IMG/VR virus record: IMGVR_UViG_3300031578_003644
Coordinates: 1 to 44,674 of that record
Direction: 5' to 3' (one strand)
DNA: 44,674 nucleotides
From: a virus
Below, piece after piece: positions 1 to 44,674 of this stretch. The translations under genes were made by a program, and so were the position numbers. Within the stretch, counting starts at the first letter, position 1, and each line of letters opens with the position of its first letter. Below the pieces are notes generated by a model, which saw only the letters and a list, made by a program, of their open reading frames with translations, had not been told where the DNA came from and made no database searches.

Positions 1-452
1 CTTCTAAGACACACACCTAACACACCACTAATACACTAGCCTAAACAACTAGCCTATCAGTGCAACATATACCCTATACACTAGCCTATAACCACTAAAC
101 AACTATAACACACTAGCCCACCAGCACATAATACACGTTATACACTACTAAACAACTAGCCTCTATGCTCTCTCTTCTAGTGTTGTGTGCTGTGCTGTGT
201 TTGTGTTGTCTCAATAGCGTGATGCCTGTATGTAGCATGGTGTATGTGCTGTGTAGCCTGTATGCTGTATTGGCCCTGGTGCTGTATGCTTGCATCATTG
301 ATCAATCAGGACACCACTCTACACACACATCTAAGCCTAGTACAGCACATTATGGCCAACACACACATCAACACACCAAACACTGTTTCCCAAGAAAGCA
401 TGAGAGAACACAGTATGAGTATAGGCTTAGTGCTTTTACTATGGGGTGGTTA
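1..452. other. Gene-poor, AC/TG-skewed left end with short direct repeats
   Basis: No convincing gene is seen here. The first 165 bases are rich in A and C and carry five copies of CTAGCC (36-41, 49-54, 81-86, 113-118, 156-161). Two are in a TACACTAGCCTA context and the others mostly in an AACAACTAGCC context. Bases 175-300 switch to T/G-rich sequence and 300-400 back to A/C-rich. The forward ORFs across 165-498 are Cys/His/Thr-rich low-complexity translations and are not believed. The stretch could be a terminal or non-coding regulatory region; its role is not visible. Confidence 0.5.
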
Positions 453-475
453 TTATGTGGGGAGGGGGTTGGGGG
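443..475 (+). other. G-run cluster (possible G-quadruplex)
   Basis: Four runs of 4-5 G (443-446, 459-462, 464-468, 471-475) lie on the + strand at the 3' end of the leftward early operon. The loops are 12, 1 and 2 nt. The last runs also encode the Pro-rich C-terminus of the 453-695 gene on the other strand, so protein coding may explain part of the signal. Confidence 0.3.
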
Positions 476-695
476 ACTCTATTTCGTCTAGGATGTAGTT
501 GCCCTTCTCTAACATGCCTAATATGAGGAACAGTGCCGGTGTAGACACAGAGTACGTTATAACACCCTCCTGAGTATAGTCACGTATCAACAGCCCTTTA
601 ATATGCTTATCATCATGCTCCACGCCTATAAGCACCCTACGATCAGGGATGCTGTACTCCCAATACTCCATAACAGCATCTAACTTAGTAGCCAA
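453..695 (-). CDS. Hypothetical protein, 80 aa
   Basis: This is the last gene of the left early operon. The protein is acidic at its C-terminus and has no domain that I recognise. It begins 1 nt after the stop of the papain-like peptidase gene with a TTG start at 693-695. An internal ATG (codon 9) is an alternative, but it lacks a Shine-Dalgarno sequence. TTG starts placed tightly against upstream stops recur in this genome, which supports the longer form. Function is unknown. Confidence 0.55.
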   Translation of the reverse strand: MATKLDAVMEYWEYSIPDRRVLIGVEHDDKHIKGLLIRDYTQEGVITYSVSTPALFLILGMLEKGNYILDEIESPNPLPT

Positions 696-696
696 T

Positions 697-1590
697 TTAA
701 CGACATATCTCCCTAAACCAAGGAACCCACCCTAACCACCAGCACCACCACGGCTTCACCTTCTCACCGTTATGGATGATCCAAGCATCATAGAACGGAT
801 ATCCGAACGGTAGATAGAAGGTTCCATTGTCACCAACCTCTTTACCCCAAGAACCGGGGTTAATCCAGTATACTTCGCCGTCTATAAGCTTCCACCCAGT
901 TATGGGGCTACTATGACCACCCCTCAACGTATCAGTTGCTCTAGGCATAGGCACCACACCATTCTCATATCCCTCACTGAAAGAGGAGTACACAGGGAAC
1001 GCTGTTATCAACGGTATCTTACCGGGGCTACCATCAGGCATATCATACGGTGCTGGATGAGTTACACCATAGATAGCAGCCATCATGTCACTAGGAATAG
1101 GGTTCACATACCAGTAAGAGTCTATAGAGAACAACTTAGCCTGATCATAAGCATCGTTACATGGCTCAAACTTACTGTACCTTCTATCAGTAGGAGTGGG
1201 GCAACACGACTCTAGACACACTCCCTCATGGTTCAATGCCTTCATCAACCCAGCGTTAGTGCTACCCTCAATGCCGGGAGGCAATCCGGCGTAGAATCTA
1301 CTACGATGATACAGCCACCACGCACTCAGTTCATCAGGAATATTATCTACAACGTGGTTAGTAACCTCCATAGTGATTTTACCGTCCCAACCAACACATG
1401 AACCCCAATTACCCTGATCATACCAGTCCTCATCCAAGAACGGCTTTAACCCATCAAACTCCTCTGGAAGTACCTCAATCTCCGCAAGCAACGGAGAACG
1501 CACCCTATAGTTACGGCTATCCCATGGACTAGGGAAAGCCTTACACCTCTTATCTAGAAAGTCATCATCCATCTGAGGCATGTCAATCAC
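697..1590 (-). CDS. Papain-like (C1A-type) cysteine peptidase with Trp-rich tail
   Basis: The 297-aa protein carries the papain signature: an oxyanion Gln and nucleophile Cys in DQGNWGSCVGW (Q59, C65), a catalytic His in GGHSSPITGW (H226), and a SWG..VG.NGTFYLP block at 247-261. This last block matches the SWGxxWGxxGYF segment that follows the active-site Asn. The Asn (N244) sits two residues earlier than usual (N-P-G-S-W-G), so the third catalytic position is slightly irregular. No signal peptide is obvious. The C-terminus (281-292) is extremely Trp-rich (WWCWWLGWVPWF), which suggests a membrane- or surface-binding tail. In an archaeal virus this could act in host-surface (S-layer) degradation, lysis or protein maturation. 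It lies in the early operon rather than among tail genes. Family assignment is from motifs; role is inferred. Confidence 0.75.
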   Translation of the reverse strand: MIDMPQMDDDFLDKRCKAFPSPWDSRNYRVRSPLLAEIEVLPEEFDGLKPFLDEDWYDQGNWGSCVGWDGKITMEVTNHVVDNIPDELSAWWLYHRSRFYAGLPPGIEGSTNAGLMKALNHEGVCLESCCPTPTDRRYSKFEPCNDAYDQAKLFSIDSYWYVNPIPSDMMAAIYGVTHPAPYDMPDGSPGKIPLITAFPVYSSFSEGYENGVVPMPRATDTLRGGHSSPITGWKLIDGEVYWINPGSWGKEVGDNGTFYLPFGYPFYDAWIIHNGEKVKPWWCWWLGWVPWFREICR

Positions 1591-1608
1591 ACCTAGTTAT
1601 CGTATCTA

Positions 1609-1902
1609 TTATAAGACTTTATCGCTTACCAGTAATCCTAAACTTACTACTTTGCTTCTAAGTTCAGGTGGAACCCATAGATACGTGTATCTGCACCTAC
1701 TAGCAGCAGTCTCTCTACTCTCCAACTGCTGTCTATCAACGAACCCCATATCCTCAAGCCACACCATACATCTACCAATACTCTTAGCAGTCACACCAGT
1801 ATTAGACATACCAGCAATAGTGCTACTCACATCACGCGCAAACAACACCTCACCACTCCACTTCTCAAGAGCAGCCAAGATGAGACCATACTTACGCTTC
1901 AC
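1609..1902 (-). CDS. Winged-helix DNA-binding protein
   Basis: The roughly 97-aa protein begins KRKYGLILAALEKW and continues with a segment typical of small wHTH regulators: helices, then TAKSIGRCMVWLEDMGFVDR as a probable recognition helix and wing entry (around residues 40-60). I chose the GTG at 1900-1902 because a GGTGG sequence precedes it by a suitable distance. A TTG at 1914 would add four residues. It probably regulates viral transcription. The ligand and operator are unknown, and a strong hairpin (1924-1986) lies just upstream of the gene. Confidence 0.6.
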   Translation of the reverse strand: MKRKYGLILAALEKWSGEVLFARDVSSTIAGMSNTGVTAKSIGRCMVWLEDMGFVDRQQLESRETAASRCRYTYLWVPPELRSKVVSLGLLVSDKVL

Positions 1903-1923
1903 ACAAACCACCAATCAGGATAG

Positions 1924-1986
1924 TAGCCCCCCTCAGTCGAAAGTAGGAGGAAGACGGAGAGCCATCACGACTTAAACGGGGGGCTA
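1924..1986. ncRNA. Strong two-part stem-loop between early genes
   Basis: Perfect 9-bp arms TAGCCCCCC (1924-1932) and GGGGGGCTA (1978-1986) enclose a second 5-bp stem, AGTCG (1935-1939) with CGACT (1968-1972). The remaining 28-nt loop is purine-rich. The element fills the gap between the 2011-2415 gene and the wHTH gene. It has no trailing T-run, so it is not a classic terminator, and the inner part does not fold as a tRNA. It could be an mRNA leader or processing element, or a small RNA. The structure is seen; transcription is not shown. Confidence 0.45.
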
Positions 1987-2010
1987 ACATAGATACCATC
2001 CATCAACCTA

Positions 2011-2415
2011 TTAACTATTTACAGATACAGGTTTCTTAGATTTACGTCCAAACACCTTTGGAAGACCATCAATAGTATCATCTATAGGCTCTGTAGCGTA
2101 TGGAGTACCATCTGAAACAGTGAATCCCTCTATCTTAGGGGAAGTCACCAAGTCAAATGCTTTAGGTGGAGCATTATCTATAGTAGTTATAGGTGGAGGG
2201 ATGAACATACCTGTAAGCCTGTTTAACGCTGTAAGCTCATCAACTTCAACTGGTTCCTCAATAGACACCACTTTAGTAGGCTTCTCACGTACAATGTCTC
2301 CCCCTGGAACAGTTTCAGTTGTCACAGGCTCCTTAACATTTACTTCAGGGTTATCTATGCCAATAATATCTATTGGCTCAAAGAACCTCTTCTCCCTACG
2401 TCTAGCACGACTCAT
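2011..2415 (-). CDS. Hypothetical disordered protein, 134 aa
   Basis: The start is basic (SRARRREKRFF). The rest is Pro/Val/Asp/Thr-rich without a predicted globular core, so the protein is probably largely disordered. It starts at an ATG about 34 nt downstream of a TATA box (TTTATATA on the minus strand, 2445-2452), so it may head its own transcript. No homologue is recognised. Confidence 0.55.
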   Translation of the reverse strand: MSRARRREKRFFEPIDIIGIDNPEVNVKEPVTTETVPGGDIVREKPTKVVSIEEPVEVDELTALNRLTGMFIPPPITTIDNAPPKAFDLVTSPKIEGFTVSDGTPYATEPIDDTIDGLPKVFGRKSKKPVSVNS

Positions 2416-2444
2416 GACAGTTCACTAGGTAATTTACCCATACT

Positions 2445-2452
2445 GTATATAA
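2445..2452 (-). promoter_or_regulatory. Archaeal TATA box upstream of the 2011-2415 gene
   Basis: The minus strand reads TTTATATA about 34 nt before the ATG at 2413-2415. This spacing fits an archaeal TBP site with a very short leader. Confidence 0.45.
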
Positions 2453-2492
2453 AGGTTATTGACGAAGATGGGATAGGTTATCTTTTAATATA

Positions 2493-2621
2493 TATTCATA
2501 TCCAGCATCGTCCAACCACTGTAGTAACGCTATAATCTTCTCCTCTAATGGTGGGATAGTAATTTTTGTATAGTTCTCTTCCCCATGCCTCTAGATTTTC
2601 TTCAGTCTCAGTGTAAGCCAT
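2493..2621 (-). CDS. Small hypothetical protein, 42 aa
   Basis: The peptide begins MAYTETEENLEAWGRELYKN and ends GRCWI. Its ATG overlaps the stop of the preceding 58-aa gene by one base (TAATG) and has a very good Shine-Dalgarno sequence (GGAGG) upstream. The ribosome-binding site and the coupling are the support. Function is unknown. Its last residues resemble the GRCWI near the N-terminus of the 6019-6156 product. Confidence 0.6.
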
Positions 2622-2797
2622 TACTCTTCCTCCTCCGTCCTATTGACATGGGTAACTATGGATTCTTGTTTTGGAACGAAGTTCGGACAACTATAATCCC
2701 ACCAAACTAAGCGAGCAAGCAGATCACAACCTACTTGTTCTTCATGAGATTCCTCTACTTCAAAGGCATGATCACAGTATAGACATTCTGCTTTCAT
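2621..2797 (-). CDS. Small CxxC protein, 58 aa
   Basis: The product starts MKAECLYCDHAFEVEESHEE and has a CxxC (C5, C8) plus C24 and C37, which suggests zinc binding. It ends in a Glu run. It starts 15 nt after the stop of the ParB-like gene and is coupled by TAATG to the next small gene. It is one of several tiny Cys-pair proteins in the early operons. Function is unknown. Confidence 0.6.
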   Translation of the reverse strand: MKAECLYCDHAFEVEESHEEQVGCDLLARLVWWDYSCPNFVPKQESIVTHVNRTEEEE

Positions 2798-2812
2798 TCT
2801 GTTGACCTCTTT

Positions 2813-3814
2813 TCAGATGTAAGTTCGGATAGGTACTTCTCCCCTCGTATCATATATCTTGTTAGCAGTTCTCTCAATCTGTTTCTGACGCCTCTGCCTA
2901 AGTAGTGGGTCTGGATCAAGAACCCATTGACGTACAGCGTTAACACGTATAATTGGCTGAGTCCTGTCTTTGGGTATAATGTTATGTGTTCCATCAAACA
3001 TGTTCTTCACCTTCATAACAGACTTAATTATACTTGTAGACACGAAGAATGATAGTTCTGGGTATCCACTGCTTTCAAGATGAGTGGCTACCTTATTATA
3101 AGATTGAACTAAATCCTCTAGTATCTTAGCAATAGCACCACGATCAATCATAGGCATCTTCTTCAACTCAGCGTCATACAACTTTGTCTTAGGGTTCCTA
3201 ACAACTGATTTACCGTCATCACCAACATCTCCCCTAAGATGCTCCCTAGTATCCTCAGTGTTCCATCCCTTAGTCTCAGCAGTCTGTAGATAACTTAACG
3301 TATAGTCTGGATGGGTCTTAAGTATCTCATCAACAATAGACGCTGATAGACTAGACTTACCTATAAACTCCTGAATGGCTGGGCCAGTGTTCATTCTACT
3401 CAGTATTCTACTCATCTCAGCGTTATCTTTACCAACTTTAATAGCGTACTCAGTTTTAGATAACCCAGACGCTTTATAATCATCAAAGTAGTGTTCAGCC
3501 TCCTTCATCAGATTCCTAGTCTTACTGCGTGTAAGGCTGTTACGGATATACTGTCTAGCCTCATCATCACTCATATCCTGTATTGTAACCCAAGACTCAG
3601 GTATCTCAGACATACCAATACGATCACGCAATACCGTTATCTTCTGCTCACCATCCACAAGTTCCAGTTTATCTCCAACTGGTCGGCATATTATTGATAT
3701 AGTAACCCCATCAGCACGGAGACTATCCTCAAGTTCCTTCAAATCATCAGAGGATGGTTTGTTGAAGTTCCACGGAGAGGGGGTGAACTTTGTTATATTT
3801 ATCATTTGTGACAT
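2813..3814 (-). CDS. ParB/Spo0J-like DNA-binding protein
   Basis: The 333-aa protein has an N-terminal ParB/sulfiredoxin-like domain (about 5-95). It is marked by the opening ITKFTPSPWNFNKPSSDDLKEL, LxxSLRxDG and ELVDGEQKITVLRDRIG. The GEQKIT stretch replaces the GERRxR CTP-binding motif of chromosomal ParB, so CTP switching may be absent. A helix-turn-helix follows (about 115-142, GLSKTEYAIKVGKDNAEMSRIL) as in ParB-family centromere binders. No ParA-like ATPase is seen in the window. The start codon is covered by one copy of the dispersed near-palindrome TTTGNGACATCNCAAA (3805-3820), which suggests autoregulation. It may be a parS-like binder for genome maintenance or a global regulator. Family call is good; the role is inferred. 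Confidence 0.75.
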   Translation of the reverse strand: MSQMINITKFTPSPWNFNKPSSDDLKELEDSLRADGVTISIICRPVGDKLELVDGEQKITVLRDRIGMSEIPESWVTIQDMSDDEARQYIRNSLTRSKTRNLMKEAEHYFDDYKASGLSKTEYAIKVGKDNAEMSRILSRMNTGPAIQEFIGKSSLSASIVDEILKTHPDYTLSYLQTAETKGWNTEDTREHLRGDVGDDGKSVVRNPKTKLYDAELKKMPMIDRGAIAKILEDLVQSYNKVATHLESSGYPELSFFVSTSIIKSVMKVKNMFDGTHNIIPKDRTQPIIRVNAVRQWVLDPDPLLRQRRQKQIERTANKIYDTRGEVPIRTYI

Positions 3815-3820
3815 CTCAAT
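3805..3820. promoter_or_regulatory. Dispersed 16-bp near-palindrome, copy 1 (on the parB-like start codon)
   Basis: The sequence TTTGTGACATCTCAAT matches TTTGNGACATCNCAAA with one end mismatch. It overlaps the ATG (3812-3814) of the ParB-like gene. This is the position expected for an autorepressor site. Confidence 0.6.
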
Positions 3821-3823
3821 TAT

Positions 3824-4000
3824 CTATTCTACCCATCCCTCTACCTTCTGCTCCTTCCAACCATAAGTTGGAACATTCTCATATGTAACATACTCATCAC
3901 CCTTTAACCTACGAAGCCTTCGTACTGCTTCAGAGTCCCCTCTGAGGTATCCTGAGATCCTACTGTAGTCATCCCTGGGAGTGGTAAAAAACCTATACAC
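3824..4000 (-). other. Overlapping ORF or -1 frameshift extension of the 3904-5073 gene
   Basis: A second reading frame, -1 relative to the 389-aa gene, is open here and ends at TAG 3824-3826, 9 nt before the ParB start. The zero frame carries the heptamer T TTT TTA (3991-3985) in exact slippery phase. A -1 shift there would swap the last 26 residues for 53 others, including GDEYVTYENVPTYGWKEQ. A free GTG start at 3998-4000 would instead give a 58-aa protein, but no Shine-Dalgarno sequence precedes it. A one-base homopolymer assembly error is the third explanation. The composition looks protein-like and fills an otherwise empty gap. Confidence 0.45.
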
Positions 4001-5073
4001 CGTATCTCTGTCTGTCCACTACGTGCTGTATATTGTGTACCACCCTCTGGACGCATCCACACCTCATCTGGTTTACCATACGCTATTCCGGTAGTGTATT
4101 CACCAAAGTTGTGATTCCATGTTGATGGTAAATATATGTCTATGCTGCTTAACACATCTTCCGGGTCAAATATCTTAGCAGGTATCCCCTTCCAGAAGTC
4201 TCTGCGTTCCCACTGTATATCACTGATTATTCCCTCTACTGCTATCATTGCATCCCACTTAACGTATTTTGAAGTCATATCAGGTGTACCATCCTTATTC
4301 TGAGGTAACCATGTTAGATAGACATCATACGCTTCAACAATGTCTACCGTGAACAATCCTAACGCCTCACGTACAGCTGTAGGGGCTTCAACCGAAATGG
4401 TTGCTCCTCCCTTGAACACTGTTCTAGTCTCAGCACCAGCTGACCCATATATCAGGTAACCATACTCATTAACCTTTATCTTACCATAAGTTGTACATGG
4501 TTTGAATGCGTGGTCAGGGAACTTTATCTTACCCCAAGCCTCAGCCAGTGTATCATTGCTTGTCTGGAACTTGGTGAACACAAACGGCTCATCAGACCCC
4601 TTTTCACGGAATGCTCCGAACAATGTCATCTCTAGTAACTTAAGTTTAGGGTCTAACGGTTCACCGAAACCAGTATTAGGTTTGCCGAACAGCTTCTTCC
4701 TAGTATCAAGAGTCTTACCCTCCAAATCAGTAAGCCCACCAGCAACAGCCTCACTTAAACCCTTACCAAGTATCGCCTTCTCAGCCTTCTCTCTCATCTC
4801 CTGTGCTCTATCCCTAAACTCACCTGACCCTATCAGATACCCTTCAAGTGGGAGCACCTCGTTACTAATAGTTCCAACTTGTTTCAAGCCACCATACCTA
4901 TCAAGTATCTTCCTCTGAGTGACAGCCCAAGCTATACGCTGTACAGCCTCTGGACTCATAGGTGCTTTAACAAGCTTAGCCTCTTCCTCTCTGTACACCT
5001 TCTCTATCTCAGATACAGGTATACCTAACCCAGTTCTCACAGAGAACTCATCCCATGTCTTTCTATCTGTCAT
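3904..5073 (-). CDS. Hypothetical replication-module protein, 389 aa
   Basis: No domain is recognised with confidence. The N-terminal 130 residues are charged and helical. The central and C-terminal parts are rich in beta-prone segments with aromatic residues (for example EYGYLIYGSAG and VDIVEAYDVYLTWLPQ). That, and the position between ERCC4 nuclease and ParB-like genes, would suit a single-stranded-DNA-binding (OB-fold) or accessory replication protein, but this is speculation. It is preceded by a GGAGGT ribosome-binding site and begins 2 nt after the upstream stop. A slippery T TTT TTA near its end may yield a longer form (see 3824-4000). Confidence 0.6.
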   Translation of the reverse strand: MTDRKTWDEFSVRTGLGIPVSEIEKVYREEEAKLVKAPMSPEAVQRIAWAVTQRKILDRYGGLKQVGTISNEVLPLEGYLIGSGEFRDRAQEMREKAEKAILGKGLSEAVAGGLTDLEGKTLDTRKKLFGKPNTGFGEPLDPKLKLLEMTLFGAFREKGSDEPFVFTKFQTSNDTLAEAWGKIKFPDHAFKPCTTYGKIKVNEYGYLIYGSAGAETRTVFKGGATISVEAPTAVREALGLFTVDIVEAYDVYLTWLPQNKDGTPDMTSKYVKWDAMIAVEGIISDIQWERRDFWKGIPAKIFDPEDVLSSIDIYLPSTWNHNFGEYTTGIAYGKPDEVWMRPEGGTQYTARSGQTEIRCIGFLPLPGMTTVGSQDTSEGTLKQYEGFVG

Positions 5074-5075
5074 GA

Positions 5076-5351
5076 TTATACCTCCACATCAATACTTTCA
5101 TTAGAACGTGGAGTTCCAGTCCAATGCGTAGCACAATTACATAGTTGCTCTACCCTATATAATCCATATTGGATACACTCCCAACGTTCCCCATCCTTTG
5201 GTCTATTATATTCCTCAAACGCATTAAATACTGCTTCAGCCTGTTTATCGTTATCTACAGTAAATTCAGAGTGAACGATCCAATCATCAACTGGACGCTG
5301 TTGTTTTATAATATAAAACGGTTTCCAAATTGATTTTGGTTTACCACTCAT
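5076..5351 (-). CDS. Hypothetical protein, 91 aa
   Basis: The protein is compact, aromatic-rich and mildly acidic (WKPFYIIKQQRPVDDWIVHSE), with two Cys near the C-terminus (CNC). Its ATG overlaps the stop of the ERCC4 nuclease gene in an ATGA, so translation is coupled. The pattern of alternating aromatic and charged residues suggests a small beta-alpha fold. Function is unknown. Confidence 0.6.
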   Translation of the reverse strand: MSGKPKSIWKPFYIIKQQRPVDDWIVHSEFTVDNDKQAEAVFNAFEEYNRPKDGERWECIQYGLYRVEQLCNCATHWTGTPRSNESIDVEV

Positions 5352-6022
5352 CTTACTGCCTCCACAAGCATCTTAGCCCTCTTCAATGGAAGTTTATCCA
5401 CTTTCTTACATAGAGTCTCAGCACCCATGTCACGTATATCACTGAACGTGGGTGTAACCTTAAGGATACGCTTACCAAGCGTACCACCAATACCATCTAC
5501 ACAACAAACCATATTATATCGTATCTCCTTAACATCCACACTCTTCTTAACAGCAGGTCCAGGTGGCGTGGAAACCGTGTAACCCATCTCCCTGTTATAT
5601 ATCATAGCTATACGTCTAGCAGTGTCCTCTATATCAGTGCTCTGTATTATCGGTATACCCCAACCAAGTATCGTACTATGCTGTATCTGTCGAAGAGTCT
5701 GTTTCTCTCCATCAGTCAACACAAACCCCTTCTTGAAGCGCCTACGACCTATACGGACATTCCTAACCTTCTCAGTATCATCTATTACTCCCTCGAACAG
5801 TACGAGGGGCTTCTTGTAGGTATCCTTCAGCACTTGTATCTGCTTAAAGTATCTACCATCGTTCACACTGTTTAACGCATCAGTCAACTCCTTCCTCTCA
5901 ACACCTATGTCACCGAACACATAATCACCTGAACCGTATCTGCTAACCTCAACGTTGTCAACCAGCTTTCTAAGAGCAACTATAAGTTTAGTTGTCTCTC
6001 TATCATCACAGTACAGAGTCAT
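5348..6022 (-). CDS. ERCC4/XPF-type structure-specific nuclease
   Basis: The 224-aa protein has the ERCC4 nuclease core: DDRE near the N-terminus (D6-E9), GDYVF (32-36), and VERKELTDAL (41-50) containing the ERKxxxD metal-binding signature, followed by PLVLFEG. The C-terminus has a helix-hairpin-helix segment (DGIGGTLGKRIL). This is the minimal nuclease + HhH layout of archaeal XPF/Hef-like enzymes without the helicase. Such enzymes cut branched DNA at flaps or forks. Beside the RadA-like gene it probably serves recombination-dependent replication or resolution before packaging. It is coupled by ATGA overlaps to both neighbours. Confidence 0.85.
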   Translation of the reverse strand: MTLYCDDRETTKLIVALRKLVDNVEVSRYGSGDYVFGDIGVERKELTDALNSVNDGRYFKQIQVLKDTYKKPLVLFEGVIDDTEKVRNVRIGRRRFKKGFVLTDGEKQTLRQIQHSTILGWGIPIIQSTDIEDTARRIAMIYNREMGYTVSTPPGPAVKKSVDVKEIRYNMVCCVDGIGGTLGKRILKVTPTFSDIRDMGAETLCKKVDKLPLKRAKMLVEAVR

Positions 6023-6156
6023 TTTTTAACACTCAGAATCAACATTGTTCCCTTTACTTCCACAGAATCAACTTCAGCATTAGTTATATGTACCGTCAAC
6101 CCAGAATTATCGTATTTACTTATCCAGCATCTTCCATTATAGTTATGTATTTTCAT
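6019..6156 (-). CDS. Small hypothetical protein, 45 aa
   Basis: The peptide reads MKIHNYNGRCWISKYDNSGL at its start, then a beta-like stretch ending LILSVKK. Its ATG overlaps the upstream stop (TAATG) and its TGA overlaps the nuclease start (ATGA). Being coupled on both sides strongly supports a real gene. The hydrophobic-polar alternation suggests a small beta sheet. Function is unknown. Confidence 0.6.
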   Translation of the reverse strand: MKIHNYNGRCWISKYDNSGLTVHITNAEVDSVEVKGTMLILSVKK

Positions 6157-6347
6157 TATGATCCCTCATTTATGGGTGAACTAGGATAAAATGGTTTCTT
6201 ACATAATGGACAAGGATCGCCCTCCCATATCATCCAAGTTGGAGGAATGTATTCACCACATTCTTTACAATTACCCATAGCAAATGGTTTAGGAATACCA
6301 TATTTATTGTATTGTATTCTGATGGTTGGGTATGATATATCATCCAA
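6156..6347 (-). CDS. Small zinc-ribbon protein, 63 aa
   Basis: Two Cys pairs, CKEC and CPLC, spaced as in a zinc ribbon, lie in the C-terminal half. The start is TTG (6345-6347), 8 nt inside the end of the RadA-like gene, with GGGTGAG as ribosome-binding site. It may be a nucleic-acid-binding or adaptor protein made together with the recombinase. Partner and role are unknown. Confidence 0.6.
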   Translation of the reverse strand: MDDISYPTIRIQYNKYGIPKPFAMGNCKECGEYIPPTWMIWEGDPCPLCKKPFYPSSPINEGS

Positions 6348-7317
6348 CGTCTCTCACCCCATATTCATCTATCAAGAAGTCAAACGTTGACATAGGAAGG
6401 AAGTTATGGTCAGTGATGCTTGCATGATATATCTTATCACTCTTCTCCCCACCACTCTTCTGTTGAAGAGATAGCCACGTATTGATATTATGTGCTACAA
6501 GTGTACCACCGACAGGATAGAACTCTCCGTGATACTTCATCTTATCCTTCAACGCACCACTAGGATCAGGAGTCACACCGCACTGGAATGTAAGCATCAC
6601 ACACGCATTAAATTGTTTAGCCATCTCCTCTAAGAAGTCTATATGTCTACCAAACTCCTGCGCCCTCTCAGGGTACATCTCTCTACCACTATATGCCCTA
6701 CGGAACTTAGCATTAAAACTGTCTACCGTGATAAGCCCAACATCATACCCATTCTTCTCCGCCTCAGTCTTCAAATACAGATAACCTCTGAACTGTCCGA
6801 ACACTGTACCCACGTTTCTAGATGGGTAGATATGATGAAGTGCCCCATCATAATTATACCCCCTAGACTTAGCTATATCCCGTATTCTAGGCACATGAAC
6901 CGTGTTGGACTCTGTCTCAATAGTTAAAACATGCATCCCAGCATCAATACAACTAGCTATAGCAGTATTAATAAGCTGAGTTTTACCAGTAGCCTGAAGC
7001 CCATATAATCCATTAGTGGATATAGTGGGCCACCCACCTCCAAGGTACTCATCAAACGTTTTACTACCCGTGGGGATATATCTGATTGTGTCATCAAGGT
7101 ACTGCTCATACTCGTCACCAGTATATATCCTAACCTCACGATACGCAAGGTCAAGAGCACTCTGTATGGTTTCCTTAGCTTGCTTTGTGTTAAACCCTAA
7201 CAGGGCTTTCAACTCATCCGGGCGCATCACACTAAGATGATCAACACTGCTAATACCAGCGTTAATCAGTTTCGTAGATGTGATTTCACCAATTCCCTTA
7301 ACGTCTTTAAGACTCAT
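6340..7317 (-). CDS. radA-like: RadA/Rad51-like recombinase
   Basis: The 325-aa protein has an N-terminal helix-hairpin-helix domain (1-55, KDVKGIGEITSTKLINAGI) as in archaeal RadA, then the RecA core. Walker A is GLQATGKT (106-113) and Walker B is VGLITVDS (193-200). The TGSKTFDEYLGGG entry motif (83-95) is typical of RadA/RadB. Length is close to cellular RadA. It should form ATP-dependent filaments on single-stranded DNA for strand exchange. Its own TATA box lies about 27 nt upstream, implying a leaderless mRNA, and a copy of the dispersed palindrome abuts that box. It heads the left early operon. Confidence 0.87.
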   Translation of the reverse strand: MSLKDVKGIGEITSTKLINAGISSVDHLSVMRPDELKALLGFNTKQAKETIQSALDLAYREVRIYTGDEYEQYLDDTIRYIPTGSKTFDEYLGGGWPTISTNGLYGLQATGKTQLINTAIASCIDAGMHVLTIETESNTVHVPRIRDIAKSRGYNYDGALHHIYPSRNVGTVFGQFRGYLYLKTEAEKNGYDVGLITVDSFNAKFRRAYSGREMYPERAQEFGRHIDFLEEMAKQFNACVMLTFQCGVTPDPSGALKDKMKYHGEFYPVGGTLVAHNINTWLSLQQKSGGEKSDKIYHASITDHNFLPMSTFDFLIDEYGVRDVG

Positions 7318-7339
7318 TACCTAACCCTACACAGCATGA

Positions 7340-7349
7340 GTATATAACA
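7340..7349 (-). promoter_or_regulatory. TATA box of the recombinase operon
   Basis: The minus strand reads TGTTATATAC, centred about 27 nt before the ATG of the RadA-like gene, so the transcript would be leaderless. The dispersed 16-bp palindrome directly abuts and slightly overlaps it upstream, where a repressor or activator would meet TBP/TFB. Confidence 0.55.
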
Positions 7350-7365
7350 TTTGCGACATCGCAAA
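7350..7365. promoter_or_regulatory. Dispersed 16-bp palindrome, copy 2 (recombinase promoter)
   Basis: TTTGCGACATCGCAAA is a perfect inverted repeat of TTTGCGA around a CA centre. It extends to 18 bp with flanking A and T. It sits at the edge of the repeat-rich intergenic block and immediately upstream of the recombinase TATA box. Confidence 0.65.
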
Positions 7366-7866
7366 TACCAATGAATCGTTTTCCTGTAGAACAACTGTTC
7401 TACATATCGACATTCCGTGCATCGTTCCTTGTCGTTTCGTACAACATTGTTCCACGGAATGTCATCTAGGTAACAGAAACAGTTACCATAGTTACACGAT
7501 GTATAGGAAAACGAAAGTAGTATATATATTACTTTAGAAAAATGGTATGTAGAATAAGTTTAACAGTTCTCGGTTAAATACATCAAAGTTAACCGTGTTG
7601 ACATAAAATAGATGTCACACGACACGTTTTTTATATACGTTTGTCTATATATTCACTTTGTTGTCAAAACTATATTACCGTTTCAGGTAAGGTAGTTGAA
7701 ATGGTTTACCTAGTCAAGTGATTCTTAGCCGTTCGATGAAGACACGAATGTTCTATGTGTGCAGGATGTTTAGTTAAACCATAGAGTTTATTTTACCCAT
7801 ATCTGTAAAATTGTGTGCTTATATACTGTTACTATATACTACTTTATATATTAGTTCTGTAATAAA

Positions 7867-7998
7867 CTAAGATTCTAATTCAGGGAAATATATCCAGTCA
7901 CAAGCCCAAAGTTGATGTCTATCATGATAGAAGGTAAACCACAGAAGACGTGAACAGAAACAATCCTCAATGAGTAAAGGACAACATTCACACATCAT
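7867..7998 (-). CDS. Small Cys-rich protein, 43 aa
   Basis: The peptide starts MMCECCPLLIEDCFCSRLLW and has six Cys, five of them in its first 15 residues, then a Trp/His-rich stretch (HDRHQLWACDW). It is the last gene of the right early operon. Its ATG overlaps the stop of the membrane peptide gene (ATGA). Zinc binding is likely; function is unknown. Confidence 0.5.
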   Translation of the reverse strand: MMCECCPLLIEDCFCSRLLWFTFYHDRHQLWACDWIYFPELES

Positions 7999-8081
7999 AT
8001 TCTACCACCACGTTCATTAAATATCTCGAATACCACAGCACCAATGAGAAATAGAATTATGATAAGTATAATTGCTTTCAT
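7995..8081 (-). CDS. 28-aa single-span membrane peptide
   Basis: MKAIILIIILFLIGAVVFEI forms one strongly hydrophobic segment with a charged C-terminal tail (NERGGRI). Both ends are ATGA-coupled, to the gene before and the gene after, which supports translation. Such tiny viral membrane peptides can act in lysis, superinfection exclusion or host membrane remodelling. No specific role can be read. Confidence 0.5.
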   Translation of the reverse strand: MKAIILIIILFLIGAVVFEIFNERGGRI

Positions 8082-8212
8082 CCTTTATACCAGTTACTCT
8101 TATCAGATATCTCTACATATAGGATAGAGTCTCCACAGGTGCTATCCCATACGGTAATATATGGGGTAGGGGCAGGGGTACTAGGTAAGGGTGGGGGTAC
8201 TTGACTATTCAT
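8078..8212 (-). CDS. Small Pro-rich protein, about 44 aa
   Basis: The product starts MNSQVPPPLPSTPAPTPYIT and ends SDKSNWYKG. The chosen ATG overlaps the stop of the upstream gene. An open frame back to GTG at 8263 would add MYISMSEHLKNMGYMKY, which looks like the end of a winged helix, so the start is uncertain. The Pro codons produce the G-run cluster on the other strand (8163-8197). Function is unknown. Confidence 0.4.
   Translation of the reverse strand: MNSQVPPPLPSTPAPTPYITVWDSTCGDSILYVEISDKSNWYKG
8163..8197 (+). other. G-run cluster (possible G-quadruplex)
   Basis: Five G-runs (8163-8166, 8169-8172, 8175-8178, 8189-8191, 8193-8197) lie on the + strand with short loops except one of 10 nt. 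They are the complement of Pro codons of the 8078-8212 gene, so they may have no separate function. Confidence 0.3.
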
Positions 8213-8456
8213 GTACTTCATGTACCCCATGTTCTTGAGGTGTTCGCTCATACTTATATACACTCGCTACTTGCGAACGTTCTAATATTCGGTCTTTATG
8301 TGAATCTTCGGTATTTACAGAAAGTCTTTCTTTAGGTGGGGTTAAGATAATATCATTACCATCCTTGTAATTAAGGATGAACTCAACTATCTTTATACGA
8401 ATAGGATTATCTAATGCCTTCAACATTTTCAAGAACTTGATATCTTCTGCGCTCAA
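8205..8456 (-). CDS. ArsR-like HTH N-terminus, 83 aa
   Basis: The N-terminus, FLKMLKALDNPIRIKIVEFI, is the classic first half of an ArsR-type winged helix. The remaining residues lack a clear recognition helix. A recognition-helix-like string (MSEHLKNMGYMKYM) is instead found in the overlapping downstream frame (8212-8263). The gene may be a diverged regulator or a frame-disrupted one. It starts with TTG (8454-8456) overlapping the upstream TGA (TTGA coupling). Confidence 0.5.
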   Translation of the reverse strand: MSAEDIKFLKMLKALDNPIRIKIVEFILNYKDGNDIILTPPKERLSVNTEDSHKDRILERSQVASVYKYERTPQEHGVHEVHE

Positions 8457-8596
8457 CTGCCAACACGTTCTTTTAATTGTCTATCCCAGAAACAAACATC
8501 ACATAGATTCTTCATCTCATCTGATAAAAGCCTATATGTGCTAACATTCTTGGTTGATCCGCATTTGGCACAAACATTTTCTTTATTTATTGTCAA
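8453..8596 (-). CDS. Small zinc-ribbon protein, 47 aa
   Basis: From a TTG at 8594-8596 the frame reads MTINKENVCAKCGSTKNVST and later CDVC, giving two CxxC pairs about 25 residues apart, a zinc-ribbon layout. It overlaps the upstream gene's last codons and ends in a TTGA overlap with the ArsR-like gene. It may be a DNA-binding or transcription-factor-like zinc ribbon. Role is unknown. Confidence 0.55.
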   Translation of the reverse strand: MTINKENVCAKCGSTKNVSTYRLLSDEMKNLCDVCFWDRQLKERVGS

Positions 8597-8792
8597 GCAT
8601 CACACATTCTTCTACGAGTTTCTTTAGTTTAGGATTATTTCCTCTAGTATCAACTAAGTAAGGACAATCCATATCAACGAAAAACATACAGGTATAACAC
8701 TCCCCATCAATGAATGGTTGAAAGTCAGCCATACAAGTTCCTCTATGTTCTCCTCTGTTTTCTAAGTCTTTCCAGTGTTGGTTTGCCGTCAA
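8583..8792 (-). CDS. Small Cys-rich protein, 69 aa
   Basis: It carries Cys at C21, C32, C35 and C43 (MADFQPFIDGECYTCMF, then MDCPYLVDTRG), a likely metal site. The start is TTG (8790-8792), placed 3 nt after the stop of the metallophosphoesterase gene. No family is recognised. Confidence 0.5.
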   Translation of the reverse strand: MTANQHWKDLENRGEHRGTCMADFQPFIDGECYTCMFFVDMDCPYLVDTRGNNPKLKKLVEECVMLDNK

Positions 8793-8795
8793 TTG

Positions 8796-9641
8796 TTATC
8801 CGTCTCTCACAAAGTCTATGATGTTAGGACACTTATACGTAAAGTGTATCACGAAACTATGGTCATCATCATCAACTAACACTATCACCCCCCCTATATC
8901 TGGCTGTGTCTTACCGTACATAACCACCTTATCACCCATAGGATACCACGCTTGCCACCCCGGAACAAGAACAGCATGGATGTTAGGGTAATCTAGATGA
9001 ACGTATTTATGTGAATGCCCTCTCATAAGATAGTCTGGTCTAGGTATCTTACCCTCACTCACAGCCACCTTAATACCAAGTATCTCACGGTCTAATGCAG
9101 CAGCCGGGTACATGGTAGAGTATGAACATGCATGGGCAAGGTTCAATACCTTTGATGTCCCTCTTAGACGAATATTAGCGAACTTACCATGAAAGGCAGC
9201 ATCCTCAGTGATTGGGTGCAACTTGGATACTAGGTCACTGTGTATCTTATAGTTCTGTGCCTCATGATACGCAGTACCACTGAACTGATGATACGTTCTA
9301 CCGCGAACCAAGTCCTCCATTAACACGGTAGCCCCCTCAACCTGATAGTTTATATCAGGAGTGACCGTGTCAACTCCATTCTCCCGTGGGTTACATCCCT
9401 GGCACGCATCCCCTAGATGTATAATCGTGTCAACACGAAACTCATCACATGTAGCACCAAATGTGTACCAAGCCTTCAACAGATCACTCTGACCATCACT
9501 AACACCAGCACTAAGATTCTTCCCAGTGTCAGTGTAGATAGGCATCTCAGGCCAAGGAGCATAATCTGACCCTACGTGGGTATCCGCTATGACTGCTACG
9601 CTTCTCTTAATACGGTCTAGATTAATTGTTTTAGCCTTCAA
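8796..9641 (-). CDS. Calcineurin-like metallophosphoesterase
   Basis: All signature blocks of the family are visible in the 281-aa protein: IADTHVGSD (D20, H22), HLGDA (GD at 77-78), GTAYHE in place of GNHE (122-127), LAHACS (H170) and MRGHSHKYVH (GHSH at 208-211). The missing Asn of GNHE is a departure from the usual motif. Viral members of this family act as nucleases (Mre11/SbcD-like) or phosphodiesterases. Next to replication genes, a DNA-processing or nucleotide-signal-degrading role is plausible. It overlaps the upstream SANT-domain gene by 11 nt. Confidence 0.8.
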   Translation of the reverse strand: MKAKTINLDRIKRSVAVIADTHVGSDYAPWPEMPIYTDTGKNLSAGVSDGQSDLLKAWYTFGATCDEFRVDTIIHLGDACQGCNPRENGVDTVTPDINYQVEGATVLMEDLVRGRTYHQFSGTAYHEAQNYKIHSDLVSKLHPITEDAAFHGKFANIRLRGTSKVLNLAHACSYSTMYPAAALDREILGIKVAVSEGKIPRPDYLMRGHSHKYVHLDYPNIHAVLVPGWQAWYPMGDKVVMYGKTQPDIGGVIVLVDDDDHSFVIHFTYKCPNIIDFVRDG

Positions 9642-9867
9642 TTACAACACCAAGCTTCTGTAGATACTTATAGTCTATCTTTGGTTTAAATCTATCAGAA
9701 TATAATGGAAGATTCAATCGTTCAGCACGTTTACATATAGCGTTCCACGTCCTATCTGGGAACACTGATGTTATCTGTTCTTTAGTTAATTCGTTAATAT
9801 TCCATAGTTTTATGAGTATATCTGTCTGCTCATCACTCCAAGGAAGGTTCCTTATAGGGGCAGTCAT
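9631..9867 (-). CDS. SANT/Myb-like helix-turn-helix protein, 78 aa
   Basis: Residues 8-52 (LPWSDEQTDILIKLWNINEL to WNAICKRAERLNL) show a Myb/SANT-type helix-turn-helix with a WNAI recognition helix. I chose the ATG at 9865-9867, which overlaps the previous stop (ATGA), over an upstream in-frame codon at 9939. The same domain forms the N-terminus of the LAGLIDADG-like protein at 38034-38630, so the two are paralogous in this region. It is probably a DNA-binding regulator. Confidence 0.65.
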   Translation of the reverse strand: MTAPIRNLPWSDEQTDILIKLWNINELTKEQITSVFPDRTWNAICKRAERLNLPLYSDRFKPKIDYKYLQKLGVVIEG

Positions 9868-10241
9868 CCCCAAACACCAGTTGACCCGCGAACTCTTATC
9901 GCCTCTAACAACACCTCCATTTCCGGTGTATTCTTCCACTCGTTAACTAGGTATATATCCTCAGCCTTACCATCAGTATACAGTTGACGCATAGCAGCTA
10001 TCGTACTACTATCCTTCATAAGAAAGTGTCTATACAACTCCTCATACTTAGAGAACCTAAGAGCATAAGGTACAGGATCATCTTTACCACTAAACCTACG
10101 TAACCCCTCCTCATATGAGTCCTTCAGAAACCGTGGAGTCTTAAAAGCACTTGTACGAGCTAGAAACTTGATGTTAAACTCTTTCTCACAGTCAGCCTTA
10201 AGTTTAGCAGCCATCTTGTAAGAGATTATGTGGAAGGGCAT
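9864..10241 (-). CDS. Hypothetical protein, 125 aa
   Basis: The protein is soluble and mainly helical, with mixed charge (MAAKLKADCEKEFNIKFLAR). No domain is recognised. It is the second gene of the right early operon and couples to the SANT gene by an ATGA overlap. Confidence 0.6.
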   Translation of the reverse strand: MPFHIISYKMAAKLKADCEKEFNIKFLARTSAFKTPRFLKDSYEEGLRRFSGKDDPVPYALRFSKYEELYRHFLMKDSSTIAAMRQLYTDGKAEDIYLVNEWKNTPEMEVLLEAIRVRGSTGVWG

Positions 10242-10243
10242 AT

Positions 10244-10486
10244 CTATACCCTTTTAATGGTATATCTGAGACTATGTGACTGCGGAGATGTTATAGTAAC
10301 TCCAACCTCACCAGTTGGGAACAGTTCTAATACTCTATATACCAATTCATGGAACTCCCAGAGTTTCCCCATTATATCATCTATTGGGGCATCAACTACG
10401 TCAATGCCAGTTGCTTCTAAATCATCAACAGAGAAACTGAAGTCCACTTTACCAGCTTCCGTACTATACAAAACAGGATTACTCAT
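10244..10486 (-). CDS. Hypothetical protein, 80 aa
   Basis: The protein is small and acidic and is the first gene of the right early operon. It contains DFSFSVDDLEATGIDVVDAP and a C-terminal beta-like segment (GEVGVTITSPQSHSLRYTI). Its ATG lies about 38 nt from an AT-rich element (10520-10530) that may serve as the leftward promoter in the divergent region facing the terminase gene. Function is unknown. Confidence 0.55.
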   Translation of the reverse strand: MSNPVLYSTEAGKVDFSFSVDDLEATGIDVVDAPIDDIMGKLWEFHELVYRVLELFPTGEVGVTITSPQSHSLRYTIKRV

Positions 10487-10546
10487 TCTACTTCACTAAC
10501 ACACTATCCCCAAACCAACTATTTAACATTTTCCACTATAACCGTG

Positions 10547-10554
10547 TTTATAAG
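10547..10554 (+). promoter_or_regulatory. TATA box of the terminase gene (leaderless)
   Basis: TTTATAAG is centred 29 nt before the terminase ATG and there is no Shine-Dalgarno sequence before that ATG. This is the archaeal leaderless arrangement. The interval 10487-10579 is a divergent promoter region. Confidence 0.6.
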
Positions 10555-10579
10555 GGTATATCACTAATACACACCCATC

Positions 10580-12277
10580 ATGGTCAAATACGGTAAAATT
10601 AAGGATCATCAAGACTATGATGAGATTATTGAGTGGATAACAAGCGGAGTTAGTCCTAGAAAGATATCTTTACGTATGCGCGAACGATACCCAAATGATA
10701 GAGAAAAACAACTTGGAGAATCCATGTTGTTTCACTTCCGTTCACAGGAGCACCCTGAGCATCGTGAGAGGCATGGATCAGGGTTCAGGAAGACAAGGGG
10801 AGGACCAACTGAGACTGATATTGGTGAAGACATCTCTACTAGAGCCATGAAACTATTAGGGGAATCTCCTAATCCACCAGTACCACAGAAAGAGTTTACT
10901 GATGATCAGATAGAAAGCTGGATTGATGGATTAGATGGATTCAAGAAGTGGGTAAAAGACATAGTTATTGAACGTGGAGAGAAGACAGAGTTACAGGATT
11001 ATCAGGTAGACATGGGTAAACTGATGATGGAGAACAGACGTGTCGTGTTCTGTACAGGTGCTCAGGTTGGCAAAGACTTCATGATGCAGACATATGGTTC
11101 ATGGTTCGGGGCATTCTATAAGCCCAACTCTACCCAGATAATTATGTGTGCTGTTCAGAATCAGAGTCTAGAACTTATGAGGCGTATATTAACACTGTTC
11201 TCCACATCTGTTGACATGTTTAACTGTATAGCTGATACACATAGAAAACCAATACCTGAGATTGTGTTTAAGAATAACTCACGTATGTTGTTCATGACAG
11301 CGCAGAGTTTAATTGCTGGGCTTACCAACATAGATATAGTTTGGGTTAATGAGGCAAGGGATATTAAAGAGGAGGATGTAACTAGAGTTAGTCCCTTACT
11401 AGGCATTGGGGGAGGGAGTCTATACGTACTCAGCCGCCCCAGATTCCGTAGAGGATACTTCTGGAACTGCTTTAACAATCCAGCATGGAAAAATATGCAG
11501 TTACCTACTACGGTTAACAAATATTTTGATGATAAGGTGTGGCAGGACGATTTTAACACACTGTCACCAGAGCTATTCAAAATAGAGTATTTAGCCCAAT
11601 TTGCAGATGCTGGGTCAAGCTATTTCTCTGAAACAGCAGTAGACAAAGCCAGTGCAAGCGATTATACTTGGGACACATACAATAATGCTGAACCAGGATA
11701 TGACTATAGTTTAGGGGTAGACTGGGCTAGACTTAGAGACATGTCCGTAATGACAGTTGTAGGACTACATAAAACAAGTGGCACAAACAAATTATTCCAC
11801 CAGTTTGCTTTTAATCCAGAGGGAAAAGGGTCAACAGACTTTGAGAGCCAGTTCGCATACATGTCACTACTGAATACAAAATATAACTTCAGATGGGTAA
11901 TCCCAGAGTCATCCGGCATGGGCATACCCCTAGCAGAGAGACTTGTCACAGAGTGGCCCAGACACAACATAGTTAAGCCATATGAGAACCGCAGCTTCCA
12001 AGCTAAACTAGCGTTATATGAGAACACCAAGAACCTTCTAGAGCGCACCAACACGATTATACCTAAAAGTGACTTCAAGCTTACTAACCAACTTAAACTA
12101 ACACAATTTGCGACGACACAAACGGGGCAGATAAAGGTAGAGACACCTATAACTGATGACTACTCTGACTCATACTGTTTAGCTATGTGGCCTTTCAAGA
12201 AGCCGTTCAAGATGGGTATAGCAGTGGTTACTAGAGAGGTAATAGACCCATACCGCTCCATCCGTTCCCGCGTATAG
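10580..12277 (+). CDS. terL: Terminase large subunit
   Basis: The 565-aa packaging motor has an ATPase and a nuclease domain. The ATPase shows Walker A CTGAQVGKD (158-166) preceded by the adenine-motif-like LQDYQVDMGKLM, and Walker B IDIVWVNEARD (251-261). In Walker B an Asn precedes the catalytic Glu instead of the usual Asp. The RNase H-like nuclease begins with LGVDWAR (D381) and probably uses PESSGMG and DDYSDSYCLAM further on. An extra N-terminal 100 residues may hold small-subunit-like DNA-binding helices, as no separate small terminase is obvious. It heads the rightward structural genes from a leaderless TATA promoter. Confidence 0.9.
   Translation: MVKYGKIKDHQDYDEIIEWITSGVSPRKISLRMRERYPNDREKQLGESMLFHFRSQEHPEHRERHGSGFRKTRGGPTETDIGEDISTRAMKLLGESPNPPVPQKEFTDDQIESWIDGLDGFKKWVKDIVIERGEKTELQDYQVDMGKLMMENRRVVFCTGAQVGKDFMMQTYGSWFGAFYKPNSTQIIMCAVQNQSLELMRRILTLFSTSVDMFNCIADTHRKPIPEIVFKNNSRMLFMTAQSLIAGLTNIDIVWVNEARDIKEEDVTRVSPLLGIGGGSLYVLSRPRFRRGYFWNCFNNPAWKNMQLPTTVNKYFDDKVWQDDFNTLSPELFKIEYLAQFADAGSSYFSETAVDKASASDYTWDTYNNAEPGYDYSLGVDWARLRDMSVMTVVGLHKTSGTNKLFHQFAFNPEGKGSTDFESQFAYMSLLNTKYNFRWVIPESSGMGIPLAERLVTEWPRHNIVKPYENRSFQAKLALYENTKNLLERTNTIIPKSDFKLTNQLKLTQFATTQTGQIKVETPITDDYSDSYCLAMWPFKKPFKMGIAVVTREVIDPYRSIRSRV
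12107..12122. promoter_or_regulatory. Weak match to the dispersed palindrome
   Basis: TTTGCGACGACACAAA matches the perfect copy at 13 of 16 positions, but the right half-site is degraded. It lies inside the terminase gene and may be coincidence. Confidence 0.25.
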
Positions 12278-12278
12278 G

Positions 12279-12286
12279 TTTATAAG
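12279..12286 (+). promoter_or_regulatory. TATA box upstream of the portal gene
   Basis: TTTATAAG lies directly after the terminase stop and 34 nt before the portal ATG. A GGTG ribosome-binding sequence sits between them. Confidence 0.5.
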
Positions 12287-12316
12287 AAAAGGTTGGCTAT
12301 TAGCAGGTGAATTAAC

Positions 12317-13972
12317 ATGTCATCGCCTAAAAGCTCTATGCCATGGCTTGAAAGATGGGCTTTTGGTAGAGTAAAATCATGGGCTAATAAAGAGACAGAG
12401 AGACTTAAGAAGACTAGACAACAGATTCCAGACTTCTCTGATAAGGTTGAACCAATTGTTAGGATGCGTACATATAAAGCTGATGAGCTTCTTACTATGT
12501 CTAAGAATCATTGGCTTCTACGTACTATACTTAGAATACGCATTGAGGAGATTATGAATGCTGGTGGAGAAGTTACACCTAGATTCGAGAAGCGGTGCAA
12601 GAACTGTGGTAAAGAGTACCAAACCAAGGATGTAGAGGAGTGCGATGTCTCTGACTGTAAAAGCAAGGACTTCGATTACCCTGACATAGATCAGTATAAG
12701 AGGCTTACAGAATTAGTTAAAGAACCTAGCCCAGATAAGGACTGGGATACGTTTGTACGTAGCACCCTACACTATGGATTAGCTTTAGATGAGTTCCACT
12801 GGGAGATAGCGCAACTTAAAACATATGACCCTATGACACGGAAATACTCTCAGAAGCCGGGATTAGAGATACGGGTGCTTGACACATCAACTGTAAGTCC
12901 AATAGTTGATCCATATGGTAACCTTGGTAACCATGAATACTTCTGCCCTCTATGCTATGAACAACGTCTGAAGGATGAGGGACGAGATCCAGTTATAGAT
13001 ATACGTGAGTTTACAGATAGGGGTATAGCTATTCCTCCATGTAAGGTATGTGGTGGAGAACTTAAGCCCACACACTACGTTCAGAAACTACATGGTAATG
13101 TTGTTGCTAGATGGACTAAAGATGAGATTGTACGTGATACCCCTAACTCTATAGACCCAGAGTGGTTTGGACTCAGCAGAGTAGTATCTGGTATTAAGCA
13201 CTTATTCATCATAGACTTTATGGACTCATACAATCTTCAGGTATACTCTCAGGGAGACATAGGTAGCCTAGTAGTATTCCCAGATACTGATGATGAAGAG
13301 GTACAGGAACTTAAACAGAAGCTAGATAACCAGTTGAAGAAACGTGTGTATCGTGACGTTATCACAGGTGAAAACTCTCCAACATTACAGATACTTACAG
13401 CTATGATAGGGGTACAGAGTGGGAAAGAACCTAAGCGTCTAGCACTAATGGAGTCGTTGAGTAACCTACAGTCAATAGACTACTATTCCCTATACGTGGA
13501 GAAGGTATGTGGACTGTTTGGGGTGATACCTACATTCACTCAGTCCCAGAGACAGACGGGGGATGGGGGAAGGACGTTAGCCATCACATACATGGTTCCC
13601 AACTCCACTACAAGATCTACTATGAAGAACTTTGAGGATGCTTTTAACAACAAGTTAATACCAATACTAGGAATAACTGATTGGGTGTGGAACTTCGGTA
13701 AACTAGAGAGTAAAGACCAGTTACGTGAAGCACAGATAAAGCACCAAAACATAATGGCTGCCTCTCTAGCATTAACAGCTGGATTTGAAATAGAGATGCA
13801 GCCAGACGCTATGAGTTACACGATGTCTACACGTTCAACAGGTCCATTACTACCTAACAGCAGAGAGACAGCTGGTAAAGTGCCGCAAGATAAGGATGGT
13901 CCACCTAGACGTACAATGCCGGGGGGGTCAGCAGCAGGTATACCTGTATCAGAACCGGAGAGTGAAGCATAA
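12317..13972 (+). CDS. Portal protein with two Cys-rich insertions
   Basis: The 551-aa protein follows terminase and has the portal helix-rich layout. This includes a long mid-region ending in a stem/crown-like helix (DDEEVQELKQKLDNQLKKRV) and the QSGKEPKRLALMESLSN block. The C-terminal tail is disordered and Pro/Gly-rich. Portals form the dodecameric vertex through which DNA enters. Unusually, it has CKNC...CDVSDC (about 94-114) and CPLC...CKVC (about 213-244), two apparent zinc ribbons inserted in the clip/wing part. Assignment rests on gene order and overall architecture. The stop overlaps the next start (TAATG). Confidence 0.8.
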   Translation: MSSPKSSMPWLERWAFGRVKSWANKETERLKKTRQQIPDFSDKVEPIVRMRTYKADELLTMSKNHWLLRTILRIRIEEIMNAGGEVTPRFEKRCKNCGKEYQTKDVEECDVSDCKSKDFDYPDIDQYKRLTELVKEPSPDKDWDTFVRSTLHYGLALDEFHWEIAQLKTYDPMTRKYSQKPGLEIRVLDTSTVSPIVDPYGNLGNHEYFCPLCYEQRLKDEGRDPVIDIREFTDRGIAIPPCKVCGGELKPTHYVQKLHGNVVARWTKDEIVRDTPNSIDPEWFGLSRVVSGIKHLFIIDFMDSYNLQVYSQGDIGSLVVFPDTDDEEVQELKQKLDNQLKKRVYRDVITGENSPTLQILTAMIGVQSGKEPKRLALMESLSNLQSIDYYSLYVEKVCGLFGVIPTFTQSQRQTGDGGRTLAITYMVPNSTTRSTMKNFEDAFNNKLIPILGITDWVWNFGKLESKDQLREAQIKHQNIMAASLALTAGFEIEMQPDAMSYTMSTRSTGPLLPNSRETAGKVPQDKDGPPRRTMPGGSAAGIPVSEPESEA

Positions 13973-14337
13973 TGGGAACATATACGGATGTCCAGAAGAA
14001 ACAACGCAAACAGACTATAAGGGCTAGAGAAATGTTGGATATAAAGGATGGTGGACACCCTCCCACCCCTCCTGGTAGGCTAGTATTTCACCCACGTAAA
14101 TATAATAAGCCTCTAGCGTGTATGGCAGGTAAACACCAGTGGACAAATAAGGTAGTCATGGGTGTGCCATTCCTATACTGTAAGAAGTGTGGTGCCGGTG
14201 CTCCGCGTGACTCATATCATGATGTGTTAACAGATAAAGAGCTACGGGCTAACGTGCCTGACCCAATTAAGAACATAAATAAGACTGATTCTATACAGGA
14301 TATGATAGATGTAATCAACAGGAGGTCCAGAAAGTAG
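13972..14337 (+). CDS. Hypothetical head-module protein with Cys/His cluster, 121 aa
   Basis: The N-terminus is basic (KKQRKQTIRAREM). A metal-site candidate combines C50, H54 and the pair CKKC (LACMAGKHQW, then LYCKKCGAG). It overlaps the portal stop (TAATG) and directly precedes the next gene, so it is translated with head genes. It could be a virion or assembly factor. No family is recognised. Confidence 0.6.
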   Translation: MGTYTDVQKKQRKQTIRAREMLDIKDGGHPPTPPGRLVFHPRKYNKPLACMAGKHQWTNKVVMGVPFLYCKKCGAGAPRDSYHDVLTDKELRANVPDPIKNINKTDSIQDMIDVINRRSRK

Positions 14338-14751
14338 ATGAACAGAATAAACTTTAATGCTTCTCCAAGCGGATACCCTGACACTGATAGAGGCAACCTT
14401 AAACTATTCTACGAGTTAGAGTTACTTAAGAGCGCATATGAAACAGATGGAACAGACAAACAGTTTAGCAGATACCTAGAGATTATGGATGTTCTTGGTA
14501 ATAGGGGGCACTTCGTTGATTTCGCATCTGACCTTAAGATAGATAAGAAGACTAGAGAATCTGATTGGGAAGAATACTATGTTTCAGCCATACAGAAGCC
14601 CATACCTTCCCCTGGTAAGGATGAGGAGAAGGACGCATTTATGGGTAGATGTATATCAACCCTATCACGGCATGACTCTGATAAGGAGCAGTCACAGATA
14701 ATAGCTATATGTGGCAGCACATGGCGTGACTCTAAGAAGAAGAATAAATAG
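14338..14751 (+). CDS. Hypothetical head-module protein, 137 aa
   Basis: The C-terminus contains DAFMGRCISTLSRHDSDKEQ followed by IAICGSTW. This is the FxxRC ... QxxAxCxxxW pattern often seen in proteins or domains coded near phage portal and prohead-protease genes. The rest is acidic and helical. It begins directly after the preceding stop. Its exact role in head assembly is unknown. Confidence 0.6.
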   Translation: MNRINFNASPSGYPDTDRGNLKLFYELELLKSAYETDGTDKQFSRYLEIMDVLGNRGHFVDFASDLKIDKKTRESDWEEYYVSAIQKPIPSPGKDEEKDAFMGRCISTLSRHDSDKEQSQIIAICGSTWRDSKKKNK

Positions 14752-14758
14752 AAAACAA

Positions 14759-14772
14759 CCTAATTTATTAGG
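14759..14772. repeat. 14-bp inverted repeat in intergenic gap
   Basis: CCTAAT and ATTAGG arms around TT form a perfect palindrome between two head genes. It may be an operator, a TATA-like element or a short hairpin. A GGAG ribosome-binding site precedes the next ATG. Confidence 0.4.
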
Positions 14773-14812
14773 ATGATGGAGTCTTTACTATTTCAAGTAA
14801 CGGAGTAATACG

Positions 14813-15106
14813 ATGTCCATACTTCAACCAGATAAGTACAGGTTCTATGATTCGATGGGTAGAGAGGTTAACTCAATAGACTTTGGGCGTGTCTACCCAG
14901 ATGAGGATGGGGAGATGGAACTGTACGTTGAAAACGCTTCTATGCGCTCTATAGCAGATATAGCGTGGAAGAGTAGTGTAGATGGGTTGGAGATAGATGG
15001 TCCTAAAGAACTGTTCTCAGGACATAAAGCCCCGTTAACTATACGATGGAAAGTTGGCACCGACATGCTTGATGCCGATGTTTCTGTCCAAGGAAGAATG
15101 GTTTAG
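14813..15106 (+). CDS. Ig-like beta-sandwich protein, 97 aa
   Basis: The pattern DFGRVYPDEDGEMELYVEN, then a mid strand and PLTIRWKVG, resembles the small Ig-like domains (F-G-x-V-x-x-G ... TVxVxN) found in secreted and virion proteins. There is no signal peptide. Its place between portal-group and capsid-related genes suggests a head-decoration or accessory virion protein. The fold is inferred from pattern only. Confidence 0.55.
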   Translation: MSILQPDKYRFYDSMGREVNSIDFGRVYPDEDGEMELYVENASMRSIADIAWKSSVDGLEIDGPKELFSGHKAPLTIRWKVGTDMLDADVSVQGRMV

Positions 15107-15114
15107 GTGATACG

Positions 15115-15579
15115 ATGAGTGAAGGATATGTACAAATACCGCCAGATAACTCTGGTAAGAAGATAAGAACTCTGACTCTGAACCTTGGTAGCGGGAGCAT
15201 CTACATGGAAGTTACTCCCATAGCTTTTGGTTCAGGCATGGTTGTGGACTTAACACAGGCACTGCCTGTACAGATAAGACCATCAGCTGTCCCAGGAGTA
15301 GCGATAGGAGCACGTAAAGCACTAACAAGTGCATCAGGTGGGCTTGGTCTTACAAGTGCTGCTGTGCGTAGTGTACGTGTGAAAGCTGGACACTTTAATA
15401 GTGGGGATATATATGTTGGTGCGGGTACAGGTGCTCTAAGTCAACGCCCATACAGTGGATATGGTTATGCTCTTCTAAAGGATGAATACGTAGATATAGC
15501 GACTGATCAGGCAGGAGAAGTGTTCGGATTCGCTGAGATATCTGGGTATGGTGACTTAACGTACTTGGGGACTGTGTAG
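15115..15579 (+). CDS. Putative virion protein sharing a C-terminal domain with the 23538-24344 product
   Basis: The 154-aa beta-rich protein has a C-terminal half (about 85-154) that is clearly paralogous to the C-terminus of the 268-aa repeat protein. Both contain a RSV.VKA..(F/Y)NSG.IYVG segment and RPYSGYG(Y/F)AL, then a final F/M...SG(Y/F) strand pair. The shared module may be a trimerisation or attachment domain. Here the N-terminal part is short and lacks the repeats. Role in the head or at the virion surface is inferred from position. Confidence 0.6.
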   Translation: MSEGYVQIPPDNSGKKIRTLTLNLGSGSIYMEVTPIAFGSGMVVDLTQALPVQIRPSAVPGVAIGARKALTSASGGLGLTSAAVRSVRVKAGHFNSGDIYVGAGTGALSQRPYSGYGYALLKDEYVDIATDQAGEVFGFAEISGYGDLTYLGTV

Positions 15580-15580
15580 A

Positions 15581-15727
15581 ATGGTAGTTCTACGCCACTA
15601 CTCTATGGAGTTAAACATATGGCAACACACACATGGTGGCGTAGGCTATGTGCCCCCTAGTTCCGCTATGCGTATGTACGCTACTGGTGGCATTCGTGTT
15701 CGAGGCAGACGTAGAAGGCTGTCATAG
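15581..15727 (+). CDS. Small basic protein, 48 aa
   Basis: The peptide begins MVVLRHYSMELNIWQHTHGG and ends in an Arg-rich tail (RVRGRRRRLS). It starts 1 nt after the preceding stop, with a GGGG sequence about 13 nt upstream. The tail suggests nucleic-acid binding. It is short enough to be missed by default cut-offs, and the support is moderate. Confidence 0.45.
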   Translation: MVVLRHYSMELNIWQHTHGGVGYVPPSSAMRMYATGGIRVRGRRRRLS

Positions 15728-15732
15728 GAACA

Positions 15733-15740
15733 CTTTTAAC
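15733..15740 (+). promoter_or_regulatory. TATA-like box of the first glycosyltransferase gene
   Basis: CTTTTAAC is centred 26 nt before an ATG that lacks a ribosome-binding site, as expected for a leaderless archaeal transcript. Confidence 0.45.
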
Positions 15741-15762
15741 CCCATATTTCCCATTTATTTTT

Positions 15763-16731
15763 ATGAGTATTGCTACTATAGATTATATTAGAAGCAAATA
15801 CGTTGAGCCTATTGCGACATCGCAAATGGATTATGTTCCAGTAACCGTATGCTGTCCTCTATATAATTCGATGCCGTTCCTAGAGAAGTATCTTATGCAT
15901 GTAGTCATGTATGATTGGCCTACAGAGTTGACTAGCCTCATGTTTACTGTTCAGGGGGATGATGGGACATATGATAGGATGATGAAGTTTAAGAAGCATT
16001 ATGAAGGCATATATCGTAGAATAAAGGTTAAGAGAGTTAAACAGTTTCTAGGAGGAGAGCTTCCTCATGTCCGTAATGTAGTTATGTGCCGCAACCTATT
16101 GACAAAGTGGAGTAAACCGGATGAATATGTGTTCTTCAACGACCACGATAACTTTAATCCACCTGTATCTATTAAGCGTCTTATGTGGGCGTTACAGCAT
16201 GGCGCTGATGGGGCTGCTGGTGTATATATATTCTACCAGAAGAACCAGTATGAACCAGAAGGACACGTAGGGTTCACAGCATTCTTCATACATGATAGGA
16301 AGATGCATCACTACTCTATTAACAAAACAGGGTTAGAGGGGGTTATCCCAAGAGAGATGCTTGGTAAATATATATGGGTTGACTGTGTCTCTATGGGGGC
16401 ATTCCTAGTAAAACGTAAGGTGTTAAACGATGTACCGTTCTTCACAGCATTCGGAACCTCCATGACTGATGATACTACGTTCTGCCTTAAAGCCCGTGAG
16501 TTAGGATACAGGTTCATAGCAGACTTTGGTTTAGTTGTTAAGCATTGGGGGTATGACATGTATATTAAACCTATATCAGATGATAAGGTATTGATTGGTG
16601 TGGAACCAACTGATATTATGAAGGATAGGCGTAGCAAGATGTATGATGATGGTGTGTATGTGCACGATGATTATGATAAGGGGTTTAATGAGGCATTGCT
16701 TCAATACGTAGACTTAGATAAGATTAAATAG
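15763..16731 (+). CDS. Glycosyltransferase, GT-A type
   Basis: The 322-aa protein shows the GT2-like plan: VTVCCPLYNSMPFLEKYL (27-44) as the nucleotide-binding entry, NDHD (126-129) as DxD-type metal site, and MGAFLVKRKVL plus DDTTFCLKARELGYRF as acceptor and base region. It has no membrane span, so it should act in the cytoplasm on a carrier or protein. It opens the first glycan cassette from its own promoter, between head genes. One copy of the dispersed palindrome lies 49 nt into the gene. Donor and acceptor sugars are unknown. Confidence 0.8.
   Translation: MSIATIDYIRSKYVEPIATSQMDYVPVTVCCPLYNSMPFLEKYLMHVVMYDWPTELTSLMFTVQGDDGTYDRMMKFKKHYEGIYRRIKVKRVKQFLGGELPHVRNVVMCRNLLTKWSKPDEYVFFNDHDNFNPPVSIKRLMWALQHGADGAAGVYIFYQKNQYEPEGHVGFTAFFIHDRKMHHYSINKTGLEGVIPREMLGKYIWVDCVSMGAFLVKRKVLNDVPFFTAFGTSMTDDTTFCLKARELGYRFIADFGLVVKHWGYDMYIKPISDDKVLIGVEPTDIMKDRRSKMYDDGVYVHDDYDKGFNEALLQYVDLDKIK
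15811..15826. promoter_or_regulatory. Dispersed 16-bp near-palindrome, copy 3
   Basis: ATTGCGACATCGCAAA has a perfect 14-bp core. It lies within the first codons of the glycosyltransferase gene, where it is read as I-A-T-S-Q, a codon phase different from the copies at 27637 and 35978. Confidence 0.6.
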
Positions 16732-16755
16732 TGGATTCAGTCTTACATACTCGGT

Positions 16756-17760
16756 ATGAAATATAACCGTATTCTAATTACTGGTGGAGCAGGCTTCATT
16801 CCTAGCAATTTCTTCCAATATCTTACAACGTTGGAGGAACAACCCTTAATTAGATTATTTGACCGTAGATATGGGCAAGACCTAACTAGGTGGGAAGATG
16901 TTGATAGAGCGTGGAGTAACTTTGAACCTGATGCTATTATCAACTTTGCCAGCAATACACATATAGATACTAGCATTAAAGACCCTAGAAGGTTCTATGA
17001 GAACAATCTGGGGTTGGTGGTTAATGTGCTTGAGGCGTGTCGTAAGTATGATACTAGACTCATTCAGATTAGCAGTTCAGAGGTATATGGAACAAATAAA
17101 TATGTACCAAAACTAGTAGCCACAAATATTAAAGATAAAGACAAACTTAGGAAAATTATGGATATAAAGAACGTGGATGCCCCCCCGATGGATGAGTGGC
17201 ATCCACTTTGCCCTCATAGCCCGTATGCTTGGACTAAAGTATGCCAAGACAGAGCAGTATACTCATGGTGGCAAACATATGAGTTAGATGCCTCGGTAGT
17301 GCGTCCATTCAATCAGTATGGTCCCTACCAACAGTTAGAGAAGATGATACCTAAAACGATAACACGTATAATGAAGGGTGAACATATCCCTGTATACGGT
17401 GAAGGGCTTGCTAGAAGGGACTGGGTATTTGTTCAGGACACTGTCAGAGGCATTTGGATGGCTCTTGAGAAACTACCTCCGGGCGATGTTGTTAACCTTG
17501 CTACTGGTGTTAATTATTCGGTTATTGAACTTGTGGATAACATCAAGCAGGTTATGGGTGAGTTAGGGTACGAGGATAAGAGTAAGACTGTGACAGTGGA
17601 TCACGTAGATGATAGACTAGGGCATGTCTACAACCTGTTAGGTGATGCATCCAAAGCTGAGAATCTATTAGGATGGACTCCTGAACACACGTTACAGCAA
17701 GGACTACGTAAGACTGCTGAATGGGTGTTAAACACTGATTGGGGACTTGTATCACGGTGA
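16756..17760 (+). CDS. NAD-dependent sugar epimerase/dehydratase (SDR, RmlB-like)
   Basis: The 334-aa extended SDR has the dinucleotide motif TGGAGFI (9-15), SSSEVYG (106-112) with its catalytic serine area, and Y157-A-W-T-K161 as the YxxxK pair. RPFNQYGPYQ and the RDWVFVQDTVRG block (about 225-236) are typical of NDP-glucose 4,6-dehydratases and related epimerases. It would act on the NDP-sugar made by the adjacent nucleotidyltransferase, with which it overlaps by a GTGA. The exact product cannot be told from sequence. Confidence 0.85.
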   Translation: MKYNRILITGGAGFIPSNFFQYLTTLEEQPLIRLFDRRYGQDLTRWEDVDRAWSNFEPDAIINFASNTHIDTSIKDPRRFYENNLGLVVNVLEACRKYDTRLIQISSSEVYGTNKYVPKLVATNIKDKDKLRKIMDIKNVDAPPMDEWHPLCPHSPYAWTKVCQDRAVYSWWQTYELDASVVRPFNQYGPYQQLEKMIPKTITRIMKGEHIPVYGEGLARRDWVFVQDTVRGIWMALEKLPPGDVVNLATGVNYSVIELVDNIKQVMGELGYEDKSKTVTVDHVDDRLGHVYNLLGDASKAENLLGWTPEHTLQQGLRKTAEWVLNTDWGLVSR

Positions 17761-18473
17761 AAGGATTAATATTAGCTGGTGGTCACGCCACTCGTTTACA
17801 TCCTACAACCAAAGTGGTTAACAAGCATCTTCTCATGATATATGATCGTCCAATGATATTCTATGCTATATCAACCATGAAAGACATAGGGGTTACAGAC
17901 ATAATTATCACGTTAGGCGATCATGATGGAGAGAGGTTCTATGACTTACTTGGAAGCGGTAAAGAGTTAGGTGTAAACATAACGTATCATTACCACGGAG
18001 AAGCTAAGGGGATAGCATACGCAATAAACTCATCTAAGGAGTACCTGAAGGATGAGGCTTTCATAGTTATACTTGGCGACAACATATTTGCTAATGGTTT
18101 AGTGGGTGCTATGACACGGTTTAAAAGTAATAACAAGGAAAATATGGTTGTACTTAAGCAGATAGATAACTGTTCATCATATGGTGTAGCGTCAATTGAA
18201 AAGATGACTTGGGGGGTAGATGCAAGAGGATTCTATGAGAAGTCTCTTACTCCTCCATCTAACTATGCTGTTCTTGGAGCATACTTTTTACAACCAGAGT
18301 TCTTCAAAGTGTATGATGAGCTATCACCGTCTGGTAGGGGAGAATACGAGATAACTGATGCACTTAACAAACTGTATCCTATGACATATGAATACAATGG
18401 TGAGTGGTTCGACTGTGGTACATTCGATGATATATTCAGAGCATCAGAGTGGAGAAGAGGGTGCTTGAGATGA
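17757..18473 (+). CDS. rmlA-like: Sugar-1-phosphate nucleotidyltransferase (RmlA-like)
   Basis: The 238-aa protein starts at GTG 17757, overlapping the upstream TGA. It reads KGLILAGGHATRLHPTTKVVNKHLL, the nucleotide-binding signature LAGGxxTRLxPxTxxxxKxLL with H-A in place of the common S-G. ILGDNIF and EITDALN are further family blocks. It would condense glucose-1-phosphate (or similar) with dTTP or UTP, giving the activated sugar for the neighbouring SDR. Length is near the short RmlA class without a C-terminal extension. Confidence 0.85.
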   Translation: MKGLILAGGHATRLHPTTKVVNKHLLMIYDRPMIFYAISTMKDIGVTDIIITLGDHDGERFYDLLGSGKELGVNITYHYHGEAKGIAYAINSSKEYLKDEAFIVILGDNIFANGLVGAMTRFKSNNKENMVVLKQIDNCSSYGVASIEKMTWGVDARGFYEKSLTPPSNYAVLGAYFLQPEFFKVYDELSPSGRGEYEITDALNKLYPMTYEYNGEWFDCGTFDDIFRASEWRRGCLR

Positions 18474-18616
18474 CATCGGATACTAGACGTTGGTATTCAT
18501 GCACCTGTGAAATAGATGGTATAAGACACAGTTGTTTCAGACCAGAATATTTCATACAATCTGATTTGGATAATACATCTATTGTGTATAGATGTAGGGA
18601 TACACATAATCTATAG
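18470..18616 (+). CDS. Small Cys-containing protein, 48 aa
   Basis: It is ATGA-coupled to the nucleotidyltransferase gene and starts MTSDTRRWYSCTCEIDGIRH, with CxC and two further Cys. Its stop is part of a palindromic CTATAG, which also supplies the stop of the converging methyltransferase gene on the other strand. Function is unknown. Confidence 0.5.
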   Translation: MTSDTRRWYSCTCEIDGIRHSCFRPEYFIQSDLDNTSIVYRCRDTHNL

Positions 18617-19261
18617 TCTAGTGAACTTAAGCATCTTCTGATTGCGAGGGTGCCCCCAATCTCCAATATACTCCACCTTTAGTTCAGTGTCTTTACATAT
18701 CCACTCAAACACATCAAACGGGTAGTGATATGGATCTGATCCTTGACTCGTTATAACCACTCTATTTTCACTAACTTGAGCAAGTTTACCTATATCACGT
18801 TTACTTTCAGCCTCAAAGAATGTAGCGTAGAACACCCCCCCACATTTTAATGCTTTCTCCATACGTATCAAACATTTGATGATGTCATTAAGGTTGAGGT
18901 GTGTAAACACTGATACAGCCAAGGCATAGTCAAACTCTGTGTCGTACACGGTGAAATCAAAGTTACTGCGTCTAACTATGGTTGGGTTCTTACCAGTTAA
19001 CCCACATTCCTTTATCTCTCTATGAGCACAATCCACCAAGTCATCATCAGCATCCATACCATAATAGTTGCCTTCGTGTAAATAATTAATAAAGTGTATA
19101 CCGCCTCGTAGAGAACCACACCCAACATCAAGTAACTTATGATGTTGCTGTAATCCTTGGTTAACCATATACTTGAACTGCAACTCACCTATCTCTATCC
19201 ACATACCTCCAACAGTCAGTCTATACCATCTGTCATTATAGTATTGTTTAAATTTATCCAT
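18611..19261 (-). CDS. SAM-dependent methyltransferase
   Basis: The class I Rossmann methyltransferase has motif I LLDVGCGSLRGG (43-54) and an acidic motif II (YYGMDADDD). FDYALAVSVFTHL and GGVFYATFF are motifs IV-V. I chose the ATG at 19259-19261, just after the stop of the upstream phosphatase-like gene; a TTG 15 nt earlier would overlap it. The pair runs opposite to the surrounding genes. Within the glycan cassette an O- or N-methyltransferase of a sugar or glycoprotein is likely. Confidence 0.8.
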   Translation of the reverse strand: MDKFKQYYNDRWYRLTVGGMWIEIGELQFKYMVNQGLQQHHKLLDVGCGSLRGGIHFINYLHEGNYYGMDADDDLVDCAHREIKECGLTGKNPTIVRRSNFDFTVYDTEFDYALAVSVFTHLNLNDIIKCLIRMEKALKCGGVFYATFFEAESKRDIGKLAQVSENRVVITSQGSDPYHYPFDVFEWICKDTELKVEYIGDWGHPRNQKMLKFTRL

Positions 19262-19262
19262 T

Positions 19263-19961
19263 TCACTCAACTTCAAACCACGGAACTTCTCTTAATATTT
19301 TATTAGCCCACTCTGGGAAGTTTACCTTATGTAGATATAACCCCTTCTCTCCAAGCATCTCACCGTGGTCAGCTGTGATAACTATGTTCCCTTTAAACAG
19401 TTTACGATGCTTATTTATGCTATTTAACACTAAGTCAAGGTTATCCTTATAGCATCTACGGAACCACATTGGTTCAGGTTTAGTCTGGGTTGCTATGAAG
19501 TCAGCCATAACACCATGTTTAGCGTGTTGTTCAAGAGTCCATGGGTTGAGGAACTTGGTCTTACCTATCCATGGCCCATGAGGTTGAATATAGTGTACTA
19601 TGGCTTTATCGTATGATGCTACTGAGACATATTTACTAACAGAGTCTGGGTGAACTGTTCCTAACTCATTATTCCATAAATAGAAGAATAGGGGATGAAC
19701 CTTATTGAAGTGCTGCGATCCATCGAATCTCCCAGGTACATATCTGTTAATTATGTATGGGTGAGCAGTAATGTAATCCCACGGATACTTATCTGGGAAT
19801 GTATATTCCAGCCATTCATACGTATGCCTAGAATGTGAGTCAACCTTACGTAACTTACCCGGTATCTTACATTGCTTCTTAAAATAGTCGAAGCGGCAAG
19901 CATCTAAAATAATCAATGTTTGGAAATCAGTTTCATGTATAAGTTCCCTCTGAGACAACAT
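19263..19961 (-). CDS. Alkaline-phosphatase/sulfatase superfamily enzyme
   Basis: The 232-aa protein contains LIILDACRFD (16-25), the metal and nucleophile region typical of archaeal sulfatase-like proteins. HYIQPHGPW and ITADHGEMLGEKG are the C-terminal metal-binding DHG motif. There is no signal peptide. It may remove or transfer sulfate, phosphate or phospho-alcohol groups on glycans. I placed the start at ATG 19959-19961 because a strong TATA box lies 26 nt upstream (leaderless). The frame is open to 20009, but that would extend through the TATA box. Confidence 0.75.
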   Translation of the reverse strand: MLSQRELIHETDFQTLIILDACRFDYFKKQCKIPGKLRKVDSHSRHTYEWLEYTFPDKYPWDYITAHPYIINRYVPGRFDGSQHFNKVHPLFFYLWNNELGTVHPDSVSKYVSVASYDKAIVHYIQPHGPWIGKTKFLNPWTLEQHAKHGVMADFIATQTKPEPMWFRRCYKDNLDLVLNSINKHRKLFKGNIVITADHGEMLGEKGLYLHKVNFPEWANKILREVPWFEVE

Positions 19962-19980
19962 GGTACTACGTACAACGGAA

Positions 19981-19992
19981 AGATATATAAAT
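19981..19992 (-). promoter_or_regulatory. TATA box of the sulfatase-like gene (leaderless)
   Basis: The minus strand reads ATTTATATATCT, centred 26 nt before the chosen ATG. It is the clearest archaeal-type promoter in the window. The region 19962-20083 is a divergent promoter region facing the capsid-module genes. Confidence 0.65.
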
Positions 19993-20083
19993 CTATACGG
20001 TATAATCAATCACATACACCATTACGGTATTGTTTTAATTGGCTTTATGTTTATTAGATTGATAGTGTTGTATTACTATTATT

Positions 20084-21394
20084 ATGCCCTCTCACGCAGA
20101 TAGTCTTCTAGGTAGTGCTATTCATACAGGTACTTGGGTGCTTAATGGTAGTTTAGCTAAGCTTGACCTGTCTGATGGTGTTGAGAGGCGAATTATAGCT
20201 GGTTACGCTAATGTACCTGATGTTGTTGATAAGCAGGGGGAGATGATCACTCGCGCGGGGCTTGATACAGCGTGGAGTGATTGGCGTAAGCATCCAGAGT
20301 ATTGTATGATTCAAGTAGGTCACACAAGCACACCTATAGGGAAGGTGTTGTTCGAGGAAGTTATAGACAGTGCAGGCAAGCCACATAAGTCAGGTATGGA
20401 TGAATATGGGCTATATCTGGTTGCTCAGATACGTGATGACACTGTCATAGCTAACCGTGTGTGGAACGATGTTCTCAAGGAGAAGGTACGTGGATTCAGT
20501 ATAGGTGGTATACGCCTTCAGACTCCTAGAAGGGAGTGTAAGGATGGAACCTGCTATAATGTGTTAGAGCACTTTGAACTACATGAGACATCTGTTATCC
20601 CTAAACCAGCTAATGAGTGGTCGGTGTTTGGTTTGCTGAAAGGAGAGTTATCAGAGGTAAGTAAGGTTACCAACGCATTCCCAGACAATGTTCTTATGGA
20701 GGACTTTGTCAGGATTAGTAAGACACCGTGTTCATGCGGTAAGTATCATGTCTTAGCCAAGTTTAATGTGGAGGGTTTAGACATATTTAACACGGATACC
20801 ACGTTCGTAGACACAGAGGCGAAGGACGGTAAAGAGTATATCCCGTTGTTCGACCTATCATTGTTACGCCCATTCTCATTAGAGAAGGGAGTTCCTGCTG
20901 AGAGTAATGTTGGTGGCTTCGCATTACCTCCTAAGAAGGATGAGCCGATAATTAGAGAGGGAGACAACTTGAAGAAAGAGGTGAATCCTGAAACACCCAT
21001 TGAGGGAGCAATCCCTCTTGGACAACCCACGCCCGAACCAGTTCCTCAACCTGTACCTGAAGTACCCGTTGTTGCCGCTATACCAGCGGAGACACCGGCT
21101 GTACCTACAGTTACATTAGAGGATGCTATGGGTAAGATAGCTGAGTTAGAGGCAAAGCTACAGGAGTTAACAATGGCGGCTGCAAAGCCAGTCCCTGAGA
21201 TTCCTGCTGTACCAATTGAACAGCCAGCTGCAATACCGGCTGTACCTGTTCCAGATGTACCAACTCCCGTCATCGAGACCAGGGGTAAAGTGCCTCCTAA
21301 ACCCGCTGAGAAGCAGGGGTTTAACTTACTAGACTTACATCGGACAACGTGGGAACAGTTAGGAGATTTAGCTCCGGACACAAGGAGGAATTAA
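20084..21394 (+). CDS. Prohead serine protease fused to scaffold domain
   Basis: The first 180 residues fit the HK97-type prohead protease (S78): AGYANVPDVVDKQGEMI, catalytic His in QVGHTSTPIGKV (H80), Ser in VRGFSIGG (S139), and an acidic partner in ELHETSVIPKPAN (about 166-168). A CSCG segment (about 217-220) follows. The second half is long, Pro/Val/Ala-rich and disordered, with a coiled coil (LEDAMGKIAELEAKLQEL), as in scaffolds. A fused protease-scaffold would organise capsid assembly and then cleave itself away. It lies directly upstream of the major capsid gene. Confidence 0.85.
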   Translation: MPSHADSLLGSAIHTGTWVLNGSLAKLDLSDGVERRIIAGYANVPDVVDKQGEMITRAGLDTAWSDWRKHPEYCMIQVGHTSTPIGKVLFEEVIDSAGKPHKSGMDEYGLYLVAQIRDDTVIANRVWNDVLKEKVRGFSIGGIRLQTPRRECKDGTCYNVLEHFELHETSVIPKPANEWSVFGLLKGELSEVSKVTNAFPDNVLMEDFVRISKTPCSCGKYHVLAKFNVEGLDIFNTDTTFVDTEAKDGKEYIPLFDLSLLRPFSLEKGVPAESNVGGFALPPKKDEPIIREGDNLKKEVNPETPIEGAIPLGQPTPEPVPQPVPEVPVVAAIPAETPAVPTVTLEDAMGKIAELEAKLQELTMAAAKPVPEIPAVPIEQPAAIPAVPVPDVPTPVIETRGKVPPKPAEKQGFNLLDLHRTTWEQLGDLAPDTRRN

Positions 21395-21398
21395 GAAA

Positions 21399-22538
21399 AT
21401 GAAAACACCTATGTTTAAAAGCATTGAAGAGATGGAACAGTTCTATTATGGAGACTTAAACGCTGACAGTATACAGAAGGCTGATGCATCCGTGTACACC
21501 AGTACCACAGCGTACTGGAACAAGATATACGGAGGCAAGATATGGAGTCAGATCAACTACGAGAAGAATGCAGCTGTAGCTATCCCGAAGGAACCGTGGG
21601 GTAAGACTGGTTGGCGTATGATGACAGCCGCCGGTCACACGTTCCCCAGTGGTGGATTAGCTGAGGGATCATACAGCACCTATACCGCTATACCTGATAC
21701 ACTGACCCCTACGTGGGCTTATCTAAGTGCGTCTGCTAAACAGGTTGGTCACAGCATCGGAGGCACGCAAATAGCTACTCTGCTAGATGGAATAGATGAC
21801 ACCGTTGCTATGGCTGAGCTTAGACAGACTCTAGCTAACAACCATGCACGCGCTATAAGCGCATACTTCGTACAGGATGTAGACACAGTAGCAAGCACGG
21901 GCTTCGAGTCACTGGACAGAATTGCATCAAGTTCAGCAGAGACAGCACACTGTGGTACGGCTACTGACCCAGATATCTATGGTTACACCCGTACTGGTGC
22001 AGCCTACGACGCGCAGGTAACAAGCTCAGGAAGCGCAGCCAGCCATCTACGTGACTTAACCCTTACACTCATAGACGGAGTGTGGGCAAGCGTCACTAAG
22101 GCTGGTGGAAGACCTAAAGCAATATTCAGCGGATACAACACAGAGAGAGTGTGGGCATCACTGCTTGAAGCTATGCGTAGCTTCAACGTAATGGAGGTAG
22201 CCCAGTTTATACCTAGATATAATGGAGCCTCTGGTGTAACACCGGGGGTTGAAGCTGGGTTTAACGTAGCTACGTTCCATGGAGTACCTATAATCCCATG
22301 CCAAGACTATGACTCGTCAAGAGCATCAGCTAGGACTAGTGAAATAGCGCCCATTATGATCGCTGACGTGGACTTTATACGGTTCGCTGTGCTTAGACCA
22401 ACAATGTACGTAGAAACCGATCTAGGGGTAGATATGCTCACAGGCGACAGACTCACTTGGGAGGGCTACGTCCAGACCATCGGAGAACTTCGATGCTATA
22501 ACTTCGTTGCACAAGGCAAAGTTACGGATATTAAGTAG
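21399..22538 (+). CDS. Major capsid protein, HK97 fold
   Basis: The 379-aa protein follows the protease-scaffold gene by 4 nt, the standard position. Family-like features are an N-terminal arm rich in charge, an extended loop with Gly/Ser/Thr, a helix-rich P domain (LRDLTLTLIDGVWASVTKAG), and the late ATFHGVPIIPCQDYD strand region. This last region matches the GxPV/I segment near the end of many HK97-like capsid proteins. It ends after a beta-rich A-domain segment. No cleaved leader site can be assigned safely. It is the main shell protein. Confidence 0.85.
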   Translation: MKTPMFKSIEEMEQFYYGDLNADSIQKADASVYTSTTAYWNKIYGGKIWSQINYEKNAAVAIPKEPWGKTGWRMMTAAGHTFPSGGLAEGSYSTYTAIPDTLTPTWAYLSASAKQVGHSIGGTQIATLLDGIDDTVAMAELRQTLANNHARAISAYFVQDVDTVASTGFESLDRIASSSAETAHCGTATDPDIYGYTRTGAAYDAQVTSSGSAASHLRDLTLTLIDGVWASVTKAGGRPKAIFSGYNTERVWASLLEAMRSFNVMEVAQFIPRYNGASGVTPGVEAGFNVATFHGVPIIPCQDYDSSRASARTSEIAPIMIADVDFIRFAVLRPTMYVETDLGVDMLTGDRLTWEGYVQTIGELRCYNFVAQGKVTDIK

Positions 22539-22550
22539 GAGTCTGCTATC

Positions 22551-22826
22551 ATGACAACCAACGTCATCACTGGTAGAGTAACAGAGGGGGACCATAGAAT
22601 AAACTATGGGACTCTAACGTTCACCAGCAGCCTAATTCTAGTATACTTTAAAACAGGTCTAAGACAGGTTAACGATATACAGGTATGGGGTATAGAGAGT
22701 GGAACAACTCCAGCTATCATACATCCTACGTCGTATCCTGCATTAGATACGTCAAGTGGCAACTTCGGTATTATGCGTTCCCTGTCAAGCCAGTATGTAT
22801 ATTGGCGTGCTAGGGGACTAGCGTAG
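22551..22826 (+). CDS. Small putative capsid-associated protein, 91 aa
   Basis: The protein is all-beta in appearance, Thr/Ser/Gly-rich, with MTTNVITGRVTEGDHRINYG at the start and no charged helices. It sits 12 nt after the capsid gene. A decoration or cement protein is plausible from position and size. No family is recognised. Confidence 0.55.
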   Translation: MTTNVITGRVTEGDHRINYGTLTFTSSLILVYFKTGLRQVNDIQVWGIESGTTPAIIHPTSYPALDTSSGNFGIMRSLSSQYVYWRARGLA

Positions 22827-22864
22827 CATCATATAATAGCAGAACAATCGTTCCCTTAGAGGCG

Positions 22865-22894
22865 TATGGTGCGCCTGTTTCTTAAAGCACCATA
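22865..22894. terminator. 8-bp hairpin downstream of capsid genes
   Basis: TATGGTGC (22865-22872) pairs perfectly with GCACCATA (22887-22894) across a 14-nt loop containing TTTCTTAAA. It lies in the gap 22827-22916 before the possible holin gene. It could attenuate or process the abundant capsid mRNA. No U-run follows the stem. Confidence 0.4.
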
Positions 22895-22916
22895 AAGTAG
22901 AAGAGAGGAATATCAA

Positions 22917-23168
22917 ATGGTCGATGATGGAATAAACGAGGGATTGGGGGTGGTGGATAACCCTAGTTTTACTAGATATGCTAAGAAGGAAGATTTTGAT
23001 GCCTTCTCTAAGACCATGAACATCGCTATGTGGGGCGCTGATGGTAGAGATGGGTTGGTGGCTGATGTTAACACTATAAACGTATGGTTGAAGGTACTAA
23101 CGTTTATTGCCACCGTTATAAGTCCAGTGTTAACTGCATTATTGTTAAAGTTTGTGATTGGTGGGTAA
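22917..23168 (+). CDS. Small membrane protein, holin-like (XhlA-type layout)
   Basis: The 83-aa protein has an acidic amphipathic helix (YAKKEDFDAFSKTMN) and a short linker. It ends in one C-terminal transmembrane span (about 58-81, VLTFIATVISPVLTALLLKF). This order (coiled helix then C-terminal anchor) is that of XhlA-like phage holin partners. It may help lysis or anchor a virion component to the membrane. A GAGG ribosome-binding site precedes the ATG. Confidence 0.55.
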   Translation: MVDDGINEGLGVVDNPSFTRYAKKEDFDAFSKTMNIAMWGADGRDGLVADVNTINVWLKVLTFIATVISPVLTALLLKFVIGG

Positions 23169-23169
23169 G

Positions 23170-23535
23170 ATGGCGGGTGGGAAGACTGAGGCTATCTTTT
23201 CAGGGTATGGGGCAACTAATACCTATGAGTATCGTAGAGTTGTGACTAGAGGGTACGCTGAGACTGCTATCACCGTTAAAGTGGTTTCGGTGGAAACTGA
23301 TACTCAGGGGTTAACCTATATTGTTCGGGGACATCCATTCACGGAGGGGCCGGTTGAGGGATCTATTCCTTCAATATCATACACTCTTCAGACTGGTACG
23401 AATATACAGTCAGGTCAATCGCACTACCTTTTGATAGGTGACACACATGATAGTGTTAGTGTGGGTGTTAAGAACCAGGTGACTGATAAGAGTGGGGTAA
23501 TAACTGTTATTGTCGGAGGTAAGCGGAGGACTTAG
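23170..23535 (+). CDS. Beta-rich putative virion protein, 121 aa
   Basis: The start is the ATG 1 nt after the preceding stop (MAGGKTEAIFSGYGATNTYE). The frame is open upstream to 23158, but that would overlap. The protein is Thr/Val/Gly-rich with alternating beta pattern and no helices of note. It sits beside the repeat-containing fibre-like gene and probably contributes to the virion surface. No family is recognised. Confidence 0.55.
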   Translation: MAGGKTEAIFSGYGATNTYEYRRVVTRGYAETAITVKVVSVETDTQGLTYIVRGHPFTEGPVEGSIPSISYTLQTGTNIQSGQSHYLLIGDTHDSVSVGVKNQVTDKSGVITVIVGGKRRT

Positions 23536-23537
23536 AC

Positions 23538-24344
23538 ATGGCATATTCAGATTCAAGGTATATTGGGGTTCCTAAACTAGTACAAGTTGTGTCTTCAGTG
23601 GTTACTGTTGTTGGTGACATAACGGTACAGTCAGGGATAATACTGGTTCGTATAAGTGGAGAGACAATACAATTACAGTCTGGTACAACCGTTATCTCAC
23701 AGATTAGTGGACAGACACTTCAGCTTCAGTCAAGCACCATAGTACGATTACCTGACACACAGATAGTTAAAATCAGTGGAGAAGCAGTTGTTACTCAATC
23801 CGGTGTTATCATACATAGAGAATTACTCTCAGGGTTAGGTGTTGTAGGGGCTTTAACTGCAAATGTTTCAGGACAATGGCTTGAAACACACATACTATCA
23901 GGTACGTTCTCTGTTGATGTGTCCGGGCAAGGAGTATTCTTACCAGCCACACAGATAGTGAAGATAAGCGGTGACACGATTAGTATTACTTCTGGACAAG
24001 TAGTTCAACTCCCCGTAACACAGGTGGTGAAAGTAAGCGGAGAAACAGTTGACATACAGGTTCCCACCATAATTAAAACAGGAGCTATTAAGGTTCTTGA
24101 CGATAACTCGGGCGGGGGTGTGCTCGCAAGTGGGGCAACTAGAAGCGTCACTGTGAAGGCGATGAGTTACAACTCAGGCATCATCTATGTGGGTGGTAGT
24201 GGTATATACCGCCCCTATTCTGGGTATGGGTTCGCCCTTGAAGCAGGGGAAGGAAAGAACTATGATGTAGCCAACTTCGACGCCATCTATGTTATGAGCA
24301 CCATCAGTGGGTTCGCAACCATCACGTTTGATGGTGTTCTCTAA
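23538..24344 (+). CDS. Fibre-like repeat protein, 268 aa
   Basis: The central region (about 30-185) is built of degenerate short repeats of the type V.(K/R)ISGE(T/A)(I/V)...(Q)SG, for example TQIVKISGEAVVTQSG and TQVVKVSGETVDIQ. Regularly spaced Ile/Val and Gly suggest a beta-solenoid or trimeric beta-helix fibre. The C-terminal about 75 residues are paralogous to the C-terminus of the 15115-15579 product (RPYSGYG block). It is probably a virion fibre or spike. Assignment is from repeat character and context. Confidence 0.6.
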   Translation: MAYSDSRYIGVPKLVQVVSSVVTVVGDITVQSGIILVRISGETIQLQSGTTVISQISGQTLQLQSSTIVRLPDTQIVKISGEAVVTQSGVIIHRELLSGLGVVGALTANVSGQWLETHILSGTFSVDVSGQGVFLPATQIVKISGDTISITSGQVVQLPVTQVVKVSGETVDIQVPTIIKTGAIKVLDDNSGGGVLASGATRSVTVKAMSYNSGIIYVGGSGIYRPYSGYGFALEAGEGKNYDVANFDAIYVMSTISGFATITFDGVL

Positions 24345-24375
24345 TGAATACCACGCAAACCCTGAAGGGTTTAAG

Positions 24376-24702
24376 ATGAGTTACAACAAACTTTATTTTA
24401 ATATGGTTGACTTCAAGATGAACCCCGACGGCAGCGTCGAGTTCAGGCCGAATCTGATATGCCCCAAGTGCAGGACATACACGGACGGGAAGCTGGATGC
24501 CAAGTCACCCACATACGTGACCAAGACCACAATACCCGTCAGCATCGTGTCAAAGGTGGTGGACTTCAACCAGAGGGTCGCCCTCGTGATGCCGTGCTGT
24601 GGGAGCAAGATAGAACTCTATGTCGCTATACATGACGCGGCGCTCTGTATGAGCGTCGAGTCGATATCTGTTGATTGGTGGAAAACGAGTGAAACTAAAT
24701 AA
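24376..24702 (+). CDS. Zinc-ribbon protein of unlike base composition, 108 aa
   Basis: I chose the ATG at 24376 with the GGG-containing stretch upstream. The product has CPKC and a later CC pair (VMPCCGSK), a likely zinc ribbon, then an amphipathic end. From about 24410 to 24670 the DNA is much richer in G and C than anything around it, with codons ending mostly in C or G (CCC, AAG, TGC). Neighbours prefer A/T endings. This suggests recent acquisition from another genome. Function is unknown. Confidence 0.6.
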   Translation: MSYNKLYFNMVDFKMNPDGSVEFRPNLICPKCRTYTDGKLDAKSPTYVTKTTIPVSIVSKVVDFNQRVALVMPCCGSKIELYVAIHDAALCMSVESISVDWWKTSETK

Positions 24703-25669
24703 CTACAACGAGGCAAGGCAATACGCATTAAAACGGCTTCCCATGTGGGAGTATTTATGCCCACACTGTAGTCAAACCATTGATGAGAAACAGCTTAACT
24801 CAGGTTTATGCCCTCACTGTGGCTATCAGTTCACTGAGTCTAAAGAGAAACTCAGGATACCACCGAGATGGGGAAAGGATAAAAAGGCGTTTGAAGATGC
24901 TGTCCATAAATACGTTTTCCCCACGTTGAAGCCAGATGAACGTGAGGCACTAGCAGAATATTTCACCGTGATATTCAGTGACGGTTTTGAGTCAGGTGAC
25001 TTCACGGCATGGGATAGCACAGCGTCAAATGAAGGCGGGCAACCTACCGTTCAGTCAAGTGTAAAGCATACTGGTTCTTATGCTATGAGTTGTGCGCTTA
25101 CTCAGGGTGGGTATTACGCGCGGGCTTTTAAATCGGTTTCATCTGGGTCTACATTTTATGTTAGAGCTTATGTACAAGTGAATAGACTTCCAGAATCAGG
25201 TGAAACTTATGAATCTATAATTATGATGTGCCTGGCCTCCAGTGGGCTTGGAGGCGTAGAAATCAAGATTATTGAGTCTGGCGGTGCCGCATATTTCCAA
25301 GCACGAAACAATTATTATGGATCCACTGATAATGGTTCTCAAGTTGCAGTAAATACATGGTACTGTGTTGAAACGAAGAATCTTGCATCAGGAAGTCAAG
25401 AATGGTGGGTTGACGGAGTAAGCCAAGGTACAGAAGTAGGTACTGGGGCGGTAAGCATGGACATCCTTAGAGTAGGGATGTACCATTATGGCGGCAGTTC
25501 CTCCGCAACTCTTTACATAGATTGCGTGGTTGTGGCTGACGCCTACATCGGTCCCGAGTCAGCGGAGGAAGAAGAGGCACCTTCTCCTCAACCATTTTTT
25601 GATTCTAGCACACGCGGTGGGAAACTGAGAAGTAGGGCAGTGTTTAAAAATACGTTTCAACTTGATTAA
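24689..25669 (+). CDS. Zinc-ribbon plus LamG/concanavalin-like lectin-fold protein
   Basis: The 326-aa protein starts at GTG 24689, overlapping the previous gene by 14 nt. Residues 20-45 have two CPHC pairs (zinc ribbon). From about 100 to 285 the pattern FSDGFESGDFTAWDST, TGSYAM, FYVRAYVQVN, NTWYCVETKN and WWVDGVSQG is the jelly-roll signature of LamG/concanavalin-type domains, which bind sugars. A Glu/Pro-rich stretch and a basic tail follow. It is probably a receptor-binding or glycan-binding virion protein. It may recognise host-surface glycans of the kind the virus itself modifies. Confidence 0.7.
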   Translation: MKLNNYNEARQYALKRLPMWEYLCPHCSQTIDEKQLNSGLCPHCGYQFTESKEKLRIPPRWGKDKKAFEDAVHKYVFPTLKPDEREALAEYFTVIFSDGFESGDFTAWDSTASNEGGQPTVQSSVKHTGSYAMSCALTQGGYYARAFKSVSSGSTFYVRAYVQVNRLPESGETYESIIMMCLASSGLGGVEIKIIESGGAAYFQARNNYYGSTDNGSQVAVNTWYCVETKNLASGSQEWWVDGVSQGTEVGTGAVSMDILRVGMYHYGGSSSATLYIDCVVVADAYIGPESAEEEEAPSPQPFFDSSTRGGKLRSRAVFKNTFQLD

Positions 25670-25755
25670 TATAGATGCGGTGGGGAACTAGGTATGGTAC
25701 ACTCAACACTAGGATAACTTGATAAAATATTTATAAGTAGCCTTTAATCACTACC

Positions 25756-25770
25756 TTTATATCTTTATAG
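25756..25770 (+). promoter_or_regulatory. Tandem TATA boxes at the start of the second glycan cassette
   Basis: TTTATAT (25756-25762) and TTTATAG (25764-25770) lie 25 and 17 nt before the ATG at 25784. A further TTTATAAG lies at 25730-25737. The gap 25670-25783 holds nothing else that I can identify. Confidence 0.5.
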
Positions 25771-25783
25771 GTATTTTACCCCT

Positions 25784-26671
25784 ATGTGTTTAGGTGGTAA
25801 TATGGCGTGGAATCTTGTTCCAAATGATGCCCCTGATAGTCAGACAGTTGTACTCCCACTATCTGGTGCTAATGTTAAAATAGGTATATTGATGCCTCAC
25901 ACTGGTAATCTATCCACTGAGTTCGTTGAAAGTATGTGGAGTCCTCTTAAAGCTATTGGTCTTGACTGGTGTGATAAACAGTTCTTCATGAGCCGGGCAC
26001 CATCTCTTCCTCTTGCTAGGAACCTGCTATTGGAGAAGGCATCTCAGAGTGACTGTGACTACCTTCTATGGATGGACAGTGATATGGTTCCAGAGAACCC
26101 TATAGACCCTAATGAAGCGTTAAAGACTATGTATGGGTTGTGTCAGCAGAAGCCTATAGTTACTGGACTGTATCGTGCTAAACAGCAACATGGGTTCGGG
26201 TGGGCTATATGGATACATCGGGATGGGTTTGTATGTAATAAATGTAGTAAAGCATTTGATGGTGTAACTGATGGTAAGTGTCCTGATGAGAAATGTGATG
26301 GTGAGATTATATGGAAGTCTGGGTACATCCACGTTGATAACTGGACTGGTAACTGGTTCCAAGTGGATGTGGCAGGTATGGGTTGGTGTATGATGACTAA
26401 AGAGGTTATTGATGCTGTATATGGGGAGTATGTTAAAGAATGTGATATACTAGATAACTTTAAAGGGGGTTACCCTGGTAACAAGAACTTTCTATCAGTT
26501 AAGACTCCGTTTCACTGGGATATAAGTGGGGAGATATCGGAGGACTTCTATATGCTTACAAGAGCTAGAATGCTGGGGTATGAGATTTGGTGTTTCGCAG
26601 ACATAAAGTTATCTCACTTAGGAACTCTAGTAGTTGGTACAGATGGTAAGTTTAGAACACTTAACATCTAA
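25784..26671 (+). CDS. Glycosyltransferase, GT-A type, with zinc-ribbon insertion
   Basis: The 295-aa protein has KIGILMPHTGNLSTEF as entry, RAPSLPLARNLLLEKA, and WMDSDMVPE with the DxD motif (98-100). An uncommon insertion, CNKC...CPDEKC (about 149-170), looks like a zinc ribbon within the acceptor side. AGMGWCMMTKEV and SEDFYMLTRARMLGYEIW are the usual late GT2 blocks. The start could be ATG 25784 (leaderless from the TATA box) or ATG 25802 (good GGTGG ribosome-binding site). Substrates are unknown. Confidence 0.8.
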   Translation: MCLGGNMAWNLVPNDAPDSQTVVLPLSGANVKIGILMPHTGNLSTEFVESMWSPLKAIGLDWCDKQFFMSRAPSLPLARNLLLEKASQSDCDYLLWMDSDMVPENPIDPNEALKTMYGLCQQKPIVTGLYRAKQQHGFGWAIWIHRDGFVCNKCSKAFDGVTDGKCPDEKCDGEIIWKSGYIHVDNWTGNWFQVDVAGMGWCMMTKEVIDAVYGEYVKECDILDNFKGGYPGNKNFLSVKTPFHWDISGEISEDFYMLTRARMLGYEIWCFADIKLSHLGTLVVGTDGKFRTLNI

Positions 26672-26679
26672 CCGATAAC

Positions 26680-26691
26680 GATAAATACTTA
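26680..26691 (+). promoter_or_regulatory. TATA-like box before the GT4 gene
   Basis: GATAAATACTTA is centred 31 nt before ATG 26717, which lacks a ribosome-binding site. This suggests a leaderless transcript. Confidence 0.4.
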
Positions 26692-26716
26692 TGGTCTACA
26701 CTGTAATTGTGATTAT

Positions 26717-27766
26717 ATGGTTAAATCCATTTATGTAACGTTTGACCACCTTACCAATGACACTGGTGCTGGGAAGGTATGCATACACGAAATACAAGCA
26801 TTGGGAGAAATAAGTGACCTTCAGCAAGTTTTATCGGCAAAAGATTTAGAGGTGTTAAAATATTATGGGTTCAACCCTTTCTTAGCAGATTATTTTATTG
26901 CTCAGAAGATTAAAGGTGAAGTTGACTTTGCCCATTTAAGTTGTAGTCCTGGGTTAGCTATATTGGAGAAGGTGAAGCCTGAGAAATATGTTGTTAACAT
27001 AGTTGCTCACCACTTGGATACTAGCATACAGGAGCATGAACGCATGTATCAGCAACCGTATCCCTTCGTTCATAACACTGATCAATATCTTCATCATCTT
27101 CTACTTAAACACGCTGTAAGGGCTGATGTTGTGTTTACCCCATCAGAGCATAGTAAAGAGTGGATAGTTGAACACATTAAGCCTAAACAGGTAAACGTTA
27201 TACCTCATGGAGTAGACCTTCCTACACGGATACCGGATCTTCCAGAGGAGTTCACCGTTGGATATATGGGTGCCTTTGGGCCTGATAAGGGGTTACTGTA
27301 TCTATTATTAGCGTGGGAGAGTCTTGGGTGGAAGGATACTAAACTGGTGTTTGCTGGTCCATGCTGTGAGTCTCTTACTCCTTGGATACGTGAGTTTGCC
27401 CCAACATCGAACATAGAGTTGATGGGATGGGTTAATACTCCTTATGAGTTCTTTGAGAAGGTAAGTGCGGTGTGTGTACCTAGTGTAAGTGAGGGTTTTG
27501 GTCTGTTGACGTTAGAGGGTATGGCTCATGGTAGAGTGCCTGTGGTTACTACTGGTGCTGGTTCAAGCATGATTGTTAATGATGAGAAGGACGGTATAAT
27601 TATTCCTCCTCGTAACCCTAAAGCAATAGCTGATGCTTTGCGACATCTCAAAGACCAAGGTTCAGACTTGTACATTATGTCTAATAATGCTGTTGTTACT
27701 GCATCAGATTATACGTGGGATAAAATAGAGGAACTGTACAAACAGGCTTATATGGAGGTGATATAA
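26717..27766 (+). CDS. Glycosyltransferase family 4 (GT-B)
   Basis: The 349-aa protein has the C-terminal GT4 block: GYMGAFGPDKGLLYLL, KLVFAGPC, NIELMGWV and VPSVSEGFGLLTLEGMAHG, with the E-x7-E nucleotide-sugar motif. The N-terminal domain ends at VIPHGVD, the usual hinge entry. It is cytoplasmic, without membrane spans. It should transfer a hexose or deoxyhexose from an NDP donor. Its ATG-start downstream neighbour overlaps its last base (TAATG). One dispersed palindrome copy lies near its 3' end. Confidence 0.85.
   Translation: MVKSIYVTFDHLTNDTGAGKVCIHEIQALGEISDLQQVLSAKDLEVLKYYGFNPFLADYFIAQKIKGEVDFAHLSCSPGLAILEKVKPEKYVVNIVAHHLDTSIQEHERMYQQPYPFVHNTDQYLHHLLLKHAVRADVVFTPSEHSKEWIVEHIKPKQVNVIPHGVDLPTRIPDLPEEFTVGYMGAFGPDKGLLYLLLAWESLGWKDTKLVFAGPCCESLTPWIREFAPTSNIELMGWVNTPYEFFEKVSAVCVPSVSEGFGLLTLEGMAHGRVPVVTTGAGSSMIVNDEKDGIIIPPRNPKAIADALRHLKDQGSDLYIMSNNAVVTASDYTWDKIEELYKQAYMEVI
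27637..27652. promoter_or_regulatory. Dispersed 16-bp near-palindrome, copy 4
   Basis: TTTGCGACATCTCAAA lies inside the GT4 gene, read there as L-R-H-L-K. It is a full match to TTTGNGACATCNCAAA. Confidence 0.6.
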
Positions 27767-28059
27767 TGTTGGAAAAATCAGATTCTATTGAAAAAAGAAA
27801 TAGAACGTTAAATGTTTTAATAGGTAAAAAGATAGTTGATGCATATGTTTTTAACATGTCATACTACAATTTTTATAGTGGAAAGGACATTCAGGGAAAC
27901 GATATGAGTAAATATAATCCATATATGGGTCAGGATGAGGTGAAAATAATTTTGGATGATGGTACGATAATTCATACATATGATGGGGAAGCATATGCTA
28001 GCGAAACAGGAATGTGGATAAACGGGGAATGTGTTGATGATTTAATGGAGGAAGAATAA
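27766..28059 (+). CDS. Hypothetical protein, 97 aa
   Basis: The protein is acidic, with a beta-like middle (DEVKIILDDGTIIHTYDGEA). Its codons are more AT-rich than those of the neighbouring glycan genes. It is coupled by TAATG overlaps on both sides to the glycosyltransferase and methyltransferase genes. No domain is recognised. Confidence 0.55.
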   Translation: MLEKSDSIEKRNRTLNVLIGKKIVDAYVFNMSYYNFYSGKDIQGNDMSKYNPYMGQDEVKIILDDGTIIHTYDGEAYASETGMWINGECVDDLMEEE

Positions 28060-30086
28060 TGAGTTTAGGTACGTTAAAGAACCAACCGTGGTTCAAGGAA
28101 TTGGAAACAGAGAATCCTATTACTCATACACCAAACTATAGTGTTGATACTAAGCCACCTAAAGATGTATGGAAATCAATTACTGGTGAAAACCAGATGC
28201 TACCAGTACCAGTAGAACCGTTCTCTCTACCAATCAACATAGTAGAGCTTGGTGGTGGAGATAAACCAGTCTTCCATCCAAACATAGATATTCGCGCATT
28301 ACCTACTGTTGACATTGTCAGGAATCTAGAGGAAGACTTCAGTGATATAGGTAAATGGGATGCTATATATGCTAGTTATGTTGCTGAACACATATCTTGG
28401 ACTAAGATTAAGACATTCTTCAAATCATGCTATAACATTCTTAATGATAACGGCATAGCGTTATTCATTGTACCAAACACGTTTGAACAGATAGAGAAGG
28501 TGGTTAAGGCAGGTAGGATCACACTTGATGACTCATCCACCGTGTTCGGTGGAACGGGTGTTCCATATAATGAACATAAAGTATTGTTTGGTCCTAAGTT
28601 CATAAAGGACTTGTTATATGAAGCAGGGTTCCAGAAAGTTGAGGTATATGATCATCCAGCCACAGACTTCTGGGATATGATAGTGAAGGCATATAAGTGG
28701 GGTGAGGATAAAATAGAGTCTGGCGACTTTGATGGTGTTAAACTATTCTACCGTGGAAGGGTTGGGGGGGAGACACCGGACTTATCCATAATCAGGGATT
28801 TATATGACAGAGAGGGATACTCAAAGAATGTCTTCAATCTCCCCACGGGCGCTGTAGTTATTGACATAGGAGCACATATTGGGGTATACGCTATTAAGGT
28901 AAAGCATAAACGTCCTGATTTAAAGATGTATGCCGTTGAACCGCATCCCGGTAACTTAGAGTTACTGAGAAAGAACATAGATGAAAACAATATGGATATC
29001 ACCGTGTTACCATACGCAATCAGTAATATTAGTGGACCTAAGAATATGTGGGTTCATAACTACAATCACGGGTCTAACACTTTAGTTAAGGATCAGGTTA
29101 ACTTATACCCAGATGAATATGATAAACAGATGGAAGTTAACTGTATAACTATGGACGAACTATTTACCATTATTAATGAACCATATATAGACCACATCAA
29201 AATGGATATTCAAGGAGAAGAGAATATAATTATTAAGGACTTGGTTAACAGAGGAGGAGTATTAGATAGAATAGGGTCAATAGACATCGAGTTCCATAGG
29301 ATGGAGAATGAATATCAATGTTCACATGATATTGTTAGTGCTCTAGCTGGATTAGGGTTCACAGTAGAACAGACAGGTAGAAACACAGCATACTTCAGCC
29401 ACCCTCTGGTAAAAGGTTCGGATGGTTCGGATCGTTCAGATTGTTCAGATATATCTGGTCCTAAGATTAACTTCGGTAGCTTCACTGTGACGTTTGGGCA
29501 TGACTGGATTAACGCTGATATACGTGGTGACATCAAAGACTATGTGGAGTCTAAGGGGCATAGGTTCATGGAGTTAGATGTGAGGAATAGGTTGCCTTGG
29601 GAGGATAACTCTGTAGCGTATATAACTCATCATCATCTCCTTGAACACTTAACCGATGAAGAGGGTAAAGGCTTCTTGAAGGATTGTTATCGTATCCTTA
29701 AACCTAGTGGTGTTATGCGGCTTAGTGTACCTGATCCTCAGAAGTTAGCTAGGTTATATGCAGAGAACGGCATGTCCTCTCTATCAGATGAAAGCGATGA
29801 AGTGAAGAACGCGAAATATTCTGTTGATAGGTTCTGGACTCTGTTAACCTCTGGACATAAAACTATGTATGATATGGTAAAGCTGAAGGACGTATTAGAT
29901 AACACCGGCTTCACAAACATAATGTTTATGGGATACAAACAGTCCAACCACGATATATTTGTTAATGAAACCACCGAGTTGTTCCCCAAACATTCACTGT
30001 TTGTAGAGGCAACGAAGCCAACTACATTTGAGACACCGCAAAAGACTAAAATACCTAGTACGTATAAGGAGTATTTGGAGGCTTAA
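28059..30086 (+). CDS. Three-domain methyltransferase fusion (class I - FkbM - class I)
   Basis: At 675 aa this is the longest protein in the window. Domain 1 (about 45-215) has INIVELGGGDKPVFHPNIDI and WDAIYASYVAEHI. Domain 2 (about 260-450) is FkbM-like, with VIDIGAHIGVYAIKV, MYAVEPHPGNLELLRKNI and HIKMDIQGEE. Domain 3 (about 466-670) has FTVTFGHDWINADIRGD, AYITHHHLLEHL and CYRILKPSGVMRLSVPDP. Domains 2 and 3 are joined by a GSD-GSD-RSD-CSD linker encoded by four 9-bp tandem repeats. FkbM enzymes O-methylate sugars. The fusion could methylate several positions of one glycan. Domains are clear; substrates are inferred. Confidence 0.8.
   Translation: MSLGTLKNQPWFKELETENPITHTPNYSVDTKPPKDVWKSITGENQMLPVPVEPFSLPINIVELGGGDKPVFHPNIDIRALPTVDIVRNLEEDFSDIGKWDAIYASYVAEHISWTKIKTFFKSCYNILNDNGIALFIVPNTFEQIEKVVKAGRITLDDSSTVFGGTGVPYNEHKVLFGPKFIKDLLYEAGFQKVEVYDHPATDFWDMIVKAYKWGEDKIESGDFDGVKLFYRGRVGGETPDLSIIRDLYDREGYSKNVFNLPTGAVVIDIGAHIGVYAIKVKHKRPDLKMYAVEPHPGNLELLRKNIDENNMDITVLPYAISNISGPKNMWVHNYNHGSNTLVKDQVNLYPDEYDKQMEVNCITMDELFTIINEPYIDHIKMDIQGEENIIIKDLVNRGGVLDRIGSIDIEFHRMENEYQCSHDIVSALAGLGFTVEQTGRNTAYFSHPLVKGSDGSDRSDCSDISGPKINFGSFTVTFGHDWINADIRGDIKDYVESKGHRFMELDVRNRLPWEDNSVAYITHHHLLEHLTDEEGKGFLKDCYRILKPSGVMRLSVPDPQKLARLYAENGMSSLSDESDEVKNAKYSVDRFWTLLTSGHKTMYDMVKLKDVLDNTGFTNIMFMGYKQSNHDIFVNETTELFPKHSLFVEATKPTTFETPQKTKIPSTYKEYLEA
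29415..29450 (+). repeat. Four tandem 9-bp repeats (linker minisatellite)
   Basis: GGTTCGGAT, GGTTCGGAT, CGTTCAGAT and TGTTCAGAT follow each other in frame and encode the Ser-Asp linker between methyltransferase domains 2 and 3. Copy number could change by slippage without breaking the frame. Confidence 0.7.
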
Positions 30087-30088
30087 CG

Positions 30089-30262
30089 TTGAGTATAAGA
30101 GATAAGGCTGTAGCTCATTGGAAGTACACTGAGAATATTATGAAGTTAACAGCTAAGGCTGCTGGTGAAGAATTGCCGGATGAACTATCTGATTTAATGC
30201 AGTATCTCTACGTTGAAGCCATGCTTCATGGGTATAAGCACGGTAGGGCAGATTGGGAGTGA
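30089..30262 (+). CDS. Small helical protein, 57 aa
   Basis: Starting at TTG 30089 behind a clear GGAGG ribosome-binding site, the product reads SIRDKAVAHWKYTENIMKLT and continues helical to GRADWE. An ATG at codon 18 is an alternative, but the ribosome-binding site favours TTG. It lies between two methyltransferase genes. Function is unknown. Confidence 0.55.
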   Translation: MSIRDKAVAHWKYTENIMKLTAKAAGEELPDELSDLMQYLYVEAMLHGYKHGRADWE

Positions 30263-30268
30263 TAACAG

Positions 30269-30991
30269 TTGACTGAAGAGGAACGATTATCTAAATACAC
30301 TATGGGATATTTCTATGGTGGGGAAGATGGGTTTGATGTGGACTTTAGTAGAGCTTTATTCCATCAAAGGTTGCTTAGGATAGACCAGATATCTGCTATA
30401 TGTGGAGCGTATGGCTGTTACGATGTGAATCTTATTAGATATGCATACGGTATGGGGTACTCATATGTTAAGCAGGTGGAACCCATCAAAATGTTTCAAC
30501 GTAGAACCCCAAAACTTGTAGTTGATGTGGGGTCAGGTAGAGGGGAATTATCAGCAGCGTTCCTGAATGATGATATTAGGTGTATATCAATAGAACCTGC
30601 TCTACAGGCGAGTGACATATTTTTCGATACATTGAATCATTGGAGTATTGGTTCTAAGGGGACGCTGATTAATGCTGGTGCATATGAGGGGTTATCTAAG
30701 ATACGGGAGATGGATGATAAACCAGATACGATAATATTCTGTGAGTCTCTTGAACATATACCTGAGAAGGAGGGAGATGCTGCAATAAACTTAGCTGCTG
30801 AAATGCTTACAGAGACAGAGGGTAGACTGATAATAGCGAACTATGAGCACCCTATAATTAAACAGGGTGACTGGCCTCCAACGTGGGATCATATTAGAAC
30901 CATTGATGATGATGTGTATGATAGAATCTGTTCGTTGGCACCTCGTATAATATTCCGTGATAATGGGTACTTAGGGTTGGGGTTCTGGTAA
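30269..30991 (+). CDS. SAM-dependent methyltransferase, 240 aa
   Basis: Motif I is KLVVDVGSGRGELSAAFL (about 82-99), followed by CISIEPALQASD as motif II and DTIIFCESLEHIPEKEGD as motif IV. The N-terminal 75 residues form an extra helical region. The start is TTG 30269. It is part of the glycan cassette; a small-molecule or sugar methyltransferase is likely, substrate unknown. Confidence 0.75.
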   Translation: MTEEERLSKYTMGYFYGGEDGFDVDFSRALFHQRLLRIDQISAICGAYGCYDVNLIRYAYGMGYSYVKQVEPIKMFQRRTPKLVVDVGSGRGELSAAFLNDDIRCISIEPALQASDIFFDTLNHWSIGSKGTLINAGAYEGLSKIREMDDKPDTIIFCESLEHIPEKEGDAAINLAAEMLTETEGRLIIANYEHPIIKQGDWPPTWDHIRTIDDDVYDRICSLAPRIIFRDNGYLGLGFW

Positions 30992-30993
30992 AT

Positions 30994-31506
30994 ATGGATG
31001 TTAAGGGTAAGTATAATGATATTCATCCAGAGGCAGAGATAGGTGCAGGTACTGATATATGGTCTTGGAATTATATTGGTAAATGTAAGATAGGTAAACG
31101 GTGTCACATTACTAACTGGGTTCATATAGGGGACTACGTTGAGGTGGGGGATGACTGTAATATACAGCCACAGGTTATCATCAATAGTAACGTGAAGATA
31201 GGTAATCGGGTATTCATTGCTGGTGGGGCGTGCTTCACGGATATCATCTATCCCACTATTGATAAGCATCAGTTAATAGAACCATGTGTCGTAGGTGATG
31301 ATGTAGTGATAGGCAACGGGTCAATCATACTTGCATCCGTTAAAGTTGGTGATGGCGCTGTCATAGGTGCCGCTGCATTAGTTACAAAGGACGTTCCCCC
31401 TAACACTGTTGTCTACGGTGTACCAGCTAAGATCCATTTAAGCAGGGCTGAATATGATGAGAAGCGTAGACAACACAGCGAAGAACTTAACATAATACGT
31501 GATTAA
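30994..31506 (+). CDS. Left-handed beta-helix (hexapeptide) acyltransferase
   Basis: The 170-aa protein is made of [LIV]-G-x-x-x-x hexapeptide repeats (IGAGTDIWSWNYIGKCKIGK, VEVGDDCNIQ, VVGDDVVIGNGSII, VKVGDGAVIGAAALVTKDVP) and ends in the family-typical VVYGVPAKIH. This pattern matches the WbbJ/WlbB-type NDP-amino-sugar N-acetyltransferases. With the DegT-type aminotransferase downstream it could acylate an aminosugar. It follows the methyltransferase gene with a 2-nt gap. Confidence 0.85.
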   Translation: MDVKGKYNDIHPEAEIGAGTDIWSWNYIGKCKIGKRCHITNWVHIGDYVEVGDDCNIQPQVIINSNVKIGNRVFIAGGACFTDIIYPTIDKHQLIEPCVVGDDVVIGNGSIILASVKVGDGAVIGAAALVTKDVPPNTVVYGVPAKIHLSRAEYDEKRRQHSEELNIIRD

Positions 31507-31510
31507 TGAT

Positions 31511-32341
31511 ATGTTCCTTTCAGTAATTTACTTCACCTACCGTCCAGGTGGTATAGACATGCTTGCCAATAGCCTTGAGAAGCAGATACATAGAGACTAT
31601 GAGCTTATTGTTGTTGACGACTTGAAGGGTAGAGACTGTAGAAAGTATCTTGAGGAACATGATATACTAGTCAAATATTATGGTCCTAGTAAACCTAAAT
31701 GCTACCCTGACACTCCGTTTGGTGGATGTAACGCTGTTAACACTGGACTCCTTAAAGTTAGTAAGCAGTGTGATGTAACAATTCTCGTTGAGGACTATGC
31801 TTGGTTGTTCCCTGATGCTCTAAGTAAATGGAGTTCAAGGTTAGAAGCTAATAATAAATCTATTCTTATGACTGGTGTTGGTGTGGAGTGGAAGTACAAA
31901 CCACCTCAACACTTAGGGCACATAACTGTGTGGGATGAGGAATTTACTGGTGATTTCTCTAAGTGTACGTTTAAGGGGTTATGGGTTCCAGGTGTGTACC
32001 ACAAACTATGTTCTTGGGGTGGTATATGGGATTGGCATTATTGTGCTGTTCCTATGCATGTGTGGGAGACAATTAATGGGTTGGATGAGAGGTTTGACTA
32101 TTATAGATTATACCCCACAATGTATTTTCCAACACAGGTAGGGATACATAATTTCTCATTCTTCACAGACGTTGATAACGCTGTATTTATGATTGATCAT
32201 CGTGAATGGAGTCTATATGATAAGTCTCTGTGGAGCATAGGGGGTACAGATGAAAGTAAAGGCTATAAGAGGATACAGGCAATATATAGTGTTAGCCCAA
32301 ACTGTTTCAACCTTATGGAGAGAGAACGACATGGAAACTGA
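31511..32341 (+). CDS. Glycosyltransferase GT2-like, paralogue A
   Basis: The protein opens with LSVIYFTYRPGGIDMLANSL and has ELIVVDDLKGRD as donor-binding acid region, then NAVNTGLLKVSKQCDVTILVEDYAW with an E-D-Y acidic site. It is homologous along its length to the 32900-33691 product (YFTYRPGGIDML, DYELIVVDD, NAVNTG, SPNCFN). The ATG at 31511 was chosen; a GTG at 31499 overlaps the upstream stop. Acceptor and donor are unknown. Confidence 0.78.
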   Translation: MFLSVIYFTYRPGGIDMLANSLEKQIHRDYELIVVDDLKGRDCRKYLEEHDILVKYYGPSKPKCYPDTPFGGCNAVNTGLLKVSKQCDVTILVEDYAWLFPDALSKWSSRLEANNKSILMTGVGVEWKYKPPQHLGHITVWDEEFTGDFSKCTFKGLWVPGVYHKLCSWGGIWDWHYCAVPMHVWETINGLDERFDYYRLYPTMYFPTQVGIHNFSFFTDVDNAVFMIDHREWSLYDKSLWSIGGTDESKGYKRIQAIYSVSPNCFNLMERERHGN

Positions 32342-32897
32342 TGGAATAAACAATATTGTGAAGCCTCTCAAAATATATTTCCTTGGGGGAGGAGTAATTG
32401 GAGAGAAGTGTCACCAATACATCATAGACCATCCTCTCCTAGAGATAGATATGGACCACCCAGACATATTGTTATCTGTTCTGTATGATAAACGAGTAAA
32501 TGATTCACTGCTATCTCTCCCAAAGATGGGATGTATAAACTTTCACGCTGCTCCGCTACCGCAGTATCGTGGTGTGGCTTCATGTACGTGGGCTATTCTA
32601 AATCAAGAAACACGGTGGGAAGTTACTGCTCATTATATGGAACCAGAGTTTGATGTAGGTGATATCATAGGAACTGTGGTTGTCCCAATCTTTCCTAGTA
32701 GAGACACAGCGGAAACATTGTCTAAGAGATCACATAAGGCACTATGGATGTTATTCTTATTTATAGTAAAGGATCTATTGAATGGTTTAGAGTTGCCTAG
32801 AAGAAAACAAGTAGGTGAAGGACATTATTATTCTTGGAATGACTTTGACAGAGTCCAACGTTCCTTATACAACCCAAGGAAGGAGGGGGGTAGCTAG
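32331..32897 (+). CDS. Sugar N-formyltransferase-like protein
   Basis: The 188-aa protein has the formyltransferase core: IYFLGGGVIGEKCHQYI, INFHAAPLPQYRG with the catalytic Asn-x-His, and YMEPEFDVGDIIG with the catalytic Asp. It lacks a C-terminal tRNA-binding domain and is shorter than methionyl-tRNA formyltransferase. A role on an NDP-amino sugar (VioF or QdtF-like, using 10-formyl-tetrahydrofolate) therefore fits better. The start at ATG 32331 overlaps the preceding gene by 11 nt. It lies between two paralogous glycosyltransferases. Confidence 0.8.
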   Translation: METDGINNIVKPLKIYFLGGGVIGEKCHQYIIDHPLLEIDMDHPDILLSVLYDKRVNDSLLSLPKMGCINFHAAPLPQYRGVASCTWAILNQETRWEVTAHYMEPEFDVGDIIGTVVVPIFPSRDTAETLSKRSHKALWMLFLFIVKDLLNGLELPRRKQVGEGHYYSWNDFDRVQRSLYNPRKEGGS

Positions 32898-32899
32898 AG

Positions 32900-33691
32900 A
32901 TGACTTTCTTCTCTATAGTTTACTTTACGTATAGACCGGGAGGCATAGATATGTTATACCACTCTATGCTTCAGCAGACATACGAGGACTATGAATTAAT
33001 TGTAGTGGATGACTACCCTAACCGTAACTACGGTGACAAGTTTAGAGATGCAGGAATAAACGTAAAGTTCTGGGGTGAGTCTAAAGAGAAGTGTTTCAAG
33101 GATACACCGTTCAACCAGATGAATGCAGTTAACACGGGAATATTGAAGACCAGTAGACAAAGTGATGTGGCTATTATAATAGAGGATTATATGTGGTTCC
33201 CAAAGGATGGATTACATAAATGGGCTAAGTTCTATGAGATACATGACCTTAATACATTAGGTACTGGTGTTGGGGGAGTGAGGAATTATAAGCCTCCTGA
33301 GAAGGTTGATGGGTGGTCTGCATGGAATGAGGACTTTAACGGAGAGTTTGAGGAGTTACCTCTTGAGGATGTGTGGACTCCTGAAGTGTGGGAGTGGTTC
33401 TATAATGCTATACCCATAGTTGTTCTTGAGGAGATTAACGGGATAAATGAGGAGTATGATTATTGGAGGGAGTTTCCATGTCTAGTTTTCCCTCCAATAA
33501 TAGATAGTTTGGGTTATGAGATGTTAGTATGCCCAGATAATAGAATGGAGATGATAGATCATCGCTTATGGCATCTAGGTGGAGATAAGTGGTGGCATCT
33601 ATCAAATCTTGTACGTATGCAGTACAGCGGAGGACGGGATTTTGATGTTATATCGCCTAATTGCTTTAACTTCAGAAGGGATAGAGGATGA
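32900..33691 (+). CDS. Glycosyltransferase GT2-like, paralogue B
   Basis: The 263-aa protein shares YFTYRPGGIDML, DYELIVVDDYPN, NAVNTGILK and the C-terminal MIDHRLW...SPNCFNFRRDRG layout with the 31511-32341 product, showing a local duplication. The acidic IIEDYMWFP block likely binds the donor. It is cytoplasmic and coupled by ATGA to the next methyltransferase gene. The two copies may add similar residues to different acceptors (inference). Confidence 0.78.
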   Translation: MTFFSIVYFTYRPGGIDMLYHSMLQQTYEDYELIVVDDYPNRNYGDKFRDAGINVKFWGESKEKCFKDTPFNQMNAVNTGILKTSRQSDVAIIIEDYMWFPKDGLHKWAKFYEIHDLNTLGTGVGGVRNYKPPEKVDGWSAWNEDFNGEFEELPLEDVWTPEVWEWFYNAIPIVVLEEINGINEEYDYWREFPCLVFPPIIDSLGYEMLVCPDNRMEMIDHRLWHLGGDKWWHLSNLVRMQYSGGRDFDVISPNCFNFRRDRG

Positions 33692-34413
33692 CATACTGGA
33701 ACAAAAGAAGACTATATGGTTGGGGGGAATACCAAGAGATGCGTGACCTCATGTATAATGAGGTAGCAACATATCTCTTGGGTACAGCTGGGTTCGAGAA
33801 TCATTCTGGTGAAACAATCCTAGATTTAGGTTGTGGATGTGGCATAGACAGCGTGGAATATGCTTTAGGCGGGAATACTGTATACGCTGTGGATATATCT
33901 GAGGAGTCACTATGTGTTGCTAACCAGTTCGCTAAGAGTGCTGGGGTAAAAATAGTGACGCAGGTAGAGGATGCTAGGCATCTAAGTTTCTGTGACGAGT
34001 TCTTTGATCACGTTCACTGTATGGGCGTGCTTCATCATATCGTTGAGGCTGATAAAGCAATTACAGAGATGTATAGAGTATTGAAGCGTGGAGGCACGTT
34101 TATAGCTATGCTGTATAATCATGATAGTTTGTTGTATTACCACTCTATTCTGTTTCTTAGGGGAGTACAACAGAACATGTTCTCCACCATGACTGAGGGA
34201 GAGATATTATCTGAGTTTAGTGAAGCTAAGAGAGGATGCCCATATACGAGGGTATATACAGTGGAGGAAGCAAAACAGTTGTTCTCACAGTTTAGTGACG
34301 TATCAGTTGAAATACATCATAATGTTTACGATACGTTAACTGAGAGGAAGATACACTTTGATGGACCAAAGTGTTTAGGTTGGCATCTAGTAGTAAGAGG
34401 TAGAAAGATATGA
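33688..34413 (+). CDS. SAM-dependent methyltransferase, 241 aa
   Basis: The Methyltransf_11-like core is clear: ETILDLGCGCGIDSVEYA (motif I, about 42-59), VYAVDISEESL, DHVHCMGVLHHI and EMYRVLKRGGTFIAMLYN. The C-terminal third is specific and unassigned. It overlaps both neighbours by ATGA-type coupling in the glycan operon. Confidence 0.82.
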   Translation: MTYWNKRRLYGWGEYQEMRDLMYNEVATYLLGTAGFENHSGETILDLGCGCGIDSVEYALGGNTVYAVDISEESLCVANQFAKSAGVKIVTQVEDARHLSFCDEFFDHVHCMGVLHHIVEADKAITEMYRVLKRGGTFIAMLYNHDSLLYYHSILFLRGVQQNMFSTMTEGEILSEFSEAKRGCPYTRVYTVEEAKQLFSQFSDVSVEIHHNVYDTLTERKIHFDGPKCLGWHLVVRGRKI

Positions 34414-35666
34414 ATGTAGCAATGATAGGATGCGGGAAGTTGGGGTTACCAGTTAGTGTAACTATTGCCATTAAGGGACATACGGTGTTAGCGTATGATA
34501 AGGATGAGGAGAAGATGGATAAGTACCGTGATGGAGTGCCGGACACAGGTTCCTATGAACCTAACTTAGATAAACAATTAAGGAAGGCACTTGACTCAGG
34601 TAACCTACATCTCTGCACTTCTCTTAGGGATATGTGGTTAGATGAACCTGAGATAATATTCGTAGCTGTGCCTACACCCAGTAAAGAGGATGCTAGTTTC
34701 AACACAGCATATATTAAAAGCGTGCTTGCGGATATTAACATCATCTCACAGACTATGAGGAAAAAACCTATAGTCGCTATCATTAGCACGATTCTCCCCA
34801 TGACCACCAGAACAGAGTTCGCGTCACTTACAAGTCTCCCAATAGTGTATAACCCGTTCTTCATAGCGATGGGCGTTGTGGTCATAGATTATCTTGAACC
34901 AGAGTTTGTGCTGCTTGGATATCATGAGAACGAGTATCCGTGGGTGCATGATAAGATGGTGGAGTTCTATGAGAGTATCTATAGGGATGAGAAAGTACAG
35001 CCACCCATACTTAGCATGACTTGGGAAGAAGCCGAATGTACCAAAGTCCTATACAACACCATCATAGGGTTCAAGATAGTTATTGGTAACTCTATCATGG
35101 AGATGTGCCATAGTATACCTTACGCTAACTGTGATACCATAGTTAATGCATTCAAGTACGCTACTAAGAGAATCATAGGTTCAACGTATCTAACAGGGGG
35201 CATGGGTGATGGAGGCGAGTGCCACCCTAGAGATAATAGGGCTTTAAGTTATCTGTGTAAACAACTGAATCTATCCACTAATGCCTTTAAGTTTATCATG
35301 GATAGCAGAGACTTACAGGCAGGATGGTTAGCGTACCTCATGCTTAAAACTGAACTACCTGGGGTTATCATAGGTAAACGGTTCAAGAGTAACAGTAACC
35401 TTACCACTGACTCAGCTAGTATCTTGGTTTATGATATAGCCGAGAGTCTAGGAGTTGATGTGAATTATCATGATCCTGTTCTTGGTATAGAATATTACCC
35501 AAGTTCACCGCACGTCTTCCTAGTAGCTATACATGAACCGTGGGCTATATCATATCCATATCCAGAGGGGTCAGTTGTTCTTGATGTGTGGAGACAGTTC
35601 ACTGAGAAGGCAATAGAACATCTTAAGAATACAGGTGTAGAGTATATATCGGTTGGTGGGAGATAG
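34410..35666 (+). CDS. UDP-glucose/UDP-ManNAc dehydrogenase family protein
   Basis: The 418-aa protein has the N-terminal NAD fold NVAMIGCGKLGLPVSVTIA, FVAVPTPSKEDASFNTAYI (the VPTP motif), a central helix region, and MGDGGECHPRDN containing the catalytic Cys (C271). It ends with the UDP-binding domain (GVIIGKRFKSNSNLTTDSAS). These enzymes oxidise C6 of a UDP-hexose twice to make a uronic acid. The Cys context differs a little from the GGSCFPKD of classic Ugd. It would supply an acidic sugar to the pathway. Confidence 0.82.
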   Translation: MNVAMIGCGKLGLPVSVTIAIKGHTVLAYDKDEEKMDKYRDGVPDTGSYEPNLDKQLRKALDSGNLHLCTSLRDMWLDEPEIIFVAVPTPSKEDASFNTAYIKSVLADINIISQTMRKKPIVAIISTILPMTTRTEFASLTSLPIVYNPFFIAMGVVVIDYLEPEFVLLGYHENEYPWVHDKMVEFYESIYRDEKVQPPILSMTWEEAECTKVLYNTIIGFKIVIGNSIMEMCHSIPYANCDTIVNAFKYATKRIIGSTYLTGGMGDGGECHPRDNRALSYLCKQLNLSTNAFKFIMDSRDLQAGWLAYLMLKTELPGVIIGKRFKSNSNLTTDSASILVYDIAESLGVDVNYHDPVLGIEYYPSSPHVFLVAIHEPWAISYPYPEGSVVLDVWRQFTEKAIEHLKNTGVEYISVGGR

Positions 35667-35674
35667 AGGGTTAT

Positions 35675-35821
35675 ATGATGGAATACCCAGACTTCATGGA
35701 TTATCCTGATGAGTTTATCGGGGATGAGGAGGCACTTAAGTGGATAAAGTTATACCGCCAATATATTCTTTGTCAGGAGATGAAGGAGATACGACGAAGA
35801 AGAGAGAGGGAAAGAGATTGA
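35675..35821 (+). CDS. Small charged protein, 48 aa
   Basis: The peptide starts MMEYPDFMDYPDEFIGDEEA and ends in a strongly basic helix (MKEIRRRRERERD). It is followed by a TTGA overlap with the epimerase gene, which supports a real coupled ORF. Function is unknown. Confidence 0.5.
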   Translation: MMEYPDFMDYPDEFIGDEEALKWIKLYRQYILCQEMKEIRRRRERERD

Positions 35822-36777
35822 ATATTCTTTTAACTGGTGCAGGGTTCTTAGGTTCTAGACTCTTAGATTATATTCTACCTATACACAACGTTACGGTGGT
35901 TGATAGGCTAGACTATGGTTCAGCCGGTATCTATCCTCATCTAAACCATGATAACATATGCTTTGTAGACAAAGATATTTGTGACATCTCAAATGTTAAT
36001 GACTTTGATGCTATAATACACCTTGCAGCGTTGGTGGGTGAACCACTCTGTGAGAAGCACCCTGATGAGGCTAAGAGGGTTAACGTTGAGGGCACGAAGC
36101 ATCTATGTGACTTAGCTGAGGATGCTAACGTAAAGTTCATCTTCTCATCAACATGCAGCAACTATGGGGTTACTGAGGGGTACGCAAATGAAGAGACTCC
36201 GTTGAATCCACAGGGACTATACGCTGAAACTAAGGTTGAGGCCGAGAAATATATTATCAGTAATAATCATGATTACACAATTCTACGGTTCAGCACATTG
36301 TATGGGTGTTCGTACAGGATGAGACTAGACCTTATGGTTAACCAGTTCACGTATGATGCGTGCGTTAATCAGATGATTGAAGTGTATTCCCCTAATGCGT
36401 ATCGCCCTAATATTCATGTGAAGGATGCCTGTTACGCCATACTTGCTGTTCTACTTAATCCAATAGATACGCAAAATAAAATATACAATGTTGGTGGAAA
36501 GGAGAGCAACATGACTAAACGGGAGATAGCTAACATAGTTACCAGTTTATTTGTTATGCCAAAGGCTGAGGTTGTTGAGATGGATAGAGGTGATAAACGA
36601 GATTATAAGGTGGACTTCTCTAAGATACAAAGTGAGTTGGGGTATATAACTTGCTTTAACATCGGGGGCGGCGTTAGGGAAGTTAGGGAACTTATAGGCT
36701 CATATCACCCTAGAGCACTACGGATGATGAATAATGTGAAGGGATACAATGCTACAGGTATACACTCCATCATTTGA
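35818..36777 (+). CDS. NAD-dependent sugar epimerase (SDR)
   Basis: From the TTG at 35818, which overlaps the preceding TGA, the 319-aa protein reads NILLTGAGFLGSRLLDYI (dinucleotide fold) and FIFSSTCSNYG. GLYAETKVEAEKYI contains the YxxxK pair, and RFSTLYG is a further family block. An earlier in-frame start at 35740 would add residues that overlap the previous gene and is not favoured. It may be a 4-epimerase or reductase for the NDP-sugar. A copy of the dispersed palindrome lies at codons about 54-59. Confidence 0.82.
   Translation: MNILLTGAGFLGSRLLDYILPIHNVTVVDRLDYGSAGIYPHLNHDNICFVDKDICDISNVNDFDAIIHLAALVGEPLCEKHPDEAKRVNVEGTKHLCDLAEDANVKFIFSSTCSNYGVTEGYANEETPLNPQGLYAETKVEAEKYIISNNHDYTILRFSTLYGCSYRMRLDLMVNQFTYDACVNQMIEVYSPNAYRPNIHVKDACYAILAVLLNPIDTQNKIYNVGGKESNMTKREIANIVTSLFVMPKAEVVEMDRGDKRDYKVDFSKIQSELGYITCFNIGGGVREVRELIGSYHPRALRMMNNVKGYNATGIHSII
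35978..35993. promoter_or_regulatory. Dispersed 16-bp near-palindrome, copy 5
   Basis: TTTGTGACATCTCAAA lies inside the epimerase gene, read as C-D-I-S-N. It is a full match to the consensus. Confidence 0.6.
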
Positions 36778-37762
36778 TGAGCAGGATATAGAGTGGGTTT
36801 CATCAGCCATTAAGAGTGGTTGGTTGAATGAAGCAGCCTATACTAAGTTGCTTGAGGAAGGTATCGCTAAACGTATAAACAGGAAGTACGCGGTTGTAAC
36901 TACCAGTGGCACAACAGCTATATTCCTAGCGTTAAAGGCTATGGGGCATCAGAGAGGTGACGTTGTTACTGTACCTAATTATACTGCTATTGGGGTGTTA
37001 TCCGCTGTACGGTTGGCTGGTGGTAACGTGTTAATAGTTGACACAGATGATAACGGCAACATAGATATTAAGTCTCACTTGGAATTAGATTATATCGTAG
37101 CAGTTCATAACAACGGTGTGTATTGCGATGTCTCAAATATACGTGAGATGTACCCTGACTCTATAGTGATTGAGGATGCTTCACAGGCGTTAGGTTCATT
37201 CCATGATGGTAAGCCATTGGGGTCATTCGGTGACATCTCTGTGATGAGTCTCGCCACATCTAAGATAATTACTATGGGGCAGGGTGGTGTAGTTGCCACG
37301 GACAACTATGATACTTATCAGACATTGAAAGCGTTAAAGGATCAGGGTAGGGTTGAACGTGGTGGTAAGTATATGTCTGAGGGATATAACTTTAAGGTGA
37401 CTGAGATGCAGAGTGCGTTGGGATGTTCACAGTTAACTAAACTGGATGACAGGGTTGAGAAGATGAAGCATATCTATAAGGTGTATGCTGAGTATATTCC
37501 AGATATGGAACACAGTGATGAGACACTATTTTGGAGGGCGTTCGACATGATTCCACAGGAACTTAGAACAAATAAACTTGTATCCAAGTTGAGGGAGAAA
37601 GGTATAGAGACTCAACCATTCTATGAGGCGTTCAACTATATGTATTATCCACGGAGCGTGATATACTCTCGTTCTGGGCTGTATCTGCCATCTATGCCTA
37701 ACCTCACAGATGAAAATATAGAATACGTGTGTAAAAGCATTTATAGGGGGATATTGGTTTAA
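36749..37762 (+). CDS. DegT/DnrJ/EryC1-family sugar aminotransferase
   Basis: The 337-aa PLP enzyme has TTSGTTAIFLALKAM (phosphate-binding start), VIEDASQALGSFHDGKPLGS (PLP-ring Asp-x-x-Gln) and SLATSKIITMGQGG with the Schiff-base lysine (K172). It would transaminate a 3- or 4-keto NDP-sugar made by the dehydratase, producing the aminosugar for formyl- or acetyl-transfer. The ATG overlaps the epimerase gene by 29 nt. A palindrome copy lies within it. Confidence 0.87.
   Translation: MLQVYTPSFDEQDIEWVSSAIKSGWLNEAAYTKLLEEGIAKRINRKYAVVTTSGTTAIFLALKAMGHQRGDVVTVPNYTAIGVLSAVRLAGGNVLIVDTDDNGNIDIKSHLELDYIVAVHNNGVYCDVSNIREMYPDSIVIEDASQALGSFHDGKPLGSFGDISVMSLATSKIITMGQGGVVATDNYDTYQTLKALKDQGRVERGGKYMSEGYNFKVTEMQSALGCSQLTKLDDRVEKMKHIYKVYAEYIPDMEHSDETLFWRAFDMIPQELRTNKLVSKLREKGIETQPFYEAFNYMYYPRSVIYSRSGLYLPSMPNLTDENIEYVCKSIYRGILV
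37122..37137. promoter_or_regulatory. Dispersed 16-bp near-palindrome, copy 6 (inverted)
   Basis: ATTGCGATGTCTCAAA is the consensus in the opposite orientation with one end mismatch, inside the aminotransferase gene (read C-D-V-S-N). Confidence 0.55.
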
Positions 37763-37775
37763 GGAGAACAGAGAT

Positions 37776-37976
37776 ATGTTAAGAAAATATGATCAGTGGG
37801 CTGGAAATCCAGATGGAGTTGAAGCCGATAAGACAAGGTGTATTGAAGCAGTTTCAGATGACACCGGGTTCCATTTTCATCAATGCCGAAGAAAGAAAGG
37901 TTACGGTAAGGATGGGTTATACTGTAAACAACACGCAAAAAGACACCCAATATTAGTTGATGGTGAAACGGTATGA
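37776..37976 (+). CDS. Small zinc-finger-like protein, 66 aa
   Basis: C22, H33/H35, C37, C50 and H53 in the order RCIEAVSDDTGFHFHQCRRK ... LYCKQHAKR make a compact Cys/His metal site. It sits between the aminotransferase and the mini-ORF upstream of the LAGLIDADG-like gene, and a GGAG ribosome-binding site precedes the ATG. Function is unknown. Confidence 0.6.
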   Translation: MLRKYDQWAGNPDGVEADKTRCIEAVSDDTGFHFHQCRRKKGYGKDGLYCKQHAKRHPILVDGETV

Positions 37977-38026
37977 AGATAGCATTAACCAATATATCGA
38001 TAGACTTATATTACTACTACACTTGA
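37973..38026 (+). pseudogene. 17-codon mini-ORF, possible glycosyltransferase 5' remnant
   Basis: The ATG overlaps the previous TGA (ATGA), as functional genes here do, but the frame ends after MKIALTNISIDLYYYYT. The MKIAL opening resembles the start of many GT4 enzymes, including the KIGIL start of the GT4 gene that lies beyond the LAGLIDADG-like ORF. It may be a leftover of the original gene start after insertion of that ORF. This is a weak inference from a very short match. Confidence 0.3.
38006..38013 (+). promoter_or_regulatory. TATA box of the LAGLIDADG-like gene (leaderless)
   Basis: TTATATTA is centred about 25 nt before ATG 38034, with no ribosome-binding site. The inserted gene therefore appears to carry its own promoter. 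Confidence 0.5.
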
Positions 38027-38033
38027 TTAGTAT

Positions 38034-38630
38034 ATGATTTCAATGTATAAATGGTCTGAGGAGGATCTTGATATATTGATGGAGCTTTATCCTATAGAAG
38101 ATAAAGAAATATTATTATCAGTTTTTGTTGGTGCCAGTTGGAACGCTATAAAGATTCAGGCCAATAGACTTGGATTAAAACGTAAAAAACATAATAGATT
38201 AAAAAAACAGTATCCTATTATGGATGAGTTAACTAAACACATCATTTCGTGGAGCATAGCATGGGAGGGATCTATAATGCTTCATAAACAGGGGGTTCAT
38301 GAAATATATCCATCTGTCTCCATAGGGAATACGGATTTCTATCTTTTAGAGAGAATAAAAAACATGACTGGTTATGGAAGATGTGAAAGGACAACATGGC
38401 ATGAAAACACCAATAATAAACCAGTTAAAAAATGGGACATAAGAAGCATCCCAGAAATTCATTCGTTTTTAATCCAGATAGTAGATTATCTTCCAGCCAA
38501 AAAACAAAGAGCTGCGTTAATGATAGAATATTTAAACAGTAGACTATCTCGGTGGGGAATGCCTTATAATGACCGTGAGTTTAAAATACAAGAGGAGATA
38601 TCTAAACTTAATAGGAGAGGAAAGCAATAA
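38034..38630 (+). CDS. LAGLIDADG-type homing endonuclease-like protein with SANT/Myb HTH
   Basis: The 198-aa protein has an N-terminal SANT/Myb-like HTH (about 5-50; KWSEEDLDILMEL ... WNAIKIQANRLGL) paralogous to the 9631-9867 product. Residues 68-170 follow the LAGLIDADG fold: SWSIAWEGSI (72-81) in place of LAGLIDADGS with the acidic residue kept, YPSVSIGNTDFYLLERIKN, W-D-I-R, and FLIQIVDYLPAKKQRA. A single-motif protein would dimerise. The gene is AT-rich relative to neighbours and has its own TATA box, as expected for a mobile freestanding endonuclease. Activity is not certain because the motif is degenerate. Confidence 0.65.
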   Translation: MISMYKWSEEDLDILMELYPIEDKEILLSVFVGASWNAIKIQANRLGLKRKKHNRLKKQYPIMDELTKHIISWSIAWEGSIMLHKQGVHEIYPSVSIGNTDFYLLERIKNMTGYGRCERTTWHENTNNKPVKKWDIRSIPEIHSFLIQIVDYLPAKKQRAALMIEYLNSRLSRWGMPYNDREFKIQEEISKLNRRGKQ

Positions 38631-39658
38631 AAATAGGTATTTTAAGTACCCCGTTAATAGAGTGTCCCCCAAAAACGTATGGGGGGCTTGAGCGCGTAAA
38701 CTATGATTTAGCCAACGCACTTAGCCTATTAGGACACAAAGTTATTCTGTATGCACCTAATGGTTCAATTAAACCAGAAAAAGCATTTCTCTATGAAATA
38801 GGTAATCCAACTGGATTGCATTGTAATTGGTTACAAGAGGAACAAAATATGTGGAATAAGATTAAGCACACATTTATTGACTTAGATATAATTCTAGGAA
38901 GTAATTGGTTTGGTATGGAGTATGCTAGTAAGAAACAGAACCCAGAACTTAAGGTGTGTCACACACATCATGGACACATTAACCCTCAGTATTGGACACA
39001 GCCACCGTTTAAGCTTAACCTCATCGCTATATCTCAATGGATGGTGAAGGCGTACCGTGAACAAGCAGGACTTGAAGCTCGTCATTGCTATAATGGTGTT
39101 GATATGGACCTATACCCGTATAAAGAGAGTCACGGTGATAGACTTATGTTCTTGGGTCGCATCGACCCAATCAAAGCTCCGGACATTGCTATTGATGTGG
39201 CTGAGAGGCTTAAGAAGCAGATTGACATAGTTGGTGGCACTAGATTTGTGTCTGACTTAGATTATGTGGAGAGGGTTAAAGCTAAGTGTAGACAGTCTGA
39301 GTACGCTAACTTTGTTGGAGAAGTGGATCACGCTACTAAGGTTAGGTATCTTCAGAATGCTTCCACGCTTATCATTCCAAGCAAGTTCGGAGAGCCATTC
39401 GGACTTATTTGTGTTGAGGCTATGGCTACTGGGTGTGTTCCTATAGCGTTCAATGATGGAGCACTTGGTGAAATAATTGTGAATGGTGAGACAGGGTTCA
39501 TTTGCGATACCTCAAATGAGCTTATTGACGCTGTTGAGAAGTCTACTACTATCAGTTCGTCTGCTTGTAGGAAGCGTGCCGAGGGATTCAGTAAGGAAGT
39601 GTGTGCCAAGTCATATGAATATAGGTTTAAGCAGATATTGGGGGGTGATGAATGGTGA
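38627..39658 (+). CDS. Glycosyltransferase family 4 with non-standard ATA start
   Basis: The frame from ATA 38627 reads IKIGILSTPLIECPPKTYGG, a complete GT4 N-terminus with the GGLERV entry. It continues through HCYNGVDM, FLGRIDPIKAPDIAI and IPSKFGEPFGLICVEAMATG (E-x7-E) to 343 aa. GGAGAGG lies about 9 nt before the ATA. No ATG, GTG or TTG occurs in this frame until about 38814, deep inside the domain. A single G-to-A change at 38629 would explain the loss of an ATG and also turn the previous gene's TGA into its present TAA. So either ATA is used or the gene is impaired. A palindrome copy lies inside. Confidence 0.75.
   Translation: MKIGILSTPLIECPPKTYGGLERVNYDLANALSLLGHKVILYAPNGSIKPEKAFLYEIGNPTGLHCNWLQEEQNMWNKIKHTFIDLDIILGSNWFGMEYASKKQNPELKVCHTHHGHINPQYWTQPPFKLNLIAISQWMVKAYREQAGLEARHCYNGVDMDLYPYKESHGDRLMFLGRIDPIKAPDIAIDVAERLKKQIDIVGGTRFVSDLDYVERVKAKCRQSEYANFVGEVDHATKVRYLQNASTLIIPSKFGEPFGLICVEAMATGCVPIAFNDGALGEIIVNGETGFICDTSNELIDAVEKSTTISSSACRKRAEGFSKEVCAKSYEYRFKQILGGDEW
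39501..39516. promoter_or_regulatory. Dispersed 16-bp near-palindrome, copy 7 (diverged)
   Basis: TTTGCGATACCTCAAA keeps both outer arms but differs in the centre. It lies inside the GT4 gene (read C-D-T-S-N). Confidence 0.4.
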
Positions 39659-39828
39659 GTGAGGAATGTAATAACTGTGGCTGGAAGAAGGAGATGAGAA
39701 AACACTTAAAGTCTAATTGGTTTTATGGGATTAAGAAAATATATGAAGGGGAATGTGAACACTGTTCATTAAATCAGTTTGGTACACCAGTAGTTAGACG
39801 GAGTTGGAGGAAGATAGATGGTAGATAA
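39652..39828 (+). CDS. Small zinc-ribbon protein, 58 aa
   Basis: The peptide starts MVSEECNNCGWKKEMRKHLK and later has CEHC, so two CxxC pairs form a probable zinc ribbon; the tail is basic (RRSWRKIDGR). It overlaps the GT4 stop by 7 nt and the next gene by 11 nt. Function is unknown. Confidence 0.6.
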   Translation: MVSEECNNCGWKKEMRKHLKSNWFYGIKKIYEGECEHCSLNQFGTPVVRRSWRKIDGR

Positions 39829-40063
39829 TAATATAAAGTTCCCAGATTGGAACGGTCATCCTAGTACACCACATTATTATAAAGATGAGGTTGATGCTTG
39901 GTTCAAACGATGTATAGAGGGTTTTCCTATATATATTGATGAGGACGAAACAGCAAAATCTCTCAGAGAGACTGTTGGTGAACACATCGCAACTGATTAT
40001 GATTTTGCTATACCATATTGGTTCTTGAAGTGGTTTGAACAGTTTAAGGATGATGAACAATGA
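39818..40063 (+). CDS. Hypothetical protein, 81 aa
   Basis: The protein is acidic and aromatic-rich (IKFPDWNGHPSTPHYYKDEV and IPYWFLKWFEQFKDDEQ). No domain is recognised. It overlaps both neighbours and belongs to a string of four small coupled genes that bridge glycan and tail modules. Confidence 0.55.
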   Translation: MVDNNIKFPDWNGHPSTPHYYKDEVDAWFKRCIEGFPIYIDEDETAKSLRETVGEHIATDYDFAIPYWFLKWFEQFKDDEQ

Positions 40064-40221
40064 GTGATGAAAAGGTAAAGTCCGAGGTTCTATATAAGAA
40101 GATTATTGAAACCATGGATAAGAAGACTGAGATATTACTTAGCACCGAATCATCTACTGATGAAGGTGCATGGGATTTGTTTACCAAGTTAAAGAAGGAG
40201 ATGAATATAGATGAGTCTTGA
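40060..40221 (+). CDS. Small helical acidic protein, 53 aa
   Basis: MSDEKVKSEVLYKKIIETMD continues as an amphipathic helix to KKEMNIDES. ATGA coupling on the left and an 11-nt overlap on the right support it. Function is unknown. Confidence 0.5.
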   Translation: MSDEKVKSEVLYKKIIETMDKKTEILLSTESSTDEGAWDLFTKLKKEMNIDES

Positions 40222-40483
40222 AGATAGTCCTGACCCGGAACCTAGCGTATTCGAGTTAGGGGATAAAGTTGTTCAGCTTCCACCAGATAAAGCTAATCTG
40301 CTTATGCATGGTCCTAACATATATCTTATGAACGGTGGGTCACGTAACATGTATTATTATGTTCAGGTGTTCGACCCAGTTATACGTGGACAAGGCGCTG
40401 ACAAGCCACCCACTATTGAACGTGAGGGGTACACCATAGTAAAGTTCATACCAATAAGTAGACGTGACGAATTAGCCCCATAA
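40211..40483 (+). CDS. Hypothetical protein, 90 aa
   Basis: After an acidic, Pro-rich start (SLEDSPDPEPSVFELGDKVV) the protein is beta-rich (YLMNGGSRNMYYYVQVFDPV). It is the last of the coupled small genes before the tail module promoter. It may be a virion or assembly accessory protein; no family is recognised. Confidence 0.55.
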   Translation: MSLEDSPDPEPSVFELGDKVVQLPPDKANLLMHGPNIYLMNGGSRNMYYYVQVFDPVIRGQGADKPPTIEREGYTIVKFIPISRRDELAP

Positions 40484-40489
40484 CTTAAC

Positions 40490-40501
40490 CTATATTATAT
40501 T
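40490..40501 (+). promoter_or_regulatory. TATA-like box of the head-tail joining genes
   Basis: An AT-rich CTATATTATATT-type element is centred about 33 nt before ATG 40529. No ribosome-binding site is seen before that ATG. Confidence 0.4.
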
Positions 40502-40528
40502 GTGTATGCCTACATAATATGAACAGTT

Positions 40529-41269
40529 ATGACGTATACTCCAATATGGGTTACAGAGTCTGGTCTAGAAGCCATTATACAGGTAGACCTACACAGTGGC
40601 ACTCATCCTAACCTTAATGAATGCCTAGATATGGCTGAGGAGGTTGAGGTTGGTATGGAGGCGCGTGCTCTTGGCAGCCATAGTTCTCCGATTCTATTCA
40701 AGTTTGATGTAACCCCTGGGACCACCCTCATCAGAGATTCAGTGGGTTGGGTGATGGCTGGCAGCCCAGCTATGACTAGGGGTATAGCGGTGGTTCCTCC
40801 ATATACTCCAATACTGTCTGTGGTTAGTGGTACGCTAAGCAGGAACAAAGCATCACTCATAAGTGCAACCAGTTGGGAGGTTCTGGCTGAAGGACCGGGG
40901 GTTAGTACGGACTTTATCATTCTTAAGCGTAGGAGTAAGACTGGTAAATATAATGGGTATGCTCTATACTTCTATTCCTCTAAAGCACCGTATGGTGGGT
41001 ATCAGACTCTTAGGGCTACTATTATGTATGGGCATAACGTTGACACTGAGATACTGAAGGAGTATGCTAACCTTAAGACTGCTGTTAAAGTCATAGAGTC
41101 CAGAACACGTTCTGCTGAACCTGTGGGTATTGCTGCGTATACTATGGGTGATACTCAGTCATTCATTAACACTGACTTCTCCTCTCAGATGGATACCATC
41201 ACCAGAAGAATAGAGGAGATTGAGAGACTGTATCTCCCCAATAAAATGATAAGTGTTGCCGTGATGTAG
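40529..41269 (+). CDS. Putative head-tail connector protein, 246 aa
   Basis: The protein is of mixed alpha-beta composition, ending in a helix (MDTITRRIEEIERLYLP). It is first in the block adaptor - terminator - tail tube - gp10-like - chaperones - tape measure. That order suggests a head-completion/adaptor protein that joins the portal to the tail. No sequence motif proves it. The next gene begins directly after its stop. Confidence 0.5.
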   Translation: MTYTPIWVTESGLEAIIQVDLHSGTHPNLNECLDMAEEVEVGMEARALGSHSSPILFKFDVTPGTTLIRDSVGWVMAGSPAMTRGIAVVPPYTPILSVVSGTLSRNKASLISATSWEVLAEGPGVSTDFIILKRRSKTGKYNGYALYFYSSKAPYGGYQTLRATIMYGHNVDTEILKEYANLKTAVKVIESRTRSAEPVGIAAYTMGDTQSFINTDFSSQMDTITRRIEEIERLYLPNKMISVAVM

Positions 41270-41707
41270 ATGACTTCATATGAGACTGAGTTAGATGAAA
41301 TCATAGATGCATTAGAGGCTGTAGTGGTTGGGTGTACTAGCTTCACTGCTGACTCTACGTTCTTTGACTATGCTAGGAGAGAGGACTATGAAGCATATAA
41401 CCCCATCTGTCTGCTTAGCCTACAGAGAGACGAGGAGACTGTTCTAGGTCCAGGAGTAACACGACATAACCTGCTGTTTCAGGCACGTATAACTCATACT
41501 GGTACTGGGACTAAAACTAATCTAACTAATCTGGTTAGTTATGTTGGTGAGATTGTTGATGCTATAGAAGCTGATAGGCATATCGGTAGCACATATGCTG
41601 AGAACACTGAAGTTGTTAACGTTAACTATAGTCAGAGTTCTCCAAGTAGCATGGTTATATACGCTGCTTTCATGGATATCTACGTGTACGCTATACGTAA
41701 TTATTGA
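41270..41707 (+). CDS. Putative tail-terminator/head-tail joining protein, 145 aa
   Basis: Size, the alpha-start (TSYETELDEIIDALEAVVVG) and the beta-rich remainder (HNLLFQARITHTGTG, MVIYAAFMDIYVYAI) match the small tail-terminator/neck proteins coded just before the tail tube in siphoviruses. It begins directly after the preceding stop. The call rests on order and secondary-structure pattern only. Confidence 0.55.
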   Translation: MTSYETELDEIIDALEAVVVGCTSFTADSTFFDYARREDYEAYNPICLLSLQRDEETVLGPGVTRHNLLFQARITHTGTGTKTNLTNLVSYVGEIVDAIEADRHIGSTYAENTEVVNVNYSQSSPSSMVIYAAFMDIYVYAIRNY

Positions 41708-41718
41708 GACATCACAAA
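41703..41718. promoter_or_regulatory. Dispersed 16-bp near-palindrome, copy 8 (tail tube promoter region)
   Basis: ATTGAGACATCACAAA overlaps the stop of the tail-terminator gene and lies just upstream of the AT-rich element preceding the tail tube gene. It could act as an operator there. Confidence 0.55.
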
Positions 41719-41730
41719 TACATCCTTTAT

Positions 41731-41742
41731 CTTTATTATATT
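41731..41742 (+). promoter_or_regulatory. TATA-like element before the tail tube gene
   Basis: CTTTATTATATT lies 58-69 nt before ATG 41800, which would give a leader of about 35 nt. That leader contains an AGAGAG purine run as a possible ribosome-binding site. Confidence 0.4.
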
Positions 41743-41799
41743 GAGTGAAGCATATCACTGTTAGACAGCTAAACATAAACAAAAAAAGAGAGATGTAAA

Positions 41800-42834
41800 A
41801 TGGCTGAAAAGTATATTTCGATCCAATCAGAGGCATCAGGGTATGGTACACTATCCACTGGTGCAGAACGAGTGTTCTTTAAGATACTCAGTGAAACCGT
41901 TCATAGTAGACGGGATGACTTCTACCCTGAGACACAGGCATATTGGACTCCTGAATCGTATGTTCGTGGTCCATCAAGCGTTGGTGGTGACATAGAGGTT
42001 CTTGTAGAGCCTTACCAGTTCACTAAGTTGCTTGTATATCATCTTGGTACACCATCCACATCCACAGTGTTAAGTGGGACTGTGTACGCACACGCATTCT
42101 CATACGGTGGAACAGAGAAGGTAAGTCTAAGTGGTTTACAGAGCTTCACCTTAGTAAAGGGTGATAGTGTAGAGAAGGATAGACAGTTTGATGGTACTTT
42201 CATTACTGATATAGAGACGGAGGCTAGGGCAGCTGAGGTTGTGGCTGGCACTATATCTGTGGTAGGTAAGGGCAGTGAATCGCTTATCACCGCTAGTAGT
42301 GCTAACTATATTACATATTCAGGTAGGAGATACTTAACGTTCGCTGATGCAAGTGTGATGACTGTTGGTGGAAGCAGTAGGTTGACTGCTGACCCTACGA
42401 TAGAGTCATTCACGTTAAGGCTTCCTAGAGGATACGATACTGAGCATAGAAGGTTAGGTAGCCCATATATAGCAGCCCAGACATTGCACGGAGTAGCTAT
42501 ACCTGAAGGAACTATGGACTTTACGTTCACTAATAAGGATGAGCATGAGAGGTTCCTAAGCCATGTAGGTGCCACCTCTATTGGAGCACAATCAGGGTTC
42601 ATAACCGTGTTGACTCTTGCCGGTGATACGATATCATCTGGATACACCGATCAGATAACGATTAGCATACCTGAAACCCGTTACACAGCATCAGAGGCAG
42701 CCGTTACTGGCAGAGATAGGATTGTGCAGACAGTTAACTATAGGGGTAACTACCATGCGTTAAGTGGGCACTCTGTGATGATCACTGTTCAGAACGCTAC
42801 AAGTGCATACACTACTCTGACTAATGCTCTGTAA
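41800..42834 (+). CDS. Major tail tube protein
   Basis: The 344-aa protein is almost entirely beta: Gly/Ser/Thr-rich with strands such as GGDIEVLVEPYQFTKLLVYH and GTMDFTFTNKDEHERFL. The motif order (DIE-L-VEP...LL-HLG) and its position before gp10-like and chaperone genes fit siphoviral tail tube proteins, which form the hexameric ring stack. A likely Ig-like insert lies near the middle. It starts from its own promoter after a 92-nt gap. Confidence 0.75.
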   Translation: MAEKYISIQSEASGYGTLSTGAERVFFKILSETVHSRRDDFYPETQAYWTPESYVRGPSSVGGDIEVLVEPYQFTKLLVYHLGTPSTSTVLSGTVYAHAFSYGGTEKVSLSGLQSFTLVKGDSVEKDRQFDGTFITDIETEARAAEVVAGTISVVGKGSESLITASSANYITYSGRRYLTFADASVMTVGGSSRLTADPTIESFTLRLPRGYDTEHRRLGSPYIAAQTLHGVAIPEGTMDFTFTNKDEHERFLSHVGATSIGAQSGFITVLTLAGDTISSGYTDQITISIPETRYTASEAAVTGRDRIVQTVNYRGNYHALSGHSVMITVQNATSAYTTLTNAL

Positions 42835-42854
42835 TCTCAGTAGAGGTGTAACGA

Positions 42855-43361
42855 GTGTCATACACGGTAGAGATAGATGTCCCCGTACAGGAACTTAGGG
42901 AGTTTCATGGTGATGTAGTTAAGGCTGTGGATGATTGGAAGAAGGAGATCATGCTTGGTCTTAAGAAGGAGAGTATGAGGCAGTCTAGGATATACGTTAA
43001 GGACAGGATGCCTAAAGGTGGTGCTTACACTAGACGCATTCAGTGGAGAACAGTAGAGAGTGGCCCCAAGGATTACATCAGTGAACTCTTCAATGATCAT
43101 CAGTGGGCTGAGGCTGTTGAGGAGGGTACTAAGCCTCATCCTATTACAAGCAATAAGCTGATGACTGCCCGACCTCTGCTAAGTATGAGAGGTGATAAGA
43201 GTAGGCCATGGGGCGTCAAATATGGTACTGGCGTTGTTCGTGGTAAACACTTTGAGCATCCTGGGTCTAGGGCTTTCTGGATATTCAGGGACACCGCTAC
43301 TCGTATGGGAGCTGTCGCAGGTAAGATTGTGAACGATGCGTTCAGGAGGGTAAAGATATGA
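42855..43361 (+). CDS. HK97 gp10-like tail/neck protein
   Basis: The 168-aa protein contains helices at the start (LREFHGDVVKAVDDWKKEIM) and the family-like blocks WAEAVEEGTKPHPI and HFEHPGSRAFWIFRDT, typical of HK97_gp10 tail-completion proteins. The start is GTG 42855. Placement after the tail tube rather than before it is a small departure from the common order. Confidence 0.72.
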   Translation: MSYTVEIDVPVQELREFHGDVVKAVDDWKKEIMLGLKKESMRQSRIYVKDRMPKGGAYTRRIQWRTVESGPKDYISELFNDHQWAEAVEEGTKPHPITSNKLMTARPLLSMRGDKSRPWGVKYGTGVVRGKHFEHPGSRAFWIFRDTATRMGAVAGKIVNDAFRRVKI

Positions 43362-43690
43362 GTAATGAACTAATGGTTTCCACGCCTGAAGACTACGTGA
43401 GGTTAACCACTAAGCTTGTCTCTGTGACAAGTGGTGCTGTGTTCAGTGTTAGAGCTATGAATGCTTCCTCAATGGTATATCTGTTAAGCGTTATGCCGGA
43501 GGGAGGGTTCGTTGGTAATCTAGGACTATACGAATTTGTTAAGGAACACTTCGTAGACTTGGTTAAGTATGCTATACAGCCTAACGTGGTTGCTCCTAAG
43601 CTTGATGATGATCAGCTATTCTTCTTAGATGTAGTTGATCTTCTAACTGGACTTATGGATATCAGTGGCTTCGATGTGGGTGACTCATAG
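43358..43690 (+). CDS. Putative tail assembly chaperone (gpG-like)
   Basis: The small protein (110 aa) is placed between tail tube and tape measure, with MVSTPEDYVRLTTKLVSVTS and a helical end (FLDVVDLLTGLMD). This is the expected location of the tail chaperone pair. Its ATG overlaps the gp10-like stop (ATGA). A second ORF overlaps its end in the +1 frame, see 43665. Confidence 0.6.
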   Translation: MSNELMVSTPEDYVRLTTKLVSVTSGAVFSVRAMNASSMVYLLSVMPEGGFVGNLGLYEFVKEHFVDLVKYAIQPNVVAPKLDDDQLFFLDVVDLLTGLMDISGFDVGDS

Positions 43691-43943
43691 AGGACTCCTT
43701 AGTAGGGATATGGCTATGATGCTTGATGCTATAGGTAAACGGTATGGTGTACGCCCAAGTTCTATAGTTGGGTTAGACCCCTCTCTAGGGGCGTCTGTAC
43801 TGTTTGACATCCAAGTGTTAAGCATCGTATCTGAGATTGAGAGTGAGGCGAACACTGTGGGTGGTAAGATAGATGCTAAGCGTAGGCAGTGGTCACCAGA
43901 GTTTAAGCGTGAGATAGAGGAGCAGGGGTTAAGATGGCGTTAG
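43665..43943 (+). CDS. Putative second tail assembly chaperone (gpT-like)
   Basis: The frame is +1 (equivalently -2) relative to the preceding gene, and overlaps it by 26 nt. The overlap window, 43642-43690, is open in both frames. RGLLSRDMAMMLDAIGKRYG, VRPSSIVG and FDIQVLSIVSEIESE fit the helical T-part of gpGT. It may be made from GTG 43665 or ATG 43674, or as a frameshift fusion. Phages use -1 as well as +1 and -2 shifts here. No obvious slippery heptamer is visible. Confidence 0.6.
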   Translation: MASMWVTHRGLLSRDMAMMLDAIGKRYGVRPSSIVGLDPSLGASVLFDIQVLSIVSEIESEANTVGGKIDAKRRQWSPEFKREIEEQGLRWR

Positions 43944-44674
43944 CACGTAAGGATGTAACAATTAGATTCAAGTTGAAGGATGAGTTTACTGGGGACTTTG
44001 ATAAGATATCTAAACGGTTTGAGAAAGGATTAACAAGGATAACTACTACCACCAGCAGGGTTCATACTGAGTTAGGTAAAAGTATTAGGCAGACTCAGGT
44101 GTTCACCCAGACACAGAAGACATTAGAGAGGCAACTACAGGATGCTCAGAATGCATTAGCTGGTTGGGGTCGTAAGGTTGGGTTCACTGGATTCATTATA
44201 TCGTATACTGCTAGACGCATCATAGACTCTGTTGGAGGCATGATTAACCAGTTCCTAGATGTAGGTAGAGCCATGGCTGACACTGAGAAAGCTACTGGTT
44301 GGCTTGCTGAGACTATGGAGAAGCTTGCTATAGCTGGGTTGCTTACTCAGGAGAAGGGAGCACAAGTTATAGGTATATTCCAGAGATGGTGGGAAGTATC
44401 TGTTGACCTTGAAGGTAAGCTTGCTCTACTTGATATAACTTTAACATCTATCAAGACATCTATAGCTGAAGGAATAAACGAGGGTCTTGCTGACATGCAG
44501 GCCAAGTTGGATGGCATAGATTGGGATACATTTAATGAGCAAGTAAAAGAGGCAGCCAAATCATTAACTGAGGACTTGTGGGAAGCCCTAGAGATAGTTA
44601 TAGGAGAAGATGAGGAGGGTGGACTTACAGAGTTCGGTTCAAAACTAAAGTCCGTATCAAACTTCTTAGGAGGG
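43934..44674 (+). CDS. Tape-measure protein, N-terminal part (runs off the window)
   Basis: The open frame from ATG 43934 continues for 247 codons to the last base. MALARKDVTIRFKLKDEFTG and later segments (TETTTSRVH-like coil, TLERQLQDAQNALAGWGRKV) are helical and coiled-coil. They are followed by a hydrophobic stretch (GFTGFIISYTARRIIDSVGG), the usual layout of tape-measure N-termini. It should set tail length and be threaded through the tube. The start overlaps the preceding stop. The C-terminus is missing only because of the window edge. Confidence 0.78.
   Translation, partial: MALARKDVTIRFKLKDEFTGDFDKISKRFEKGLTRITTTTSRVHTELGKSIRQTQVFTQTQKTLERQLQDAQNALAGWGRKVGFTGFIISYTARRIIDSVGGMINQFLDVGRAMADTEKATGWLAETMEKLAIAGLLTQEKGAQVIGIFQRWWEVSVDLEGKLALLDITLTSIKTSIAEGINEGLADMQAKLDGIDWDTFNEQVKEAAKSLTEDLWEALEIVIGEDEEGGLTEFGSKLKSVSNFLGG

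Follow-up and report, generated by a model that had tools for sequence, protein, structure and literature searches.

A probable insertion of a LAGLIDADG-type gene at the start of a coupled glycosyltransferase gene in a virus treated as a tailed virus of archaea

How can a viral glycosyltransferase gene that encodes a complete N-terminus lack a canonical start codon, and what is a LAGLIDADG-like reading frame doing directly in front of it? This question is raised by a metagenomic contig, the IMG/VR-type virus record IMGVR_UViG_3300031578_003644, whose 44.7 kb (44,674 nucleotides) are referred to here as the window. The window is treated as a tailed virus of archaea because it encodes an archaeal-type RadA/Rad51-family protein (PF08423) and because the best named match of its terminase is Halogranum tailed virus 1 (HGTV-1; 25%). 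Positions 30–40 kb hold a sugar-nucleotide and glycosyltransferase cassette, within which a DegT/DnrJ/EryC1-type aminotransferase gene (36749–37762, + strand; PF01041, E 8e-58) is followed by a 66-aa ORF without an assigned function (37776–37976, +), a mini-ORF of 17 codons, an ORF of 198 aa (38034–38630, +), and a GT4-family glycosyltransferase gene (38627–39658, +). An Rfam scan of the window returned no matches.

The GT4 frame is open from 38615 to 39658, a TAG at 38612–38614 closing it upstream, and the first ATG, GTG, or TTG within it is the TTG at 38816, initiation at which would lose 63 residues. Translated from the ATA at 38627–38629, the gene encodes 343 aa that contain both the N-terminal GT4 domain (PF13439; E 2e-11, 44.5 bits against a cut-off of 28.5) and the C-terminal Glycos_transf_1 domain (PF00534; E 4e-21, 75.6 bits against a cut-off of 26.4). 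Homology to the relatives begins at residue 2 after this ATA (KI...STP...PP..YGGLERV) and the alignment runs on from there free of gaps; the N-terminus is complete, and the ATA is the only plausible start codon of the full-length protein, as a preliminary description of the locus had proposed. That description had also named a good ribosome-binding site, which we find as a Shine-Dalgarno-like AGGAG at 38613–38617 (+), inside the 3′ end of the 198-aa ORF and 9 nt before the ATA, and had placed the junction a single base away from ATGA. The ATA overlaps the stop codon of the 198-aa ORF (TAA, 38628–38630) by four nucleotides, ATAA, and the same four-base geometry recurs as ATGA or GTGA at 17757, 33688, 34410, and 43358 of the window, in agreement with this placement. 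Among the start regions that were inspected in the window, that of the GT4 gene alone lacks a canonical start. We also weighed whether GT4 might be entered from the endonuclease frame by a −1 frameshift, and rejected this because no slippery heptamer was seen by eye at GGA AAG CAA TAA and because the TAG at 38612 closes the GT4 frame.

The ATA could be an error of assembly or sequencing, or a minor allele, the real junction having a canonical start that overlaps the endonuclease stop. In favor of this, a single base separates ATAA from an overlap used elsewhere in this genome, and the record is a metagenomic contig. Substitution errors are uncommon in assembled consensus sequences, however, and we consider this explanation unlikely; the insertion proposed below would stand even if it were correct. 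The junction DNA pattern, with A or G allowed, was found in none of the contigs of the searched set, the window's own record included.

The 198-aa ORF is intact and has an N-terminal Myb/SANT-like domain. Its match to Pfam LAGLIDADG_1 (E 0.022, 16.1 bits) falls below the cut-off of 23.1, and it is matched by the PHROG profile phrog_5046 at E 6e-9 and by a 257-aa LAGLIDADG ORF of a related virus (L006, see below) at E 8e-11. A structure model of the protein that was built from three sequences, the ORF and two relatives, reached a pLDDT of 60.7 and presented the element order of a LAGLIDADG domain (alpha-beta-beta-alpha-beta-beta-alpha); a first model built from two sequences (pLDDT 43.7) had been discarded for its poor quality. 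Structural alignment of the model with the PDB listed 50 entries, LAGLIDADG-type enzymes with I-CreI variants on top (best row: Z 13.2, rmsd 4.5, 115 residues), and Foldseek gave an E-value of 4e-5. The likeness to I-CreI concerns residues 60–190 of the model, for which other rows gave Z 12.7–12.8 and an rmsd of 2.4 over 107 residues, whereas I-CreI is intron-encoded, has no N-terminal Myb/SANT-like domain, and is only 12–16% identical. The predicted fold upholds the earlier view of the ORF as LAGLIDADG-like, and the protein is probably a free-standing LAGLIDADG-fold homing endonuclease. The enzyme may nevertheless be inactive, given its Pfam score under the cut-off and the degenerate form of the motif in the LAGLIDADG helix, which reads SWSIAWEGS and has Trp in place of two Gly; residues E78-G79-S80 align with the acid, Gly, and Ser of the relatives. 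PHROG 5046 is labelled 'HNH endonuclease', a label that looks wrong given that a strong match of this family in a large uncultured phage (L004), which reads YIAGLFDGEGSI, hits LAGLIDADG_1 at E 4e-8.

The best named relative of the ORF is gp104 of HGTV-1 (NC_021328.1, 196 aa), which is annotated as a LAGLIDADG endonuclease. It resembles the 198-aa protein in size, in combining a Myb/SANT-like N-terminus with a single LAGLIDADG domain, and in being encoded by a free-standing gene of an archaeal tailed virus, but it lies among tRNA genes rather than at a gene start, has a regular LAGFVAGEGS motif, passes the Pfam cut-off, and is 27% identical over 123 residues. The 257-aa ORF of L006 has the same domain order, is 25% identical through to the C-terminus, and likewise stands directly before a gene start; it differs in its two Myb/SANT-like domains, its intact YLAGLMDGDG motif, and its insertion site.

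The preliminary description had called for relatives without the ORF, and two contigs of this kind were recovered. Single-protein scans of the viral contig set with the 198-aa ORF, GT4, the terminase, and the aminotransferase gave no matches, nor did scans of the genome contig set or a plasmid search with the 198-aa ORF; L006 (IMGVR_UViG_3300033064_004529, also held with longer flanks as L007) was found with a two-sequence GT4 profile and L008 (IMGVR_UViG_3300033149_001352) with a second GT4 profile. L006 is 45% identical to the window in the terminase, 44% in the aminotransferase (its positions 1967–3004), and 53% in GT4, and it carries homologues of the window genes at 40529, 41270, 41800, 42855, and 43358 in the same order (39–63%); judged by these sequence comparisons, it is a true relative of the window virus. 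In L006, the stop of the aminotransferase gene overlaps the GT4 start as GTGA with nothing between them, and the GT4 protein begins MKIALISTP (the sequence reads MKIALISTPFFGVPPPAYGG). The GT4 of L008 (44% identical to that of the window) starts MNVCLISTPF at an ATG that is ATGA-coupled to the gene upstream, a radical-SAM gene. In both relatives, therefore, GT4 has a canonical start that is coupled in the same way, and this site has no endonuclease gene; these uninterrupted sites come from other virus species (44–53% GT4 identity) and are not alleles of the window virus. Nor is L006 the exact state before insertion, as in the window the 66-aa ORF, too, lies between the aminotransferase and GT4 genes. 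A homologue of this ORF was sought in L006 and L008 and none was found, which makes it a second lineage-specific gene at the junction of the aminotransferase and the mini-ORF. The endonuclease family is itself found elsewhere in L006, where the 257-aa ORF (4726–5499) lies two genes past GT4, immediately ahead of a gene that starts with GTG; because this member sits at another place than that of the window, the family, as classified by sequence, occupies different sites in related viruses, which is an independent sign of mobility.

The mini-ORF (37973–38026; MKIALTNISIDLYYYYT) begins with an ATG that overlaps the TGA of the 66-aa ORF (37974–37976) as ATGA, preceded at 6 nt by a Shine-Dalgarno-like GGTGA (37962–37966, +). 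Its first codons, ATGAAGATAGCATTA (37973–37987, +), encode MKIAL, identical to the start of the L006 GT4 protein, and are proposed to be the stranded original start of the gene. Codons 2–5 of all 4717 potential starts (ATG, GTG, or TTG, either strand) in the window were scored against L006, and the mini-ORF alone attained the score of KIAL; its GT4-like start and its coupling had already been noted in the preliminary description. The likeness ends after codon 5; further on, the mini-ORF resembles GT4 no more than other gene starts do. The mini-ORF thus seems, from its sequence, to be a short native GT4 end of five codons left on the far side of the endonuclease ORF, and since the present GT4 N-terminus is complete, the window appears to hold the first GT4 codons twice, flanking the endonuclease gene. 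A target-site duplication at the DNA level was rejected as not significant alone: the starts of the mini-ORF and the present GT4 gene (ATGAAGATAG and ATAAAAATAG) agree at 8 of 10 positions, and among 780 pairs of gene starts 18 match at least as well.

The same figures bear on an alternative under which the endonuclease gene is ordinary cargo between genes, the ATGA of the mini-ORF arose by chance, GT4 has undergone neither interruption nor exchange, and the ATA is an unrelated change or a tolerated start. Gene sets of this kind commonly show ATGA overlaps and starts with Lys-Ile; the stub, moreover, is no more GT4-like past codon 5 than other gene starts, and the two starts do not match exceptionally well at the DNA level. 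Against this stand the unique KIAL score, the fact that the GT4 starts of both relatives overlap an upstream stop by four bases, at the very position that the stub occupies in the window, and the mosaic structure of GT4 described below; we give this alternative little credence.

The 198-aa ORF had also been described as carrying its own promoter, for which we found support in an archaeal TATA-box-like CTTATATT (38005–38012, +), the sole + strand YTTATATW between 10 and 44 kb of the window. It lies 29 bp before the ATG at 38034, as expected where an archaeal transcript is leaderless, and a leaderless transcript would be predicted here; bacterial-type promoters showed no excess near the ORF. Over the whole window YTTATATW is less frequent than in shuffled sequences (10 observed, 15.5 in shuffles). 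Four of the ten matches cluster at 7630–8260 (+), where no + strand gene was inferred, and are possibly promoters of unrecognised RNA or short genes. GC content is 26% at 37973–38033 and 33.5% in the 198-aa ORF, as compared with 42% in the window; the proposed inserted cassette (37988–38626, +, ends approximate) is of low GC and is missing between GT4 and the gene upstream of it, the aminotransferase gene in L006 and the radical-SAM gene in L008.

The GT4 gene itself appears to be composite. Over residues 1–160 the identity of the window protein is 43% with L006 and 50% with L008, and over residues 161–331 it is 65% with L006 and 41% with L008. The best breakpoint falls near residue 166 (93 informative sites; permutation p 5e-5), in a test that does not show which of the two, the window or L006, underwent the exchange. 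GC at third codon positions (GC3) is lower by 0.13 in the first 90 GT4 codons than in the rest of the gene (permutation p 0.018); no larger drop is seen in any of the 18 genes compared. GT4 codons 1 to ~160 are possibly donor-derived, and the mosaic and GC3 patterns fit a donor-derived 5′ part that arrived with the endonuclease gene, the stub resembling the native lineage as represented by L006.

Homing endonucleases cut alleles that lack their gene, and repair then copies in the gene together with flanking sequence. We consider it probable that a LAGLIDADG gene carrying an archaeal promoter of its own entered a coupled GT4 gene near codon 5 and brought a replacement 5′ end, and that GT4 is now reached by reinitiation at an AUA. 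As suggested in the preliminary description, the insertion of a mobile endonuclease gene at the GT4 start is supported by comparison: by the uninterrupted arrangement in the two relatives, by what appears to remain of the former start, and by the fold predicted for the ORF. The ancestral GT4 gene would have been translationally coupled to its left neighbour, and the insert, coming from a donor virus by double-strand-break repair, would have left MKIAL behind and carried along a replacement start region and perhaps the first 160 codons of GT4. By analogy with known homing enzymes, the protein would cut insert-free GT4 genes near their first codons, after which the cassette would be copied in. 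As for the later repair that had been envisaged, a replacement 5′ end arriving with the insert accounts for it better than point repair does.

In its present state GT4 would remain complete and be read by termination-reinitiation at the endonuclease stop, from a Shine-Dalgarno sequence inside the endonuclease gene, and the AUA should leave its translation weak and dependent on coupling to that gene. Our confidence is lower for a stricter reading, tentative at best, in which a replacement 5′ part of the target gene travels along with the endonuclease gene and GT4 is made only by coupled AUA translation behind the latter. A decaying pseudogene whose start was lost after insertion is improbable: it would account for the 63 codons without a canonical start, AUA being a poor initiator in well-studied systems, but not for 343 stop-free codons, intact FGEPFGLI..EAMA (donor-site region) and PP..YGGLERV (N-terminal) motifs, and a ribosome-binding site kept in the exact coupling geometry. 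All 64 start codons have reportedly been measured in E. coli, and a search of the literature for an archaeal precedent of AUA initiation found none. The AUA junction would be a natural test of how far translational coupling offsets a poor start codon in archaea.

Free-standing homing endonucleases are already known from T4-like phages and from fungal mitochondria. The closest described process is that of the fungal mitochondrial mORFs, in which a LAGLIDADG endonuclease ORF inserts with a foreign C-terminus of the target gene and strands the native one, as in Allomyces atp6 and Glomus atp6, cox2, and nad3 (PMC3630166). The arrangement proposed for the window works alike, with an endonuclease ORF at one end of a gene, the functional end beside it, and the apparently stranded native end beyond; it differs in that mORFs exchange a C-terminus in a mitochondrion, whereas here an N-terminus with its start codon would be exchanged in a virus, leaving a stub of ~5 codons, and because of these differences it is not filed as an mORF. 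The free-standing endonucleases of T4 (seg, mob) similarly lie between host genes in a tailed virus and in some cases bring their own promoter or embed those of their neighbours, but they belong to the GIY-YIG or HNH families of a bacterial phage, and the part of the T4 account that we draw on does not describe replacement of a target-gene terminus (PMC2988022). The locus would be a readable record of such an invasion in an archaeal-type virus: a LAGLIDADG gene where a viral cargo gene begins, relatives that lack the interruption, what seems to be a remnant of the former start, and a start that has formed anew. If the replacement 5′ part did arrive in this way, the N-terminal half of a GT4 enzyme would have been exchanged, making homing a route for domain exchange among viral glycosylation genes, and with coupled AUA translation the retention of a selfish gene would be tied to the expression of a viral sugar-transfer gene.

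Several further traces of such elements were observed in the three contigs. In L006 (4726–5503), the 257-aa LAGLIDADG gene ends 3 bp before the GTG-start gene, which is BppU_N-like, and both begin Met-Ser-Trp, either a possible second insertion at a gene start or chance. The radical-SAM gene upstream of GT4 in L008 (4127–6004) appears to be intein-bearing, with a LAGLIDADG-like motif, at the iron-sulphur CxxxCxxC motif, and the same contig (G002) has a weak LAGLIDADG_1 match in a 257-aa frame at 8688–8840 (−). In the window, a 102-aa ORF at 9631–9939 (−) encodes a Myb/SANT-like domain resembling the N-terminal part of the endonuclease (35% over 51 residues when compared with that of L006); it overlaps the ORF at 8796–9641 by 11 bases and may represent either a fusion that was split or what is left of an endonuclease.
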